DNA of 64,000 nt from Burkholderia seminalis DSM 23518 (lineage in GTDB: Bacteria > Pseudomonadota > Gammaproteobacteria > Burkholderiales > Burkholderiaceae). Positions 1 to 64,000 of the stretch are shown here, piece by piece. Where the stretch lies: positions 558,001-622,000 of the forward strand of contig NZ_CADFDK010000002.1 of the NCBI RefSeq assembly GCF_902832885.1. The letters are read 5' to 3'. The position numbers and the translations under genes were made by a program. The notes under the pieces are model-generated. The model saw nothing but the letters and a program-made list of their open reading frames with translations. It was not told where the DNA came from and ran no database searches. Position 1 is the first letter of the stretch. Each line of letters begins with the position of its first letter.

Positions 1-322
1 GCAGAAACGCGCCCGTGCACACGCTGGCGACCCGCGGTGTCCTGGCGGCCAGTTTTCTGGCGGCGGCGATATTGTCCGATGTCTGCATCGGCGCGATGTC
101 GCCGCCCACGAACACGACGGTGTCGAACGTGCGCCTGCCGATCGGTTTCGTGTCGATCGCAAGGCCCGTATTGCCGGGAATCGGGCCGCCCGATGGCGAG
201 ATCACATGAAGGTCGTACGGCGTATGGCCGGCCGCCGTGGCCACCTGATTGAAGGCCGACAACGGGCCGCCAAGGTCGAGTGCATCGTAGCCACGGCAAA
301 TGAAGAATCCAATTCGATGCAT
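1..322 (-). CDS. GlxA-family (DJ-1/PfpI + AraC) transcriptional regulator, N-terminal part, runs off left edge
   Basis: The reading frame starts with ATG at 320-322 on the minus strand (MHRIGFFICRGYDALDLGG) and is open to base 1, so about 107 residues are visible. The pattern YDALDLGGPLSAFN, then VVFVGGD, then SVCTGAFL matches the DJ-1/PfpI amidotransferase-like sensor domain of GlxA-family regulators. The Cys in VCTGAF is the position of the nucleophile elbow. Family members carry an AraC-type helix-turn-helix at the C-terminus; that part lies outside the window. No strong Shine-Dalgarno precedes the ATG, but the start fits the family N-terminus. What it regulates cannot be told from here. 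Confidence 0.8.
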   Translation of the reverse strand, partial: MHRIGFFICRGYDALDLGGPLSAFNQVATAAGHTPYDLHVISPSGGPIPGNTGLAIDTKPIGRRTFDTVVFVGGDIAPMQTSDNIAAARKLAARTPRVASVCTGAFL

Positions 323-480
323 GACAGCGCGGAAACTCGGAAACGCGGAGAGGCGTATTTTACCGAGAACCCTCAAATCGTGCCGTTCGGCCCGAAACGA
401 GGGAAATACGTCGTTGACAGCGCCATCGATGGCCGCGCGGCCGGCAAGGTGCGACGAAACGTTTGCGCGAAACGCGAAGC

Positions 481-503
481 GCCCCGCCGTTTGCGGGCGG
501 GGC
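481..503 (-). terminator. GC-rich hairpin downstream of the acetyltransferase gene
   Basis: An 8-bp perfect stem (GCCCCGCC at 481-488 and GGCGGGGC at 496-503) with a short loop lies about 25 bp past the acetyltransferase stop codon. There is no clean T-run, so it could be a weak intrinsic terminator or an mRNA-stabilising hairpin. Confidence 0.5.
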
Positions 504-527
504 GCGGTTGTCATGCGAGGGCGCAGG

Positions 528-1049
528 TCAGCGGCGGTAGATGTATTCGAGGTCGGTCGATTCACCGACCTGGAAATGGTACGTGCCGACTTGCCGGAAA
601 CCCGCCTTCTCGTAGAACGCGATGGCCTTCGCGTTGCCGGACCACACGCCCAGCCATACCGGGCCGGGCCGCGTCTCGGCGAGATAGTGCAGCGCGGCGT
701 CGAACAGCGCGCGTCCGGCGCCGGTGCCCTGGATACCGCGGCGAAGGTAGATTTGATGTATCTCGCCCGAACCGTCCGCGACTTCCGGATGCGGGAGTTT
801 GCACGGCCCCGCATGTGCGTAGCCGACCAGCGTGCCGTCGTCGTTTTCGGCCACCCACGTGCGGCATTGCGGGTCGACGAGTTGCGCGCTGATCGTTTCG
901 ACCGAGTAGCTGCGCGCCTCGTACGCGGCAAGGTCGTCCGGCGGATAATCGATGCCGAAACCGTCCTGCAGAAAGGTTTCGCGAAACGTCTCGCGCTTCA
1001 GGTCGGCAAGCGCGGCTGCATCGGCCAGTGTCGCAACGCGGATCAACAT
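528..1049 (-). CDS. GNAT-family N-acetyltransferase
   Basis: A 173-residue protein starting MLIRVATLADAAALADLK. The frame extends 17 codons further upstream, but that extension appears to be a dehydrogenase remnant, and MLIR matches the usual GNAT start. The acetyl-CoA-binding core is visible as IYLRRGIQGTGAGRALFDAA (the Q/RxxGxG/A loop), followed by a WLGVWSGNAKAIAFYEKAGF segment typical of the last strand and helix of GNAT enzymes. It is a cytoplasmic acetyltransferase of unknown acceptor. It is transcribed alone, with a hairpin at 481-503 behind it. Confidence 0.85.
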   Translation of the reverse strand: MLIRVATLADAAALADLKRETFRETFLQDGFGIDYPPDDLAAYEARSYSVETISAQLVDPQCRTWVAENDDGTLVGYAHAGPCKLPHPEVADGSGEIHQIYLRRGIQGTGAGRALFDAALHYLAETRPGPVWLGVWSGNAKAIAFYEKAGFRQVGTYHFQVGESTDLEYIYRR

Positions 1050-1082
1050 CGGAAGTTTCTCGCTTCGGTGGTCGGGCGGACA

Positions 1083-1200
1083 GTGTATCGCGAGCGGCAT
1101 CGGGCCCGCGTTGTTGACGACGACGTCGATGCGGCCATGCTCGGCGAGCGATTCTCCGACGATGCGGCGGCGGGATTCGGTGTCGGGTACGAAAACCGTC
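1083..1200 (-). pseudogene. Remnant of a short-chain dehydrogenase/reductase
   Basis: In the minus-strand frame continuous with the upstream extension of the acetyltransferase ORF, the translation reads VFVPDTESRRRIVGESLAEH followed by GRIDVVVNNAGPMPLA. The GRIDVVVNNAG stretch is the typical NNAG motif of classical SDR enzymes with its usual preceding helix. Neither the N-terminal TGxxxGxG nor the catalytic YxxxK part is present in the flanks: a TGA lies about 15 codons upstream, and the frame runs into the acetyltransferase. This looks like an internal fragment left after a deletion. It could be chance, but an 11-residue match to a family signature in a coding-like context makes that less likely. 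Confidence 0.6.
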
Positions 1201-1364
1201 CCGGTCCAGGCGCGAGTACGCGCGCCGGTTCAACACGCCGCCGACGCGCGGCGCGGCAACGCGAAAGACGCTGGCGCGTGCCCGAGCGGCGCGGCAAACA
1301 TGCCGATGGTTGACCGCCGACGGACATGCTAGGATTTCCGTCAAACAACTTCGGAGACGCTGCG

Positions 1365-1748
1365 ATGCCGTTCATCTGCGAAAACGTTGAATGTCGTGCC
1401 GTGCTGGCGCGCGGGCAGGTCAAGGCCCGTCAGGAGGACGCGGGGTGGTGTTTCTACTGCCCGGACTGCAAGGCCAGGAACGAGTTGATGGATATCGGCA
1501 CGGTGGTGGGCCACGCCGAGCTGGTTCAGCCTGAGCGGGCGAGCCCGCCGCACAAGGTCGTCGCGACGGCCCGGCCGCTGGACGACGGCACGTATGCGGC
1601 GCAATTGAGCGTCCAGCGCGCGCTCGCGGTGAAGGGCACATTCGCGGCCGAAGAGCACTGGGATCAGCTCGGCGTGTTCGGCGACCCGCAGGAAGCCGTC
1701 GCGCATGCGCAGTCGTTCGCGGCGGATCTGTTGCAACGCGCGGCTTAG
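1365..1748 (+). CDS. Small conserved hypothetical protein with a Cys4 zinc-ribbon-like N-terminus
   Basis: A 127-residue protein starting MPFICENVECRAVL, with GGAG upstream; the frame is open 13 codons further but that part looks non-coding. The Cys pairs CENVEC and CFYCPDC within the first 45 residues resemble a zinc ribbon. The rest (HAELVQ, then YAAQLSVQRALAVKGTFAAE) has no motif I recognise. It stands alone between an acetyltransferase and a convergent hydrolase operon. Function is unknown. Confidence 0.75.
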   Translation: MPFICENVECRAVLARGQVKARQEDAGWCFYCPDCKARNELMDIGTVVGHAELVQPERASPPHKVVATARPLDDGTYAAQLSVQRALAVKGTFAAEEHWDQLGVFGDPQEAVAHAQSFAADLLQRAA

Positions 1749-1854
1749 TGTACGGCCGCGCGCCGAATGGCGCGGCACCGCGCCACGCGCGGATCGCGGC
1801 GGGCGTCATGACCGCGGATCCGCGCGCCGGATGTGACCGTCTCCGTTCGTGATC

Positions 1855-2700
1855 TCACGCATCGGTCTCGTCAAGCAGGCCGTATCCCTCTTTCGTTCGC
1901 GTGACGCGTGCGAACCCCGCTTCTCCCAAATGCATGCCGGCGATCAGCAACCCCTCCGCGCTGACCCGGTCCAGCAGCCGCGATCGTGTGGTGGCGGCCT
2001 CGGTCGCGTCCTGATCGAAGGCGATCGACACGTCGGGCCGCCTGATCTGGATGTGCGGGAAATGCACGATATCCCCCCACACGAGCAGGCCCCGATCGCC
2101 GGATTCGACGACGTATCCCGTGTGCCCGTCCGTATGCCCCGGTAGCGGCATCGCGCGGATGCCGGGCAGCACTTCGCCTTCATCGAACATACGCAGCCTG
2201 TCGCGATAGCCGTCGAATACCTGACGCGCGATCAGGAAGTTGCCGCGGGCCCGCTCGCTGGCACGGCTCAGATTGGCGTCGTCCTGCCAGAAGCCGACTT
2301 CGCGCCGATGTACAACCAGCTCCGCCTGCGGGAAGGTCACGTGGCCGGCGGCATTCATCAGTCCGCCGACATGGTCGGGATGCGCGTGCGTGAGCAGGAT
2401 CGTGTCGATCACGGCCGGGTCGATGCCGGCCAGCAACAGGTTGGGAATCAGGCGACCGCCCCATTGCCGGATGCCGCCGGCCCCGGCGTCGACGAGGATC
2501 GTGCGGCCCGCGCCGCGTATCACGTAGCAGTTGATGTGAATGGCGGACGGTTCCTGCTGCCCGGCGTCGCGCTGCATCCGGGACGCCTCGGCCGTGTCGA
2601 TATTCGACAGGAAATCGAGGCTGGCGGTCAGGTAGCCGTCGCTGATCGCCGTGACCGTGAAGTCGCCGACTTGTTGAAAGGGAAAGGTAACGGTGGACAC
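1855..2700 (-). CDS. MBL-fold metallo-hydrolase
   Basis: A 281-residue protein of the metallo-beta-lactamase superfamily. The metal-binding signature THAHPDH is at residues 104-110 (His105, His107, Asp109, His110). Further ligands are likely in LPGHTDGHTGY and GDIVHFPHIQ, and the AGMHLGEAGF segment near the C-terminus is usual in this family. There is no signal peptide, so it is a cytoplasmic hydrolase, possibly acting on a lactone or thioester. It is the last gene of an operon with the tautomerase-like gene (18-bp gap) and the gene at 3033-3569, opposite a LysR gene, which suggests catabolism of a small organic compound. The substrate cannot be inferred. Confidence 0.88.
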   Translation of the reverse strand: MSTVTFPFQQVGDFTVTAISDGYLTASLDFLSNIDTAEASRMQRDAGQQEPSAIHINCYVIRGAGRTILVDAGAGGIRQWGGRLIPNLLLAGIDPAVIDTILLTHAHPDHVGGLMNAAGHVTFPQAELVVHRREVGFWQDDANLSRASERARGNFLIARQVFDGYRDRLRMFDEGEVLPGIRAMPLPGHTDGHTGYVVESGDRGLLVWGDIVHFPHIQIRRPDVSIAFDQDATEAATTRSRLLDRVSAEGLLIAGMHLGEAGFARVTRTKEGYGLLDETDA

Positions 2701-2718
2701 AAGGCTGCTCCAGGCAAG

Positions 2719-3045
2719 CTAGTTTCGTGCATGAATATTCGGTGCGGCATGGCCGAAACAGCGGATGCGCGCCGACAGGCCGGTACGGCGAACGATCGCG
2801 TGATCGAGCGCTTCCATGAACCGGTTCATGATCGCGGGTTGGCGAAACGCGTCGACGCGATACTGGATTTCCGCGTATGCGGGATGCCCGTATCCGTGCC
2901 GAACCGCGATGAAGATCACGTGAACGTTTTCGAGTTTCGCGTGGAGAACATCCGTGCAAAGCGCGACGCAGTCGCTGGACAGCGCGGCGAGGTCATCGTC
3001 GGACGGCAGGCGTTCCGCCTGAATATGGAGCGTCACGTTCGGCAT
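2719..3045 (-). CDS. Tautomerase/CHMI-like small protein
   Basis: A 108-residue protein starting MPNVTLHIQAERLPSDDDL. A proline directly after the initiator methionine, the beta-strand VTLHIQ and the later VHVIFIAV segment resemble the tautomerase superfamily (4-oxalocrotonate tautomerase and 5-carboxymethyl-2-hydroxymuconate isomerase), where Pro1 is the catalytic base. Its length is closer to the CHMI branch. The start overlaps the end of the upstream gene by 13 bp, which implies translational coupling. The operon context (MBL hydrolase, divergent LysR) fits a minor catabolic pathway. Assignment rests on the N-terminal pattern only. Confidence 0.6.
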   Translation of the reverse strand: MPNVTLHIQAERLPSDDDLAALSSDCVALCTDVLHAKLENVHVIFIAVRHGYGHPAYAEIQYRVDAFRQPAIMNRFMEALDHAIVRRTGLSARIRCFGHAAPNIHARN

Positions 3046-3569
3046 GGTTCGCCTGCGTGGGTCAGCTGCGCGGTGATCGGTGCGTAAAGATGAAGGCCGG
3101 CCGCGGCGTACCCGGCCGGCGCGGCGTCGCGCCGCGGCACGACGGCGAGCCAGCGGCGCGCCGGACACTGCTCCAGCGCGACGGCCTGCATGGCCAGCGG
3201 CGCCAGTCCCATGCGGATCAGCGGCTCGGGGCCGCGCTCGCCCAGCACGAGCAGCTCGTCGGCGGCGACGGCGGGTGCGACACCGATATCGCTGTACAGA
3301 TTGCGGTGCCAGTCGGTGATGTGCTGCTGCCATCGCGCGAAATTGCCGCCGCCTTTCCGGCGATATTCGTCCCCGGTCAGCACGTCGAGACCGTCGATCG
3401 TGTGGACGGCCAGGTAGACGGGGCAACCGTCGCCGATCGCCTTGAAGCGCTGCGACGAGTGAAACCCCGTCACCGAGATGAGGGCCGGCAGCTTTTCGAG
3501 GCTGTAAAAGTCGTTCCATTCGGCTTCGCTGTCGCGATCGGCGAAGCTGCATTCCACGGTGTAGATCAT
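3033..3569 (-). CDS. Conserved hypothetical protein, first gene of a LysR-linked catabolic operon
   Basis: A 178-residue protein starting MIYTVECSFADRDSEAEWND, with AAGGA eight bases upstream; a GTG six codons earlier is possible but less well placed. The opening strand followed by EWNDFYSLEKLPALISVTGF resembles the ferredoxin-like fold of EthD/DUF-type proteins seen in degradation operons, with a second similar half later. No catalytic motif is evident and there is no signal peptide. It is the promoter-proximal gene of the three-gene operon and is divergent from the LysR gene across 166 bp. I do not recognise a defined function. Confidence 0.7.
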   Translation of the reverse strand: MIYTVECSFADRDSEAEWNDFYSLEKLPALISVTGFHSSQRFKAIGDGCPVYLAVHTIDGLDVLTGDEYRRKGGGNFARWQQHITDWHRNLYSDIGVAPAVAADELLVLGERGPEPLIRMGLAPLAMQAVALEQCPARRWLAVVPRRDAAPAGYAAAGLHLYAPITAQLTHAGEPCRT

Positions 3570-3735
3570 CGGATCGTCCTTCGTCACGGAGGGGGTATCG
3601 TGCGGTGAACACGCGGTGTTCAGTGCGGTGACGTAATGCTAAGCTGATGTTTGCGCGGTAAATAACGACAAAAAATCAGCCTTCAGTGATGTTTGCTCAA
3701 GCTGGCATCGAATCCCTCCCATCGGCGAGATCCCC

Positions 3736-4626
3736 ATGCGACGCAAGATTCCCAGCAATTCCGCGCTCCTGGCTTTCGAGGCGGCGGCCCGGCACGGGAG
3801 CTTCGCCCGCGCGGCCGACGAGCTGGCCCGCACCGAAGGCGCGATCAGCCGCCAGATCGGCCGGCTGGAGGCGTTTCTGGGCGTGACGTTGTTCGAGCGC
3901 GTGGGAAACCGGGTGAAGCTGGCGCCGAACGGCACGCGATACGCGGCGCAGGTGCGCGAGATCCTGGACCGGCTGGAACGGGACAGCCTGTATCTGATGG
4001 GGCAGCCCGTCGAGGGCGCGAGTATCGATGTCGCCGCGATCCCGACCTTCGCCACGCGCTGGCTGATTCCCCGGCTGAAGCGGTTTCAGGAGCGGCACCC
4101 GAACATCACCGTGCATATCGCCGAGCGGATGGACCCGTTCCTGCTCGCGGGCAGCGGTTTCGACGCCGCCATTCATTTCGCGCATCCGGCATGGGCCGGC
4201 ATGCATCTGCATCCTCTGCTGGAGGAAGTGCTGGTACCGGTCTGCAGCCCGGCGCTCCTGAAGGGCGCGGGAAAGCGCGCGTCGCTGGATGCGCTGCCGC
4301 GCCTTCACCGGCGGCAGAATCCCGATGCCTGGCAGACGTATGCGGAAGCGTCCGGCATCGCGCTGAGCAATTCGGCGATCGGCCCGCGGTACGATCTCCA
4401 TTCGATGCTGATCGAGGCGGCGCTGGCCGGCCTGGGGGTGGCCTTGGTGCCGCGCCTTTACATCGCGGCGGAGCTCGAGCAGGGCCGCCTGGTCGCGCCC
4501 TGGCCCGACGGGCAGGCGGTGACCAAGACCTTCTGTCTCGTGCTGCCGGAGCCGCTCGAATTGAGCGAGGGGCCGGTACGGGCGTTCGCGGCATGGATGC
4601 TGGAAGAGGCCGGCGGCGCGCGTTGA
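3736..4626 (+). CDS. LysR-family transcriptional regulator (GcvA-like)
   Basis: A 296-residue protein with an N-terminal winged helix-turn-helix (residues about 5-64; SFARAADELARTEGAISRQI is the recognition region) and a LysR effector domain starting at IPTFATRWLIPRLKRFQERH, a GcvA-type opening. It is divergent from the 3569-1855 operon, and LysR genes usually control the adjacent divergent operon and themselves. The 166-bp spacer is AT-rich around 3645-3700 compared with its surroundings, consistent with promoters there. The inducer is unknown. Confidence 0.9.
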   Translation: MRRKIPSNSALLAFEAAARHGSFARAADELARTEGAISRQIGRLEAFLGVTLFERVGNRVKLAPNGTRYAAQVREILDRLERDSLYLMGQPVEGASIDVAAIPTFATRWLIPRLKRFQERHPNITVHIAERMDPFLLAGSGFDAAIHFAHPAWAGMHLHPLLEEVLVPVCSPALLKGAGKRASLDALPRLHRRQNPDAWQTYAEASGIALSNSAIGPRYDLHSMLIEAALAGLGVALVPRLYIAAELEQGRLVAPWPDGQAVTKTFCLVLPEPLELSEGPVRAFAAWMLEEAGGAR

Positions 4627-4798
4627 AGCCGCGCGTCGCGCGTGCGTCCGTGCATGTCGCGTCGTTTTCGTGATCGAACGTCGAGCGGCATCCGGTGCGA
4701 TCCGCGGGAGGAGAAAATCAAATATTCGTCCGGGAATCAGTGCGGATCGCGGTGATTCGACGCGGACTGAAGAGGAGGCGGCTGCTTGCTGCTTGCCG

Positions 4799-5664
4799 TC
4801 ATGCCGCGGACACCGGCAACGCGCGCGCCCGTTCGCGGGCCTCGACGAGTGCCCGGATGCGCGCGCGGTCGGCCGGCGTCGCCGGCGTGAAGATCACGAG
4901 ACTCAGGTCGGGGCGGCCGGTCACCGAGAACGCCGAATATTCGAGCGCGATCCGGCCGGCCTGCGGGTGGCGGATCTCCTTCGTGCTTTCGTCGTGCGTA
5001 TGGATATCGTGGTCGCGCCACATCGCGTCGAATTCGGCGCTCGTCGCGCGCATCTCGTCGACGAACACCTGCACGGCCTGCGTCGCACCGCTGCGCGCGA
5101 CGTCCGCGCGAAACGCGCCGACCGCGAACCGCGCGACGCGCTCCCAGTTCGGCTGGGCGTGGCGTACGCCCGCGTCGACGAAGATCAGCCGCAGGATGTT
5201 GCGCGCGGCGGGCGGCAGCGTCGCGTAGTCGGTCAGCGTCGCGGCCGCCGCGTCGTTCCACGCGACGACGTCCCACGTCGCCGAGCGCACGATCGCGGGG
5301 CTCGCGTCGAGCGAATCGAGCACGTGCTGCAGGCGCGGCGTCATGCTGGCCGGCGCGTGATAACGCACTTCGGGCGGATGGCCGACGCCGATCAGGAACA
5401 GGTGCTCGCGTTCGGCTTCGTTCAGCATCAGCGCGCGGGCGAGCCGGTCGAGCACGTCGGCCGACGGCGCGCCGCCGCGCCGCCGCGCCCCTGTTCGAGC
5501 CACGTGTACCACGCGGCGCTCACGTGCGCGCGCTGCGCGACTTCCTCGCGCCGCAGCCCCGGCGTGCGGCGGCGCGTGGCCGGCAGCCCGAGCGCGGCCG
5601 GGTCTAGTTTCTCGCGGCGGTCCCGCAGGTACGCGCCGAGCAGGTTGTCGGGGGCGTCAGCCAT
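4799..5664 (-). pseudogene. XRE-family (MmyB-like) regulator, frameshifted by an 8-bp tandem duplication
   Basis: Two minus-strand frames together give one full-length protein. The first (from ATG at 5664) reads [20 protein letters not shown], with the HTH part [20 protein letters not shown] ending [10 protein letters not shown]. The second continues [20 protein letters not shown] into a MmyB-like ligand-binding (PAS-like) domain to 4799. The break lies at a perfect 8-bp tandem duplication (CCGCCGCG at 5472-5479 and 5480-5487). Removing one unit restores [14 protein letters not shown], the expected family sequence. As written the gene is inactive, or at best makes a short HTH peptide. It could be a real null allele, a slippage-prone switch or a sequencing error. 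It is divergent from the epimerase-type gene at 5760, the usual partner of such regulators. Confidence 0.8.
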
Positions 5665-5677
5665 ATCCTGTTAGTTC

Positions 5678-5691
5678 GTTTACCGGTAAAC
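5678..5691. promoter_or_regulatory. 14-bp perfect palindrome between the MmyB-like regulator and the epimerase gene
   Basis: GTTTACCGGTAAAC is a perfect dyad within the 95-bp divergent intergenic region, 14 bp from the regulator start. Its position suits an operator for the regulator, controlling both its own gene and the gene at 5760. Confidence 0.6.
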
Positions 5692-5759
5692 CGTCACGAC
5701 TTCACCGTGTGCGGCGTTCGACAGATAGTAAGCCTCCATTCCATCCGGAGGTGCTGAAC

Positions 5760-6653
5760 ATGCGTGTCTTTGTTACTGGAGCGTCGGGGTTCGTCGGCTC
5801 GGCCGTCGTCGCCGAACTGGTTGCCGCCGGGCATTCGGTGCTCGGCCTCGCGCGGTCCGATGCGGCGGCCGCGGCGGTGGCGGCCGCGGGCGCCGACGTG
5901 CATCGCGGGTCGCTCGAGGATCTCGACAGCCTGACGCGCGGCGCCGAACGCGCCGACGCGGTGATCCACACGGGATTCAATCACGACTTCTCGCGCTTCG
6001 CACAGAACTGCGAACTCGATCGCCGCGCGATCGAGACGATCGGCGCGGTGCTCGCGGGCTCGACGCGGCCGCTGGTCGTCACGTCGGGGCTCGCGCTCGT
6101 CGCGCCCGGCCGCGCGGCGACCGAGGACGATCCGCACGTGCCGGTGTCGGCGACCTATCCGCGTGCGTCCGAAGCGACCGCGGTCGCGCTGGAGGCGCGC
6201 GGCGTGCATGCGTCGGTCGTGCGCCTGCCGCCGTCCGTGCACGGCGACGGCGATCACGCGTTCGTGCCGCGCCTGATCGCGTTTGCGCGGGAGAAGGGCG
6301 CGTCGGCGTTCATCGGCGACGGCGCGAACCGCTGGCCGGCCGTGCACCGGCTCGACGCGGCGCGCGTGTACCGGCTCGCGGTCGAACGCGGCGCGGCCGG
6401 CGCGCGTTATCACGCGGTCGACGATACGGGCGTGCCGTTCCGGGCAATCGCCGAGGTAATCGGCCGCCGGCTGAACGTGCCGGTCGTCGCGAAGTCGCCG
6501 GCCGAGGCCGCCGAGCACTTCGGCTGGTTCGCGATGTTTGCCGGAATGGATGCGCCGGCAACCAGCGAGCGCACGCGCGCATCGCTCGACTGGGTACCCG
6601 CGCAGCCGGGGCTGCTGGCCGATATCGACCGGCCGCGGTATTTCGAAAGCTGA
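5760..6653 (+). CDS. Extended-SDR NAD(P)-dependent epimerase/dehydratase-like protein
   Basis: A 297-residue protein starting [20 protein letters not shown], preceded by a good ribosome-binding site (GGAGG about 8 bases upstream); an in-frame ATG at 5709 lacks one. TGASGFVG is the dinucleotide-binding TGxxGxxG motif of extended SDRs, and [10 protein letters not shown] corresponds to the following strand. In the usual YxxxK position it has [10 protein letters not shown], so the canonical catalytic Tyr/Lys pair is not obvious. Such proteins (often called NmrA- or Ylbe-like oxidoreductases) are commonly paired with a divergent MmyB-type regulator, as here. The substrate is unknown. If the regulator is broken, this gene may be deregulated. 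Confidence 0.85.
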
Positions 6654-6673
6654 TAAGCCCCGCGCACCGCGCG

Positions 6674-8053
6674 TCATTCGACCGGATGCAGGTCCTGCAG
6701 CAGCGTCGGCACGAGTTCCGACACGGTCGGATGGATATGCATCGCGCGGCTGATCGTCGTGTACGGCGCGCCGGCGGCCATCACGTCGAGCATGCCGTGC
6801 ACGACTTCGTCGCCGGTCACGCCGAGGATCGAGGCGCCGAGGATCGCATGGCTGTCCGCGTCGACGATCACCTTCATGAAGCCCTGGCTTTCGCCTTTCT
6901 CGACTGCACGGCCGACGCGCGTCATCGGGCGCGTGCCGACCAGCAGCCGGCGGCCCGTCTGTTTCGCTTCCGCGAGCGTCATGCCGATGCGGCCGAGCGG
7001 CGGGTCGATGTACATCGCGTAGGCCGTGATGCGGTCGGACACCTTGCGCGGATCGTCGTCGAGCAGGTTCGCCGCGACGATCTCGTAGTCGTTGTACGCG
7101 GTGTGCGTGAACGCGCCGCGACCGTTGCAGTCGCCGAGCGCCCAGATGCCCGGCACGTTCGTGCGCAGTTGCTCGTCGACGGCGATGTAGCCGCGCGCAT
7201 CGGTGCCGACGCCCGCGCGGTCGAGCCCGAGATCGTCGGTGTTCGGCACGCGCCCGACCGCGAGCAGCAGGTGCGAGCCCGCGACTTCGCGGCCGCCGCC
7301 CGAACAATCGAGGCCGACCACGATGCCTTCGCCATCGCGTCGCGCGCTCAGGCAGTTCGCGTCGAGCTGCACGTCGATCCCTTCGTTCTCGAGAATCTCG
7401 CGCACGGCCTGCGACACGTCTTCGTCCTCGCGGCGAATCAGCCGCGGTCCTTTCTCGACGATCGTGACCTGCGATCCGAAGCGGCGATACATCTGGCCGA
7501 ATTCGAGCCCGACGTAGCTGCCGCCGACGATCACCAGATGCTCGGGCAGGAAGTCGACATCCATCATCGTCGAATTGGTCAGGTACGGCACCGAGTCGAG
7601 GCCCGGCATCGCGGGCACCTGCGCGCGGCCGCCGACGTTGATGAAGATGCGCCCGGCCTCGAGCAGTTCGTCGCCCACGCGCACGGCGTCGGCGCGCTCG
7701 AAGCGGGCGTGACCCTGAAACACCGTGGTGTTCGCGAGACCGCGCACCCATTGCTCGACGCCGTGGTTCGAGCGGCCGGAGATCTGGTCCTTGCGCGCCT
7801 TCACGGCTTTCATGTCGACGGTGACGGGGCCGCCCACCGACACGCCGTATTCGCCGGCGCGCCGTGCGAGCTGCGCGGCGTACGCGCTCGCGATCAGCGT
7901 CTTGGTCGGGATGCAGCCGGTGTTCACGCAGGTGCCGCCGAAGCGGCCGCGCTCGATGATCGCGACCTTCATGCCGGCGGCCGACAGCCGCGCGGCGAGC
8001 GGCGGGCCGGCCTGGCCGGTGCCGATGACGATCGCGTCGAAGTGTTGCGTCAT
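6674..8053 (-). CDS. FAD-dependent pyridine nucleotide-disulfide oxidoreductase (mercuric-reductase-like)
   Basis: A 459-residue protein starting MTQHFDAIVIGTGQAGPPLA, with AGGAGG well placed upstream; a longer frame to 8188 is non-coding. It shows the FAD GxGxxG at the N-terminus, the redox-active dithiol GGTCVNTGCIPTKTL, an NAD(P)-binding GGSYVGLEFGQMYRRFG and ALGDCNGRGAFTHTAYND before the dimerisation domain, which ends HIHPTVSELVPTLL. This is the class I flavoprotein disulfide reductase layout. There is no N-terminal heavy-metal domain, no C-terminal vicinal Cys pair and no mer genes nearby, so mercury reduction is unlikely. It could be a soluble transhydrogenase-like or dithiol reductase. 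Confidence 0.88.
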   Translation of the reverse strand: MTQHFDAIVIGTGQAGPPLAARLSAAGMKVAIIERGRFGGTCVNTGCIPTKTLIASAYAAQLARRAGEYGVSVGGPVTVDMKAVKARKDQISGRSNHGVEQWVRGLANTTVFQGHARFERADAVRVGDELLEAGRIFINVGGRAQVPAMPGLDSVPYLTNSTMMDVDFLPEHLVIVGGSYVGLEFGQMYRRFGSQVTIVEKGPRLIRREDEDVSQAVREILENEGIDVQLDANCLSARRDGEGIVVGLDCSGGGREVAGSHLLLAVGRVPNTDDLGLDRAGVGTDARGYIAVDEQLRTNVPGIWALGDCNGRGAFTHTAYNDYEIVAANLLDDDPRKVSDRITAYAMYIDPPLGRIGMTLAEAKQTGRRLLVGTRPMTRVGRAVEKGESQGFMKVIVDADSHAILGASILGVTGDEVVHGMLDVMAAGAPYTTISRAMHIHPTVSELVPTLLQDLHPVE

Positions 8054-8169
8054 GACGTCCTCCTGTGCGGGTGCGACGAGGGAACGCGTGCGGGCGAGCC
8101 GCGTGCGATGCCGGCGCACGGTCGCGCGACGGCGAGCGCCTATGGTAGTCCTGTTGGCGTGCGCCCGCG

Positions 8170-8748
8170 TCAGTCCTTGCGCTTCCACTGGCCGAACGAC
8201 ACCGGCCGGTGCGTGTCGGCGCGCGTGACGGTGACGCGGTCAGGCTGGTCGTCGAGCGGGAACGATTCGGTGACGATCTGGTTCGAGAACAGCCAGCCGC
8301 GCGTACGGGGGTCGTAGCGGAACGTGATGTAGTCGGTCCAGTGCTGCCCGCACGCGACGAAGTTCTGCACGGTGAAATAGCGGCCCTTCACCGACAAGCC
8401 GTTGTCGGCGGCGTCTTCGGGATCGAACGGGTCGCACTGGCCGCCGTCGTTCGCGCGCAGCACGACCACGTCGTTGCGCGCGGCGAGCCGGTAGGTGTGG
8501 TCGGCCTGCTCCTCGTAGATCAGCAGCGGGCGCGGCGACGGGTGTTCGCGCGTATCGACCGCGCGATGCACGACGACGAGCACGCTGTGCCGCCCGTGGT
8601 CGAGATCCGGCCCGGCTTGCGCGAGCAGCGGCTGGTAGCCGGGCGGCAGTTGCGCGGCGATCGACTTCGGCACATCGGCGGCGCGGGCGGCGGCCGGCAG
8701 GCCCGCGAGCAGCGGGAGCATCAGGGTAGCGAGGCGGAGAGCACGCAT
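8170..8748 (-). CDS. Exported hypothetical protein
   Basis: A 192-residue protein starting MRALRLATLMLPLLAGLPAA, a typical Sec signal peptide ending around ARAAD. The mature part contains YQPLLAQAGPDLDHGRHSVL and FVACGQHWTDYITFRY, with two cysteines that could pair. I do not recognise the family with certainty; similar proteins are annotated as hypothetical in Burkholderia. It is divergent from the LysE gene and lies upstream of the reductase on the same strand, 116 bp apart. A very long in-frame extension to 10107 is antisense to other genes and is not real. Confidence 0.75.
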   Translation of the reverse strand: MRALRLATLMLPLLAGLPAAARAADVPKSIAAQLPPGYQPLLAQAGPDLDHGRHSVLVVVHRAVDTREHPSPRPLLIYEEQADHTYRLAARNDVVVLRANDGGQCDPFDPEDAADNGLSVKGRYFTVQNFVACGQHWTDYITFRYDPRTRGWLFSNQIVTESFPLDDQPDRVTVTRADTHRPVSFGQWKRKD

Positions 8749-9018
8749 GGCGGGAGGTCGGATCAAAAGGCGGAAAGGGTTACCGGTCGCGCGGTTGCTG
8801 CGCGCGCTAGGGAAATTCGGTGCCCGGCATCGAATTGAACGCAACGGGGAGCGCGGATCTCGATCATGGCGGCGGGGCGGGATGACGGTAAAGAGGGCCA
8901 GCATAGCAGCGTGCAGCCGCTTTCGATCATGCGCGAAGCGTGCCAGAATCGGCGGCTCGACCGTCGGAAACGACACGCCGGCGCTGGCGAAACGGCGTCG
9001 TTGAACAAGGAGACTTCG

Positions 9019-9657
9019 ATGACTGCATCGGCTGCCGTACTCGCCATCCTGGCCGCGTTGTTTCTCGGTGCGATGATTCCGGGCCCGAGTTTCGTGCTGG
9101 TGGCCCGCAATTCGATCGGGCTGTCGCGTCGCGACGGGCTGGCCACCGCGCTCGGCATGGGTATCGGCGGCATCGTGTTCGGCGGCGTCGCGCTGGCTGG
9201 GCTCTACACGCTGCTGCAGGCCGTCGAATGGCTGTACGTGGGCCTCAAGGTCGCGGGCGGCGCGTACCTGATCTACATGGCGTCGAAGATCTGGCGCGGC
9301 GCCGACCGGCCGATCGCGATGGACGATCCGCAGGCGCTGGCCGGCGGCAGCGCGCGCAAGTCGTTCCTGACGGGCCTGACGACCCAGCTCAGCAACCCGA
9401 AGACGGCAATCTGGTACGGCAGCATCTTCGCGGCGCTGCTCCCGCAGCATCCGCCGCTGTGGTGCTATCTCGCGCTGCCGCCGCTCGTGTTCGCCGTCGA
9501 ATTCGGCTGGTACACGCTCGTCGCGCTGTGCTTCTCGACGCGCCGGCCGCGCGAGCTCTACCTGCGCGCGAAGAAGTGGATCGACCGCATCGCGGCCGGC
9601 GCGATCACGCTGCTCGGGCTGCGGCTGATCCTGAACGCGCCGAAAGCAGGGATCTGA
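9019..9657 (+). CDS. LysE/RhtB-family amino-acid exporter
   Basis: A 212-residue inner-membrane protein starting MTASAAVLAILAALFLGAMI, with AAGGAG upstream; in-frame codons back to 8866 are not supported. The family signature PGPSFVLVARNSIGLSRRDG follows the first membrane helix, and GVKVAGGAYLIYM-type and QLSNPKTAIWYGSIFAA segments are typical of RhtB proteins, which have about six helices. Members export homoserine, threonine, lysine or related compounds. There is no regulator next to it, and 270 bp separate it from the divergent exported-protein gene. Confidence 0.88.
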   Translation: MTASAAVLAILAALFLGAMIPGPSFVLVARNSIGLSRRDGLATALGMGIGGIVFGGVALAGLYTLLQAVEWLYVGLKVAGGAYLIYMASKIWRGADRPIAMDDPQALAGGSARKSFLTGLTTQLSNPKTAIWYGSIFAALLPQHPPLWCYLALPPLVFAVEFGWYTLVALCFSTRRPRELYLRAKKWIDRIAAGAITLLGLRLILNAPKAGI

Positions 9658-9961
9658 CCTTTCATTCGCGATCCGCATCGCACGGCGGCCGGCCATGCGT
9701 CGGCCGGGCCGCCGGAGCGAACCGCCGGGGCCGGCGCGCGAATGCGCATCGGGTCGCCGGAAACGCCTGCCTTTTCTCGTGACGCGGCCGCGCGCCGGGC
9801 CGCCGCCGACTTGCCTCCCGGAGCCCTCCGCCGCCCGCCGAGCCTTGCGTGGCGGGCGTTCGCGCGTGCCGCGCGGCGCGCCGACGGGCGCCGCCTCCCC
9901 GATTCTGACGGTCGACCTCCCGGCGGCGTGTAAACTGCTGCCTTTTTTGACGGTTTGCAGC
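9658..9961. other. 304-bp intergenic region before the DUF3348 operon
   Basis: Strongly GC-rich with several self-complementary GGCCGG stretches near 9682-9700 that could form a hairpin behind the LysE gene. Near 9900-9960 there are TA-containing stretches (a TGTAAACT at about 9929 and a TTGACG at about 9947) that may belong to the promoter of the following operon. I see no convincing gene. Confidence 0.4.
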
Positions 9962-10747
9962 ATGGTGCAAGCACCTCCGCGCCCGGCGCTGAGCGGTCCG
10001 ACGCTCGTCCGGCTGCTCGCGCGCCTGGCCGATGCCGACGTCGCGGAATCCCGGCAGACGTTGTCCGACCGGCTGAGCCAATGGCTCGGCTGGACCGACG
10101 CGATCACGCTGTCGTCCGCGCTGAACGCGAGCCCGCCGGGCGTCGCGGCCGGCGTGCGCGGCTACGATGCGGAACGCGACTGCGCGCGCGTGCGCCACGA
10201 CCTCGCGCAGGCGATCACGGCCACCCACCGGCCGCGTGCGCGGCGCCGGCCCGGCGACCTGCCGCCGCCGGCCGCCGATACGGCCGATTTCGCGGACTTC
10301 CGCCAGCGTTACCTGACGCTGCAACAGGATATGGAGACCGCGATCGGCCAGTTGCGCGGCCGCCTGCGGGTCGCGCTCGCCGCGCGCTCGTCCGGGATGG
10401 CGCGGCTCGCGACGCTCGACACGATCATGGAGCGCGTGCTCGGCGCGCGCGAGCGCAGCCTGCTGTCGGCCGTGCCCGCGCTGCTCGGCACGCGTTTCGC
10501 GCGGTTGCGCGACGCGGAACGGCAGGCGCTGGCCGACGCCGAATCCGCTGCTGCTGCTGCTGCTGCCGCCGACCCGGCCGGATCGGCCGATGACGGCGCG
10601 GCGGCCGGCACCACGGCCGTCGCGGCGATCGTGCCCGGCACATGGCTCGATACGTTTCGCGACGAGATGCAAAGCATCCTGCTTGCCGAACTCGAAGTCC
10701 GGTTTCAAACGGTAGACGGGCTGCTCGCGGCCCTTCGCACCTGCTAA
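9962..10747 (+). CDS. DUF3348-family protein, first gene of a putative motor operon
   Basis: A 261-residue protein starting MVQAPPRPALSGPTLVRLLA. It is soluble, with no signal peptide or membrane segment. A helical body includes DFRQRYLTLQQDMETAIGQL and a final DTFRDEMQSILLAELEVRFQ helix. A run of six GCT codons at 10547-10564 makes an alanine tract (ESAAAAAAAAD). I assign it to DUF3348 from remembered family resemblance and from its position: in Burkholderiales such genes precede DUF802, OmpA and DUF2894 genes, exactly as here. The next gene starts 10 bp after its stop, so the four are one transcription unit. Its role is unknown; a cytoplasmic accessory factor for the membrane proteins is a reasonable guess. 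Confidence 0.75.
   Translation: MVQAPPRPALSGPTLVRLLARLADADVAESRQTLSDRLSQWLGWTDAITLSSALNASPPGVAAGVRGYDAERDCARVRHDLAQAITATHRPRARRRPGDLPPPAADTADFADFRQRYLTLQQDMETAIGQLRGRLRVALAARSSGMARLATLDTIMERVLGARERSLLSAVPALLGTRFARLRDAERQALADAESAAAAAAAADPAGSADDGAAAGTTAVAAIVPGTWLDTFRDEMQSILLAELEVRFQTVDGLLAALRTC
10547..10564 (+). repeat. Six-copy GCT trinucleotide tract
   Basis: Six consecutive GCT codons encode an alanine tract in the DUF3348 protein. Length changes here would be in frame. Confidence 0.85.
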
Positions 10748-10757
10748 TCAACACGCT

Positions 10758-13700
10758 ATGTCCAGAATTCGCCTTGATCTCGTTGTCTTCGTCGCCGGTC
10801 TGCTCGCTGTGGGCTGGATCGGTGCCGGCTATGTCGCGTCGAACCCGCTGGCGTCGGCCGTCACGCTGCTGATCGGCGCGTGCTACGTCGCCGGCGCCTG
10901 GGAACTGCTGCGCTACCGCCAGGCGACCGCCACGCTGTCGCGCGCGGTGGCCGGCCTGGCCGAGCCGCCCGCGAAGCTCGACACGTGGCTCGACACGCTG
11001 CACCCGGGCCTGCGCGGCGCGGTGCGTGCGCGTGTCGAAGGCGCGCGCGTCGCGCTGCCGGGCCCGGCGCTCACGCCGTACCTCGTCGGCCTGCTCGTGC
11101 TGCTCGGCATGCTCGGCACGTTGCTCGGCATGGTCGTCACGCTGAAGGGCACGGGCGCCGCGCTCGAAAGCGCGACCGATCTCGACGCGATCCGCGCATC
11201 GCTGATCGCGCCGGTGAAGGGCCTCGGGTTCGCATTCGGCACGTCGATCGCCGGCGTCGCGACCTCCGCGATGCTCGGCTTGCTGTCCGCGCTCGTGCGC
11301 CGTGAGCGGATCGACGCGGCCCAGCAGCTCGACGCGAAGATCGCGACGACGCTGCGCGTGCATTCGTCCGCGCATCAGCGCGACGAATCGTTCCGGTTGC
11401 TGCAGCGCCAGGCCGACGTGATGCCGGCGCTGGTCGACCGTCTGCAGACGATGATGACGACGCTCGAAGCGCGCAGCGTCGCGCTGCACGATCGCCAGCT
11501 CGAAAACCAGCAGGCATTTTTCGACCGGACCGAGCGCGCGTATGCGGGCCTTGCATCGAACGTCGGCGACGCGCTGAAGGAAAGCGCCGCCGAAAGCGCA
11601 CGCGTGGCCGGCGCCGCGTTGCAGCCGGTCGTCGCCGCGACGATGACGGGGCTCGCGCAGGAGATGGCCGCGTTGCGCGACACCGTGACGGGCGCCGTGC
11701 AGCGTCAGCTTGACGGATTGACGGACGGCTTCGAGAAGACCACCGGCAACGTGACGGCCGTCTGGAACCGCGCGATCGACGAACAACGTCAGGCGGGCGA
11801 CGCCGTCGCGCGTCAGTTGCAGACGACGCTCGGCCAGTTCACCGATACCTTCGCGCAGCGCACGTCGGACCTGCTCGACAGCGTCGCGACGCGCCTCGAA
11901 TCCACCGAAAGCCGTCTGTCGGATGCGTGGCGCGATGCGCTGGCGCGCCAGGAGCAGGTCGGCGAGACGCTGGCCGGCCAGCATGCGCGTGCGCTGGGCG
12001 AAGCCGCCGCGACGTTCGAGCGCCATTCGGGCGCGGCGCTCGCCGCGATGCGCGAGTCGCACGCCGGGCTGCAATCGCAACTGGCCGCACGCGACGAAGA
12101 ACGTCTGTCGGCGTGGAACGATTCGCTGGCCGCGATGGCCGCGAAGCTCGGCGACGAATGGCAGCGTGCGGGTGTGCACAGCGCAGGCCGCCAGCAGGAA
12201 ATCTGCGACGCGCTCGCGCAAACGACGCGCGAGCTCACCGCACAGGCCTCGACGTTCGAACAACGCTCGAACGACTTGCTGACGACGATCCGCGAGTCGC
12301 ACACGGGCCTTCAATCGCAACTGGCTGCGCGCGACGAAGAGCGTCTGTCGGCGTGGAACGACTCGCTGGCCGCGATGGCCGCGAAGCTTGGCGACGAATG
12401 GCAGCGTGCGGGTGTGCACAGCGCCGGCCGCCAGCAGGAAATCTGCGATGCACTCGCGCAAACGACGCGTGACCTCACCGCACAGGCGTCGACGTTCGAA
12501 CAACGCTCGAACGATTTGCTGACGACGATCCGCGAGTCGCACACGGGCCTTCAATCGCAACTGGCCGCACGCGACGAAGAGCGTCTGTCGGCGTGGAACG
12601 ACTCGCTGGCCGCGATGGCCGCGAAGCTCGGCGACGAATGGCAACGTGCGGGCGTGCACAGCGCCGGCCGCCAGCAGGAAATCTGCGACGCGCTCGCACA
12701 AACGACGCGTGAGCTCGCCACGCAGGCGTCGACGTTCGAACAACGCTCGAACGACTTGCTGACGACGATCCGCGAGTCGCACACGGGCCTTCAATCGCAA
12801 CTGGCCACACGCGACGAAGAGCGTCTGTCGGCGTGGAACGACTCGCTGGCCGCGATGGCCGCGAAGCTCGGCGACGAATGGCAGCGTGCGGGCGTGCACA
12901 GCGCCGGCCGCCAGCAGGAAATCTGCGACGCGCTCGCGCAAACGACGCGTGAGCTCGCCACGCAGGCGTCGACGTTCGAACAACGCTCGAACGATCTGCT
13001 GACGACGATCCGTGAGTCGCACGCCGGTCTGCAATCGCAGCTCGCCGCACGCGACGAAGCTCGCCTGTCCGCCTGGAACGATTCGCTCGCCGCGATGGCG
13101 GCGGCACTGCGCGACGAATGGGCGCAGACGAGCGCGCAAGCCGCGACGCGCCAGCAGGACATCTGCGACACGCTGGCCCGCACCGCGAACGACATCACCG
13201 CGCAGGCACAGGTGCACGCGAGCGACACGATCAACGAGATCGCGCGCCTCGTGCAGGCCGCGTCGGAGGCGCCGAAGGCCGCGGCCGACGTCGTCGCCGA
13301 GCTGCGCCAGCGCCTGTCCGACAGCATGGTGCGCGATACCGCGACGCTCGAGGAGCGCAGCCGCCTGCTCGCGACGCTCGAAACGCTGCTCGGCGCGGTC
13401 AACCACGCGTCGACCGAACAGCGCGCCGCGATCGACGCGCTCGTCAGCACGTCGGCCGACCTGCTCGATCGCGTCGGCGCACGCTTCAACGATGCCGTCG
13501 ATGCCGAAACGCGCAAGCTCGACTCGGTGGCCGCGCAGGTCACGGCCGGCGCCGTCGAGGTGGCGAGCCTCGGCGATGCGTTCGGGATGGCCGTGCAGGT
13601 GTTCGGCGAATCGAACGACAAGCTGCTGACCCACCTGCAGCGCATCGAGGCCGCCCTCGAGAAGTCGCTCGCGCGCAGCGACGAGCAGCTCGAGTACTAC

Positions 13701-13805
13701 GTCGCGCAGGCGCGTGAGGTGATCGACCTGAGCATGATGTCGCAGAAGCAGATCGTCGAAGACCTGCAGCAGCTCGCCGGCCGGCGCGCGCCCGTCGGAG
13801 CGTAA
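10758..13805 (+). CDS. DUF802 repeat protein: MotA/ExbB/ZorA-like membrane protein with a very long repeated coiled-coil tail
   Basis: A 1015-residue protein. Hydrophobic segments lie at about 8-26, 32-50, 106-128 and 152-180. The third contains GLLVLLGMLGTLLGMVVTL and the fourth GLGFAFGTSIAGVATSAMLG, followed by RRER. This resembles the proton-channel helices of MotA/TolQ/ExbB proteins (the GLLGTVxGM-type and TAxGLxVAI-type segments). After residue 190 the chain is hydrophilic, helical and Ala/Gln/Arg-rich. Residues about 435-754 are four nearly identical 80-residue repeats (240 bp each in DNA), then a fifth divergent copy, matching DUF802, a domain known as tandem repeats. The order channel-like head then long cytoplasmic coiled coil parallels ZorA. 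The stop is 3 bp before the MotB/OmpA-like gene. Function is unknown; a motor stator is inferred. Confidence 0.8.
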   Translation: MSRIRLDLVVFVAGLLAVGWIGAGYVASNPLASAVTLLIGACYVAGAWELLRYRQATATLSRAVAGLAEPPAKLDTWLDTLHPGLRGAVRARVEGARVALPGPALTPYLVGLLVLLGMLGTLLGMVVTLKGTGAALESATDLDAIRASLIAPVKGLGFAFGTSIAGVATSAMLGLLSALVRRERIDAAQQLDAKIATTLRVHSSAHQRDESFRLLQRQADVMPALVDRLQTMMTTLEARSVALHDRQLENQQAFFDRTERAYAGLASNVGDALKESAAESARVAGAALQPVVAATMTGLAQEMAALRDTVTGAVQRQLDGLTDGFEKTTGNVTAVWNRAIDEQRQAGDAVARQLQTTLGQFTDTFAQRTSDLLDSVATRLESTESRLSDAWRDALARQEQVGETLAGQHARALGEAAATFERHSGAALAAMRESHAGLQSQLAARDEERLSAWNDSLAAMAAKLGDEWQRAGVHSAGRQQEICDALAQTTRELTAQASTFEQRSNDLLTTIRESHTGLQSQLAARDEERLSAWNDSLAAMAAKLGDEWQRAGVHSAGRQQEICDALAQTTRDLTAQASTFEQRSNDLLTTIRESHTGLQSQLAARDEERLSAWNDSLAAMAAKLGDEWQRAGVHSAGRQQEICDALAQTTRELATQASTFEQRSNDLLTTIRESHTGLQSQLATRDEERLSAWNDSLAAMAAKLGDEWQRAGVHSAGRQQEICDALAQTTRELATQASTFEQRSNDLLTTIRESHAGLQSQLAARDEARLSAWNDSLAAMAAALRDEWAQTSAQAATRQQDICDTLARTANDITAQAQVHASDTINEIARLVQAASEAPKAAADVVAELRQRLSDSMVRDTATLEERSRLLATLETLLGAVNHASTEQRAAIDALVSTSADLLDRVGARFNDAVDAETRKLDSVAAQVTAGAVEVASLGDAFGMAVQVFGESNDKLLTHLQRIEAALEKSLARSDEQLEYYVAQAREVIDLSMMSQKQIVEDLQQLAGRRAPVGA
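12061..13230 (+). repeat. 240-bp tandem repeats within the DUF802 gene
   Basis: Four copies of exactly 240 bp begin at 12061, 12301, 12541 and 12781, and a diverged fifth copy starts at 13021. Each copy encodes 80 residues including LAARDEERLSAWNDSLAAMA and STFEQRSNDLL. Copies differ at only a few mostly synonymous positions, which implies recent duplication or gene conversion. Whole-copy gain or loss stays in frame, so protein length is likely to vary between strains. Confidence 0.95.
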
Positions 13806-13808
13806 CGC

Positions 13809-14453
13809 ATGCACGACGAAATCGACGGCGGCGCGCAATCGGCGCCGGTTTGGCCCGCGTTCGCCGACCTGATGTCGGTGCTGCTCGGCGCGTTCGTGCT
13901 GATCCTCGTCGGCGTGATCGGCATGCAGCTTCAGTTGACGTCGAAGCTCGAGGAAGCCGTGCGGGCGCGCCAGCTCGAGGCGCAGCAGCGCAAGTCGCTC
14001 GAACAGGCGCTCGCCGGGCCGCTCGCGGCCGGCCGCGTGACGCTCGTGAACGGGCGCATCGGCATCAGCGGCAGCGTGCTGTTCGCGCTGAATTCCGACC
14101 AGTTGCAGCCGGCGGGCCGCGACCTGCTGAAGTCGCTGGCCGCACCGCTGGCCGCGTACCTGAAGACGCGCGACGAGATCCTGATGATCAGCGGCTTCGC
14201 GGACGATCAGCAGGTGCACGCCGGTAACCGCCTGTTCGCGGACAACTGGGAACTGTCGGCCAAGCGCGCGTTGACGGTCACGCGTGCGCTGATCGACGCC
14301 GGCGTGCCGGCATCGTCGGTGTTTGCCGCCGCATTCGGCTCGGAGCAGCCGGTCAGCTCGAATGCGGACGATGAAGGCCGCGCGAAGAACCGCCGCGTGG
14401 AGATCGCGCCGGTGCCGCGCAAATCGGCATCGAACGGAGGGAAGGCGAAGTGA
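13809..14453 (+). CDS. MotB/ZorB-like OmpA-family protein
   Basis: A 214-residue protein with a single N-terminal membrane helix containing WPAFADLMSVLLGAFVLIL (residues about 15-33). Asp20 sits where MotB, TolR and ZorB carry their proton-conducting aspartate in a similar FxDLM context. A short coiled coil follows (SKLEEAVRARQLEAQQRK), then an OmpA-C peptidoglycan-binding domain: FALNSDQLQPAGRDLL, ISGFADDQQV, NWELSAKRALTVTRALIDAG, and the closing DDEGRAKNRRVEI. This is the layout of a stator B subunit anchoring to the cell wall. It lies directly between the channel-like protein (3-bp gap) and DUF2894 (4-bp overlap). Confidence 0.9.
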   Translation: MHDEIDGGAQSAPVWPAFADLMSVLLGAFVLILVGVIGMQLQLTSKLEEAVRARQLEAQQRKSLEQALAGPLAAGRVTLVNGRIGISGSVLFALNSDQLQPAGRDLLKSLAAPLAAYLKTRDEILMISGFADDQQVHAGNRLFADNWELSAKRALTVTRALIDAGVPASSVFAAAFGSEQPVSSNADDEGRAKNRRVEIAPVPRKSASNGGKAK

Positions 14454-15058
14454 CGGACGACGCGACGCACGTCCGCGCGACGCTCGACGCATGGCGCGAG
14501 CAGGGCGCCGACCGGCTCGATCCCGTCCGCTTCCACCGGATCGACGCGCTCGAACGGCGTGCGGCCGCGCTCGGCGGAAACGCGCGTGCATTGCTCGACG
14601 CGCGGCTGGCGGCGTTGATCGAAGACTATTCGGCAGTCGTCGCGCGGGCGGAGGAAACGCGCGCCACGGATGACGCGGCACCGGTTGCGCCCCGGCGTGG
14701 CGCGCTCGCGGCGCTCGTCGACCGGCTCGCGCGCGATGCGCAGGCCGACCGGCGCGGGCTCGATCCCGAACTGGTCGACTACTTCCGCACGATGTGGTCG
14801 AAAGTCCGCACGGAGCAGCAATACCGCCAGTCGCTCGACCAGGTGCCGCGCAACGCGGGGCCGCTCAATTCGAACAGTCTCGTGCACCGGTCGCTGGCAA
14901 CGATGCGCGAATTGTCGCCGGAATACCTGCAGCAGTTCCTGTCGTACGTCGATGCGCTCGCGTGGCTCGAGGATCTCGCCGGCGGCGGCGCGCAACCCGA
15001 GAAGGAAGCGCCGCGCGCGAAGGTGGTGAAGAAGTCCACGCGGAGCAAGAGCCGCTAG
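14450..15058 (+). CDS. DUF2894-family protein, last gene of the motor-like operon
   Basis: A 202-residue soluble protein starting at GTG 14450, overlapping the preceding stop (GTGA), so translation is probably coupled. The sequence has a helical N-terminal part (RFHRIDALERRAAALGGNAR), a middle ELVDYFRTMWSKVRTEQQYR and a conserved-looking NAGPLNSNSLVHRSLATMRE, then a basic Lys/Arg/Ser C-terminus. It matches what I know of DUF2894 and keeps the cluster order seen in other Burkholderiales. The basic tail might contact nucleic acid or phospholipid. The function is not known. Confidence 0.78.
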   Translation: MTDDATHVRATLDAWREQGADRLDPVRFHRIDALERRAAALGGNARALLDARLAALIEDYSAVVARAEETRATDDAAPVAPRRGALAALVDRLARDAQADRRGLDPELVDYFRTMWSKVRTEQQYRQSLDQVPRNAGPLNSNSLVHRSLATMRELSPEYLQQFLSYVDALAWLEDLAGGGAQPEKEAPRAKVVKKSTRSKSR

Positions 15059-15091
15059 CGCACTGGCGCGCACCGCCGCGGCGGGGGGCGG

Positions 15092-15595
15092 TTACATCGA
15101 CAGCCGGCCCGAGGCCGCCGCGTGTTGATACCGCGCTGCGCTGATGAATTTCGAAAAGCGTTCGCACCAGATCACGACGGACGTGTATTGCGCCGGATTC
15201 ACGTCGTCGGGCAGCGGCACGACGAAATTGCCGAATGTCCTCAGGTCGCCCACGCGCGCGGCACGCGCCTTGATCGCGAGGAACGATGCCTTGGTATCGA
15301 CGAATTCCGGCACGAGATAGATCTTGTAGTCGGGCCCCGGTGCGATGTCGCCTTCGAACGCGATCGACGTATCGGTGACCGTCAGCTTGCCGTCCGCCCA
15401 GTGCAGCGCATCGCTGCCCGGCAGGCCGCGTTCGAAGCGGCCGGTATGGCGTGCGTTTTCCGCGGCCACTTGCAGTTCGACGGCGCTCGCGCCTTCCGAT
15501 GCCGTCAGGATCGGCAGCACGTAGATGCCCGCGGCGAATGCCACGAGGCCCGTCGCGAGATGCGACGCGATCAGTATTCCGATTCCGGTTTTCAT
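15092..15595 (-). CDS. DM13-domain membrane-anchored protein
   Basis: A 167-residue protein starting MKTGIGILIASHLATGLVAF, an N-terminal hydrophobic segment that is either an uncleaved anchor or a signal. The remaining domain, from GRFERGLPGSDALHWADGKL through PGPDYKIYLVPEF to VVIWCERFSKFISAARY, matches the DM13 domain. The single Cys in the VVIWCE segment is the conserved DM13 cysteine, and the domain has been proposed to act in redox or electron transfer outside the membrane. It is divergent from the small exported protein at 15836 and converges with the motor-like operon. Confidence 0.82.
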   Translation of the reverse strand: MKTGIGILIASHLATGLVAFAAGIYVLPILTASEGASAVELQVAAENARHTGRFERGLPGSDALHWADGKLTVTDTSIAFEGDIAPGPDYKIYLVPEFVDTKASFLAIKARAARVGDLRTFGNFVVPLPDDVNPAQYTSVVIWCERFSKFISAARYQHAAASGRLSM

Positions 15596-15835
15596 ATCGG
15601 ACCCTTTGAGCGTGAACAGAGGGTGGCGCACGGCTACGTCCCTGTAGTCGCGCGAGCCGGTGAAATCTGACAGCGGGCCGGTTTTCCGTTGAACACGCCG
15701 ATTCGGTCGGGCAAGCCGCGTGACGGCCGTGTCGCGACACGGCGAACCATTTTTTCCGTCGGCGTGTGTCATCTTTGCCCGCGTGGAGCGACTCACTCTC
15801 CGTCGACAACATCGTCGATGCCAAGGAGAGTTCAA

Positions 15836-16141
15836 ATGAACAAGCTTGCTCTGTATGTTCTTGCGACGGTTGCCGCAGCCGCTTCCGTTTCCGTATGGGC
15901 CGCGCCGGAATCCACCGTGACGCGTGCCGGGGTTACCGCCGAACTGGCCGCACTGCACGCGGCCGGATACCGCCAGACCGGCGAAGATCCGCATTACCCG
16001 GCACGGCTGGCTGAAGCGTTGACGAAGATCGGCTCGACCGGTGCGTCGACGGCCGATACCAGCGGATACGGGATGGCGGAAACGGCAACGAGTGAATCGG
16101 GCTCGATCACCGCCGACCGGCCGATCTATCGGGGACGATGA
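15836..16141 (+). CDS. DUF4148-like small exported protein
   Basis: A 101-residue protein starting MNKLALYVLATVAAAASVSV, with a Sec signal peptide ending about VWAAP and AAGGAGAG upstream. The mature start VTRAGVTAELAALHAAGYRQ followed by DPHYPA is the DUF4148 pattern seen in many small periplasmic Burkholderia proteins. The rest is low-complexity Thr/Ser/Gly. The role is unknown; DUF4148 genes are often stress-induced. A terminator hairpin follows at 16150. Confidence 0.82.
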   Translation: MNKLALYVLATVAAAASVSVWAAPESTVTRAGVTAELAALHAAGYRQTGEDPHYPARLAEALTKIGSTGASTADTSGYGMAETATSESGSITADRPIYRGR

Positions 16142-16149
16142 TCCGGGCC

Positions 16150-16190
16150 GGACGTTGCGTCCGTCGACGGGCGCAACGTCCAATTGTTTC
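16150..16190 (+). terminator. Intrinsic terminator after the DUF4148-like gene
   Basis: A 10-bp perfect stem (GGACGTTGCG at 16150-16159 and its complement at 16172-16181) with further pairing inside the loop, followed by AATTGTTT. It is 8 bp past the stop codon at 16141. Confidence 0.75.
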
Positions 16191-16222
16191 GGACTACGGT
16201 GAATTTCACCGAATGCGCGGTG

Positions 16223-16795
16223 TCAGTGCGTTGACTCGCCTTCCGAAATCGCGGTGCCGAGTGCGTGCAGCGCTTCGGCCAGTGCCGCCGCGAACGGTGG
16301 ATGCGCGGCGATGCCCGCCGCATCGAGCTGGCTGCCGAGGATCGGCAGCGCGATCGACGCGCGCTCGACGATGCGTGCGGACATCACCGACAGCGTTTCG
16401 CGCAGCGCCGCGTCCGCATGCGTCGCGCGCGGCGACGCATTCAACACCGCGACCGGTTTGTACACGACCGCCTCGCATCCCACGACCCAGTCCAGCGCGT
16501 TCTTCATCACGCCGGTGATGCCGTGCGCGTATTCCGGGCTTGCGATCAGCACGCCGTCGGCGGCGTTCAGGCGATCGATCAGGTCGCGCACGGCGGCCGG
16601 CGACGGAGATTCGGCATCGGGATTGAACAACGGGAATTCGCCGAGCTGATCGAAGCGCGCGATGCGCATGCCGGGCGGCGCGACGAGTGCGGCCGCATCG
16701 AGCAGCGCGGCGTTGTACGACTGCGCGCGGAGGTTGCCGCACAGCGCGACGATGTCGATGGGACGGTCGGTGTCGGTTCGGGGATGGGTGGTCAT
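16223..16795 (-). CDS. NADPH-dependent FMN reductase (flavodoxin-like)
   Basis: A 190-residue protein of the NADPH-dependent FMN reductase family. The flavin phosphate loop is CGNLRAQSYNAALLDAA (GSLRxxSxN type), and IASPEYAHGITGVMKNALDW is the family's SPEYN/H-GxxKNALDW signature. There is no signal peptide, so it is a cytoplasmic quinone, azo or chromate reductase type enzyme. It follows the acetyltransferase-like gene on the same strand with a 56-bp gap. Confidence 0.9.
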   Translation of the reverse strand: MTTHPRTDTDRPIDIVALCGNLRAQSYNAALLDAAALVAPPGMRIARFDQLGEFPLFNPDAESPSPAAVRDLIDRLNAADGVLIASPEYAHGITGVMKNALDWVVGCEAVVYKPVAVLNASPRATHADAALRETLSVMSARIVERASIALPILGSQLDAAGIAAHPPFAAALAEALHALGTAISEGESTH

Positions 16796-16851
16796 CGAGG
16801 GGCGTGTCGGTTGGCGCGCGGTGTGCGGCCGCGTTGAGCGGGCCGGACCGA

Positions 16852-17520
16852 TTATCGCATCGGCGTGCGGGTGGCGTGGCGTGCGTTGCCAATGCGCGCG
16901 GCTCGCGGCGCCGCATTGAAAACCGCCGCGGGATCATGCCCATCCGGTTCCGCGTCGCTCATCCCGGCCGCCCGGGCGAATTCCGTCATCGTCCATCCGT
17001 TGCCGAGCAGCAGCCGGCGTGTATGCAGTGCGCCGTGCACCTCGTCGGCGACGGCTTCGCCGAGATAGCGCAGCGCGCGGCCCTCGACATCGACGAAGCC
17101 GTGACGGTAATCCTGCGCGAGCGCCGTCCACAGCCGCGCGGCGCCGACCGACTGGCGCGCGCCGCTGATCAGGCACAGGCCCGCGTCGAGCCCCCAGCGG
17201 TACAGCGTCGTCGCGAGGCCGTTGCGTTGCGCCGAGCCGCGCAGCCGTGTGTGCGGCGCGCGCAGGTAGCGATCGGCGCGGCGGGGGATTTCCGGAAGAC
17301 GGTTGAATACCGTGTAGCCGGCGAGCTGGCGCGAGGCCGGATCCTCGACATACAGGAAGTATTCGCCGTCCGCTTCGCGGTGGCGGACGATCAGGCCCGA
17401 GCGGCCGAGCGTAACGGCCGGCAGGCCGTGCAGGCGATGGCCCGGCTGGTGGAGGCGCTCATGGAGTGTGTCGAGTTCGTCGTCGATGTCGTGCTGGGAA
17501 TGCTGTACGTCGATACGCAT
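16852..17520 (-). CDS. Putative N-acyltransferase-like protein
   Basis: A 222-residue protein. The central part reads GEYFLYVEDPASRQLAGYTV followed by RGSAQRNGLATTLYRWGLDA, similar to the strand 4 to helix 3 region (RGxGLAxxL) of GNAT-like folds, followed by ALRYLGEAVADEVHGALHTR. The C-terminal 30 residues look disordered. Assignment to an acyltransferase fold is tentative. It sits between an FMN reductase and a short membrane peptide on the same strand. Confidence 0.6.
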   Translation of the reverse strand: MRIDVQHSQHDIDDELDTLHERLHQPGHRLHGLPAVTLGRSGLIVRHREADGEYFLYVEDPASRQLAGYTVFNRLPEIPRRADRYLRAPHTRLRGSAQRNGLATTLYRWGLDAGLCLISGARQSVGAARLWTALAQDYRHGFVDVEGRALRYLGEAVADEVHGALHTRRLLLGNGWTMTEFARAAGMSDAEPDGHDPAAVFNAAPRAARIGNARHATRTPMR

Positions 17521-17587
17521 GGCAAAGGTCGCCCGTCCCGGGCGGTTCGAGAAAGGGGTTCATCGCAAAAGGGAACAGGAGCGGGTG

Positions 17588-17623
17588 CGGCCCCCGGGCT
17601 CGGCGGAGCGAGCCGGGGCCGCG
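17588..17623 (-). terminator. Imperfect GC hairpin behind the 28-residue peptide gene
   Basis: Arms at 17588-17603 and 17610-17623 can pair with two bulged bases. It lies directly after the stop of the small membrane peptide. No strong T-run. Confidence 0.45.
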
Positions 17624-17625
17624 AA

Positions 17626-17712
17626 TCAGCTGGGGATGTGCTGGAAACCGGCGGCGATCGCGGCGAGGCCCGCGATGCAGAGTGCGAACAGGATCAGGAC
17701 TTTGTGGATCAC
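17626..17712 (-). CDS. 28-residue single-pass membrane peptide
   Basis: GTG start at 17710-17712 with GAGGAAAGAGG immediately upstream. The translation is MIHKVLILFALCIAGLAAIA followed by AGFQHIPS and a stop. One hydrophobic helix with a short charged N-terminus and a polar C-terminal tail is the typical design of a small membrane protein. It is too short for most gene finders. Evidence is the strong ribosome-binding site, the composition and the hairpin directly after it. It may be regulated from the 265-bp gap behind the methyltransferase gene. Confidence 0.6.
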   Translation of the reverse strand: MIHKVLILFALCIAGLAAIAAGFQHIPS

Positions 17713-17977
17713 GCCTCTTTCCTCATGAATGCGCGGCGCCGGCGGGCGGCATCGCGGAGACGGTGAGCGGCGGGCACGGCCCGCACGGCCGTCGTGCGGG
17801 ACGACGGTCGGGTGTCCGGGCGACGGATCGTGCGCGGACGGCCAGCACCATACGCGAGGTGCCGGAGGCGGGCAATCGGACGGGCGGAAAAAGGCGATGA
17901 AAAGCGGAGAAAGACGTTGTTTCGCGACAATGGGCCGCAGGCTGCCGGGCGTCGCCGCCCGGTAGCCGATCGATGCA

Positions 17978-19261
17978 TCACGCCACCTGCCGCCCCCCGA
18001 ACGCCTGCCGTACCCGCGCGAACAACCCATGCTGCGCGATCCATTCGGCATACGCGCGATAGTCGGGGTCGCGCATCAGGTGGCGCTCTTCCGTCTTCGC
18101 GCGCGTGTAGTAGATCAGGTTGACCGCGACGAGCCCGGCGCAGTGCATGAGCCCGACCTGCCAGCCGAGCGGTTCGACGAACGGCACCGACACCATCCAG
18201 TACGACAGGTTCTTCGTGATGTACGCCGGATGCTTGGTGAAGCGGTACGGGCCCGACGTGATGATCCCGCGGTTGGTGAGATTCGAGAAACGCAGCCCGA
18301 ACGAAATCGTGCACAGCGCGTAAGTCAGCAGCAGCAGGATGATCACCGTGCCCCAGATCACGCGCAGCGTCGGCGCCGACAGCAGCCAGTTGTCCCAGAA
18401 CACCGAGCCTTCGTAGCGGATGTAGTTGTTCGAGATCAGCGACCAGAACGGCTGGTAGCAGATCAGCGCGGCCACCCAGCCGAGCGTCGTCGGCTCGACG
18501 GTGCGCACGTGGCTGTCGAGGATGCGGAACGTGCACAGGTAGCCGACCGTGCCGAACATCAGGTCCATCGTGAACGACAGGTCGTACATGAACACGAAGG
18601 TCGCGATCGTCATCGGCGCGTGCATCGCGTTCGCGAGCGACGCGCTCAGGTGATCGGCGTCCTTCGACAGGTAGACGGTCATCAGCGGCAGGAAGAATGC
18701 CTTCACGCCCCAGCCGGCGAGCATCTCGCGCACCGGCTTCCAGCTCGCGGGCTGCTCGCGGCGGAACAGGAAGCGGCCCCACAGCAGGTACGCGTCGTCG
18801 GTCTCGCGCTGGTGACGGTCCATCCACGCGAAGTAGAACGGTGCGGCGACGATCACGTACGGCGCGAGCGAGCGCAGCAGCGACCAGAACGGCAGGTAGA
18901 ACGCGCCGTGGTATTCGGGCAGCAGCCAGTAGATCACGCCGATGCCCGCGTAGATCGACGTCAGCGCGCCGAGCCGCGTCGCGACGCGCGCGATGCTCAG
19001 GGGCCGCACGGCCTGCCGCGACAGCCCCGCGCTCGGGCGCAGGTAGACGCGCGAGATGAAGAGTTCGTGCAGCGCGATCGTGCCGATGATCGCGAGGCTG
19101 GCGATGACCCCGCGCGTGGCCGCGTCGAGCGTCGGATGGTCGCGCGTGATCCACAGCGCGAAGAGTCCCGCCGTGATGCCGAGCAGGCCGGCGCGGAAGG
19201 GCGTGGCGGAGCGCGGTGGGCGGTCCTGGGCGGCGACGATGCCGTCGAGCGTGGAATTCAT
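17978..19261 (-). CDS. Polytopic membrane protein with ICMT/PEMT-type methyltransferase C-terminus
   Basis: A 427-residue protein starting MNSTLDGIVAAQDRPPRSAT. It has about nine or ten hydrophobic helices and a C-terminal part SGPYRFTKHPAYITKNLSYW, then YYTRAKTEERHLMRDPDYRA, which is the cofactor-binding GPYxxxRHPxY...ExxExxL pattern of isoprenylcysteine carboxyl methyltransferase and phospholipid N-methyltransferase proteins. It is longer than the common bacterial ICMT-like proteins (about 200 residues), with roughly 230 extra N-terminal membrane residues. It probably methylates a lipid or a membrane-associated small molecule. It is downstream of the collagen-like lipoprotein but separated by a hairpin. 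Confidence 0.82.
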   Translation of the reverse strand: MNSTLDGIVAAQDRPPRSATPFRAGLLGITAGLFALWITRDHPTLDAATRGVIASLAIIGTIALHELFISRVYLRPSAGLSRQAVRPLSIARVATRLGALTSIYAGIGVIYWLLPEYHGAFYLPFWSLLRSLAPYVIVAAPFYFAWMDRHQRETDDAYLLWGRFLFRREQPASWKPVREMLAGWGVKAFFLPLMTVYLSKDADHLSASLANAMHAPMTIATFVFMYDLSFTMDLMFGTVGYLCTFRILDSHVRTVEPTTLGWVAALICYQPFWSLISNNYIRYEGSVFWDNWLLSAPTLRVIWGTVIILLLLTYALCTISFGLRFSNLTNRGIITSGPYRFTKHPAYITKNLSYWMVSVPFVEPLGWQVGLMHCAGLVAVNLIYYTRAKTEERHLMRDPDYRAYAEWIAQHGLFARVRQAFGGRQVA

Positions 19262-19284
19262 GATCGGATCCTCGTGGGGATGAG

Positions 19285-19318
19285 GGCCGGCGCCCCCGCT
19301 TGGCGGGTGACGCCGGCC
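19285..19318 (-). terminator. Hairpin behind the collagen-like lipoprotein gene
   Basis: GGCCGGCG at 19285-19292 pairs with CGCCGGCC at 19311-19318, and the loop itself contains a CCCGC/GCGGG-type stem. It lies 78 bp past the lipoprotein stop and upstream of the methyltransferase start. Confidence 0.65.
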
Positions 19319-19395
19319 GTCGGCCGGGCTTGGTATCGATGCGCGCCCGGCCATTGGCCTGTGGTTCTGATGGGTGAAACGTCGACGCTTGCTTC

Positions 19396-21741
19396 TTACT
19401 TCTTGGTGCCGCCGCCCAGCAGACCGCCGAGCAGGTTGGTCACCGGCGACAGCAGGTTGCCGGCACCGCCCGCGGCGCCCCCGTTCGAGCTGCCGGTCAG
19501 GCCGCCGACCACGGAGCCGCTGCCGGCCGGCGTCGTCACCGTGCCGGCCGCGCCGCCGGGGCTGACCGTGCCGGTGGCGCCGGCCGCACCGGCCGGCGTC
19601 GTCAGCGCACCCGTCAGCGTGCCGACCGGGCCGCTCGACAGCAGGCCGCCGAGGGTGCCCGTCACGTTGCCGCCCGGCGTCGTGACCGTGCCCGTGAGGC
19701 TCGCGCCGAGCGGGGTCAGCGAATTGACGAGGTTCGTGACCGGCGCCAGCAGGCCGCCCAGGCCCGCGCCACCGGTGCCGCTGGTGCCGCCGGTCCCGCT
19801 CGTGCCGCCCGTGCCGCTCGAACCGATCCCGCCGAGGGCGCCGGTCAGCGAGCCGAGCAGGCCGGTGACGGGGCCGAGCGGGCCGCCGCTGCTCGTGCCG
19901 CTGGTGCCGCCCGAACCGCTCGAGCTGCCGCCGCCGAGCCCGCCCGTCAACGTGCCGAGCAGGCCCGTGATCGGGGCGAGCGGGTTGCTGCCGCCCGAGC
20001 CGCTGCTGGAGCTGCCCGCGTTGTTGTCGTGGACGAGGCCGCCGGTCGACGTCACCGTGTTGCCGAGCTGCGTGACGACGCCGCCGAGTGCCGCGCCGAC
20101 CGGGTTGTCGGTCGCGCCGCCGACCTTCGAGCCCGCGAGCGCGAGGCCGTTGCCGAGCGTGCTCAGCAGGCCGTTGAGCGGCGTGCCGAGCAGCGTCACG
20201 CCGCCGAGCGTCTGCGTGGCGCCCGGCGTCGTGACGCCGCCGGTCAGCGTGTTCGTGATCGGGTTGATCACCTTGCCGAGCTGGGTCTCGAGCTGCTGGA
20301 CCGGCGAGCTGTTCAGCGCCGTGTTGAGGCCCGATGCGGTCGAGTTGACGGCACCGCCGACGGTGTTGACGAGATCGCCGACGAGCGTCGTCACGGGCGA
20401 CAGCGGCGACAGCGGGCCCGAGCCGAGGCTCTTCACCGCGTTGCCGAGGTTGTTGACCGCGCCGCCGGCGCCGGTCAGCAGGCCGGTGGTCGACGTCAGC
20501 GTCGGCCCGAGCGGATTCGCCGACACGCCGATCGAGCCGAGGCCGGCCGCGACGCCGTTGCCGAGTGCCTGCACGCCGTTGCCGAGGCTCGTGACCGCGT
20601 TGCCGACACTGGTGGCCGTCGTCGGGTTCGTGCCGGGGATCTGCACGCCGCCGATCTGACTGCCGCCGGTCGCGACCGTCGTGCCGAGCGCCGTCACGAG
20701 GTTGCCGGATTTCTGCAGGACATTGCCCAGCGGGGTGACGCCGGAGCCGGAGGTGCCGGAAGTACCCGAGGTGCCGGAGGTGCCGGAGGTGCCCGAGGTG
20801 CCCGAGGTGCCCGAGGTGCCGGAGGTGCCGGAGGTGCCCGAGGTGCCCGAGGTGCCCGAGGTGCCCGAGGTGCCCGAGGTGCCGGAGGTGCCCGAGGTGC
20901 CGGAAGTACCCGACGTGCCGGAGGTGCCCGAGGTACCGGAAGTACCCGACGTGCCGGAGGTGCCCGAGGTGCCGGAAGTACCCGACGTGCCGGAGGTGCC
21001 CGAGGTGCCGGAAGTACCCGAGGTGCCGGAAGTACCCGACGTGCCGGAAGTACCCGACGTGCCGGAAGTGCCCGAGGTGCCGGAAGTGCCCGAGGTGCCG
21101 GAAGTACCCGAGGTGCCCGAGGTACCGGAAGTACCCGAGGTACCGGAGGTACCGGAGGTGCCCGAGGTACCGGAAGTGCCCGAGGTGCCGGAAGTGCCCG
21201 AGGTACCCGAGGTACCGGAAGTGCCCGACGTGCCGGAAGTGCCCGACGTGCCGGAAGTGCCCGAAGTACCGGAAGTGCCCGAAGTACCGGAAGTGCCCGA
21301 GGTACCGGAAGTGCCCGAGGTACCGGAAGTGCCCGAGGTACCGGAAGTGCCTGAGGTGCCGGAAGTGCCCGAGGTGCCGGAAGTGCCGGAGGTGCCGGAA
21401 GTGCCCGAGGTGCCGGAAGTGCCCGAGGTGCCGGAAGTACCCGAGGTGCCGGAAGTGCCTGACGTACCGGAGGTGCCTGACGTGCCGGAGGTGCCCGAGG
21501 TACCCGAAGTCCCCGACGACGTACCGGAAGTCCCCGAGCTACCCGACGTGCCGGAACTACCGGAAGTCCCGGAACTACCGCCGCCCGAAGTCCCCGAAGT
21601 CCCCGAACTGCCGCTCGTCCCCGACGTGCTGGGCTTGATCGTCGGCGGGGTCGTCGGTCCGTCGACCGAACCGCAGCCGTACAGCGCGAGCAGCGAGGAG
21701 ACGGCCATCGTTACCGTCGTCTTCTTGAAGAGTGTGTGCAT
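19396..21741 (-). CDS. Collagen-like (Gly-Thr-Ser)n repeat lipoprotein
   Basis: A 781-residue protein starting MHTLFKKTTVTMAVSSLLAL. A cysteine follows the hydrophobic segment (ALYGCGSVDG), suggesting lipid modification, although Tyr at -2 makes the lipobox imperfect. A Ser/Thr/Gly-rich linker leads to about 85 consecutive Gly-Thr-Ser triplets, a Gly-X-Y periodicity like bacterial collagen-like proteins. Collagen-like triplet proteins are known in Burkholderia. The C-terminal 450 residues are Gly/Leu/Thr-rich with recurring LGNxVxxLG, NxVNSLTPLG and LGPVTGLLGSLTGALGG units that look like amphipathic adhesion or oligomerisation repeats, ending GGLLGGGTKK. It is likely surface-exposed. It is divergent from the gene at 22102 across 360 bp. 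Confidence 0.85.
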   Translation of the reverse strand: MHTLFKKTTVTMAVSSLLALYGCGSVDGPTTPPTIKPSTSGTSGSSGTSGTSGGGSSGTSGSSGTSGSSGTSGTSSGTSGTSGTSGTSGTSGTSGTSGTSGTSGTSGTSGTSGTSGTSGTSGTSGTSGTSGTSGTSGTSGTSGTSGTSGTSGTSGTSGTSGTSGTSGTSGTSGTSGTSGTSGTSGTSGTSGTSGTSGTSGTSGTSGTSGTSGTSGTSGTSGTSGTSGTSGTSGTSGTSGTSGTSGTSGTSGTSGTSGTSGTSGTSGTSGTSGTSGTSGTSGTSGTSGTSGTSGTSGTSGTSGTSGTSGTSGTSGTSGTSGTSGTSGTSGTSGSGVTPLGNVLQKSGNLVTALGTTVATGGSQIGGVQIPGTNPTTATSVGNAVTSLGNGVQALGNGVAAGLGSIGVSANPLGPTLTSTTGLLTGAGGAVNNLGNAVKSLGSGPLSPLSPVTTLVGDLVNTVGGAVNSTASGLNTALNSSPVQQLETQLGKVINPITNTLTGGVTTPGATQTLGGVTLLGTPLNGLLSTLGNGLALAGSKVGGATDNPVGAALGGVVTQLGNTVTSTGGLVHDNNAGSSSSGSGGSNPLAPITGLLGTLTGGLGGGSSSGSGGTSGTSSGGPLGPVTGLLGSLTGALGGIGSSGTGGTSGTGGTSGTGGAGLGGLLAPVTNLVNSLTPLGASLTGTVTTPGGNVTGTLGGLLSSGPVGTLTGALTTPAGAAGATGTVSPGGAAGTVTTPAGSGSVVGGLTGSSNGGAAGGAGNLLSPVTNLLGGLLGGGTKK
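20749..21630 (-). repeat. 9-bp tandem repeat array encoding Gly-Thr-Ser triplets
   Basis: Roughly 85 uninterrupted copies of a 9-bp unit (minus strand GGN ACN TCN), preceded by an irregular Ser/Gly-rich section towards 21630. The third codon positions vary (GGC/GGT, ACC/ACT, TCC/TCG) in blocks, so the array is a mosaic of older subarrays. Copy changes are always in frame. Confidence 0.95.
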
Positions 21742-22101
21742 GTTGGCCTCGACATTGGAAGTGTGTCCAAGCCTCCTCTGCAAATTCCGAGCCACGACAG
21801 CTTTCGCGAAACGGTGCCGCGCTTTGTTGCAGGAATCGGGAATATCTGCGCGATTTAAACGGAGTAACGGCGTTTTCGCGCATCGGCCGCGCAAGGGGGG
21901 CCGCCGTGTCCGTCGTGATGTTCCCGTAAGCAGACGTAACGCGCGGCGGGATGTTACGTAGCGTTCGGCACCGCGTCACGCGGGCGGCGCCCGACCGAGG
22001 GCCCTGTCTTTGACGAAACGCGTCCGGCCCCCGAACATGACACGACACCCCGCGGCCGCCGGCGACGCCGAAGCGGCCGCGACTCCAACCAGGACACCGA
22101 C
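21742..22101. promoter_or_regulatory. 360-bp divergent intergenic region with an inverted repeat
   Basis: It separates the collagen-like lipoprotein gene from the decarboxylase-like gene and must carry both promoters. A dyad ACGTAAC (21934-21940) and GTTACGT (21953-21959) with a 12-bp spacer is the clearest operator-like element. An AT-richer stretch around 21840-21870 (ATTTAAACGG) may belong to the lipoprotein promoter. I see no gene here. Confidence 0.5.
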
Positions 22102-22500
22102 ATGAGCGAACAGGACAGGGAAGACGGCAAGGCGCGGCGGATCGACGTGATGGGCGAGGCGTTCGTCGAGCGCGCGATGCGCGATCTCGACGGGTTTTCG
22201 CGCCCGTTGCAGAACTGGCTGAACGAGCACGCGTGGGGCAGCACGTGGCAACGGGGCGGGATCGACCTGAAGACGCGCAGCCTGTGCACGTGCGCGATGC
22301 TGGCGGCGCTCGGCCGCAGCACGGAACTGAAGGGGCATATTCGCGGCGCGCTCAACAACGGCGCGAGCCTCGTCGAAATCCGCGAGGTGTTGCTGCACAG
22401 CGCGCTGTACGCCGGCGCACCGGCCGCGGTCGAGGCGTTCCGGACCGCGCGCGAGGTGATATCGGATCTCGGGTTGCCGATCCCCGACGACGAGGCCTGA
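22102..22500 (+). CDS. Carboxymuconolactone decarboxylase-family protein
   Basis: A 132-residue protein, the usual length for single-domain CMD proteins. The pattern LKTRSLCTCAMLAALGRSTE, then LKGHIRGALNNGASLVEIRE and VLLHSALYAGAPAAVEAFRT is that of PcaC-like 4-carboxymuconolactone decarboxylases and their relatives. The AhpD-type CxxC dithiol is not present (only CTC), so decarboxylase-like or unknown activity is more likely than peroxidase. There are no protocatechuate pathway genes nearby, so the substrate is open. Confidence 0.88.
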   Translation: MSEQDREDGKARRIDVMGEAFVERAMRDLDGFSRPLQNWLNEHAWGSTWQRGGIDLKTRSLCTCAMLAALGRSTELKGHIRGALNNGASLVEIREVLLHSALYAGAPAAVEAFRTAREVISDLGLPIPDDEA

Positions 22501-22550
22501 TTCCGCGCCAGCGTCCGCCGCGCGGCACGGCATCAGGCCGGGCTTCGTCG

Positions 22551-23549
22551 TTACGCGATGCGCCGTGCCGCTTGCGCCGGCACCTCGGCCGGCACCTCGG
22601 CGGGCGCGGCGGCCACGTCGAGCAGCCAGTCGGCCGTTGCATCGGGAATCGTGACCGGCAGCATGTGTCCGCCGTCGACGACCTTCAGCCGCACGCGCGC
22701 CGATTTCTTCGCGAGCGCTTCGCCGTGCTCGCGCCAGTTCAGGATCGGATCGGCGCGGCCGTACAGCACGTCGACCGGCAGCGCGAGATCCGCGTAGCGG
22801 CGCTCCATCGCGGGCAGGTCGACCGGCGCCGACAGCAGGTCCGTCGCCGTCGCGTAGAACACGTGCGGGCGCATCCCGAGCAGGCCGCCGCCCTTGACCG
22901 GAAAGTCGCGCGGCACCGCTTCCGGCGCAAACACCTGGCGCACGGCCTTGCGGCCGGTCAGGATCGTCAGCGGGATCGCGAAAGTCCACGACACGAAGCG
23001 GCGCACGAGCGGCGACGGCAGCATCAGCGGCTTGAACGGCCCCGGCGGCTCGGTTTGCTCGTGCGACAGCGGCGCGATCAGCGCGAGCCGGCTCACGCGG
23101 TCCGCGTGGTTGAGGCCGACCGCGAGCGCGATCGCGCCGCCGAGCGAATGGCCGACCAGCACGGGCTTGTCGAGCCGCAGCGCGTCGATGAACGCGGCGA
23201 CCGTGCGGGCCTGGGCGAACACGTTCGCCTGCGAGCCCGCGCCGCGCAACGACCGGCCGGCGCCCGGCCGGTCGAGGAGGATCACGCGATGCCGCTGCGC
23301 GAGCCGCGCAAGCGGCAGGTACGCGAAGTTGCGCAACTGCCCCGCGAGCCCGTGGACGAACACGATCGGCGGCCCGTTGCCGTATTCGACGTAATGGATG
23401 CGGTCGCCGCCGATGTCGACGAAGCGGCCTTCGGGCGGAAACGCGCGCGTCACGCGGCGGGCCACGTAAGCGGTGAACAGCGCGAGCGCGGCGAGTACCG
23501 CGACGACGCCGAGCAGCACGTTCTGGATCAGATGGAGCACGGGGGTCAT
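22551..23549 (-). CDS. Membrane-anchored alpha/beta hydrolase
   Basis: A 332-residue protein starting MTPVLHLIQNVLLGVVAVLA, with GAGG upstream. The N-terminal hydrophobic segment acts as an anchor or signal. The fold markers are PPIVFVHGLAG (oxyanion loop), VLVGHSLGGAIALA (nucleophile elbow, Ser), VDVLYGRADPILNW (acid region) and a late VVDGGHMLPV (His). It is the third gene of an operon after the SDR and Baeyer-Villiger monooxygenase. The BVMO would turn a ketone into an ester and this hydrolase would cleave the ester, a common pairing. Confidence 0.88.
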   Translation of the reverse strand: MTPVLHLIQNVLLGVVAVLAALALFTAYVARRVTRAFPPEGRFVDIGGDRIHYVEYGNGPPIVFVHGLAGQLRNFAYLPLARLAQRHRVILLDRPGAGRSLRGAGSQANVFAQARTVAAFIDALRLDKPVLVGHSLGGAIALAVGLNHADRVSRLALIAPLSHEQTEPPGPFKPLMLPSPLVRRFVSWTFAIPLTILTGRKAVRQVFAPEAVPRDFPVKGGGLLGMRPHVFYATATDLLSAPVDLPAMERRYADLALPVDVLYGRADPILNWREHGEALAKKSARVRLKVVDGGHMLPVTIPDATADWLLDVAAAPAEVPAEVPAQAARRIA

Positions 23550-23556
23550 GTCGGCC

Positions 23557-25131
23557 TCAACGGGGTTCGAGTGCGGGTTCGGCAACCGGCGCCGTGGCAG
23601 CCGTGCCGGCTTTCGCGCGGCGTTCGAAATGCATCGCCGAATCGGCGAGCGCGCTGAACTTCAGCGATGCGAGATCGCGCACGTAGTTCTGGTGGAATTT
23701 CCACGGCTTGTGATGGCCCTGCTTTGGCAGGATGCCGGCCGCGCGCTGGATGTAGCCCGAGCTCAGGTTGACGGCCGGCACGTCGCCGAGCTCGCCGGCG
23801 CCGAGCCGCGGCACGCACGTGTCGTAGTCGTTCGCGCGCATGTGGTTGAGCAGCCGGCACACGTAGCGCGCGATCAGCTCGGCCTTCAGCGTCCACGACG
23901 CGTTCGTGTAGCCGAACGACGACGCGAGGTTCGGCACGTCGCTGTACATCATCCCCTTGTACGACACGGTTTCCGGCAGGTCGACCGCGCGGCCGTCGAC
24001 CGTGACGCGCGCGCCGCCGAGCATCTTCACCTTCAGCCCGGTGGCCGTGACGATCACGTCCGCGTCGAGCTGCTGGCCGCTCTTGAGCTTGAGGCCGGTC
24101 GGCGTGAAGCGCTCGATCTCGTCGGTGACGATCGACGCGCGGCCCGCGCGGATCGCCTTGAACAGGTCGCCGTTCGGCACGAGGCACACGCGCTGGTCCC
24201 ACGGCATGTAGCGCGGCGTCAGGTGCTTCGCGACGTCGAAGTCGGGGCCGAGCTGCTTGCCGGCCGCGCGGATGATGAACTTCTTCGTCTGCTCGGGCTT
24301 GCGGCGCGATACGTTGTACAGGTAAATCGTCAGCAGCACGTTCTTCACGCGCACGAGCCGGTGGGCGAGCCGCGACGGCAGCACGCGGCGCAGTGCGTTC
24401 GCGATCTTGTCGCGGGCGGGCAGCGACACGATGTAGGTCGGCGAGCGCTGCAGCATCGTCACGTGCTGCGCATCGGCCGCCATCGACGGCACGAGCGTGA
24501 CGGCCGTCGCGCCGCTGCCGATCACGACCACGCGCCGGTTCGCGTACGACAGGTCCTTCGGCCAGTGCTGCGGATGCACGAGCTCGCCCTCGAACGTGTC
24601 CATGCCGGCCCAGTCGGGCAGGTAGCCGGCGTCGTAGTCGTAGTAGCCGCTGCACATGAAGAGGAAGCGGCAGGTATACACGAGCGTGTCGGTCGCGCCG
24701 TCCTGCGTGCGCTCGATGCGTACCGTCCAGCGCGCGCGGTTCGAATCCCAGTCGGCCGCGACGACCTTCTGGCCGTAGCGGATCGTCTTGTCGATGCCGT
24801 GGGCCCGCGCGGTGTCGCGGATGTAGTCGAGGATCGTCTGGCCGTCCGAGATCGCCTTGTCGCTGTGCCACGGGCGGAAGCTGTAGCCGAGCGTGAACAT
24901 GTCGGAATCCGAACGGACGCCCGGATAGCGGAACAGGTCCCAGGTGCCGCCGATCGCGTCGCGCGCTTCGACGATGGCCACGCTCGCGTACGGGCAGCGC
25001 TGCTTCAGGTGATACGCGGCGCCGATGCCGGACAGGCCGGCGCCGACGATCAGCACGTCGAGGTCGTTGCCGTCGCGGCGGGCGCCGGGGGCGGACGGCG
25101 CGTCGCGCCGGTCGGTCGTCGTCGAGGTCAT
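23557..25131 (-). CDS. Flavin-containing Baeyer-Villiger-type monooxygenase
   Basis: A 524-residue protein starting MTSTTTDRRDAPSAPGARRD. FAD Rossmann motif VLIVGAGLSGIGAAYHL near residue 30, ARDAIGGTWDLFRYPGVRSD (GGTW), then the BVMO fingerprint FEGELVHPQHWP near residue 185, NADPH-binding VVVIGSGATAV, and ATGLKVKMLGG. This order is that of class B flavoprotein Baeyer-Villiger enzymes that insert oxygen next to a ketone using NADPH and O2. The start codon overlaps the SDR stop by 4 bp, and the hydrolase starts 7 bp after its stop. The context resembles mycobacterial mymA-type or cyclic/long-chain ketone operons. The actual substrate is unknown. Confidence 0.9.
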   Translation of the reverse strand: MTSTTTDRRDAPSAPGARRDGNDLDVLIVGAGLSGIGAAYHLKQRCPYASVAIVEARDAIGGTWDLFRYPGVRSDSDMFTLGYSFRPWHSDKAISDGQTILDYIRDTARAHGIDKTIRYGQKVVAADWDSNRARWTVRIERTQDGATDTLVYTCRFLFMCSGYYDYDAGYLPDWAGMDTFEGELVHPQHWPKDLSYANRRVVVIGSGATAVTLVPSMAADAQHVTMLQRSPTYIVSLPARDKIANALRRVLPSRLAHRLVRVKNVLLTIYLYNVSRRKPEQTKKFIIRAAGKQLGPDFDVAKHLTPRYMPWDQRVCLVPNGDLFKAIRAGRASIVTDEIERFTPTGLKLKSGQQLDADVIVTATGLKVKMLGGARVTVDGRAVDLPETVSYKGMMYSDVPNLASSFGYTNASWTLKAELIARYVCRLLNHMRANDYDTCVPRLGAGELGDVPAVNLSSGYIQRAAGILPKQGHHKPWKFHQNYVRDLASLKFSALADSAMHFERRAKAGTAATAPVAEPALEPR

Positions 25132-26030
25132 GCGGGGTCCTTGGTCGGCGTGGTCGGGAGCGCGGCCGGAGCGTGGGCGCGTTCGAGGTTGCGTGCGCGG
25201 GCGCGGCGCACATGGCGCAGCATCAGCCACTGGTAACCGGCACCGAGCAGGCGCGCGATCCGGTCGAGCCGGCGCGCGTCGGCGCCGACGAGCACGCGGC
25301 GCGCATTGCGTTCGACGCCCGCGAGGATCTGCCGCGCGGCATCGTCGGCCGTCGTTGCGTTGATCAGCCGGTTCGCCTGGCGGCGATGGGTTGCTTCGTC
25401 CTGGCCCGTCAGTGCGTGGATGCTGGTATCGACGCGGCCCGCGTCGACGATGCCGGTCGCGACGCCGCCCGGATGCACGCAGGTCGCGCTCACCGGCGCG
25501 CCGTCGAGTTCGAGCTCCATCCGCAGCGCCTCGGTGAAGCCGCGCACCGCGAACTTGGTGGCGTTGTACGCGCTTTGCGTCGGCATCGCGACGAGCCCGA
25601 ACAGGCTCGACGTGTTGACGACGTGCCCGTCGCCCGACGCGCGCAGGTGCGGCAGGAACGCCTGCGTGCCGTGCACGACGCCCCAGAAGTTGATGCCGAC
25701 GATCCATTCGAGATCGGCGAGTCGCGCCGTCTCGGCGCTGGCGGCCAGCGATACGCCCGCGTTGTTGAAGACCAGGTTGACCTTGCCGTGCTCGGCGCGC
25801 ACGCAATCGGCCCATGCGAACACCGCGTCGCGGTCGGCGACGTCGAGCCGCCGCGTGCTCACGCGCACGCCGTGCCGCGCGCAGGCGGCCGCCGTGCCGG
25901 CGAGCCCGGTTTCGTTGACGTCGGCGAGCGCGACCTCGCAGCCGCGCCGCGCGAGCTCGACCGCGAGGCTGCGGCCCATGCCCGAACCGGCGCCCGTGAT
26001 CGCGGCAACCTTCCCGGAAAACCCCTTCAT
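25128..26030 (-). CDS. Short-chain dehydrogenase/reductase
   Basis: A 300-residue classical SDR: AAITGAGSGMGRSLAVEL (TGxxxGxG), VFNNAGV (NNAG), VVNTSSLFGLVAMPTQSAYN then ATKFAV (catalytic Ser, YxxxK) and CVHPGGVATGI. It probably oxidises an alcohol to the ketone that the next enzyme (the Baeyer-Villiger monooxygenase) uses. A C-terminal 40-residue basic tail is unusual. It is the first gene of the three-gene operon, divergent from the TetR gene at 26119, whose operator candidate lies in the 88-bp spacer. Confidence 0.9.
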   Translation of the reverse strand: MKGFSGKVAAITGAGSGMGRSLAVELARRGCEVALADVNETGLAGTAAACARHGVRVSTRRLDVADRDAVFAWADCVRAEHGKVNLVFNNAGVSLAASAETARLADLEWIVGINFWGVVHGTQAFLPHLRASGDGHVVNTSSLFGLVAMPTQSAYNATKFAVRGFTEALRMELELDGAPVSATCVHPGGVATGIVDAGRVDTSIHALTGQDEATHRRQANRLINATTADDAARQILAGVERNARRVLVGADARRLDRIARLLGAGYQWLMLRHVRRARARNLERAHAPAALPTTPTKDPA

Positions 26031-26078
26031 CCGTCGTTCCTCCCGTTCCGCTTGCGCTGCGTCGGCGGCGCGTCTATT

Positions 26079-26098
26079 GTGGTGTTGGTCGTCACCAC
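26079..26098. promoter_or_regulatory. Dyad GTGGTG-N8-CACCAC between the SDR operon and the TetR gene
   Basis: A perfect 6-bp inverted repeat (26079-26084 and 26093-26098) in the 88-bp divergent spacer. Size and position suit a TetR operator controlling both directions. Confidence 0.6.
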
Positions 26099-26118
26099 TT
26101 TAGTTTTCGGGTGTCCTG

Positions 26119-26775
26119 ATGTCAAATAGCGGAATGGAGAAAGCACTCGAAACGGAAAAACGGGGCCGGTCGTATGGCGGCGTGGCGCCCGAGGTACGGG
26201 CCGCCGAGCGGCGCGGCGCGTTGATCGGCGCGGCGACGCGCGTGTTCGGCACGGTCGGGTTCCGCAAGGCGACCGTGCGGTCGATCTGCCAGGAAGCGAA
26301 GCTGAACGACCGCTATTTCTACGCGGCGTTCGACAGTACCGAGGATCTGCTGCGCTGCACCTACCTGCACCACGCGCAGCAACTGCACGATGCGGTCGCG
26401 CAGGCGGTGGCCGCGCGCGGCGGCGAGCTGCGCGAGCGCGTCGACGCGGGGCTCGCCGCGTTCTTCGCGTTCCTGCGCGACCCGTGCGCGGCGCGCGTGC
26501 TGCTGCTCGAGGTGATGGGCGTGAGCGCGGATACCGACATGACCTACCAGCGCATGCTGATCGACTTCGGCAAGCTGATCATGGCGATCGGCGCGCCGGG
26601 CGAGGCCGGGACGCCCGCGGAGCGCACCGAGCAGCGGCTGATCGGGCTCGCGCTGGTGGGGGCGATGACGAACGTGGGCGCGGCGTGGCTGCTCACCGGG
26701 TATCGCGATCCGGAGGCGCAGATGATCTCGAGCTGCCGCAAGGTGCTGCTGGGGACGTTGCGGGAGATCGGCTGA
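26119..26775 (+). CDS. TetR-family transcriptional regulator
   Basis: A 218-residue protein. The N-terminal HTH region is RRGALIGAATRVFGTVGFRK followed by ATVRSICQEAKLNDRYFYAA, a TetR pattern. The remaining helices form the ligand domain. It is divergent from the SDR, Baeyer-Villiger and hydrolase operon across a spacer with a GTGGTG/CACCAC dyad, so it likely represses that operon until a substrate-like ligand appears. ATG at 26119 follows a short leader; a later in-frame ATG (residue 6) is also possible. Confidence 0.88.
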   Translation: MSNSGMEKALETEKRGRSYGGVAPEVRAAERRGALIGAATRVFGTVGFRKATVRSICQEAKLNDRYFYAAFDSTEDLLRCTYLHHAQQLHDAVAQAVAARGGELRERVDAGLAAFFAFLRDPCAARVLLLEVMGVSADTDMTYQRMLIDFGKLIMAIGAPGEAGTPAERTEQRLIGLALVGAMTNVGAAWLLTGYRDPEAQMISSCRKVLLGTLREIG

Positions 26776-26991
26776 CCGGATGGCGCCGCGCCGGCCGTGT
26801 TCGGTCCTCGCCAATGGCAGGCTGAACATGAAAACAAGGTGGTAACCGCACGGCACGCGGAGTGAAGTGTCGTCTGTTTGCGTGATTGGGCCGTCTTTTC
26901 AATAAATGAACATTGGCCGTGCGGACACGAATCGACGGCGTGGTTCCCCATGAAATCGCGGCGCGCGCCGGCCTGCGCGCGGCCGGCCGGC

Positions 26992-27894
26992 TCACGCCGG
27001 CTGGTTGAATGCCGAGGTCTGGCGCTCGCGTTCGCCCGCGATCCAGTCGCCGAACAGCTGGATCTTGTACTGCTGTTCGGCCCCGCCCGGATACACGAAG
27101 TAGTAGCCCATCCCGGTCGGCAGCGACACGTCGAACGGAGTCACGAGCCGGTGCGCCGCGACGCTTTCGTCGACGAGCGTCCGGTCGCCCATCGCGACGC
27201 CGTAACCGTCGAGCGCCGCATGTGTCGCGAGGTCGAGCGTCTCGAAGCTCAGTCCGCGCGTCGAGTCGACGTGCGGTGCGCCCGCATGGTCGAGCCAGTG
27301 TTTCCAGTCCCGGTGATCGCGCGTCGGATGCAGCAGCGTATGGTGGGTCAGGTCGTCGACGCTCGCGAGCGGTTGCCGCTCCAGCAGGTCCGGCGCGCAT
27401 ACGGGCGTGAGCCGCTCTTCGAACAGCGGAATCGCATGCATGTCGGGGCCGGCGCCGGGAGCGTAGATCACCGCGGCATCGAACGGTTCCATGCGGAAAT
27501 CGACGTGATGACCCCAGGTCGTCGTGATCTGCACCTGGAGCTCGGGGTGCTCGGACTGAAACCGCATGATCCGCGGCAGCATCCACTGCATCACGCAGGT
27601 CGGCACCTTCAGCGCGAGCTCGGTGCGTCGGCGCGACAGGCGCATCGACACCTCTTCGATGCGCGCAAAGCTTTCACGCACCGTCGGCAACAGCAATTCG
27701 CCTTCCGCCGTCAGCGTCAGGCCCTTCGGCGTGCGCTTGAACAGCGGGAACTGGTAGAACGCCTCCAGCGCGAGGATTTGCCGGCTCACCGCCCCCTGCG
27801 TCAGGCACAGCTGCTCGGCGGCGCGCGTGAAGCTGCCGTGTCGGGCGACGATGTCGAATATCTGCAGCGCGTTGAAGGAGGGAAGTCGTCTCAT
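26992..27894 (-). CDS. LysR-family transcriptional regulator (GcvA-like)
   Basis: A 300-residue protein with N-terminal wHTH (LPSFNALQIFDIVARHGSFT then RAAEQLCLTQGAVSRQ) and effector domain. It is the last gene of the long same-strand block that begins at 38351, 79 bp after the ABC ATPase gene, so it is likely the regulator of the transport/catabolic genes. The final residues (QTSAFNQPA) are ordinary. The inducer would be expected to be an amino acid or guanidino compound. Confidence 0.88.
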   Translation of the reverse strand: MRRLPSFNALQIFDIVARHGSFTRAAEQLCLTQGAVSRQILALEAFYQFPLFKRTPKGLTLTAEGELLLPTVRESFARIEEVSMRLSRRRTELALKVPTCVMQWMLPRIMRFQSEHPELQVQITTTWGHHVDFRMEPFDAAVIYAPGAGPDMHAIPLFEERLTPVCAPDLLERQPLASVDDLTHHTLLHPTRDHRDWKHWLDHAGAPHVDSTRGLSFETLDLATHAALDGYGVAMGDRTLVDESVAAHRLVTPFDVSLPTGMGYYFVYPGGAEQQYKIQLFGDWIAGERERQTSAFNQPA

Positions 27895-27973
27895 CGGAAA
27901 GGCGGATGTGGAGCGGGCGACCGGAAGGGCAGGGGGGCGGCGCGTCGTCCGGCACGACGCACCGCGGCATCGT

Positions 27974-28699
27974 TCAGTGCAGGATCTTCGCGAGGAAGTC
28001 CTTCGCGCGTTCCGATTTCGGATTCGAGAAGAAATCGTCCTTGCGGTCGTCCTCGACGATCGCGCCCTTGTCCATGAAGATCACGCGATGCGCGACCTTC
28101 TTCGCGAAGCCCATCTCGTGCGTGACGACCATCATCGTCATCCCTTCCTGCGCGAGTTCGACCATCACGTCGAGCACTTCGTTGATCATCTCGGGATCGA
28201 GCGCGGACGTCGGTTCGTCGAACAGCATCGCGATCGGGTCCATCGACAGCGCGCGCGCGATCGCGACACGCTGCTGCTGGCCGCCCGACAGCTGCCCCGG
28301 GAACTTGTGTGCATGCGCCTTCAGGCCGACGCGCTCGAGCAGCTTCATGCCCTTCTCGGTCGCTTCGTCCTTGCCGCGGCCGAGCACCTTGACCTGCGCG
28401 AGCGTCAGGTTCTCGGTGATCGACAGATGCGGGAACAGCTCGAAATGCTGGAACACCATCCCGACCTTCGAGCGCAGCTTCGACAGGTTCGTCTTCCTGT
28501 CGCCGACCGACTGGCCGTTCACGAGGATCTCGCCCTGCTGAAACGGCTCGAGGCCGTTGACGGTCTTGATCAGCGTCGACTTGCCCGAGCCCGACGGGCC
28601 GCACACGACGACCACTTCGCCTTTCTTGACCTCGGTCGTGCAGTCGGTGAGAACCTGAAACTGGCCGTACCACTTCGAAACGTTGCTGATGGAAATCAT
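27974..28699 (-). CDS. Polar amino-acid ABC transporter ATP-binding protein
   Basis: A 241-residue ATPase starting [20 protein letters not shown]; a start five codons earlier is possible. Walker [10 protein letters not shown], signature [15 protein letters not shown] and Walker [16 protein letters not shown] are intact. The NVSKWYG opening and overall length are those of GltL/GlnQ/ArtP-type ATPases for polar amino acids. It couples to the two permeases upstream (28741 and 29394) and the binding protein at 30202. Confidence 0.92.
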
Positions 28700-28740
28700 G
28701 GGGAATACCTGCATCGTAATCAGGCGCGAGCGGCGCCGGT

Positions 28741-29397
28741 TCAGCGTACCTTCGCGGCGCGGTAGCCGCGCTCGAGCGCGCGGGCGTACCACGTGAGCGG
28801 GAAGCACATCGCGAAGTAGAGCAGCGCGACCATCGCGTAGATCGGGAACGGCTTGAACACCGCGTTGGTGATGATGTTGCCGGTCTTCGTGAGTTCGGTC
28901 AGCCCGATGATCGACGTCAGCGCGGTGCTCTTCACCGCCTGCACGAGAAAACCGACGGTCGGCGGCAGGGCGATTTTCCATGCCTGCGGCCACACCGCGT
29001 AACGCAGTTGTTGCGTCCACGTCATGCCGAGGCTGGCCGCCGCATTCCACTGACCGCGCGGCACGGCGTCCACGCAGCCGCGCCAGATGTCGGCCAGACA
29101 GGCGCTCGCGTTCAACGTCAGTACGACCGACGCGGCGACCCATGGTGTCACGTCGATGCCGACCAGCGGCAGTCCGAAGAAACCGAGGAACAGCTGCATC
29201 AGCAATGGCGTGCCCTGAAACAGCGCGATGTACAGGATCACGAAGCGGCGCAGCGCCGGCACGGGCGAGATGCGCATCGCGAGCAACACGAACCCGGCGA
29301 CGCTGCCGCCGACGAACGTGATCAGCGACAGCAGCACGGTCCAACGTGCGGCAAGCAGCAGGTTCCACGCAATATCCTGGAAGGTGAATTCGATCAT
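28741..29397 (-). CDS. Polar amino-acid ABC transporter permease (second subunit)
   Basis: A 218-residue inner-membrane permease starting [20 protein letters not shown]. It has about five helices and the HisM/GlnP-type EAA-like loop [20 protein letters not shown]. Starts 4 bp inside the end of the previous permease (ATGA-type overlap at 29394-29397), so the two are coupled and form a heterodimer. Confidence 0.92.
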
Positions 29398-30161
29398 CGT
29401 GCCCGCTCCGTCGGGAGGCCGGTTTCAGGGGAGCGCAGGCGCCACCTGAAGCGGGCGCCGCACGATCGGCGCGGTGCGGCGGCCGCATCGTGCGGTGCAC
29501 GGCCCGCAAACAGCCGGCGGGCGACGCGATTGAGCAGCGTGCGCAGCGCGATCGACAGCAGCAGATAGATCGCGGTCACGACGATGTAGATCTCGAACGC
29601 ACGGAAATTGCGCGACTGGATGAAGTTCGCCGCGTAGGTCAGGTCAGGCACGGAGATCTGCGACACGACGGCCGAGCCGAGCATCACGATCAGCACTTGC
29701 CCGAGCAGCGCGGGGTACACGTTCGCGAGTGCCTGCGGCAATACGATCTGGCCGAACACCTGCCGGCCATGCAGCCCGAGCGCGCGTGCTGCTTGCGTCT
29801 GCCCGTGCGGCACCGATTCGATGCCGGCGCGCAGGATCTCGACCGCATACGCGCCCAGGTTGACCGTCATCGCCAGCACGGCCGCCTGCGCTTCGTCGAT
29901 GTGCACGCCGATCCCGGGCAGCCCGAAGAAGATGAAGAACAGCTGGACCAGGAACGGCGTATTGCGGATCAGTTCGACGTAGGCCGCGACGAGCGCCCGC
30001 GCCCAGCGCGGGCCGGCGAGCGCGGCCCACGCGCCGGCGGTGCCGATCAGGCCGCCGAGCACGGTGGAGGCCGCGGTGAGGCCGAGCGTCACGCCGATCC
30101 CGCGCGCGAGCATCCCGGCGTAGAGGTCGAAATCGCTGAAGTCGAACACGTAGGTCATCAC
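29394..30161 (-). CDS. Polar amino-acid ABC transporter permease (first subunit)
   Basis: A 255-residue permease with [20 protein letters not shown] and [20 protein letters not shown] (the HisQ/GlnP-type ERAL..G loop). Two adjacent ATG codons (30161 and 30158) both follow AAAGGT; either can be the start. About 40 C-terminal residues (from [16 protein letters not shown]) are a basic, probably disordered extension beyond the usual family length. It overlaps the second permease. Confidence 0.9.
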
Positions 30162-30201
30162 GATACCTTTCGTCGCGCATGCGGGGCGGGCGCGGCGCGC
30201 A

Positions 30202-31020
30202 TCACAGGTCGGCCGGCAGTGCCGCGTGCAGCCACTTCTGCGACAGCGTGTTCAGCGTCCCGTTCTTCTTCGCGCCGGCGATCGCGTCATTGACCTTCTG
30301 CATCAGACGCGGCTCGTTCTTGTTCAGGCCGACGTGATCGGGCGAGCTGAACAGCGAGAACTTCTGCTCCGGATCGATCGACGGGTGGCGCGCGATGATC
30401 GTCGCGCCGACGTCGTTGCCGACCACGAGCAGCTGCGCCTGTCCCGACAGGAACGCCGCGATCGCGCCGTTCGGATCGTCGAAGCGCTTGATGGTCGCGT
30501 TCGGCGGGGCGACCTTGCTCACGCTCAGGTCCTCGAGCGTGCCGCGCGCGACCGCGACGGACTTGCCGGCGAGATCCGCGGTGCCCTTCACCGCGAGCGA
30601 TTTCGGGCCGAATACCGCGAGATAGTACGGGGCATACGCATTCGAGAAATCGATCACCTTCGCGCGCTCCGGCGTCTGGCCGACCGACAGCAGCATGTCG
30701 GTCTTGCGGTCGGCGAGGTACGCCATCCGGTTGTCGCCGGTGACCTGCACGAGCTCGACTTTCGCATTGAGCGCCTTGCCGATCAGCGTCGCCATGTCGA
30801 TGTCGTAACCCTGCGGCTTCATGTCGGGGCCGATCGAACCGAACGGCGGGTAATCCTCGAACACGCCGATGCGCACGACGCCCGATTTCGCGATCGTGTC
30901 GAGCGCGTCGGCATGGGCGAGCGGCGCGATGGCCGCGAGACCCGCCGTGCAGGCGCAGAAGAGGGCGGTGCGGGCGAACAGGCGTCGCACGAGACGATGG
31001 GCTTGGGTCGATGCGTTCAT
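30202..31020 (-). CDS. Polar amino-acid ABC transporter substrate-binding protein
   Basis: A 272-residue periplasmic protein. The signal segment is RRLFARTALFCACTAGLAAI, ending about LAHADA. The mature part starts LDTIAKSGVVRIGVFEDYPP, the usual SBP_bac_3 opening, with GYDIDMATLIGKALNAKVEL and DRKTDMLLSVGQTPERAKVI. Family members bind amino acids such as arginine, lysine, histidine, glutamate or glutamine. It is the most upstream gene of this transporter, following the PotA-like gene by 41 bp. Confidence 0.92.
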   Translation of the reverse strand: MNASTQAHRLVRRLFARTALFCACTAGLAAIAPLAHADALDTIAKSGVVRIGVFEDYPPFGSIGPDMKPQGYDIDMATLIGKALNAKVELVQVTGDNRMAYLADRKTDMLLSVGQTPERAKVIDFSNAYAPYYLAVFGPKSLAVKGTADLAGKSVAVARGTLEDLSVSKVAPPNATIKRFDDPNGAIAAFLSGQAQLLVVGNDVGATIIARHPSIDPEQKFSLFSSPDHVGLNKNEPRLMQKVNDAIAGAKKNGTLNTLSQKWLHAALPADL

Positions 31021-31061
31021 GGTGAAGTCCTTGTTGCTGCGCTGGAGGGAGGGAAAGGGCA

Positions 31062-32135
31062 TCAGGCGCCGCGTGCGGCGATCAGTTTGCAGGCATGCGC
31101 GGGCAGTTCGGCGGCGACCGGCATGCCGACGTGCAGGTCGGGCGTCTCGCGTGGCGTCGTCGCGGCCGTCAGCGTGAAGCCGCGGCAATCGATCGTCGCC
31201 TCGATCGATGCACCGACGTCGCGCACGAACGTGACCGTGCCGGCGAGCGTGTTCGGTGCGGACGGCGATACCGCGATCGGGCGCACGCACACGTCCTCGG
31301 GGCGAATCAGCAGGCGCACGGTGTCGTCCGCGCGCGGCGTGTCGGGCGCGCGCCGGATCGCGAGCCGCTGCCCGCCGGGCAGCACGATCGCGTCGTCGCC
31401 ATCGCACGCGACCGGCAGGATGTTGCCGAGGCCGATGAAATCCGCGACGAATTCGTTGACCGGATCGCGATAGATGTCGAGCGGCCGGCCGACCTGCTGG
31501 ATGCGGCCTTTCTCCATCACGACGATCTCGTCGGCCATCGTCATCGCTTCGCGCTGGTCGTGCGTGACCATGATCGTCGTGATGCCGAGCCGTTGCTGGA
31601 GCAGCCGGATCTCGACCTGCATCGCCTCGCGCAGCTTTGCGTCGAGTGCCGACAACGGCTCGTCGAGCAGCAGCAGGCGCGGCGAAGAGGCAATCGCGCG
31701 CGCGATCGCGACCCGCTGGCGCTGCCCGCCCGACAGTTGCGTGACGAGCCGGTCGGCCAAGTGCGGAAGCTGGATCAGCTCCAGCAGCTCCGCGACGCGC
31801 CGCGCCTGCGCGGCCTTGGCGGTCTTGCGCAGCCGCAGCGGATACGCGATGTTCTGCGCGACCGTCATGTGCGGGAACAGCGCGAGCGACTGGAACACCA
31901 TGCCGAAATCGCGCCGGTTGGCGCTCACGTGCGTGAGGTCGCGGCCGGCGAACGTGATCGTGCCCGACGTCGGTGTCTCGAGGCCGGCGATGATCCGCAT
32001 CAGCGTGGTCTTGCCGCAGCCCGACGGGCCGAGAAAGCAGACGAGCTTGCCGTCCGGTACGGACAGATCGACGTGATCGACGGCATACGCGTGATGGAAG
32101 CGCTTCGTCACGTTCTGGAGGGTGAGCTGGGTCAT
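31062..32135 (-). CDS. Spermidine/putrescine-type ABC transporter ATP-binding protein (PotA-like)
   Basis: A 357-residue ATPase: Walker A GPSGCGKTT, signature [15 protein letters not shown], Walker B LLLLDEPLSALDAK, and a C-terminal TOBE domain (from about residue 240; LAGTVTFVRDVGASIEATID). This is the layout of PotA/FbpC-type importer ATPases. It follows the two permeases (32176 and 33015) and the binding protein (33940), forming one importer. Confidence 0.9.
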   Translation of the reverse strand: MTQLTLQNVTKRFHHAYAVDHVDLSVPDGKLVCFLGPSGCGKTTLMRIIAGLETPTSGTITFAGRDLTHVSANRRDFGMVFQSLALFPHMTVAQNIAYPLRLRKTAKAAQARRVAELLELIQLPHLADRLVTQLSGGQRQRVAIARAIASSPRLLLLDEPLSALDAKLREAMQVEIRLLQQRLGITTIMVTHDQREAMTMADEIVVMEKGRIQQVGRPLDIYRDPVNEFVADFIGLGNILPVACDGDDAIVLPGGQRLAIRRAPDTPRADDTVRLLIRPEDVCVRPIAVSPSAPNTLAGTVTFVRDVGASIEATIDCRGFTLTAATTPRETPDLHVGMPVAAELPAHACKLIAARGA

Positions 32136-32175
32136 GGGGATTCCTTGGATGAGCGAAGGCGGAGCCGTACGCGCG

Positions 32176-33018
32176 TCAGAGCGCGACGCCCTTGTCGCCG
32201 ACGAGTTTTTCGAGCATCCAGATCAGCGCGAAATCGATCGCGACTGTGAACACCGCGAAACAGAACACGGTCGGGTCGAGCGACGACACGGTGCGGCTGT
32301 AGAGCCAGACCGGCAGCGTCATCGTGTCGACGCTGTACAGGAAGAACGTCACGGTGAATTCGTTGAACGACACGATGAACGCGAACAGCATGCCGGCGAG
32401 GACGCCCGGGCGCATCAGCGGCAGCACGACATCGACGAACGCGCGGCGCGGGCTCGCGCCCATCAGGCACGCGGCTTCCTCGAATTCCTGGCCGATCGAC
32501 GCGACCGACGCGACGCAGTTCTTCACGGTGAAAGGCAGTGTCAGGATCACGTGCGCGACGACGAGCCGCACGAACCCGAGTTCGACCGGCAGCGCGTTGA
32601 ACACGAGCAGCAGCGCGAGGCCGAGCATGACGAGCGGATAGACGACCGGCAGTGCGACGAGCTGTTCGACCAGCGTCTTGCCGCGGAAGCGGTAGCGCGA
32701 CAGCGCATAGGCGGCCGGCACCGACACCGCGGTCGCGACCAGCATCGTCGCGATCGCGACGACGAGGCTCGTCGTCAGCGCGGCGCCCATCGATTGGGCG
32801 CTGCCCGCGTCGCCGGCCACGAAGGTCTGCAAGGCGGCGCGGTACCAGTGCAGGCTGAAATCGCGCGGCGGGAATTCGAGCGTGCCGGACGAGCCGAACG
32901 ACATCGTGATCATCGTCAGGATCGGCATCGCGGCGGCGAACAGCACGAGCGTCGCGAGCGCGCCGGTCGAGCGGCTCAGGCGGCCGGGCAGCGGCGCGCG
33001 CGGCGAAAGGGCATTCAT
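32176..33018 (-). CDS. PotC-like ABC transporter permease
   Basis: A 280-residue permease with six hydrophobic helices and a conserved EAA-type loop FEEAACLMGASPRRAFVDVV. Its start overlaps the end of the PotB-like gene by 4 bp (33015-33018), so translation is coupled. Confidence 0.9.
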   Translation of the reverse strand: MNALSPRAPLPGRLSRSTGALATLVLFAAAMPILTMITMSFGSSGTLEFPPRDFSLHWYRAALQTFVAGDAGSAQSMGAALTTSLVVAIATMLVATAVSVPAAYALSRYRFRGKTLVEQLVALPVVYPLVMLGLALLLVFNALPVELGFVRLVVAHVILTLPFTVKNCVASVASIGQEFEEAACLMGASPRRAFVDVVLPLMRPGVLAGMLFAFIVSFNEFTVTFFLYSVDTMTLPVWLYSRTVSSLDPTVFCFAVFTVAIDFALIWMLEKLVGDKGVAL

Positions 33019-33935
33019 CGGGTCACCTCGTCATGTTGCACGGCGCGCACGAGGCGCTGGGACACGGCCATCACGACCAGCGTCGCACCCATCAGCACGA
33101 CACCCGACGCCGAAGCGGCCGGCCAGTTCAGCAGCGGCGCGACCTGGTCGTGCACGAGCACCGCGAGCATCGGCACGCGCCGGCCGCCGAGCAGGAGCGG
33201 CACCGCGAATGCGCTTGCGTTGTACGCGAACACGAGCAGCGCCCCCGACACGAGCCCCGGCATCGCGAGCGGCAACGTCACGTGCCGCAGCGTTTGCCAG
33301 CGCGTCGCACCGAGCGTCGCGGCCGCTTCGTCGTACGAGCGGGACACGGCGCGCAGCGCGCTCGACAGCGGCAGCACGGCGAGCGGGAATGCCGTCTGGA
33401 TCAGCCCGAGCAGCACGCCGTGTTCGCGGTACAGGAGCTGCAGCGGCCGTTCGACGATGCCGGCCGCCAGCAGCGAGCGGTTGAGCAAGCCTGCCGGGCC
33501 AAGCATCACGAGCCAGCCGTAGCCCTGCAGCAGCAGGTTGACGAGCAGCGGCAGCAGTACGCCGGCGAGCATGAGTCGCCGCGCGAGCCGCGATTCGGCG
33601 CGCGCCATCGCCAGCGCGACGGGGATCGCGAGCAGCATCGCGCACACCATGCTCTCGAACGCGAGGCGCAGCGTGAGCCACAGCGAATGCATGAAGTACG
33701 GATCGGCGAGATCGGCGTAGTTCTGCAGCGTGAATGTGCGCCATTCGTCGCCCGGCGTACCGACGCTCATCCGCAGCACGGTGAGCGTCGCGGCCGCGAG
33801 CACCGCGAGGAACGCGAGGACCGGCGCGAGCAGCAGCCACGGCGGCACGCCGGGCCGCGCGGCGGCGGCCTGAGCGCCGCCGGCCAGGCCGGCGGCGACC
33901 GGCTCCGCGTGACGGGAGGAGGGCAGCGAGGCCAT
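33015..33935 (-). CDS. PotB-like ABC transporter permease
   Basis: A 306-residue permease with a proline-rich N-terminal cytoplasmic tail, six helices and the EAA-type loop YDEAAATLGATRWQTLRHVT. It starts 4 bp after the binding-protein stop (33940), so the four transporter genes are one unit. Confidence 0.9.
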   Translation of the reverse strand: MASLPSSRHAEPVAAGLAGGAQAAAARPGVPPWLLLAPVLAFLAVLAAATLTVLRMSVGTPGDEWRTFTLQNYADLADPYFMHSLWLTLRLAFESMVCAMLLAIPVALAMARAESRLARRLMLAGVLLPLLVNLLLQGYGWLVMLGPAGLLNRSLLAAGIVERPLQLLYREHGVLLGLIQTAFPLAVLPLSSALRAVSRSYDEAAATLGATRWQTLRHVTLPLAMPGLVSGALLVFAYNASAFAVPLLLGGRRVPMLAVLVHDQVAPLLNWPAASASGVVLMGATLVVMAVSQRLVRAVQHDEVTR

Positions 33936-33939
33936 GTCG

Positions 33940-35037
33940 TCAGGCCGCGAAGAGGCTGGTATAGCGTTTGATCCACGCCGGCTGGACGGCCGCGAGGGCC
34001 TTGTCGTCGTGCAGGATGGCCTTCTCCGCGATCTGCTGCGGCGACGGCACGAACGGGCGGCTTTCCGCCGGGATCACGGCCTTCGCGTTCACCGGCCCGT
34101 TCAGCACGTCCGCCGCCATCCGGCCCTGCACGCCCGCGTCGAGCGTGTGGTTGATGAACGCATGGATCAGATCGAGGTCGCCGGGGTGCGCTTTCGGAAT
34201 CACCGTGAACATCAGTTGCGTCGCGAAGCCTTCCTTCATCCCGTACGTCACGCCCATCTTGTAGTCGGGTTTGCGGATCTGGTCGGGGAAGAACGCGGGC
34301 GAATAGATGCCGCCGATGTCGAGCGAGCCGGTGCGGAACAGGTCGGCGATCTGGTTCGGGTTCTCGCCGAGCGTCATCACGCGATCCTTGAGCGCCGCGA
34401 GCTTGCGGAAGCCGGGCTCGATGTTCTGCTGCGAACCGCCGGCCAGCTTCGCGGCGACGATCGCGAGATCGACCGCCTCGGCCCATTCCGGCGGCGGCAG
34501 GAACAGGCGGCCCGCATATTTCGGATCCCACAGCGCTTCGTAGCTCGCGGGTGCGGTCTTGATGGTCGACGTGTTGTAGATCAGTCCGTCCGACCACAGC
34601 AGGTAGCCGATGCCGAACCCGTTCGCGCCCGTGCGGTACTGCGGCGCGACGTCCTTCAGGTTGGGCAGCCGGTTCAGGTCCGGCTTCGCGAGCAGGCCCG
34701 CGTCGGCGAGGCCCGCCGCGCCCACGCCGGCCAGCGTGATCACGTCGTAGGTCGGCCGCTCGCCGGCGGCCTTGACCTTGGCGACCATGCCCGACGTGCC
34801 GTCCGCACGGTCGGCGATCACGCGCGCGCCGGTCTGCTTGCTGAAGGTTTCCGCGATGTTGCGCAGCGCGGCCGCGCCGGTATCGTCAGACCACGTGAGC
34901 AGCCGAAGTGTCTTTCCCGCGAAACTGCTCGACTGTGCTTTCGCAGTACTGATGAATGGCATCGGAAGGGCGGATGCGGCGAGTGCCGTGCCGAGGGTTT
35001 TGATCACCTGCCTTCTGCCCGCCTTGAAGTGTTGCAT
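33940..35037 (-). CDS. PotD-like ABC transporter substrate-binding protein
   Basis: A 365-residue periplasmic binding protein starting MQHFKAGRRQVIKTLGTALA; the GRRQVIKTLG stretch before the hydrophobic segment is twin-arginine-like, so export may use Tat. CAGGAG is well placed upstream. The mature part SFAGKTLRLLTWSDDTGAAA with later YDVITLAGVG and WDPKYAGRLFLPPPEW is typical of SBP_bac_8/PotD-type proteins for putrescine, spermidine or related cations. A long in-frame frame up to 35124 is not needed. Confidence 0.9.
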   Translation of the reverse strand: MQHFKAGRRQVIKTLGTALAASALPMPFISTAKAQSSSFAGKTLRLLTWSDDTGAAALRNIAETFSKQTGARVIADRADGTSGMVAKVKAAGERPTYDVITLAGVGAAGLADAGLLAKPDLNRLPNLKDVAPQYRTGANGFGIGYLLWSDGLIYNTSTIKTAPASYEALWDPKYAGRLFLPPPEWAEAVDLAIVAAKLAGGSQQNIEPGFRKLAALKDRVMTLGENPNQIADLFRTGSLDIGGIYSPAFFPDQIRKPDYKMGVTYGMKEGFATQLMFTVIPKAHPGDLDLIHAFINHTLDAGVQGRMAADVLNGPVNAKAVIPAESRPFVPSPQQIAEKAILHDDKALAAVQPAWIKRYTSLFAA

Positions 35038-35124
35038 GGCCGTCTCCTGATGAACGATGCCGGGTGGTTCGATGCCGGTCGCCGAACGGCGGCGCGGGGT
35101 GTGGATGAACTGTAGGGAGGTCAA

Positions 35125-35144
35125 ATTTCCGCAACAAACGAAAT
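35125..35144. promoter_or_regulatory. Dyad ATTTC-N10-GAAAT upstream of the PotD-like gene
   Basis: A perfect 5-bp inverted repeat with 10-bp spacer in the 150-bp gap between the aldehyde dehydrogenase stop and the binding-protein start. The T-N11-A type shape is that expected of a LysR site, and the nearby LysR gene (26992) is a candidate. Confidence 0.5.
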
Positions 35145-35187
35145 ATCCGCATGCGCGGCATGAGATAAACGCATGAGCCGGGCGGCC

Positions 35188-36660
35188 TCAGCGGGCCGGC
35201 ATCATGACCTGCTTGATCTCCTGGAACGCAGCCAGCCCGAACGGACCGAGCTCGCGCCCGACGCTGCTGCGCTTGTAGCCGCCCCATGAGGTTTGCGGAT
35301 AGATCAGCTGCGGTGTGTTGATCCACACGACGCCTGCCTCGAGTGCGTCGGCGACCCGCTTGCCGCGTGCCGTGTCGCGCGTGACGATGGTCGCGACGAG
35401 CCCGTATTCGGTATCGTTGGCGGCCGCGATCGCGTCGTCCTCGGTATCGAATGTGCGGACGCACAGCACCGGCCCGAAGATTTCGTCGCGCCACAGCGCG
35501 CTGTCGGTCGGCACGTCGGCGAACAGCGCGGGCCGGACGAAGTAACCGGGGCCGGCGGGCACGTCGCCGCCCGCCACCAGCCGCGCGCCGTCGGCGCGGC
35601 CTTGCGCGAGGTAGTGCTTCACGCGTTCGTATTGCGCACGGTTCGTCAGCGGGCCCATCTGCACGCCCTCGGCGAACGGCGGGCCGACGACGGTCGCGTC
35701 GATCCGCCGCGCGAGACGCGCGATCAGGTCTTCGGCGAGCGGAGCGGCGACGAGCACGCGCGAGGTCGCCGAACACATCTGCCCGGCGTTGAACAGGCCG
35801 CCGCCGGCGATCAGCTCGACCGCCTGGTCGGGATCGGCGTCGTCGAACACGACGATCGACGACTTGCCGCCCAGTTCGAGGCCGATGCCCTTGATCGTGT
35901 CCGCGGCGGCTTTCATGACCTGCGCACCGACCCCCGTGCTGCCGGTAAATGACACCTTCGCGACGAGCGGATGCGCGCACAGCGGGGCGCCGACGTCGTG
36001 ACCGGTGCCCGTCACGACGTTCAGCACGCCGGGCGGCAGGCCCGCCGCGGCGGCGATCGCGGCGAGTTCGAGTTCGGGCAGCGGCGTGATCTCGGACGGC
36101 TTCAGCACGACGGTGCAGCCGGCTGCGAGCGCGGGCGCGAGCTTCCACGCCGTCGTCACCATCGGGAAATTCCACGGCACGATCAGCGCGGCGACGCCGG
36201 CCGGTTCGCGCCGGATCCACGCGCGGTGGTGGTCGTCGGGTAGCGCGACCTCGGTTTCGCCGTCCGTGTCGAGCCGTTCGGCGAGGCCGGCGTAGTAGTC
36301 GAACGTGGCGATCACGTCGGCGACGTCGATCTCCGCTTCCGCGAACGGCTTGCCGTTGTTGAGCGACTGCAGTGTCGCGAGCCGCGCGCGGTGCGCGTCG
36401 ACGCCGCGTGCGATCGCGCGGAGCAGGGCCGCGCGCGCGGTGCCCGTCGTGCGTTTCCAGCGGGGAAACGCGCGGGCCGCGGCCCGGACGGCGCGCTCGA
36501 CGTCCGCGTCGTCGCCGGCATCGACCCGCGCGAGGACCGCTTCGGTCGACGGATCGACGACGGGCAGCGTGGCGCCGCCGACGCCGGGTCCCCACACGCC
36601 ATCGATGAGGAGCCCGGTATGCAGCGGCGGATCGAAACGAAACGCGGCGGCCGGACTCAT
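35188..36660 (-). CDS. Aldehyde dehydrogenase (betaine-aldehyde / 4-guanidinobutyraldehyde type)
   Basis: A 490-residue NAD(P)+-dependent aldehyde dehydrogenase. Signatures: LIVPWNFPMVTTAWKLAPAL, VSFTGSTGVGAQV, GLELGGKSSIVV (general base Glu) and GGLFNAGQMCSATSRVLVAA (catalytic Cys), plus LRD/WRDEIFGPVL near the end. Its ATG overlaps the decarboxylase stop by 4 bp (36657-36660), so the two proteins act as a pair. The pairing with a 2-ketoarginine decarboxylase-like enzyme suggests 4-guanidinobutyraldehyde as substrate, giving 4-guanidinobutyrate. The sequence family also includes betaine aldehyde dehydrogenases. Confidence 0.9.
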   Translation of the reverse strand: MSPAAAFRFDPPLHTGLLIDGVWGPGVGGATLPVVDPSTEAVLARVDAGDDADVERAVRAAARAFPRWKRTTGTARAALLRAIARGVDAHRARLATLQSLNNGKPFAEAEIDVADVIATFDYYAGLAERLDTDGETEVALPDDHHRAWIRREPAGVAALIVPWNFPMVTTAWKLAPALAAGCTVVLKPSEITPLPELELAAIAAAAGLPPGVLNVVTGTGHDVGAPLCAHPLVAKVSFTGSTGVGAQVMKAAADTIKGIGLELGGKSSIVVFDDADPDQAVELIAGGGLFNAGQMCSATSRVLVAAPLAEDLIARLARRIDATVVGPPFAEGVQMGPLTNRAQYERVKHYLAQGRADGARLVAGGDVPAGPGYFVRPALFADVPTDSALWRDEIFGPVLCVRTFDTEDDAIAAANDTEYGLVATIVTRDTARGKRVADALEAGVVWINTPQLIYPQTSWGGYKRSSVGRELGPFGLAAFQEIKQVMMPAR

Positions 36661-38351
36661 GGCTGCACCTGACCGAACCACGCCGCTTCGTCGATCTCGA
36701 TCACAGTCGGAATCGCGCGCGCGGCGGCGTCGCGCAACGCGGCGGCCAGTGCGGCGGGCGTCGCGGCCGCGTGCGCCGCGCAGCCGAAGGCGCGCGCGAG
36801 CGCCACGAAATCGGGTGCGTACGGATCGACGCCGACCGGCGTGATGTCGCGCGCGATCATGTATTTGCGGATCTCGCCGTAACCGCGGTTGTTCCAGACG
36901 ATCACGATCACCGGCAGGCGGGCCTCGACCGCGCTCGCGAGCTCCGGCAAAGTGAACTGCAGGCCGCCATCGCCGATCAGGCAGACGACCGGGCGCGCCG
37001 GCGCGGCGAGCTTCGCGCCGATCGCGGCGGGCAGCCCGTAGCCGAGCGTGCCGTAGCCGGTCGACGAGTTGAACCAGCTGCGCGGCGCGGGCGCGTCGTG
37101 GGTGAAATTGCCGACGTAGACGGGGCTCGTCGAATCGCCGGCGACGATCACGCCCGGCAGCGTCGTGACGACCGTGTCGATCAGTCGCGCCTGCGCGCGC
37201 ACGTGGCCGTCGTGGCCGGACGCGATCTCGGCACGCACGGCGGCCACGCGTGAGGCACCCCAGCCGGCTTCCGGTGTCGGCGCGGGTTTTTCGTGCAGAC
37301 GGGTCGACAGCGTGCCGAGCGCGAGCCGCGCATCGCCGGCGATGGCGATCTCCGCGCGGGCATTGCGCATCAGCTGCTGCGCATCGATGTCGATGCGAAT
37401 CAGCCGTCCGTCGATCGCGAAGCGACCGTCGAACGTGACGTCGTAATCCGTTTCGCCGAGCTCGGTGCCGACGGCGAGCACCACGTCGGCATCGCGGATC
37501 GCCGCGCGGGTGGCCGGCAGCGACTGGGTGGAGCCGATCAGCAGCGGATGGCCGGGCGGCAGCAGGCCCTTCGCGTTGATCGTCAGCGCGACGGGCGCGT
37601 GCAGGCGTTCGGCGAGTTCGCGCAATTCGGCTGCCGCCTGCACGGCACCGCCGCCCGCCAGGATCAGCGGCCGGCGTGCGTGGGCGAGCAGGTCCGCGGC
37701 CGCCGCGAGCGCACCGGCATCAGGCGCGGGGCGCGCGGGCAGCGCGGGCGGGGTGGCGGGCAGCGCGGGCGCCGGCATCACGATCACGTCGAGCGGAATC
37801 TCGATATGCACGGGCCGTGGCCGCGCGCTTTCGAAGACGGCGAATGCGCGCGCGAGGACCTGCGGCAGGTCGGCCGCGTCCAGCAGCGTGTGCGAGAACG
37901 CGGTGAGCCCCGCGAAGACGTTGCGCTGCGACGGCAGCTCGTGCAGACGGCCGTCGCCGCTGCCGAGCTCGCGCCGCGCGTTGACGCTCGAGATCACCAG
38001 CATCGGGATCGAATCCGCGTAGGCCTGTGCCATCGCGGTCGCGATATTGGTCATGCCGGGCCCGGTGATGATGAAGCAGACGCCCGGCCGGCCGGTGACG
38101 CGGGCATAACCGTCGGCCATGAAGCCGGCGCCCTGTTCGTGGCGCGGCGTCACATGGCGGATCGACGACTCGGCGAGCCCGCGATAGAGCTCGACGGTAT
38201 GCACGCCGGGAATGCCGAACACGCATTCGACGTCGTAACGTTCGAGCAGGCCGACGAGTGCTTCGCCGCAAGTGCGGGGGCGGGCAAGGGACGGTGCCGG
38301 CGGGGCCGTGCAGGCCGCGGCGATGCAGGGAAGAGGGACTGGGCGGTTCAT
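36657..38351 (-). CDS. Thiamine-diphosphate-dependent decarboxylase (AruI-like / acetolactate-synthase-like)
   Basis: A 564-residue ThDP enzyme starting MNRPVPLPCIAAACTAPPAP. The catalytic Glu region is VTPRHEQGAGFMADGYARVT, then ITGPGMTNIATAM, a central domain, and the ThDP/Mg motif IGDGGLQFTLPELASAVEAR ending in WNN. A HELPSQR sequence after GSGDGRLHELPSQR is a feature I associate with 5-guanidino-2-oxopentanoate decarboxylase (AruI). Followed directly (4-bp overlap) by an aldehyde dehydrogenase. It may also be an acetolactate-synthase-like decarboxylase of another 2-oxo acid; no small regulatory subunit is present, so branched-chain biosynthesis is unlikely. Confidence 0.85.
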   Translation of the reverse strand: MNRPVPLPCIAAACTAPPAPSLARPRTCGEALVGLLERYDVECVFGIPGVHTVELYRGLAESSIRHVTPRHEQGAGFMADGYARVTGRPGVCFIITGPGMTNIATAMAQAYADSIPMLVISSVNARRELGSGDGRLHELPSQRNVFAGLTAFSHTLLDAADLPQVLARAFAVFESARPRPVHIEIPLDVIVMPAPALPATPPALPARPAPDAGALAAAADLLAHARRPLILAGGGAVQAAAELRELAERLHAPVALTINAKGLLPPGHPLLIGSTQSLPATRAAIRDADVVLAVGTELGETDYDVTFDGRFAIDGRLIRIDIDAQQLMRNARAEIAIAGDARLALGTLSTRLHEKPAPTPEAGWGASRVAAVRAEIASGHDGHVRAQARLIDTVVTTLPGVIVAGDSTSPVYVGNFTHDAPAPRSWFNSSTGYGTLGYGLPAAIGAKLAAPARPVVCLIGDGGLQFTLPELASAVEARLPVIVIVWNNRGYGEIRKYMIARDITPVGVDPYAPDFVALARAFGCAAHAAATPAALAAALRDAAARAIPTVIEIDEAAWFGQVQP

Positions 38352-38554
38352 GGATCGTGACGTGCCGATTGGGAGGGTGAGTGGCCCGTACCGCAAACGA
38401 GGGGGCATGAAGCGGATTGTCGGCGTCGATCCGGGGCGCCAACAATCGATTAGTTTTCATGCCGCGCATGAGCGCCGTGCATGGCGGTACCTGATCGCGG
38501 GGACGTCGTGATTCGTCAGGTGAATGGCGTGCGCGGGCACGCAACCGGCGCGCG

Positions 38555-39490
38555 CTAGCGTTCGCGTTTCGTCTTGCGTGCCGGCCGTGTGTCGCCAATC
38601 CTCTCCTTCATCGCATCGATGAACGCCCGCACCTTCGGCGTGGGCAGCCGCGTCGACGGATACACCGCATGAATTCCGGCCGGTGCCGAGCGCCACGCGG
38701 GCAGCAGCCGCACGAGCCGGCCGGCCGCGACGTCGTCCGCGGTCGAGAAATCCGTCAGCAACCCGAAGCCGCCGCCCGCGAGCACGATCGCGCGGCATGC
38801 GGTCGCGGTGTTCGATACGACCGGTGCGGCACAGCGGACGGCCGCGCTGCCGCCGCTCGCGTTGTCGAGTTCGAGCGTGTGCGGGCGCGGCAGCGTCGAC
38901 AGCATCACGAACGGCAGCGCGGCGAGCGCATCCGGATCGCGCGGCAGCCCGTGCCGGGCGACGAACGCCGGGCTCGCCACCAGCCATTTCTCGTACGTGC
39001 CGAGCTGCACCGCGCGATAGTTCGAATCGGCGAGGCGGCCGATGCGGATCGCGACGTCGAGATTGTCCGCGACGAGATCGACGACGCGGTCGTTCGCCAC
39101 CAGTTCGACGTCGAGCCCCGGATGCCGGTCGCGCAACGCGACGACGGCCGGAGCGACGACCAAAGCGCCGTAGTCGATCGGCACGCTCACGCGCAGCGTG
39201 CCGCGCAGCGGCCCGGCGTCGGACGATACCGCGTCGAGCGCGGTTTCGGTCGCGCGTACGATGTCGCGGCACGCGTCGTAGAACACGCGCCCCGCATCCG
39301 TCACGCTCAGCCGCCGCGTCGTGCGCACCAGCAGGTTCGTGCCGACCTCGGATTCGAGGCGCTGCATGTGCGTGCTGACGACCGTCTTCGCGAGGCCGAG
39401 CCGCTCGGCCGCGGCCGTCAGCGAGCCGGCCTCGACCACCGCGACGAAGATCGCCAGCCGGTTCAGGTTCACGTCGCGCAAGTCGGCCAT
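38555..39490 (-). CDS. LysR-family transcriptional regulator
   Basis: A 311-residue LysR protein: wHTH (VNLNRLAIFVAVVEAGSLTA, LGLAKTVVSTHMQRLE) and an effector domain from RGTLRVSVPIDYGALVVAPA. It belongs to the CrgA/DsdC-like group in sequence style. It is divergent from the glutathione S-transferase gene across 126 bp and so probably controls it and the flavin oxidoreductase after it. A basic tail RPARKTKRER ends the protein. Confidence 0.9.
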   Translation of the reverse strand: MADLRDVNLNRLAIFVAVVEAGSLTAAAERLGLAKTVVSTHMQRLESEVGTNLLVRTTRRLSVTDAGRVFYDACRDIVRATETALDAVSSDAGPLRGTLRVSVPIDYGALVVAPAVVALRDRHPGLDVELVANDRVVDLVADNLDVAIRIGRLADSNYRAVQLGTYEKWLVASPAFVARHGLPRDPDALAALPFVMLSTLPRPHTLELDNASGGSAAVRCAAPVVSNTATACRAIVLAGGGFGLLTDFSTADDVAAGRLVRLLPAWRSAPAGIHAVYPSTRLPTPKVRAFIDAMKERIGDTRPARKTKRER

Positions 39491-39616
39491 CGTCGATTGT
39501 CCTATGAAAGAGGATAATGTTTCCGCGATTATCCGTCTTCTGGCGACGAACGGCGAGCGCTACGCTGGAGCCGTTCGTCGCCGATTCCCGGCGGCGCGAG
39601 AATCCGGAGTGTTTCC

Positions 39617-40261
39617 ATGTCTGCCGCCCGCAAGCCTGCCTCGCCGATCCGCGTCTATTCGTTCCTGTTGTCCGGCCACGCGCACCGTGTCCGGTTGTTC
39701 CTGTCGCTGCTCGGGTTGCCGTCCAAAACCATCGACGTCGATCTCGCGGCCGGCGCGCAGCGCGAACCGGCTTTTCTCGCGTTGAATCCGCTCGGGCAGG
39801 TACCGGTGATCGACGACGGCGGCACCGTGATCGCCGATTCGAACGCGATCCTCGTCTACCTCGCGAAGCGCTACGGCGACGCCCACTGGCTGCCCGACGA
39901 TCCGGTCGGCGCGGCCGTCGTGCAGCGCTGGCTGTCGTATGCGGCCGGCCCGATCGCGTCGGGCCCGGCTGCCGCGCGGCTCGTGACCGTGTTCGGCGCG
40001 CAGCTCGATCCGGAGGCCGCCAAGCGTACGGCCGCGAAGGTGCTCGACGTGATCGATCGCGAGCTGGTCGGCAAGCCGTTCGCGGTCGGCGCGCAGCCGA
40101 CGATCGCGGACATCGCCGCTTATACGTACATCGCGCACGCACCGGAAGGCGGCGTGTCGCTCGAACCGTATCCGCACGTGCGCGCATGGCTGGCGCGTAT
40201 CGAGGCGCTGCCGGGCTTCGTCGCGATGCCGACGACGCGCGCGGGCCTGCTCGCCGCGTAA
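39617..40261 (+). CDS. Glutathione S-transferase
   Basis: A 214-residue protein. N-terminal thioredoxin-like domain: IRVYSFLLSGHAHRVRLFLS, LNPLGQVPVIDDGGTVIADS (the glutathione-binding VPxL/I...xxxS pattern). The C-terminal helical domain includes GAQPTIADIAAYTYIAHAPE (capping box D). The first residue set lacks a clear catalytic Tyr; Ser in the LLSGHA position is possible, as in theta/beta types. It is upstream of the redox fusion gene (35-bp gap), so both likely respond to the same LysR. Confidence 0.9.
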   Translation: MSAARKPASPIRVYSFLLSGHAHRVRLFLSLLGLPSKTIDVDLAAGAQREPAFLALNPLGQVPVIDDGGTVIADSNAILVYLAKRYGDAHWLPDDPVGAAVVQRWLSYAAGPIASGPAAARLVTVFGAQLDPEAAKRTAAKVLDVIDRELVGKPFAVGAQPTIADIAAYTYIAHAPEGGVSLEPYPHVRAWLARIEALPGFVAMPTTRAGLLAA

Positions 40262-40296
40262 CCTCCCCTTCAACCAGGCCTCGTCAGGAGCATGCG

Positions 40297-42354
40297 ATGA
40301 ACGCGCCGACCGCCGTCGTACCGGGTTGGGAACTCGACACCGCGCCGTTTCACGCGGGCGAGCTTGCCGTGCAGCAGCGCGCAGGCGTGACGGACGCGGC
40401 GGGTGCGGCCGGCCGGCGCGGCATCCGGCGCTTCATGCCGGACCAGCACCGCGCGTTCTTCGCGCAACTGCCGTTCTTCGTGCTCGGCGGCGTCGATGCG
40501 CACGGCCAGCCGTGGGCGACGCTGCGCGCCGGTGCGCCGGGTTTCGTCACGTCGCCGGACCCGCGCACGCTGCGCATCGCGGCGCGCGCGCTGCCGGGCG
40601 ATCCGCTGGCCGGTACCTGGCAACCGGGCGCGGCGCTCGGCGGGCTCGGGATCGAATTCGATACGCGGCGGCGCAATCGCGTGAACGGCGTCGTGCGCGC
40701 GGTCGACGGCGATGCGCTGACGATCGCCGTCGAGCAGAGCTTCGGCAACTGCGCGAAGTACATCCAGGGCCGCAAGCCCACGTTCATCGCACGCGAAGCC
40801 GATGCGGCCGTCGCGCCCGACGTGTCGGACGCATTGAGCGACGCCGACCGCGCGCTGCTCGCGCAGGCCGATACGTTCTTCGTCGCGAGCGCGAACACGT
40901 CGGCGGAGGCGGGCGCCGCGCGCGGCGCGGACGTGTCGCATCGCGGCGGGATGCCGGGCTTCGTGCGCGTCGACGATGCGAACACGCTGACGACGCCCGA
41001 TTTCAGCGGCAACCGCTTCTTCAACACGCTCGGCAACCTGCAGCACGATCCGCGCGCGGGGCTGCTGTTCATCGATTTCGACAGCGGCGACGTGCTGGTT
41101 GTCGCCGCGCGCGCGGAGATCGTGTGGGACGGGCCGCTCGTCGCGTCGTTCGACGGCGCGCAGCGTGTCGTGCGGTTCCATGTGCGGGAAGTGCGGCGCC
41201 TGCGTGCGGTGCTGCCGTTCCGGTGGTCGGCGGTCGAGCGCGCGCCGCAGTTCGCGGCGACGGCGGCGACTTCGCCGGGCGCCGCGCAGGCGGTCCCGGT
41301 GCCGTCCGCCGTGCCTGCATCGGCACCCGCATGGCGGCCGTTGCGCATCGCGAAGATCGTCGACGAAGCGCGCGCGATCCGGTCGTTTCATTTCGAACCG
41401 GCGGATGGCGGCGTGCTGCCGGCCTACGAAGCCGGACAGCACCTGACGCTGCGCGTCGCGCTGCCGGGCGGCGATGCGCCGGCGATTCGCAGCTACACGC
41501 TGTCGGATGCGCCGGGCGGCGCGCATTACCGGATCACCGTGAAGCGCGAAGGGCGCGTATCGGCGTGGCTGCACGATCATGCGCTGGCCGGCATGACGTT
41601 CGACGCGCAGATGCCGCGCGGCCGCTTCACGTTCGATCTCGCGAGCCCGCGCCCGGCCGTGCTCGTGTCGGCCGGCATCGGCATCACGCCGATGGTCGCG
41701 ATGCTGCGCCGCGCACTGGCCGACGACACGCCGTCGCGCCGCGTGGTGTTCGTGCATGGCGCACGCGATGCGGCCGACCGGCCGTTCGCGGCGCAACTCG
41801 CGGCCATCGCGGCCGCCGACGCGCGCCTGTCGTTGCACTGGTTCGACAGTCATCCTGACGAACGCTCGGCCGCGCGGGCCGGCCGCATCGACGTCGCGCA
41901 GCTGAAGCGGATCCTGTCGTTCGACGACTACGACTTCTACCTGTGCGGGCCCGCGGCGTTCATGCGCGACCTGTACGACGGGCTGCGCGCGCTGAACGTG
42001 CCGGACGAACGCATCCGCTTCGAGGCGCTCGGGCCGTCGAGCGTCTCGCGTCGTGTGGCGCGCGAGACGCTCGCGCGAGCGGCGCCGGGCGTGCCGGTCG
42101 TGTTCCGGCGCACGGCGCGCGAAACCGCGTGGACACCTGCCGACGGCACGCTGCTCGAATTCGCCGAGGGGCAGGGCGTGGCCGTGCCGTCCGAATGCCG
42201 TTCCGGCTCGTGCGGCACCTGCGCGACGCGCGTGCTGTCCGGCGCGGTCGACTACGCGCAAACGCCCGACGCGCCGGTCGAACCGGGCTGCGCGCTGCTG
42301 TGCGTCGCGCGGCCCGCGCCAGGCGCCGCGGAGCCGCTCGTGCTCGACCGCTGA
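40297..42354 (+). CDS. Trifunctional redox fusion: PNPOx-like + ferredoxin reductase + 2Fe-2S ferredoxin
   Basis: A 685-residue protein. Residues about 1-330 resemble the flavin-binding pyridoxamine 5'-phosphate oxidase fold (GRRGIRRFMPDQHRAFFAQL and FVLGGVDAHGQPWATLRAGA). Residues 345-590 are an FAD/NAD(P)-binding ferredoxin reductase (RSYTLSDAPG, VLVSAGIGITPMVAMLRRAL, YLCGPAAFMRDL). The last 90 residues carry a plant-type 2Fe-2S motif (ECRSGSCGTCATRVLSG with a later CALLC). A second in-frame ATG is not used; GTCAGGAG precedes 40297. It likely passes electrons from NAD(P)H to an acceptor bound at the PNPOx-like domain. The acceptor is unknown. Confidence 0.88.
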   Translation: MNAPTAVVPGWELDTAPFHAGELAVQQRAGVTDAAGAAGRRGIRRFMPDQHRAFFAQLPFFVLGGVDAHGQPWATLRAGAPGFVTSPDPRTLRIAARALPGDPLAGTWQPGAALGGLGIEFDTRRRNRVNGVVRAVDGDALTIAVEQSFGNCAKYIQGRKPTFIAREADAAVAPDVSDALSDADRALLAQADTFFVASANTSAEAGAARGADVSHRGGMPGFVRVDDANTLTTPDFSGNRFFNTLGNLQHDPRAGLLFIDFDSGDVLVVAARAEIVWDGPLVASFDGAQRVVRFHVREVRRLRAVLPFRWSAVERAPQFAATAATSPGAAQAVPVPSAVPASAPAWRPLRIAKIVDEARAIRSFHFEPADGGVLPAYEAGQHLTLRVALPGGDAPAIRSYTLSDAPGGAHYRITVKREGRVSAWLHDHALAGMTFDAQMPRGRFTFDLASPRPAVLVSAGIGITPMVAMLRRALADDTPSRRVVFVHGARDAADRPFAAQLAAIAAADARLSLHWFDSHPDERSAARAGRIDVAQLKRILSFDDYDFYLCGPAAFMRDLYDGLRALNVPDERIRFEALGPSSVSRRVARETLARAAPGVPVVFRRTARETAWTPADGTLLEFAEGQGVAVPSECRSGSCGTCATRVLSGAVDYAQTPDAPVEPGCALLCVARPAPGAAEPLVLDR

Positions 42355-42476
42355 CGCACCCTGCGACACGCCGCCGCAGACGGCCTGCTGCGCGAAAAGC
42401 GCGCGCAACTGCTTCTTTTTTCGGATGCCGGTCGGATCGACGATAGCGTCAACCGATTCGATGAAAGGAGCCCATC

Positions 42477-42680
42477 ATGAAACTGCTCGGCATGGTCCGC
42501 CTGGTCCTGTGGAGTTTCTTCGGCGTGCGCAACAGCAAGTCGCACGCGACCGATCTCGCGAACGCCAACTTCACGTTGCTGCCGTTCGTGGCGATCCTGC
42601 TTGCGCTGCTGGTCGGCGCGGTGATCTACGGCGTCGTGCATCTCGTCGTCGATCCGACCGTGACGATGCAGGGGTTCTGA
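42477..42680 (+). CDS. DUF2970-family small membrane protein
   Basis: A 67-residue protein starting MKLLGMVRLVLWSFFGVRNS, preceded by GAAAGGAG. The RLVLWSFFGVRNSKSHATDL opening followed by one long hydrophobic helix (LLPFVAILLALLVGAVIYGV) is the DUF2970 pattern. Function unknown. Located 123 bp after the redox fusion gene; a hairpin-like GCGCGAAAAGCGCGC and a T-run at 42415-42421 lie in between. Confidence 0.85.
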   Translation: MKLLGMVRLVLWSFFGVRNSKSHATDLANANFTLLPFVAILLALLVGAVIYGVVHLVVDPTVTMQGF

Positions 42681-43279
42681 GCGGTGTCGAACCGGTAGCG
42701 GGCCGTGATTCCCGCGCCGGTTTTCGTCCGTTCGACCGGCGCGTGACCGCACCGGTCGTCGAGGTCGCCGCGCACGATGCGCGGCGCGATCGCGCCGCCG
42801 CCGCCGGCGCGCCCTCCGCAGCCTATTTCCCCCATCCCGCCGTTCCCGCCTCCCGTTCCGCCCGATTCCACGGCCATCGGTCCCGCCCGGGGTAAAATGC
42901 GCGCCACGCCGCGATGTCGCGCGCGACGGGCAGGCCGCCGTTCCGACGAACGGCCGGCGCAAGCGCCCGCCGCCCGCACCGGGGCGTTCGAAGCGTCCCC
43001 CGCATGACACGACCGCGCGATGCCGCCGGCCGCCCGCCCGCTCCCGACGAATCCGTCGGCGGCTGCGTCGGTGCCCGGCGCGTCACCTGAATCCGATGTC
43101 CCATCCCGCGTCCTCCTGGCTGACCGGCATGCGTGCGTGCCATATCGTCCGGTTCGTCTGATGAATGGCGTGTCGCCGCACGCGGCCGGTGACGGTGCGG
43201 ATTACGTCCGCGGGGGCATGCTTCGCAGCTTCGTAACGGGTTTCGACAGGGTCGAGTGGCGAGTTTTCCATCCAGAACA
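42681..43279. other. 599-bp intergenic region upstream of the TonB-dependent receptor
   Basis: No ORF with coding character and no clear riboswitch. I looked for the TPP and cobalamin riboswitch cores because of the transporter cluster downstream and did not find them. GC-rich pairing segments (for example around 42900-43000) and a TAAAAT at about 42893 are present. The regulation signal for the receptor is probably in the last 200 bp. Confidence 0.6.
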
Positions 43280-45511
43280 ATGACGGTGAATCGAACAACA
43301 GCGGCGTCCGCACGGCGGTGGCGCACCAAGGTCGGGCTCGGAGTCGGCCTCGGCATCACGCTTTTCGCGGCGCAGGCCGCCGCGGCACCGGGTGACGCGC
43401 CCGCACCGGACGCCGACGCGGCCGGCACCGCGACGCTGCCCGCGATCACGGTGAGCGGCGAGCGCGGCGGCACGCTGCGCGCGCGGAATGCGTCGGTGGC
43501 CGGGCTCGACGACGCGCCGCTGCGCGACACGCCCGCGTCGGTGAACGTCGTCACGCGCGCGCTGATCGACGACCAGCAGGCGAAGCGGCTGAGCGACGTC
43601 GTGCGCAACGACGCATCGGTCGTCAACGACTACGCGCCGGTCGGCTATTTCGAAGGCTTCGCGATCCGCGGTTTTCCGGTCGATCTCGCGAGCGCGATCC
43701 GGATCGACGGGCTGACGGTGTCGGGCGAGCAGAACGTGCCGCTCGAGAACAAGGAGCGCGTCGAGATCCTGAAGGGGCTGGCCGGCATCGACAGCGGCGT
43801 CGTCGCGCCGGGCGGCGTGATCAACTTCGTGACCAAGCGCTCCGCGAACGTCGCGAGCGTGACGGGCGGCGTCGACAGCCGCGGCTCGACGTCGGCGGCC
43901 GTCGATCTCGGCCGCCGCTTCGGCCCCGACCATCAGTTCGGCTTCCGGATCAACGCCGCGAAGGAGAACATGCACGCCTACATCGACGGCACGAACGGAC
44001 GGCGCACGTTCGGCTCGATCGCCGCCGACTGGGACATCAGCCCGCGCGCGAGCCTGCAGCTCAACGCCGAATTCCAGCAGTGGATCCAGCGCTCGGCGCC
44101 CGGCTACCAGTTGCTCGGCGGCACCGTCGTGCCGTCGGTCAAGACGACGTCGAAGGCGCTCGGCACGCAGCCGTGGGCGAAACCGGTGACGACCGATGCG
44201 CTGAACCTGAACGCCCGCTTCGACTACCAGTTCAACGACGACTGGAAGGCGTACGTCGCCGCGGGCCGCAGCCGCACGATGATCGACGACAACAGTGCGT
44301 TCGCGTACGGTTGCTATTACGCGGCAAGCTGCACGGCCGGCGCGACGTCGCCGTTTTTCTTCGGCGCGAACGGCGACTACGACGTGTACGACTTCCGCAG
44401 CCCCGGCGAATACCGGCGCAACGACGACCTGCGCGCCGTCACGACCGGCAAGTTCGCGACGGGACCGCTGCGGCACGAACTGACGCTCGGCGTAAGCGTG
44501 CAGCGTCGCGTCGTGCACATGGCGACCGCCGTGTACGACTATGTCGGCAGCGAGAACATCGACGGACCCGACGTCTCGTTTGCACCGTCGCCGAATACGC
44601 CCGGGCCGTCGTATCCGCAGCTCGATTCGTGGCAGTACGGCGTGTTCGGGCTCGACCGCATCAGCATCGGCGAACACTGGCAGGTGCTCGCGGGCGGCAA
44701 GGAAGTGCTGCTGCGCCAGCGCAGCTGGAGCAGTCCCGACGGCGACACGACGCACACCGACCGCTCGGTGTTCCTGCCGCAGGTCGCGCTCGTCTACAAG
44801 CCGGTCAACGTGCTGTCGCTGTATGCGTCGTACAGCAAGGCGCTGTCGCTCGGCGACCAGGCGCCGGTGCGCGCGACCAATGCGTATGCGTTCCTGCCGC
44901 CGGTCGAATCGCACCAGATCGAGGTCGGCGCGAAATACGACTGGCTCGACCGGCTGAGCCTCACGGCCGCCGTGTTCTCGATCAGCAAGCCGTTCCAGTT
45001 CGCCGACCCGGATGCGTCGGGCACCGCCTACACGTTCGTGCAGCGCGGCACGCAGCGGCACCAGGGGATCGAGCTCGGCGCGGCCGGGCGCGTGACCGAA
45101 CGGCTGGGGCTGACGGCCAGCGTCGCGGCGATCCGCGCCCGCGCGTACGATTCGGGGTCGCCGGCCTACGAAGGGCACCAGATCATCAACGTGCCCGCGC
45201 TGCGCGCGTCGCTGTATGCGGATTACGCGGTGCCGGGCGTGGCAGGGCTGAACGTGCTCGGCGGTGTCGAGTACAGCGCGGCGCGCAACGCGAACGAGGA
45301 AGGCACCGCGCGCGTGCCGTCATGGTTCGTGTTCAATCTCGGCGCGCGCTATACGACGAAGCTCGGCGGCCATCGCACGGTGCTGCGCGTGTCGGTCGAC
45401 AACCTGTTCAACAAGTTCTACTGGCGCGACGCGGGCGAGCAGCAGGGTGATGCGTACCTGTTCCCGGGGGCGCCGCGCACCGCGCACGTGTCGTTGACCT
45501 ATGATTTCTGA
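43280..45511 (+). CDS. TonB-dependent outer-membrane receptor (vitamin/cofactor-type uptake by context)
   Basis: A 743-residue protein starting MTVNRTTAASARRWRTKVGL. Signal peptide ends about AQAAAAP. Plug domain: LPAITVSGERGGT, LRDTPASVNVVTRALIDDQQ and NFVTKRSANVASV. A C-terminal beta-barrel follows, with the last strand AHVSLTYDF ending in Phe. Sequence style is that of TonB-dependent siderophore receptors, but neighbours are a PnuC-type transporter and a kinase instead of siderophore genes. So vitamin or nucleoside uptake is the better inference. The stop overlaps an upstream-extended frame of pnuC. Confidence 0.9.
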   Translation: MTVNRTTAASARRWRTKVGLGVGLGITLFAAQAAAAPGDAPAPDADAAGTATLPAITVSGERGGTLRARNASVAGLDDAPLRDTPASVNVVTRALIDDQQAKRLSDVVRNDASVVNDYAPVGYFEGFAIRGFPVDLASAIRIDGLTVSGEQNVPLENKERVEILKGLAGIDSGVVAPGGVINFVTKRSANVASVTGGVDSRGSTSAAVDLGRRFGPDHQFGFRINAAKENMHAYIDGTNGRRTFGSIAADWDISPRASLQLNAEFQQWIQRSAPGYQLLGGTVVPSVKTTSKALGTQPWAKPVTTDALNLNARFDYQFNDDWKAYVAAGRSRTMIDDNSAFAYGCYYAASCTAGATSPFFFGANGDYDVYDFRSPGEYRRNDDLRAVTTGKFATGPLRHELTLGVSVQRRVVHMATAVYDYVGSENIDGPDVSFAPSPNTPGPSYPQLDSWQYGVFGLDRISIGEHWQVLAGGKEVLLRQRSWSSPDGDTTHTDRSVFLPQVALVYKPVNVLSLYASYSKALSLGDQAPVRATNAYAFLPPVESHQIEVGAKYDWLDRLSLTAAVFSISKPFQFADPDASGTAYTFVQRGTQRHQGIELGAAGRVTERLGLTASVAAIRARAYDSGSPAYEGHQIINVPALRASLYADYAVPGVAGLNVLGGVEYSAARNANEEGTARVPSWFVFNLGARYTTKLGGHRTVLRVSVDNLFNKFYWRDAGEQQGDAYLFPGAPRTAHVSLTYDF

Positions 45512-45570
45512 TGACCGGGAACCGGCTGCGTGACGCGCGGCCCCGGCAGCCAACCAGGAGGGCACAGACG

Positions 45571-46206
45571 ATGTCCCCACTCGAAATCGCCGGCGTGATC
45601 GTCAGCGCGCTCGCGATCTGGCTGACCGCGAAGCGCCGCATGCTGTGCTGGCCGGTCGGGCTCGCGTCGGTTGCGCTGTACGGCTGGATCTTCTTCGATG
45701 CGAAGCTGTATTCGGACATGCTGCTGCAGGGCGCGTTCGCGGTGCTGCAGGTGTACGGCTGGCAGCGCTGGCTCGCGCAGCGCGCGAGCGAAGCCGGCGG
45801 CGGCGGCGCGGCACCGGCCGGCGACGTCGCACCCGTCACCGGCGTGCGGCCGCGCCAGATGCTGCCCGACCTGGTCGCGGCCGTCATCGGCAGCGCGTTG
45901 CTCGGCGGCATGATGGCACGCTGGACCGACGCGGCGCTGCCGTTCGTCGACGCGTCGCTGACCGCGTTCAGCCTCGTCGCGCAATACTGGACCGCGCGGC
46001 GCTATATCGCGTCGTGGGGACTGTGGATCGTCGTGAACGTCGTCTACGTCGGGATGTTCGTGTTCAAGGAACTGTATCTGACGGCCGGACTCTATGCGCT
46101 GTTCATCGGGCTGGCCGTCGTCGGCTGGCGCGACTGGAGCCGGACCGCCGCCGCGTTGCGCGCGGCGGCCGGCGGCGCGCTGGCGCCGGGCGGCGGCGCG
46201 CGCTGA
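45571..46206 (+). CDS. pnuC: PnuC-type nicotinamide riboside / vitamin transporter
   Basis: A 211-residue inner-membrane protein with about seven helices, starting MSPLEIAGVIVSALAIWLTA with AGGAGGG upstream; the frame is open to 45511 (overlapping the receptor stop) but that part lacks a good site. AKRRMLCWPVGLASVALYGW and QYWTARRYIASWGLWIVVNV match PnuC. PnuC-like proteins carry nicotinamide riboside; relatives carry thiamine (PnuT) or riboflavin. A Gly/Ala-rich insertion at about residue 70-90 sits between the halves. The kinase downstream would trap the compound. Confidence 0.9.
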   Translation: MSPLEIAGVIVSALAIWLTAKRRMLCWPVGLASVALYGWIFFDAKLYSDMLLQGAFAVLQVYGWQRWLAQRASEAGGGGAAPAGDVAPVTGVRPRQMLPDLVAAVIGSALLGGMMARWTDAALPFVDASLTAFSLVAQYWTARRYIASWGLWIVVNVVYVGMFVFKELYLTAGLYALFIGLAVVGWRDWSRTAAALRAAAGGALAPGGGAR

Positions 46207-46242
46207 TTCACGCACGGATTCAACCACGGAGCAACGTCGTTC

Positions 46243-47433
46243 ATGTCATTCCCCCTCGAGCCGGACGGCCCCCTGTCGCGTGACGTCGCACCGCCGCAAT
46301 TCGGCGTCGACGGCGAGCAGGCCGAACGCGACTGGCCGCTGATGACGCACGACGAGGTGGCGGCCATACTCGCGCGGATCGATGGCGCGGGCGAGCCGGC
46401 GCGGCTGACGTGGCACAGCCCGCGGCAGTTCGCGGCGGCGGTGCTCGTGCGGATGGCGGACGGGCGCGGGTTGTTCGTCAAGCGTCATCATGCGAGCCTG
46501 CGCGATGTCGCGGGCCTCGAGGAAGAGCATCGCTTCATCGCGCATCTGCGCGAACGCGGCATCCCCGTGGTGGACGTGCTGGCCGGTCGCGACGGCGCGA
46601 CCGCGTTTGCGTCCGGCGAGTGGACGTACGAGGTGCACGTGCTCGCGCCCGGCGTCGATCCGTATCGCGGCGTGATGTCGTGGCAACCGTTCACGCATCC
46701 TTCGCACGCGTACGCGGCCGGCCGCGCGCTGGCCGAGCTGCATCGCGCGTCGGCCGGTTACGCTGCGCCGGCGCGCCCCGTACGGACGCTGCTGTCGAGT
46801 TTTCGCGTGCTGTCGTCCGCCGATCTGGCCGGCGCGCTCGAACGCTGGGTCGAGGCGCAGCCGCTGCTCGTGCGTGCACTCGGTTCGCGCGACTGGCGCG
46901 GCGACGTAGCCGACGCGATCGGCCCGTATCACGCGCGCCTCGTGCCGCTGCTGCCCGCGTTGCCGCCGTTGTGGACGCACGGCGACTGGCATGCGTCGAA
47001 CCTGCTGTGGACCGGGGCGGGCCCCGGCGCACAGGTGCGGACCGTGCTCGATTTCGGCCTGTCGGATCGTACGTGCGCGGTGATGGACCTCGCGCTCGCG
47101 ATCGAGCGCAATACGATCGACTGGATGGCGCCGGCCGATGCGCGGCGCATCGAGTACGACCAGATCGACGCGCTGCTCGACGGTTACGAATCGCTCGAAC
47201 CGCTGAACGACGACGCGTATGCCGCGCTGGTCGCGCTGCTGCCGATCGTGCATACGGAGTTCGCGCTGTCGGAAGTCGCGTATTTCGGCTGCATCATCGA
47301 TGCGCCGGCGATCGTCGACATCGCGTACGACGGCTACCTGATCGGGCACGCGCGCTGGTTCGGCGAGCGCGACGGGCGGCAACTGCTCGACTGGCTCGTG
47401 CAACGCCGGCGCGCGAAACAAGCCGTCACCTGA
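46243..47433 (+). CDS. Aminoglycoside-phosphotransferase-fold small-molecule kinase
   Basis: A 396-residue protein of the APH/choline kinase-like fold. GRGLFVKRHH carries the ATP-binding Lys, LPPLWTHGDWHASNLLW is the catalytic loop (HGDxHxxN), and VLDFGLSDRT the Mg-binding DFG-like segment. It follows pnuC by 36 bp on the same strand. In this context it most likely phosphorylates the imported vitamin or nucleoside so it stays in the cell, like thiamine or riboside kinases, rather than an antibiotic. Confidence 0.88.
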   Translation: MSFPLEPDGPLSRDVAPPQFGVDGEQAERDWPLMTHDEVAAILARIDGAGEPARLTWHSPRQFAAAVLVRMADGRGLFVKRHHASLRDVAGLEEEHRFIAHLRERGIPVVDVLAGRDGATAFASGEWTYEVHVLAPGVDPYRGVMSWQPFTHPSHAYAAGRALAELHRASAGYAAPARPVRTLLSSFRVLSSADLAGALERWVEAQPLLVRALGSRDWRGDVADAIGPYHARLVPLLPALPPLWTHGDWHASNLLWTGAGPGAQVRTVLDFGLSDRTCAVMDLALAIERNTIDWMAPADARRIEYDQIDALLDGYESLEPLNDDAYAALVALLPIVHTEFALSEVAYFGCIIDAPAIVDIAYDGYLIGHARWFGERDGRQLLDWLVQRRRAKQAVT

Positions 47434-47590
47434 TTCGCGTGCGGGGCGGCGGCCCGCGCGTGCCGAAGTCCCAAGCCTCCGCAGTCTTTCGCGCGGCCGT
47501 CGCGCCGCGCGCTCACCGAACTTTCCCGATCGTCAAAACGGGGCGCCGTCCCCGCGGGGCGCCGCGCGTCTGCGTGCGGCTGCGTCCAAC

Positions 47591-47617
47591 ATGACGGAAA
47601 TATCATCTTCGCCTCAT
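47591..47617. promoter_or_regulatory. Candidate CzcR/CopR-type operator upstream of czcC
   Basis: An imperfect palindrome ATGACG-N4-TATCAT (47591-47606) continues into a CCTCAT (47612-47617) spaced 11 bp from TATCAT. A very similar 28-bp arrangement (22 identical positions) occurs at 56439. 11-bp direct repeats are typical of OmpR/PhoB-type regulator sites. It lies 57 bp upstream of czcC. Confidence 0.6.
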
Positions 47618-47673
47618 GTTCGCACTGCGGCCCGACCGTAGCATCGGTCGCAACCGTTACCGCAGAACCGAAC

Positions 47674-48984
47674 ATGCTCAAGCTCCCTCTCTCCGCGGCC
47701 GTCGCCTTCGCGATGGCCGCGACGGCGTATGCGCAGCCGTCGCTGCCGCCGCCGGCGACAGCTGCCGCCGGCAGCGCCGCACCGATCGGCGCACCGCCGT
47801 CCGACGCACGTCCCGCCCCGTCGTTGACGCTTTCCGATGCACTCGCCGTCGCGGCCCGGAACAATCCGGCGCTGCGCGGCGCGCGCGCGGACGTCGATGC
47901 GTCGGCCGGCGCGCTGCTGCAGGCCGGCGCGCGCCCCAATCCCGAAGTGTCGTTCCTGCAGGAGAGCTTCCGCAGCAACGAACGTACGTCGACCGCGCTG
48001 ATCAACCAGACCATCGAACTGGGCGGCAAGCGCCGCGCGCGGCTCGACGTCGCGTCGTACGGCCGCGAGTCGGCCGGCGCGTCGCTCGACGAGCAGGGTG
48101 CGGTCGTGCGCGCCGACGTGATCGCCGCGTTCTACGGGCTGCTCGCCGCGCAGCGGCAGCTCCAGGTCACCGAGGAATCGGCCGCGATCGCCGCGCGCTC
48201 CGCGGATCTCGCGGGGCGCCGCGCGCAGGCCGGCAAGGTGTCGCCGGTCGAGGCGACGAAGGCGCAGGTGGCGGCGGCCGGCGTGCGGATCGAAGTCGTG
48301 ACGGCGCGCGGCAAGGTGGACGTCGCGCGCGAGAAGCTGAACGCGGTGATGGGCGAAGCGCGCGGCGACCGGCTCGCCGTGCTCGGCGACCTCGAAACCG
48401 TGCCGCCGGTCGAGCCGCTGCCCGCGCTGACCGCGCAGCTCGACGATGCGCCGCTCGCGCGGATCGCGCGCGCCGAGATGCTGCGCTCGAATGCGGCCGT
48501 GTCGCTCGAACGTGCGAGGCGCATTCCGGACGTGACGGTCAGCGCGGGCGTGAAGCGCGTGACGACGGGCGGCGTGCCCGACAACCAGGCCGTGGTCGGC
48601 GTATCGATCCCGATTCCGCTGTTCAACACGAACAAGGGCGCGCTGCTCGAGGCGACGCACAAGGCCGAGCGCGCGAATGCCGATCTCGATCGCGAACGCA
48701 TGCGCCTGCGGCTGGCGCTCACGCAAGCCTACGCGAATTTCGAGGCCGCCGAGCAGGAAGCGCAGCGGCTGAAGTCCGACATCCTGCCGGCCGCGCGCGT
48801 CGCGCTCGACGCGATGTCGCGCGGCTACGAACTCGGGAAGTTCAGCTTCCTCGACGTGCTCGATGCACAGCGCACGCTGTTCCAGGGGCAGTCGCAATAC
48901 GTGCGCGCGCTCGCCGACGCCCATTCGGCCCGCGCCGATATCGGCCGCCTCGTCGGCACGCCGCTCGCGGCCGTCGCGCAATAA
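47674..48984 (+). CDS. czcC: Heavy-metal efflux outer-membrane factor (CzcC/TolC family)
   Basis: A 436-residue protein starting MLKLPLSAAVAFAMAATAYA, a Sec signal peptide. TolC-type features: PSLTLSDALAVAARNNPALR near the N-terminus, coiled-coil halves, and an internal duplication with a second LRLALTQAYANFEAAEQEAQ. It forms the outer-membrane channel of the tripartite pump encoded by the next two genes. A predicted regulator site precedes it. First gene of a five-gene unit with the two-component system at the end. Confidence 0.92.
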   Translation: MLKLPLSAAVAFAMAATAYAQPSLPPPATAAAGSAAPIGAPPSDARPAPSLTLSDALAVAARNNPALRGARADVDASAGALLQAGARPNPEVSFLQESFRSNERTSTALINQTIELGGKRRARLDVASYGRESAGASLDEQGAVVRADVIAAFYGLLAAQRQLQVTEESAAIAARSADLAGRRAQAGKVSPVEATKAQVAAAGVRIEVVTARGKVDVAREKLNAVMGEARGDRLAVLGDLETVPPVEPLPALTAQLDDAPLARIARAEMLRSNAAVSLERARRIPDVTVSAGVKRVTTGGVPDNQAVVGVSIPIPLFNTNKGALLEATHKAERANADLDRERMRLRLALTQAYANFEAAEQEAQRLKSDILPAARVALDAMSRGYELGKFSFLDVLDAQRTLFQGQSQYVRALADAHSARADIGRLVGTPLAAVAQ

Positions 48985-49010
48985 GCGGCACTCTTACCGG
49001 AAGGATCATC

Positions 49011-50480
49011 ATGTCACGCAGCAGAATCTTCGTTATCGCGGCGGCCGTGCTCGGCAGCGCAGGGATCGTGATCGGCGCGCTCGCCGTTACACGCGGCGGG
49101 AGCAACCCTTCGGCGCCCGCGGGCGCCGAAGCCGCGCAGCCGGCCGATGGCGCCGGCGCGCACGGCGGTGTCGTGCTGAAGCGCGGCAAGCTGTCCGTCG
49201 AGATCGTGATGACGGAAAAGCCCGGCGACGCGCGGCTCGTCGTCTATCCGTTCGTCGACGGCAAACCGGCCGACCAGGGCGTCACCGTGTCCGGCACGCT
49301 GGTGCGGTACGACCGCACGCGCGAGCCGTTGCGTTTCGACGCGTCGGGCCCGAAGTTCGTGTCCGCCCAGTCGATCGCGAAGCCGCACGTGTTCGACGCG
49401 ACGATCGACGTGAAGGCCGGCAGCGACGCCGCATCGTTCCCGATCGCGCGCGCCGACGGCGCGATCGCGCTGACCGACGCGCAACTGACGGCGTCGAGGA
49501 TCGCACTCGCGAAGGCCGGCCCCGCGCAGATCGCGACGCCATTCCAGCTGCCGGGCGAGATCAAGTTCAACGAGGACCGCACCGCGCACGTCGTGCCGCG
49601 CGTGGCCGGCATCGTCGAGCAGGTGTCGGTATCGCTCGGGCAGAACATCGCGAAGGGGCAGGTGCTCGCGGTGATCGCCAGCACCGACCTGGCCGACCGC
49701 CGCAGCGAACTGCTGACGGCCGAGCGCCGGCTGTCGGGCGCGCGTGCGACCTACGCGCGCGAACGGACGCTGTGGCAGGAGCGCATCTCGGCCGAGCAGG
49801 ACTACCAGCAGGCGCAGGTGCAGTTGCGCGAGGCCGAGATCGCCGTGCAGAACGCGCGGCAGAAGCTCGCCGCGCTGAATGCGCCGGCCGGCGCGGGGGC
49901 ATTGAACCGCTACGAACTGCGTGCGCCGTTCGCGGGCACGATCGTCGAGAAACACGCGACGCCCGGCGAGGCGATCGCCGCCGATGCGAGCCTGTTCGTG
50001 ATTTCCGACCTGTCGACCGTCTGGGCCGAGATGGCCGTGCCGGCGCAGCGGCTGAACGACGTGCGCGTCGGCCGCGACGCGACCGTCAGCGCGACCGCGT
50101 TCGAATCGCGTTCGAGCGGCCCGATCGCATACGTCGGCTCGCTGCTCGGCGAACAGACGCGTACCGCGCCCGCGCGTGTCGTGCTGCCGAACCCGGACGG
50201 CGTGTGGCGCCCGGGGATGTTCGTGAACGTGTCGGTCGACGCGGGCAAGCAGGGCGTACCGCTCGCGGTCGCGAGCGAGGCGCTGCAGGATGTCGACGGC
50301 GCGCCGTCGGTGTTCGTGCGCTCGCCGAAGGGGTTCGTCGCGCAGGCCGTCGAGACGGGGCGGCGCGACGAGCGCGCGACCGAGGTGCTGAAGGGGTTGA
50401 AGCCGGGCCAGGAATACGCGGCGTCGAACAGCTTCGTGCTGAAGGCCGAACTCGGCAAGGGGAGCGCCGAACATGAATGA
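49011..50480 (+). CDS. czcB: Heavy-metal efflux membrane-fusion protein (CzcB family)
   Basis: A 489-residue periplasmic adaptor starting MSRSRIFVIAAAVLGSAGIV, an uncleaved signal/anchor, preceded by CGGAAGGATC. Features: GEIKFNEDRTAHVVPRVAGI and VEQVSVSLGQNIAKGQVLAV (lipoyl/barrel-sandwich half), a coiled-coil hairpin (ERRLSGARATYARERTLWQE), and RAPFAGTIVEKHATPGEAI (second half). No His-rich metal-binding extension. It links CzcA to CzcC. A frame that extends upstream to 47616 is out of the CzcC frame and is not a gene. The czcA gene starts 126 bp later. Confidence 0.92.
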   Translation: MSRSRIFVIAAAVLGSAGIVIGALAVTRGGSNPSAPAGAEAAQPADGAGAHGGVVLKRGKLSVEIVMTEKPGDARLVVYPFVDGKPADQGVTVSGTLVRYDRTREPLRFDASGPKFVSAQSIAKPHVFDATIDVKAGSDAASFPIARADGAIALTDAQLTASRIALAKAGPAQIATPFQLPGEIKFNEDRTAHVVPRVAGIVEQVSVSLGQNIAKGQVLAVIASTDLADRRSELLTAERRLSGARATYARERTLWQERISAEQDYQQAQVQLREAEIAVQNARQKLAALNAPAGAGALNRYELRAPFAGTIVEKHATPGEAIAADASLFVISDLSTVWAEMAVPAQRLNDVRVGRDATVSATAFESRSSGPIAYVGSLLGEQTRTAPARVVLPNPDGVWRPGMFVNVSVDAGKQGVPLAVASEALQDVDGAPSVFVRSPKGFVAQAVETGRRDERATEVLKGLKPGQEYAASNSFVLKAELGKGSAEHE

Positions 50481-50548
50481 GCGATATGTGTGCGCCATTG
50501 CGCGGATGGCGGCCCGACTGGCGGCCCGCTTTCCGGCGCGCCGCGTGA

Positions 50549-53817
<3,269 letters not shown>

Positions 53818-53818
<1 letters not shown>

Positions 53819-54501
53819 TGCGAATTCTGATTGTCGAGGATGAACCGAAGACGGGCGCGTATCTGCGCAAGGGTCTCACCGAGGCCGGCTATGTCGTCGA
53901 CTGGGTCGAGGACGGCATCACGGGCCAGCATCAGGCCGAGACCGAGGAGTACGACCTGCTCGTGCTCGACGTGATGCTGCCCGGCCAGGATGGCTGGACG
54001 CTGCTGCAGAACCTGCGGCGCAGCAAGTCGACGCCGGTGCTGTTCCTCACCGCGCGCGACGATGTCGGCGATCGCGTGAAGGGGCTCGAGCTTGGCGCCG
54101 ACGACTATCTCGCGAAGCCGTTCGACTTCGTCGAGCTGACCGCGCGCATCAAGTCGATCCTGCGGCGCGGCCAGCCGCGCGACTCGAACACGCTGCGCGT
54201 GGCCGATCTCGAACTCGACCTGACGCGCCGCAAGGCCACGCGGCAGGGCGACACGATCCTGCTGACCGCGAAGGAGTTCGCGCTGCTGTGGCTGCTGATG
54301 CGCCGCGAAGGCGAAATCCTGCCGCGCGCGACGATCGCGTCGCAAGTGTGGGACATGAACTTCAACAGCGACACGAACGTCGTCGATTCGGCGATCAGGC
54401 GGCTGCGCTCGAAGATCGACGACGCGTACGAGCCGAAACTGATCCACACGGTGCGCGGCATGGGCTACGTGCTCGAAGCGCGCGGCGGCGCGGCCGCATG
54501 A
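53818..54501 (+). CDS. OmpR-family heavy-metal response regulator (CzcR/CopR/CusR group)
   Basis: A 227-residue regulator: receiver domain with VEDEP acidic pocket, phospho-acceptor Asp51 in [10 protein letters not shown] and the Lys in DDYLAKPF; C-terminal wHTH ([47 protein letters not shown]). Those C-terminal features are typical of CopR, CusR and CzcR. It is coupled to czcA (1-bp overlap) and the kinase (4-bp overlap). It probably acts at the dyad sites found near 47591, 56439 and 58421. Confidence 0.93.
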
Positions 54502-55931
54502 TCGCGCATCTGCTGCCGCGTACGCTGCGCGGACGCCTGACCGCGCTGATCATCCTGTCGACGTCGGTGATCCTCGCGTCGAGCGGTGTTGCGCTCTACG
54601 AGGCGCTGAGCAATCGCGTCGAAACGACGGCGGCCGAGCAGATGGCCGGCACGTCCGCCGCGCTGGGGGCCCACCTGGCCGGGGTGCGCACGCCGGCCGA
54701 CGTCGCGCGCAACGCCGACATCTGGATCGACCAGTTGCACGGCCATCCGAACATGGATCTCGCGATCTTCGACGCCACGGGCACGCGCCTCGTCGGCACG
54801 CCCGGTTTCCGCCCGTATGCACCGCTGATGTCGCTGGAGGCCGGGGGCGTGCCGGTCGGCATCGCGCCGCCCGGCGCGCGGCACCAGTACCTCGTGACGA
54901 ACGTGCCGCTCGCCGGCGCGGGGGCCGGTGGCCCGGTGGTGCGCGTCGCGGTGCAGTACGACCGCAGCGCCGACCTGCTGCTGCTGCTGCGCACGCATGC
55001 CTATACGATCGTCGTGATCGAGGTGTTCGGCGTGGTGCTCGCCGCCGCGATGGCCTACGGTATCGCCGCGCTCGGCTTGAGCCCGCTGCGGCGGTTCGCG
55101 GCGCGGGCCGAGCAGATGTCGACGAGCCGGCTCGCGCATCCGCTGCCGGAACTCGATACGTCCGGCGAGCTGAAGGAACTCGAGCATGCGTTCAACGGCA
55201 TGCTCGAACGTCTGAACGAGTCGTTCACGCGGCTGAGCCAGTTCTCGTCGAATCTCGCGCACGACATGCGCACGCCGCTCACGAACCTGCAGGCGGCCGC
55301 GCAGGTCGTGCTGTCGCAGCCGCGCGGCGCGGACGAATACCGGAGCGTGATCGAGTCGAGTATCGACGAATACCAGCGGCTGTCGCGGATGATCGAGGAC
55401 ATGCTGTTTCTCGCGCGCTCGGAACAGGCCGGCACGTCGATCGGCGTGCGGCGCCTGAATGCGGCCGAGGAGGCGGAGCGGGTGGCCGGCTACTACGAGC
55501 CGCTTGCGGAGGACGAGGGCGTGACGGTGAAGGTCGATGGCCACGCGTGGGTCGACGCGGACCTCACGCTGTACCAGCGTGCGCTGAGCAACCTGCTGTC
55601 CAATGCGCTGACCTATGCGCCGCGCGGCAGCGTCGTGACGATCGATTGCGTCGAGCAGGGCGGCGCGACGACGATCGCCGTGTCGGATACGGGGCCCGGC
55701 ATCGCGGCCGAGCATGTCGGGCGGATCTTCGAGCGCTTCTATCGTGTCGATCCGTCACGGCACAATTCCGCGTCGGGCACCGGGCTCGGCCTCGCGATCG
55801 TCCGGTCGATCATGGACAATCACGGCGGCGAATGCGGCGTCGACAGCGATCCCGGCCGCCGCACGACGTTCTGGCTGCGCTTTCCGCGCCGGCCGGCCGA
55901 GCCGAACCGGCCGGCGGCCATCGGCACCTGA
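54498..55931 (+). CDS. Heavy-metal sensor histidine kinase (CzcS/CopS group)
   Basis: A 477-residue kinase starting [20 protein letters not shown]. Two membrane helices (about 10-35 and 165-195) surround a periplasmic sensor of about 130 residues. Then HAMP, dimerisation H-box [20 protein letters not shown] (His about 255), N box [15 protein letters not shown]1 [12 protein letters not shown] and G2 GTGLGLAIV. The start overlaps the response-regulator stop. The short sequence [14 protein letters not shown] is typical of heavy-metal sensor kinases. Confidence 0.92.
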
Positions 55932-56010
55932 CAGCGCGGGCGGGCACGTTCGCGCGTTCGCCCGGTGGCGGCCGCGCGCGGCGTGCTGCCCGCACGCGTG
56001 TGGCCGAGCG

Positions 56011-56298
56011 TCATTGCCGTGCGGTCAGGTTGTCGTGGTTGTCGGTCTGCGGCTTCTTCTCGCCGCCGTGCACCGAAATCCCGTGAAGCTCCTTGTTGCG
56101 CGCGACGATCTCGCCGGTCGGCGGGTATTGCGTCTTGCCCGTCGGCACGACGCCGTCGTGCTGCGCCTGCTTCAGTTCGTTGACGACCTGCGTGCGGCTC
56201 TTGCCCTGCGGTTGCGTTTGCGCGAACGCGGCCTGCGTGGCCATGCCGAGCGACAGCGTGGCGGTGACGAACAGTGCTGCGAGTTTTGCCGTTTTCAT
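56011..56298 (-). CDS. DUF4148-family small exported protein
   Basis: A 95-residue protein starting MKTAKLAALFVTATLSLGMA, with signal peptide cleaved about AFAQT. The mature part KSRTQVVNELKQAQHDGVVP then KTQYPPTGEIVARNKELHGI is the DUF4148 pattern, and it resembles the protein at 58514 (SRQEVVRELVRARHDGVIPS; VVARNREIH). So the two are paralogues. The end converges with the histidine kinase gene. It may be controlled from the dyad site at 56439, about 140 bp upstream. Confidence 0.88.
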   Translation of the reverse strand: MKTAKLAALFVTATLSLGMATQAAFAQTQPQGKSRTQVVNELKQAQHDGVVPTGKTQYPPTGEIVARNKELHGISVHGGEKKPQTDNHDNLTARQ

Positions 56299-56438
56299 CG
56301 AGTGTTCTCCTTGATCAGGTCGCCGGGTGGCGAACCATGGACCCAGTATGCGAAAGCGGCCGTGCGTCATCGTGATCGCGAGATGAAAAAAACGTCAGAT
56401 TGCGCGAGCAGGCAGCGTGCCGTCGGGATCCGGCCGGC

Positions 56439-56466
56439 ATGACGCAACCGTCATGTTCGCGTCATG
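56439..56466. promoter_or_regulatory. Candidate CzcR-type operator between the DUF4148 and lipoprotein genes
   Basis: Perfect dyad ATGACG-CAAC-CGTCAT (56439-56454), followed by a second CGTCAT 11 bp after the first (56460-56465). The 28-bp arrangement shares 22 positions with that upstream of czcC. It can serve both the divergent DUF4148 gene and the lipoprotein gene. Confidence 0.65.
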
Positions 56467-56594
56467 GGCGCGATGAGCGGGAAGCGGAACATGAAGCCTG
56501 CCGATGGCCGACGTGGCCGGCGGCATGCGTGCCGTTCGCGACAGCAGCATGGAAAGCGGGCGGTCCTGTTCAGACATTCATTCCGGACCGAAAA

Positions 56595-56834
56595 GTGCAT
56601 CGTCCCGCCATCCGTCTAGCCTTGATCGCAGTCCTGATCGTCCCGCTGTTCGCGGGCTGCGTGTCGACACGTTCCGGCACGACCGAGGCCAGGCCCACCG
56701 CTGCGCGCAAGGCGGTGCCGGCCGACCTCATGCCGGGCGAGCAGATCGACTATGCGGGCCACCGCTGCGGAAATCCGAATCTGTACGTGAAAACGCATCC
56801 GTGCCTGTTCCCGCGACCCGATCCCGCACCGTGA
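56595..56834 (+). CDS. Small lipoprotein
   Basis: A 79-residue protein from GTG 56595: MHRPAIRLALIAVLIVPLFA followed by GC, a good lipobox (LFAGC). The mature part has two further cysteines (HRCGNPNLYVKTHPC) that could pair or bind metal, and a Pro-rich end. The frame is open upstream to 56400 but only the GTG fits the signal. It sits next to the metal operon behind a predicted operator. I do not know the family. Confidence 0.65.
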   Translation: MHRPAIRLALIAVLIVPLFAGCVSTRSGTTEARPTAARKAVPADLMPGEQIDYAGHRCGNPNLYVKTHPCLFPRPDPAP

Positions 56835-56850
56835 TCGTCCGGCTGGCGAC

Positions 56851-56885
56851 AAAAAAAGGCCCGGCACTCAGCGAGTGCCGGGCCT
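56851..56885 (-). terminator. Strong intrinsic terminator of the porin gene
   Basis: An 11-bp perfect GC stem (56858-56868 and 56874-56884) with a 5-base loop, followed on the minus strand by seven T residues (56851-56857). It lies about 150 bp past the porin stop codon. Confidence 0.92.
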
Positions 56886-57036
56886 AATGCGTGATCGTGC
56901 CGTGCGGCAGCGACCCGCTGCGTGGGTGGTAACGGGCGCGGCCCGTCACGTCTTCGATCGTAGCGGCGCGATGCGTCGCGAACCTGATTGCAACATGAAA
57001 TTTCCGTCACGTTGCGCGCAAGGATGGCGGCCGCGA

Positions 57037-58197
57037 TCAGAACCGGTGCCGCAACCCGAGATTGACGATGCCCTGCGTGCGCGTGCCGCCATAGCCGTAC
57101 GAGCCGATCGATGCCTGCGCCGTTTGCGTGCCGCCGTCGAGCGTGCGCTGTTCGCCGTTCGCACGCTGCCAGGCGCCGACCGCATAGAGATCGGTGCGCT
57201 TCGACAGCATGTAGTCGGCGCCGGCGGACACCTGGTGGTAGGTGGCGCTCGTATCGCCGCGGGCGCGCGTGTAGCTGTAACCGACGCCGACGAGCAGGCC
57301 GGGCGTCGCCTGGAAGTTGAAGAAACCGCGCGCGGTGTCGTATTTCTGCGTGCTGCGGAACGCGGACATCGCATCGGCCTTGTACTGCGCATTGCTGTAA
57401 TCGATGCCGACCGCGAACGGCGCGAAGTTGTAGCGCAACGCGCCGCGCGCGATGTCGATCGATTTCGCGGAGAGGTAGCCGCCGTTGACCAGCGATCCGT
57501 CGAACGTGCCGTCCGACGTGCCGTTCCAGCTGGTCCGGATGCCGTTCTCGAGCGACGAGCGGTTGGCTGCGGAGTAGTAGCCGCCCGCGACGTCGAGCGG
57601 GCCGTAGCTGTACGACAGGCCGGCCGACCAGGTCTGGCCCGCACCGCTCTTGCCGGCCACGCCGCTGAGCGCATACATGCCGACGAACTGGAAACCGCCG
57701 ATCACGGGCGACGTGTATTTCACGGCGTTGTCGGTGCGCGACGACGTGTCGTAGTTGTCGACGTCGCCGGGCGTCGCGTACACGCTGCCGAAATAGAAAT
57801 CGCCGGTCACGGGCCAGGCGACGTCCGCGAGCGCGTCGTACTGGCGGCCGAGCGTCAAGGTGCCCCAGCGTGCGCTTTCCAGGCCGACGAACGCCTGCCG
57901 GCCGAACATCCGGTTGCCTTGCCCGAGCGCGCCCGTGTTCGGATTGAAGCCGTTTTCCAGCGTGAAGATCGCTTTCAGGCCGCCGCCCAGATCCTCGGCG
58001 CCTTTCAGCCCGAAACGGTTGCCGAGCAGGTTGCCGTTGCCGAGGCCGACGAGGTTCTTGCCGTCGGCATTGGCGTTCCACACATAGGTCAGCGACGTAT
58101 CGAACAGGCCGTAGAGGCTGACTTCCGCGGCATGGGCCGGTTGGGCAGTGGCGAGCAGCGCCCCCGAGAGCATGGCGAGCCGAACTGGATATTTCAT
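57037..58197 (-). CDS. Gram-negative porin (general diffusion, Burkholderia type)
   Basis: A 386-residue outer-membrane protein starting MKYPVRLAMLSGALLATAQP, signal peptide cleaved about AHAAE. Mature part starts VSLYGLFDTSLTYVWNANAD. Typical blocks: GNRFGLKGAEDLGGGLKAIF, RQAFVGLESARWGTLTLGRQ (PEFGG-like region) and a C-terminal GIVNLGLRHRF ending in Phe. These are beta-barrel trimer porins. Upstream the gene is divergent from a DUF4148 gene over 316 bp that contains dyad sites of the metal-type regulator, so it may belong to that regulon. Confidence 0.92.
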   Translation of the reverse strand: MKYPVRLAMLSGALLATAQPAHAAEVSLYGLFDTSLTYVWNANADGKNLVGLGNGNLLGNRFGLKGAEDLGGGLKAIFTLENGFNPNTGALGQGNRMFGRQAFVGLESARWGTLTLGRQYDALADVAWPVTGDFYFGSVYATPGDVDNYDTSSRTDNAVKYTSPVIGGFQFVGMYALSGVAGKSGAGQTWSAGLSYSYGPLDVAGGYYSAANRSSLENGIRTSWNGTSDGTFDGSLVNGGYLSAKSIDIARGALRYNFAPFAVGIDYSNAQYKADAMSAFRSTQKYDTARGFFNFQATPGLLVGVGYSYTRARGDTSATYHQVSAGADYMLSKRTDLYAVGAWQRANGEQRTLDGGTQTAQASIGSYGYGGTRTQGIVNLGLRHRF

Positions 58198-58513
58198 GGT
58201 GCTTCCCCTGAAGTTCAAGATGATCGTTTCGCGCATCGTTCGACTCCGGTGCCCGGGCTTGCGGCGGCGGCCCGGAATATCGCGATCGCGCTGGCGATTC
58301 TGGAAAGCGTTCGGATCGTGGAGGTGAGGGACAAATGAGAAAAATGTCATCGCGGTGTCATGCACGCCCGAACATTCGAATTATTTAATGTGCACTGCGA
58401 TGCAGAAGTCGCTCGCATGGTGACGAAACCGTCATGCGGCGATCACGCATCCGCACCAGCGCGGGATCAAAGTGAAGGCACCTGTCACGCCTTTTCAGCA
58501 AGGAGCACACCCG
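58198..58513. promoter_or_regulatory. 316-bp divergent region with candidate CzcR-type sites
   Basis: Two elements stand out. At 58345-58362 a direct repeat TGTCAT-cgcgg-TGTCAT with 11-bp spacing. At 58421-58436 a dyad GTGACG-AAAC-CGTCAT differing at one arm base from the ideal. Both match the sites at 47591 and 56439. It lies between the porin and DUF4148 genes, so either could be controlled. An AATTATTTAAT stretch at 58379-58390 may be a promoter. Confidence 0.6.
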
Positions 58514-58789
58514 ATGAACATTCCGCGCCCGATGATCGTCGCCGTCGTTGCCGCACTGTCGGCCGCAGCCCTCTCGCAGACCGTGTCGGCACAGCCGAAG
58601 AGTCGTCAGGAAGTGGTTCGGGAACTGGTGCGCGCGCGTCACGACGGCGTGATCCCGAGCCCGAATCACGACTATCCGGCGAGCCCGGCCGTTGTCGCGC
58701 GCAATCGGGAAATCCATCGTTCGACGGTGCATCGCGGCGAGAAAGCGCCGATGGTCGATGCGCACGACAACGGTTTCGCGGTGCTTTGA
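58514..58789 (+). CDS. DUF4148-family small exported protein
   Basis: A 91-residue protein starting MNIPRPMIVAVVAALSAAAL, signal peptide cleaved about VSAQP, with AAGGAG upstream (an in-frame start 14 codons earlier is less likely). SRQEVVRELVRARHDGVIPS followed by YPASPAVVARNREIHRSTVH is the DUF4148 pattern, and similar to the protein at 56011. Predicted regulator sites precede it. Confidence 0.88.
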   Translation: MNIPRPMIVAVVAALSAAALSQTVSAQPKSRQEVVRELVRARHDGVIPSPNHDYPASPAVVARNREIHRSTVHRGEKAPMVDAHDNGFAVL

Positions 58790-58855
58790 TCAACGATTCA
58801 CGGCCGGCCGGGGCCGTATCCGTCGGCCGGCTTCATCCATGCAGAGGAGCGAGTC

Positions 58856-59359
58856 ATGCGTCATATCGCGAAAGGAATCGTGCTGGCGGGGTGCCTGATG
58901 ACGACGGCGGCGATGGCGGCCGGCTGGCCCGAGCGTGCGCTGTCGCACGCGCCCGCCCACGACGTCGGCCCGCGGGCGAACGAGCGGATGCGGTGCGAAT
59001 TCGCGGCCGTGCCTGCCGGCGCGTGGACGGCAACGTTCACGCAGGGGCAATGCGAGGTCGACAACGGGCGGCTGACGTTCGTGCCGGCCGAAGCGGGGAG
59101 CGGGGCGGCTGCGACGGAGAGGCGGATCGTGCTCGGTGACGTCCGTACCGCGTCGCATCAGTCGCGCAAGTTGAAGGAACAACTGCAGTTGACGACGCGC
59201 GACACGGTCATCGCGCTGAACGTGCTGACCGACGACGGCAGCCGCAAGTCGCGCGAACATGCGATCGACCTGTGGACTGCGTTGCGCAACGAGGGCGTCA
59301 CGCCCGTGAATGGCACGCGCGTCGTCGATACGTATCCGGCCGGCGCGACGACGTGGTAG
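58856..59359 (+). CDS. Exported hypothetical protein
   Basis: A 167-residue protein starting MRHIAKGIVLAGCLMTTAAM, with a signal peptide ending about MAAGW and GAGGAG upstream. Two Cys residues (RCEF, QCEV) may form a disulfide. No recognised domain. It is 66 bp after the DUF4148 gene on the same strand and converges with the ZIP-like gene, 14 bp apart. It may share the metal-type regulation. Confidence 0.7.
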   Translation: MRHIAKGIVLAGCLMTTAAMAAGWPERALSHAPAHDVGPRANERMRCEFAAVPAGAWTATFTQGQCEVDNGRLTFVPAEAGSGAAATERRIVLGDVRTASHQSRKLKEQLQLTTRDTVIALNVLTDDGSRKSREHAIDLWTALRNEGVTPVNGTRVVDTYPAGATTW

Positions 59360-59373
59360 CCGCCGCGTGCGGC

Positions 59374-60099
59374 TTATCCCGCCTTGACCGACCCTTCGAT
59401 CAGGAAGAACACGATGAAGCCGATGAAGAACGCGGCCGTCGCGAACGGCGTTTCGGGCACCTCGTGCGCTTCGACGAGCAGTTCCTCGGTCACGAGGTAC
59501 AGCAGCGCGACGGTGCCGAGCCCCAGCAGGGCCGCGTAGATGTTCGCCGGCAGGCCGGCGAATGCCGCATTGCCGGCCACGGCCGAGAGGCTCAGCAGTG
59601 CGGCCAGCCCGACCGGTACGACGATCGACAGCGTCCGGTCGATGCCTGCCGCGGCAAGCGCCGCGCTGACCGACAGCGCGAGGAACAACACTTCGAGCGT
59701 CAGCGCGACGGTCAGGATGATGCCGCTTTCGTCGCTGGCGGAGAACGCGATGCCGAGCACGAGGCCGTCGACGACGAGGTCGATCGCGGTAACGATGATC
59801 AGGCTCACGGGCAGCCGCGCGTCCTCGAAGCGTGCCTCGATCGTGCCCGACAGCGCGCGGATCGCGAGCATCAGCGCGAGGCCGAGCACGAACCCGACGA
59901 CGACCGGAAACAGCGCATGCGCGCGGTCCTGCGGCAGCAGTTCGAGCGCCGCGGCCGCGAACACGATGCCGCCGGTGAAATGCTGGATGACGCTCGACGT
60001 TTTCGGGCCGGGCGCCCGCCATGCGGCCGCAAGCGCGCCGAAACAGGCTGCCAGCACGGGCGGTAAGGTGAGCAGCGCAAGCTTCGCGGTCGGTGTCAT
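59374..60099 (-). CDS. Divergent ZIP-family metal transporter-like membrane protein
   Basis: A 241-residue membrane protein with about eight hydrophobic helices. The segment SVIQHFTGGIVFAAAALELL corresponds to ZIP TM2 (HFTGGxxLxxxxxELLP). In ZIP proteins TM4 and TM5 normally carry HN/HSxxDG and HExPE metal ligands. Here TM4 reads TAIDLVVDGLVLGIAFSAS and TM5 LTLEVLFLALSVSA, so the usual His residues are replaced. It may therefore transport a different cation, or none. Start ATG 60097-60099 chosen as the in-family start. Confidence 0.8.
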   Translation of the reverse strand: MTPTAKLALLTLPPVLAACFGALAAAWRAPGPKTSSVIQHFTGGIVFAAAALELLPQDRAHALFPVVVGFVLGLALMLAIRALSGTIEARFEDARLPVSLIIVTAIDLVVDGLVLGIAFSASDESGIILTVALTLEVLFLALSVSAALAAAGIDRTLSIVVPVGLAALLSLSAVAGNAAFAGLPANIYAALLGLGTVALLYLVTEELLVEAHEVPETPFATAAFFIGFIVFFLIEGSVKAG

Positions 60100-60194
60100 G
60101 GGGCCTCTCGGTCGGCGTGCCGCGCGGGAGCGGCATTGCACGGATCGTACGCGCCGGGCTGTGCCGCGGCATCAACCGGGGATTGAACACCTTG

Positions 60195-60219
60195 AAGCCG
60201 CTTCAGAGTCAAGCGGCTT
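60195..60219 (-). terminator. Hairpin behind the metY gene
   Basis: AAGCCGCTT (60195-60203) and AAGCGGCTT (60211-60219) form a 9-bp stem with a 7-base loop 40 bp past the metY stop. No strong T-run. Confidence 0.6.
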
Positions 60220-60258
60220 GATGCAGGGCGCACCGGCCAGCCGGTACGCCCGTTCGCG

Positions 60259-61554
60259 TCAGAGCTGCGCGAGCGCCTGGTCGAGGTCGGCGAGCAGGTC
60301 GTCGATATGCTCGATACCGATCGACAGCCGCACCGTTTCTTCCTTCACGCCGGCCTTCGCGAGTTCGGCGGGCGACAGTTGCCGGTGCGTCGTCGAGGCC
60401 GGGTGCGTCGCGAGCGACTTCGTGTCGCCGATGTTGACGAGTCGCGTGAACAGCTTCAGCGCGTCCTGGAACTTCGCGCCGCCGTCGCGGCCGCCCTTCA
60501 CGCCGAACGTCAGGATGCCCGGCGCGCGGCCCGACAGGTAGCGGGCGACGAGTGCGTGGTCGGGGTGATCGGGCAGGCCCGCATGGTTCACCCATTCGAC
60601 GTGTTCGTGGCGCGCGAGATGCCGCGCGATCTTCAGCGCGTTGTCGCTGATCCGCTCGATGCGCAGCGCCAGCGTCTCGATGCCCTGCAGGATCTGGAAC
60701 GCGTTGAACGGCGAGATCGCCGCGCCCATGTTGCGCAGCGGCACGACGCGCGAGCGGCCGATGTACGCGGCCGGCCCGAACGCTTCCGTATAGACGACGC
60801 CGTGGTAGCTGACGTCCGGCTCGTTCAGCCGCTTGAAGCGGTCGGCGTGTTCGGCCCACGGGAACTTGCCCGAATCGACGATCGCGCCGCCGAGGCTCGT
60901 GCCGTGCCCGCCGAGATACTTCGTCAGCGAGTGCACGACGATGTCCGCGCCGTGCTCGAACGGGCGCAGCAGGTACGGCGACGGCACCGTGTTGTCGACG
61001 ATCAGCGGAATGCCGTGCCGATGCGCGACGTCCGCGAGCGCGGCGATGTCGGTGACGTTGCCGAGCGGGTTGCCGACCGATTCCGCGAAGATCGCCTTCG
61101 TGCGCGCGTCGATCAGCGGTTCGAACGACGCGGGGTCGCGCGGGTCGGCGAAGCGCGTGGTGATCCCGTATTGCGGCAGCGTATGCGCGAACAGGTTGTA
61201 GGTGCCGCCGTACAGCGAACTCGCGGACACGATGTTGTCGCCGGCTTCCGCGATCGTCTGGATCGCGTACGTGACGGCGGACTGCCCCGATGCAAGCGCC
61301 AGCGCGCCGATGCCGCCCTCGAGCGCGGCGATCCGCTGCTCGAGCACGTCCGTCGTCGGGTTCATGATGCGCGTGTAGATGTTGCCCTGGACCTTCAGGT
61401 CGAACAGGTCGGCACCGTGCTGCGTGTCGTCGAATGCGTACGCAACGGTCTGGTAGATCGGGACGGCGACCGCGCGCGTGGTCGGGTCGGGGCGATAACC
61501 GCCGTGCACGGCGATCGTTTCGAGGCGCCAGTTCGGCTTGGTCTGATCGGTCAT
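60259..61554 (-). CDS. metY: O-acetylhomoserine sulfhydrylase / aminocarboxypropyltransferase
   Basis: A 431-residue PLP enzyme of the Cys/Met-metabolism family. Signatures: VPIYQTVAYAFDDTQHGADL, YTRIMNPTTDVLEQRIAALE, ALASGQSAVTYAIQTI, and the PLP-lysine HSLTKYLGGHGTSLGG (about residue 210). It converts O-acetylhomoserine with sulfide to homocysteine (or with other thiols). It is divergent from the O-methyltransferase gene; a TATAAT on the minus strand at about 61604-61609 may be its -10 box. No SAM-riboswitch hairpins were identified by eye. Confidence 0.92.
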   Translation of the reverse strand: MTDQTKPNWRLETIAVHGGYRPDPTTRAVAVPIYQTVAYAFDDTQHGADLFDLKVQGNIYTRIMNPTTDVLEQRIAALEGGIGALALASGQSAVTYAIQTIAEAGDNIVSASSLYGGTYNLFAHTLPQYGITTRFADPRDPASFEPLIDARTKAIFAESVGNPLGNVTDIAALADVAHRHGIPLIVDNTVPSPYLLRPFEHGADIVVHSLTKYLGGHGTSLGGAIVDSGKFPWAEHADRFKRLNEPDVSYHGVVYTEAFGPAAYIGRSRVVPLRNMGAAISPFNAFQILQGIETLALRIERISDNALKIARHLARHEHVEWVNHAGLPDHPDHALVARYLSGRAPGILTFGVKGGRDGGAKFQDALKLFTRLVNIGDTKSLATHPASTTHRQLSPAELAKAGVKEETVRLSIGIEHIDDLLADLDQALAQL

Positions 61555-61703
61555 GGGTGCTCCGCTTGTTGTTGTGAAGGTCGAGGGGGCCTGCCGTCCG
61601 GCGATTATAGGAGCACGTGCGCTGCGGTTCTTAGAACGAATGGTGGGTTGCTTATGCGAGCGTCGCGCATAGAATGCCTTTTTCCGCAGACGAAAGGTGC
61701 GCG

Positions 61704-62372
61704 ATGGATCAGGATCGGTGGAGCCAGGTGGATGCGTATTTCTCCGCGACGCTCGTGCCGTCGGACGACGCGCTCGACGCCGCGCTGGCGGCGAGCGACG
61801 CGGCCGGGCTGCCGGCGATCAACGTCGCGCCGAACCAGGGCAAGCTGCTGCAGTTGCTGGCGACGATCCGCGGCGCGCGGCGGATTCTCGAAGTCGGTAC
61901 GCTCGGCGGCTACAGCACGATCTGGCTCGCGCGCGCGTTGCCGCCCGGCGGCACGCTCGTGACGCTCGAACTCAACCCCGCGCATGCGAAGGTCGCGACG
62001 CAGAACATCGCGCGCGCCGGGTTCGCGTCGGTCGTGTCGGTGGTGGTCGGCAGCGCGAAGGACAGCCTCGCGCGGCTCGTCGACGCCGGCGAGGCGCCGT
62101 TCGATTTCGTCTTCATCGATGCGGACAAGGACAACAACGCGGTCTATCTCGACGCGGCGCTGAAGCTGTCGCGGCCCGGCACGGTGATCGTCGTCGACAA
62201 CGTGGTGCGGGGCGGGCGCGTGGCCGATCCGGACAATCGCGAGCCCGACGTGATCGGCGTGCGCGACGGGTTCGCGCGCCTCGGGGCCGAGCCGGCGCTC
62301 ACGACGACGGCCGTGCAGACGGTCGGGCAGAAAGGCTGGGACGGCTTCTCGATCTCGATCGTCGGCGCGTGA
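61704..62372 (+). CDS. SAM-dependent O-methyltransferase (catechol O-methyltransferase-like)
   Basis: A 222-residue methyltransferase starting MDQDRWSQVDAYFSATLVPS. SAM-binding motif RILEVGTLGGYSTIWLARAL, then TLVTLELNPAHAKVATQNIA and FDFVFIDADKDNNAVYLDAA, the family metal/catalytic pattern. ATG at 61674 is the alternative start but the second one fits the family better. Substrate unknown. It is divergent from metY, across 149 bp, and converges with the DUF1176 gene. Confidence 0.9.
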   Translation: MDQDRWSQVDAYFSATLVPSDDALDAALAASDAAGLPAINVAPNQGKLLQLLATIRGARRILEVGTLGGYSTIWLARALPPGGTLVTLELNPAHAKVATQNIARAGFASVVSVVVGSAKDSLARLVDAGEAPFDFVFIDADKDNNAVYLDAALKLSRPGTVIVVDNVVRGGRVADPDNREPDVIGVRDGFARLGAEPALTTTAVQTVGQKGWDGFSISIVGA

Positions 62373-62381
62373 CCGGATGCG

Positions 62382-63533
62382 TCAGTGCGCGCTTGCGGTC
62401 GCGTCGGCGCGCCGATACAGGCGCGGCCACTGGTCCTGGAACAGGCCGTTGCAGGTGCCGTGCGTCGCGATGTCGGCGAGCTGGAAGCGCCGGCCGTCGA
62501 AGATCCACGACGCGGTCGACCCGCAATCGCCGGCACTGCGCAACCGGACCTTGCTCGACAGCATCGCGCTGGCCGGATCGTAGCCGGCGTCGGTCAGTTC
62601 GTTCGGGAACGACGCCGAATCGAGGCCCGCATTCGCGTTCTCGCCGAAGTTCATGGCCGTCGGCGTGTACGGTGCGGTGCGGCGAATGCGATACCACAGG
62701 TCGGTGTGGTTATACATGCTGCTGGTCTGGCACGGGATCGCGACGAGCGCCTCGTCGGCCGAGATCGCGACGGCGGTCGACGCCTTCCTGCGATCGCTCG
62801 CCGACATTTCGTCTTCGACATCGGCCGCGCACTGCTTCACGTCGGCGCCGAATTTCGCGAGCACCGCGTCGACGAGCGGGCGCTGTTCGGCGGCCGACAG
62901 GTTCGCGACGGGTGGCGGCGCCGGCGTGACGGCGGGCGGGAGCACCGGCGCGGGCGGGACCGACGACGCGGGCCGGGTGCCCGGGCGCAGCAGCGCGGTG
63001 ACGGTGCCGACGCGGCCCTGCGTATCGTCGATCAGCAGCAGCGCGGCATTCAAGCCCGACAACGGCGTGCGCGCGGCGTGCGCGGAAGCCGGATCGCCGA
63101 AGCTCAGCGCCCGTGCATTGCGCGATGCAGACAGCCACGCGGCGACCGTTGCCGGATCGTTCGTGCGGATCCGGAACGGGTGTGCCTGGTCGTCGTTCGG
63201 GTCGCCCAAGGCATGCCATTGGGCCGGCACCGCATCGAACGGGCGGCCGTCGACGCGTGCGGTACGCAAGTCCAGCGGTGCCGACGCGTAGAGGTCGAGC
63301 GACGGTTGCGCATCGGGGCCGGCATCGCGCGTCACGCGCAGGATCAGGCTGGGGCGTGCATCGTCGGTATCGTCGGCGTGACTCTCCGCGATGCAGCGAT
63401 TGCCGTTGTCGCAGACGACCGACCAGCTCTTGAAGTCACGCTCGACCGGCGGCCGCGCGAGCGGACGAGCCTGCGTGACGATCGGGGAAACGGCGAGGAG
63501 CACGGCGAGGGCAAGCGGAAAACGGTGCGACAT
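62382..63533 (-). CDS. DUF1176-family exported protein
   Basis: A 383-residue protein starting MSHRFPLALAVLLAVSPIVT, a signal peptide ending about VTQARP. FKSWSVVCDNGNRCIAESHA is the usual DUF1176 N-terminal motif with its Cys pair. The middle PPAPVLPPAVTPAPPPVANL is a Pro-rich linker, and the C-terminal half contains GDCGSTASWIFDGRRFQLAD, the family's second repeat. Cysteines are paired, fitting a periplasmic location. Function unknown. Confidence 0.85.
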   Translation of the reverse strand: MSHRFPLALAVLLAVSPIVTQARPLARPPVERDFKSWSVVCDNGNRCIAESHADDTDDARPSLILRVTRDAGPDAQPSLDLYASAPLDLRTARVDGRPFDAVPAQWHALGDPNDDQAHPFRIRTNDPATVAAWLSASRNARALSFGDPASAHAARTPLSGLNAALLLIDDTQGRVGTVTALLRPGTRPASSVPPAPVLPPAVTPAPPPVANLSAAEQRPLVDAVLAKFGADVKQCAADVEDEMSASDRRKASTAVAISADEALVAIPCQTSSMYNHTDLWYRIRRTAPYTPTAMNFGENANAGLDSASFPNELTDAGYDPASAMLSSKVRLRSAGDCGSTASWIFDGRRFQLADIATHGTCNGLFQDQWPRLYRRADATASAH

Positions 63534-63687
63534 GACGGTTCGTATCGACTGGGAAAGGGCGGGCGGAAGATGCCGGACTGCAAGCGCATCGTCAGCAAGC
63601 GGTGCAGGTCGAGTGCAGTGGCGCGAACGGCATCCAGTATACCGCTGCAACGGGCGGCGCTTGACGCGGCGACGCGTCAGGCGGATG

Positions 63688-63731
63688 GACAAACGGCGCG
63701 ATGCCCGCCGGCACCGCGCCGTTCGTTTGTC
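63688..63731. terminator. Bidirectional hairpin at the end of the last gene
   Basis: GACAAACGGCGCG (63688-63700) pairs with CGCGCCGTTCGTTTGTC (63715-63731) with a 4-base bulge. It directly borders the stop codon of the partial gene at the right edge and could serve it on the minus strand, where the right-arm end gives a short T-rich tail. Confidence 0.6.
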
Positions 63732-64000
63732 ATCGGCTGTCGACCACGTCGCGCAGGAACGTATCGAGCGTCGCCACGTCGCCCCACGGCCGCTTGTATG
63801 CGCGATCGTGTTCCGCATCGGCGAGCATCGACTCGACGAGCGCGTGGATCGCGGGCCGGCGCGGCCCGTACTCGCTTTCGTTCGCGCGCATCTTCAGTGC
63901 GAGCAATGCATCGAGTTCCGCGCGCACCGCCGGCTCGTGCACGGTGCCTTCGACGAGATCCGCGAAGCGCATCGGCGGCATGCCGAGCCCCATGTCGATC
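63730..64000 (-). CDS. C-terminal part of an unrecognised protein, runs off right edge
   Basis: An open frame ending at 63730 and continuing beyond base 64000. The visible end contains MPPMRFADLVEGTVHEPAVR, AELDALLALKMRANESEYGP and YKRPWGDVATLDTFLRDVV. The lead-in IDMG before the first Met suggests it is not the true start. I do not recognise the family from 90 residues; an enzymatic or nucleotidyltransferase-like domain cannot be excluded. Confidence 0.6.
   Translation of the reverse strand, partial: IDMGLGMPPMRFADLVEGTVHEPAVRAELDALLALKMRANESEYGPRRPAIHALVESMLADAEHDRAYKRPWGDVATLDTFLRDVVDSR

Follow-up and report, generated by a model that had tools for sequence, protein, structure and literature searches.

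Four tightly packed genes that pair a channel-like membrane protein with a peptidoglycan-binding partner raise the question of which machine they encode and how it is used. We addressed this question for an operon in a 64,000-nucleotide stretch of the Burkholderia seminalis DSM 23518 genome (the window), in which DUF3348, ZorA, ZorB and DUF2894 genes follow one another on the + strand with gaps of 10, 3 and -4 bp in the ORF listing, the spacing also given in a preliminary description of the sequence. That description saw here an undescribed, proton-driven motor system resembling ZorAB, with DUF3348 and DUF2894 in place of ZorC, ZorD and ZorE. As judged from its sequence, the operon is securely a copy of the already described Zorya type III anti-phage system. 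The locus itself is thus known, and its interest comes from type III being the least understood Zorya; our data frame the question of how a Zorya acts when it has no recognisable nuclease. Its standout features are a conserved 20-base upstream sequence that is nearly absent elsewhere in the genome and, within the genus, 80-residue steps in the length of the ZorA tail.

The identity of the operon rests on gene content and on layout. PADLOC models for Zorya type III match all four proteins, with best E-values from 4e-83 to 0, and in both Pfam and PADLOC searches the ZorA and ZorB genes are flanked by genes for DUF3348 and DUF2894 proteins. The same four proteins in the same arrangement are given in the available text of Payne 2021 (PMC8565338), where type III was defined from 6,401 loci, and we found no feature that distinguishes the window's copy from the published system. 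The earlier reading of a ZorAB-like motor with DUF3348 and DUF2894 in place of ZorC/D/E is supported. A system new to the literature would share the anatomy evident from the ORFs and Pfam matches, but it was rejected as very improbable, given that named models cover every protein and that the type was published in 2021. In a survey of gene neighbours, the order and strand of the four genes were the same in 78 of 80 fetched loci, the two exceptions (L053 and L056) being interrupted by contig ends, and likewise in 20/20 more distant loci. The zorG-zorA gap is 10 bp in 65 of the 78 loci and the zorA-zorB gap is 3 or -4 bp in 74 of them, while no neighbour family around the cassette is common to more than 7 of 54 loci. 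The four genes are under purifying selection, with dN/dS values among 11 near relatives of 0.095 (zorA), 0.089 (zorB), 0.21 (zorG) and 0.27 (zorF).

Table 1. Positions in the window of the zor genes, their domains and the upstream element.
Feature	Description	Position	Strand	Evidence
Cis element	TGTAAACTGCTGCCTTTTTT; -10-like TAAACT at 9931-9936, T-run at 9943-9948	9929..9948	+	Cross-locus comparison; putative promoter
zorG3	DUF3348, predicted all-helical, 261 aa from ATG at 9962	9962..10747	+	Pfam 4.8e-86; PADLOC 1.7e-95; model pLDDT 88
zorA3	DUF802, MotA/ExbB/TolQ-like channel protein with long helical tail, 1015 aa	10758..13805	+	PADLOC ZorA3 E 0; PDB 8vvn_C 3.3e-5
zorA3 channel-helix region	Residues ~109-182, conserved T121, T162, S163, S170	11082..11303	+	Alignment, PDB profile match
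zorA3 tandem repeat	240 bp (80 aa) in the tail, 4.7 copies, 92% matches	12046..13174	+	Repeat search; length steps
zorB3	One membrane helix with D20, linker, OmpA-like peptidoglycan-binding domain, 214 aa	13809..14453	+	PADLOC 1e-114
ZorB3 D20 codon	Putative ion-carrying Asp	13866..13868	+	Conserved in 99/99 sequences
ZorB3 OmpA domain	Residues 91-195	14079..14393	+	Pfam 4.2e-19
zorF3	DUF2894, predicted all-helical, 202 aa, GTG start	14450..15058	+	Pfam 9.7e-57; PADLOC 4e-83; model pLDDT 74, pTM 0.43
ZorF3 basic C-terminal tail	Residues 180-202; largely disordered as modelled	14987..15055	+	pLDDT <50 at 180-194 and 200-202

Profile comparisons connect both motor proteins with known Zorya components. 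The Pfam match of ZorA3 is DUF802 (1.8e-24, in six stretches), with MotA_ExbB reaching only E 9.6, under the family cut-off, while the PADLOC ZorA type I model aligns to residues 111-195 (E 1.8e-13). A profile of 12 ZorA3 relatives identified a single significant chain in the PDB, 8vvn_C; its label is merely MotA/TolQ/ExbB protein, and because it is 696 residues long we take it to be the type I ZorA of PMC11890865. With thin profiles, comparison with the local type I ZorA gave E 4e-4 and an hhalign probability of only 34, and comparison with three local MotA/TolQ/ExbB-type proteins gave E 0.014. The four conserved channel residues of ZorA listed in Table 1 are kept in at least 99% of 114 sequences. 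These data agree with the channel protein and long helical tail proposed earlier, the hydrophobic segments having been assessed visually, without a membrane predictor. The stator-B-type partner proposed earlier was likewise confirmed, as ZorB3 carries the invariant membrane Asp and the OmpA-like peptidoglycan-binding domain of a type III ZorB, and hhalign matched it to the local type I ZorB (probability 97.4, E 1.4e-11, 183 columns) with its own DLM motif, which includes D20, aligned on the DLM motif of that protein.

Zorya types I and II (ZorABCD and ZorABE) share with the window's operon a ZorA channel with a long tail and a ZorB with a membrane Asp and a peptidoglycan-binding OmpA domain, whereas their ZorC, ZorD and ZorE are absent from it, and it contains no recognisable nuclease or helicase. 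In genome G000, ZorC (EH_signature, PF15611) gave no match at E up to 0.001. Channel helices and an Asp-bearing single helix are also found in MotAB/PomAB flagellar stators, TolQR and ExbBD, and an ordinary stator of the MotAB, TolQR or ExbBD kind would explain the MotA/ExbB-like helices and the MotB-like partner of the operon. Such an identity is scarcely credible, however: MotA_N and MotB_plug gave no Pfam match in the operon proteins at E up to 10, yet both are present in the genome's MotAB-like pair (L008), the tail of about 800 residues is very long, the partners differ and the sole significant solved chain is 8vvn_C. A flagellar or Tol/Exb stator was rejected on the Pfam results, the L008 pair and the MotA/TolQ/ExbB comparison.

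The explanation that we favour, at a probability of roughly 0.7, is a type III Zorya anti-phage motor that senses the wall, has ZorG and ZorF as adaptors and is transcribed from a promoter that starts on a T-run. In what we infer of its mechanism, from a ZorA5B2 stoichiometry and ion flow to sensing, ZorA3 and ZorB3 would form an ion-driven inner-membrane motor able to grip peptidoglycan. By analogy with types I and II, a phage that punctures or deforms the wall would engage the OmpA domain of ZorB, ions would pass ZorB D20 so that ZorA rotates, and the long helical tail of ZorA would transmit the signal to the cytoplasm; envelope sensing belongs to the published Zorya model. The proton drive claimed earlier is unproven, since ZorAB structures in the available text of PMC11890865 point to Na+ as the ion of one type I system and to a site of proton-like character in one type II system. 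The Zorya structures covered by our literature search are of types I and II, and the search found neither a structure of a type III ZorAB nor an effector of type III.

ZorG3 and ZorF3 would be the output parts of type III. No nuclease is recognisable in either, both being predicted all-helical, and because neither resembles a nuclease we infer that they are adaptors, which would bring in a host effector or regulate the motor. The last 25 residues of ZorF have a net charge of at least +3 in 94 of 97 relatives, and ZorF possibly contacts DNA through this basic tail.

Phage defence, one of the roles suggested earlier, is the best supported: a Stenotrophomonas type III copy expressed in E. coli is reported to have lowered the plaque counts of one or more phages (PMC8565338, available text). 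In its favour, too, infection of B. cenocepacia K56-2 altered the transcription of only the first one or two genes in the Zorya I and Zorya III operons (PMC12584637, available text). It is unlikely that the operon is primarily a housekeeping envelope motor that restricts phage merely as a side effect of being expressed in E. coli, even though several traits would suit that role. In a genus sample of 64 genomes, one per species, the DUF3348 gene is present in 64/64, with one match each, which is unusual for a defence system, compared with 3/64 for ZorC EH_signature and 8/64 for JetD. A PADLOC search of the six proteins flanking the operon gave no match, ZorF had none in the phage records searched, and ZorB matched in 27 of 72,556 plasmid records, each of at least 366 kb. 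In B. cenocepacia K56-2, moreover, knocking down predicted defence genes had no phenotypic effect in a test with one phage, Bcep176 (PMC12584637, available text). Against a housekeeping motor stand the direct restriction published for type III and the fact that conserved anti-phage systems are already known, including type III Zorya in R. solanacearum (PMC13064858). The operon is also missing from many relatives, though these often have small genomes, with DUF3348 found in 174 of 249 genomes of the family and in 49 of 149 in family f14.

Its inheritance argues in the same direction. Distances for zor and gyrB correlate (rho 0.63; 0/1000 permutations as high), and the two trees disagree, so that our initial expectation of a strictly vertical core gene was rejected. 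On the zor tree, a single clade was rejected both for genus g11 (p-AU 8e-7) and for the window's genus (0.016). Two f14 genomes are split off there by 0.36 changes per column, compared with 3.7 for gyrB, a single gene and hence a weak representative of the species tree. The trees and flanks together show that the operon has evidently been exchanged between genera. Type III Zorya is nevertheless present in every sampled species of the genus, and a defence system with both properties bears on the idea of an effectively core immunity.

About 33 bp upstream of zorG lies a cis element of the pattern TGTAAA[CA]T-N6-T(4-7), which the preliminary description did not mention. It occurs at the operon in 64/64 genus genomes, with only 6 further sites across all of them, and in 59 loci its columns are 97-100% identical over 20 bp. 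Many, though not all, of the differently flanked loci in other genera also carry it. The form searched is missing in 13 of 106 rows, 12 of these among the 28 xanthomonad-like or other rows, and of 40 genomes from other genera that bear zor genes, 19 have no exact five-T pattern at zorG. Away from the main genus context, core and T-run are conserved and the six intervening bases are variable; across 46 loci, each of positions 14-18 counted from the core holds T in 38 to 45. No conserved -35 was found across the compared loci.

In sequence the element resembles a UTP-sensitive slippage promoter, with what looks like a -10 box and, where transcription would start, a T-run. Assuming this start site, the first T of the run would be the expected +1 after a 6-nt discriminator. 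The E. coli promoters with UTP-sensitive reiterative initiation (pyrBI, carAB P1, codBA and upp) have a T-run in the initially transcribed region at about the canonical distance from the -10 (PMC6245113, available text), a spacing that the zor element would share if its transcripts start on the T-run; their genes serve pyrimidine metabolism, whereas the zor operon is immune. A quite plausible alternative, if short of an even chance, is that the element binds a dedicated regulator as its operator or acts at the RNA level; the single operon site per genome, the scarcity of others, the high column identity and the missing -35 would fit a specific binding site. A fixed core and T-run around variable bases is instead the pattern of a -10 plus start site, as is a spacing that puts +1 on the first T, and a one-site regulon would need its own regulator, yet no extra gene accompanies the cassette.

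On the promoter reading, transcription would begin at a dedicated core promoter, and initiation may slip in a UTP-dependent manner that couples expression to the nucleotide pool. An extension of this idea, tentative and in our estimate doubtful, is that type III Zorya is an immune motor gated directly by metabolism, with no nuclease of its own needed for output. A -35-less promoter, found at zor loci in several families but scarce in the rest of those genomes, would start on the T-run and lose output to poly-U slippage at plentiful UTP, so that a drain on pyrimidines through phage replication or starvation would lead to the motor being made. The element thus raises the question of whether the UTP pool switches an anti-phage operon.

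The available text of PMC8565338 holds no mention that we found of this element or of the steps in tail length. Inside zorA, a tandem repeat (Table 1) was a further feature absent from the preliminary description. Within the window's genus the length of ZorA moves in 80-residue steps in 54 of 59 genes, which raises the question of whether the tail serves as a ruler. As a rule for all type III systems the steps were dropped, since they were not seen outside the genus: there 22 of 40 lengths fit no step and 18 fit 698 + 80n within 4, 17 of the latter being the base length (697-701) and one (778) a step.

The four open reading frames lie where the preliminary description had placed them, spaced 10, 3 and −4 bp apart, and their products carry the Pfam domains DUF3348, DUF802, OmpA and DUF2894. 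All four are matched by the PADLOC models for Zorya type III, with E values of 1.7e-95 (ZorG3), 0 (ZorA3), 1e-114 (ZorB3) and 4e-83 (ZorF3). Judged from these sequences, the operon is a Zorya type III locus, a known system. The matches bear out the proposed anatomy and the analogy to a ZorAB-like motor; the word "undescribed" did not hold, as Zorya type III is already defined, from 6,401 loci, in PMC8565338. That paper also reports that at least one phage plaques less well on E. coli carrying a Stenotrophomonas type III copy, and in a second paper Burkholderia is named as one of the main type III hosts (PMC11890865). Naming here follows PADLOC-DB 2.0.0 (DUF3348, ZorG3; DUF2894, ZorF3); the text of PMC8565338 has these two labels reversed. 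On the minus strand, a 1418-aa open frame (10425-14681) spans most of the operon in antisense, most probably as a side effect of high-GC codon usage.

Features of the zor operon and its surroundings (window coordinates)
Feature	Position	Strand	Remark
Pyridine nucleotide-disulphide oxidoreductase	6674-8188	-	operon neighbour
LysE translocator	9019-9657	+	operon neighbour
Conserved element TGTAAACTGCTGCCTTTTTT before zorG	9929-9948	+	outside the coordinates of the preliminary description; rare elsewhere in the genome
zorG3 (DUF3348)	9962-10747	+	
zorA3 (DUF802)	10758-13805	+	
240-bp tandem repeat in zorA	12046-13174		4.7 copies, 92% matches (TRF)
zorB3 (OmpA)	13809-14453	+	
zorF3 (DUF2894)	14450-15058	+	
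DM13 protein	15092-15676	-	operon neighbour
FMN reductase	16223-16795	-	operon neighbour

The likeness of ZorA3 to MotA/ExbB proteins is real, though weak in sequence. Profile searches gave E values of 9.6 against Pfam MotA_ExbB, 0.0028 against NCBIfam ZorA and 1.8e-13 against PADLOC ZorA type I, and a 12-sequence ZorA3 profile retrieved 8vvn_C from the PDB (696 residues, E 3.3e-5), taken to be the type I ZorA described in PMC11890865. An alignment of ZorB3 and local type I ZorB covered 183 columns (E 1.4e-11, probability 97.4) and superposed their DLM motifs. With thin profiles, ZorA3 gave E 4e-4 and probability 34 against local type I ZorA (three frames adjoining ZorC and ZorB matches, chosen by position and length) and E 0.014 and probability 3 against three local MotA/TolQ/ExbB-type proteins. 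ZorA5B2 structures have been solved for types I and II, and these types depend on the Asp of ZorB, on peptidoglycan binding and on the tail of ZorA (PMC11890865). Asp20 of ZorB is present in 99/99 sequences, and ZorA Thr121, Thr162, Ser163 and Ser170 are kept in at least 99% of 114. Constraint is strongest on the motor, dN/dS against 11 near relatives being 0.095 for zorA and 0.089 for zorB, compared with 0.21 for zorG and 0.27 for zorF. Another MotA/MotB-like pair, which has MotA_N and MotB_plug domains, lies outside the window (L008:1177-2685, a fetched locus at about 667.6-669.1 kb of G000:C2 in the same genome), preceded by an ORF that looks regulator-like by eye; in several genus genomes, ZorB1-model matches occur about 100 kb from zorB.

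Both partner proteins are predicted to be all-helical, ZorG3 with a pLDDT of 88 and ZorF3 with a pLDDT of 74 and a pTM of 0.43, residues 180-194 and 200-202 of the latter falling below 50. The C-terminal 25 residues of ZorF carry a net charge of at least +3 in 94/97 relatives. For neither partner was a nuclease, helicase or other enzyme found above the curated cut-offs of Pfam or NCBIfam, nor a significant enzyme match in PDB sequence searches, and in PADLOC they matched the ZorG3 and ZorF3 models only. By these searches the operon therefore has no recognisable nuclease, unlike types I and II, which is absence of evidence rather than proof. Near the end of a predicted ZorG3 helix (171-203), a GCT codon run at about 10547-10567 encodes a short poly-alanine.

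DUF3348 was found in 64/64 genomes of the genus, one match apiece, that of one genome (G050) being limited to profile positions 1-99 (E 8.8e-22); as controls, ZorC EH_signature occurred in 3 and JetD in 8 of the same genomes. The domain is present in 174/249 genomes (11/25 genera) of the family, taken for Burkholderiaceae, in 8/370 class genomes and in 49/149 genomes (16/46 genera) of f14, a second family, possibly Xanthomonadaceae to judge by the hosts given in PMC11890865. Many of the family genomes listed without it are smaller than 3 Mb, and four others (G077, G110, G218, G263) have two weaker matches each, perhaps from split or duplicated genes. ZorB occurred in 27 of 72,556 plasmid records (E up to 1e-40), the smallest of 366 kb, of which 20 were called non-mobilizable and 7 mobilizable; Burkholderia plasmid ZorB is 90.6-97.2% identical to ZorB3, which points to Burkholderia as the genus of the window. 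No phage record matched ZorF (E up to 0.001). The idea of a "core defence" is not new, since type III Zorya is described as highly conserved in R. solanacearum (PMC13064858); the literature searched, as far as its text was accessible, held no statement of genus-wide presence.

To judge by genomic contexts, trees and AU tests, the cassette was probably acquired or replaced more than once, yet every sampled species of the genus has one. Among 61 genus loci (60 fetched plus the window), with contexts defined by single-linkage clustering of ORF matches, the upstream context is common to 49 and the downstream to 47, while 11 differ on both sides; the other misses are at contig ends (L072 upstream; L053, L056 and L065 downstream). 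In a 79-row FastTree tree, 48 genus loci clustered with L091 in a single group (support 90, not starred), and the remaining 10 genus loci were interspersed with those of other genera. Starred branches require the genus label to change four times, with a long-branch warning from the program. AU tests on a careful 30-row tree rejected monophyly for the loci of the genus (p = 0.016) and for those of another genus, g11 (8e-7). None of seven window flank genes was found in 20 other-genus loci, and the four neighbours of the operon had no PADLOC match.

Two parts of the operon merit a second look, the stepped ZorA tail of the genus and the cis element before zorG. Among 78 complete zorA genes (the 60-locus genus set and 20 others, minus two), lengths of 1015 (34), 935 (8), 855 (4) and 775 (1) residues dominate, others including 698 (4), 778 (3), 858 (1), 793, 946 and 1110. 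In a set of 99 genes, the window's included, 72 fall within 4 of 698 + 80n (about 11 expected under uniform lengths), a fit that is a description and not a test, since the genes are related and both numbers were picked after inspecting the data. The step rule is a feature of the genus, where 54/59 genes fit; outside it 18/40 do, 17 of them at the base length of 697-701 and one at 778, and 698 residues, found exactly in 13/40, is a common base form there. The 240-bp repeat, at more than 85% identity, occurs in 51/99 genes, at least 49 of them from the genus. In 47 genes of 1015, 935 or 855 residues, identity is higher between adjacent copies within a gene (0.895, 137 pairs) than between same-offset copies of different species (0.835), and the latter are perhaps not true counterparts where lengths differ; the 5' 690 bp of zorA are 0.923 identical across species. 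The hydrophobic period of the tail has a broad peak at 3.64 residues (100-aa windows), close to 80/22 = 3.636, so that a single module would lengthen the helix by some 22 full turns; the 698-residue forms peak at 3.666 over the whole tail, a poorer fit to 3.636.

The cis element consists of TGTAAA[CA]T, 5-7 bases (six in 82/93) and four to seven T, and lies 28-39 bp before the zorG start (33 bp in 47/93). It is present in 60/60 genus, 17/18 other family and 16/28 f14 or other rows, a few loci (e.g., L043/L181) being counted twice under two start calls, against a background of 0.003 per 120 bp that includes the operon sites. Seven of the 13 rows without it retain something close to it, with a T-run that is shortened or interrupted or with a single core base changed; the remaining six, which come from four to five loci, have no such form. 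Within 59 genus loci chosen by TGTAAACT, per-column identity is 97-100% over the 20 bp GTGTAAACTGCTGCCTTTTT, compared with about 0.8 before and 0.73 after. In 46 of 51 loci of differing context, chosen for TGTA[AG]A-N-T, a choice that itself makes the core columns conserved, the other conserved columns were a preceding G and, weakly, C, C/A at position 6 and T at 14-18 (38 to 45 of 46); no further column within 50 bp upstream or 44 bp downstream exceeded 0.7 bit, and therefore no -35 was seen.

Away from zorG the element is rare. TGTAAAMTN{4,7}TTTTTT has one site in the 7.97-Mb genome, at zorG (reversed control, 0), and TGTAAAMTN{5,7}TTTTT lies at zorG in 64/64 genus genomes with 6 sites elsewhere in them (reversed control, 8 matches in 6 genomes). 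Of 40 additional zor-bearing genomes, 21 had the latter pattern at zorG (15/18 family, 6/22 other), with 3 sites elsewhere, and among 25 genomes without a DUF3348 match it occurred at 4 places in 2 genomes; the reversed control over these 65 gave 8 or 9 matches in 5 genomes, four in G564.

If TAAA[CA]T is a -10 box, transcription would start at the first T of the T-run. This candidate layout resembles that of carAB P1, pyrBI, codBA and upp; at those promoters slippage in the T-run depends on UTP and cuts output when UTP is high (PMC6245113), and such slippage occurs more widely (PMC4448216). By analogy, the putative zor promoter may be subject to the same mechanism. In a literature search joining reiterative transcription with anti-phage terms, none of the matches listed used the term reiterative transcription. 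In infected B. cenocepacia K56-2, the Zorya I and III operons changed transcription, in an unspecified direction, only in their first one or two genes (PMC12584637), a hint compatible with a slippage promoter.
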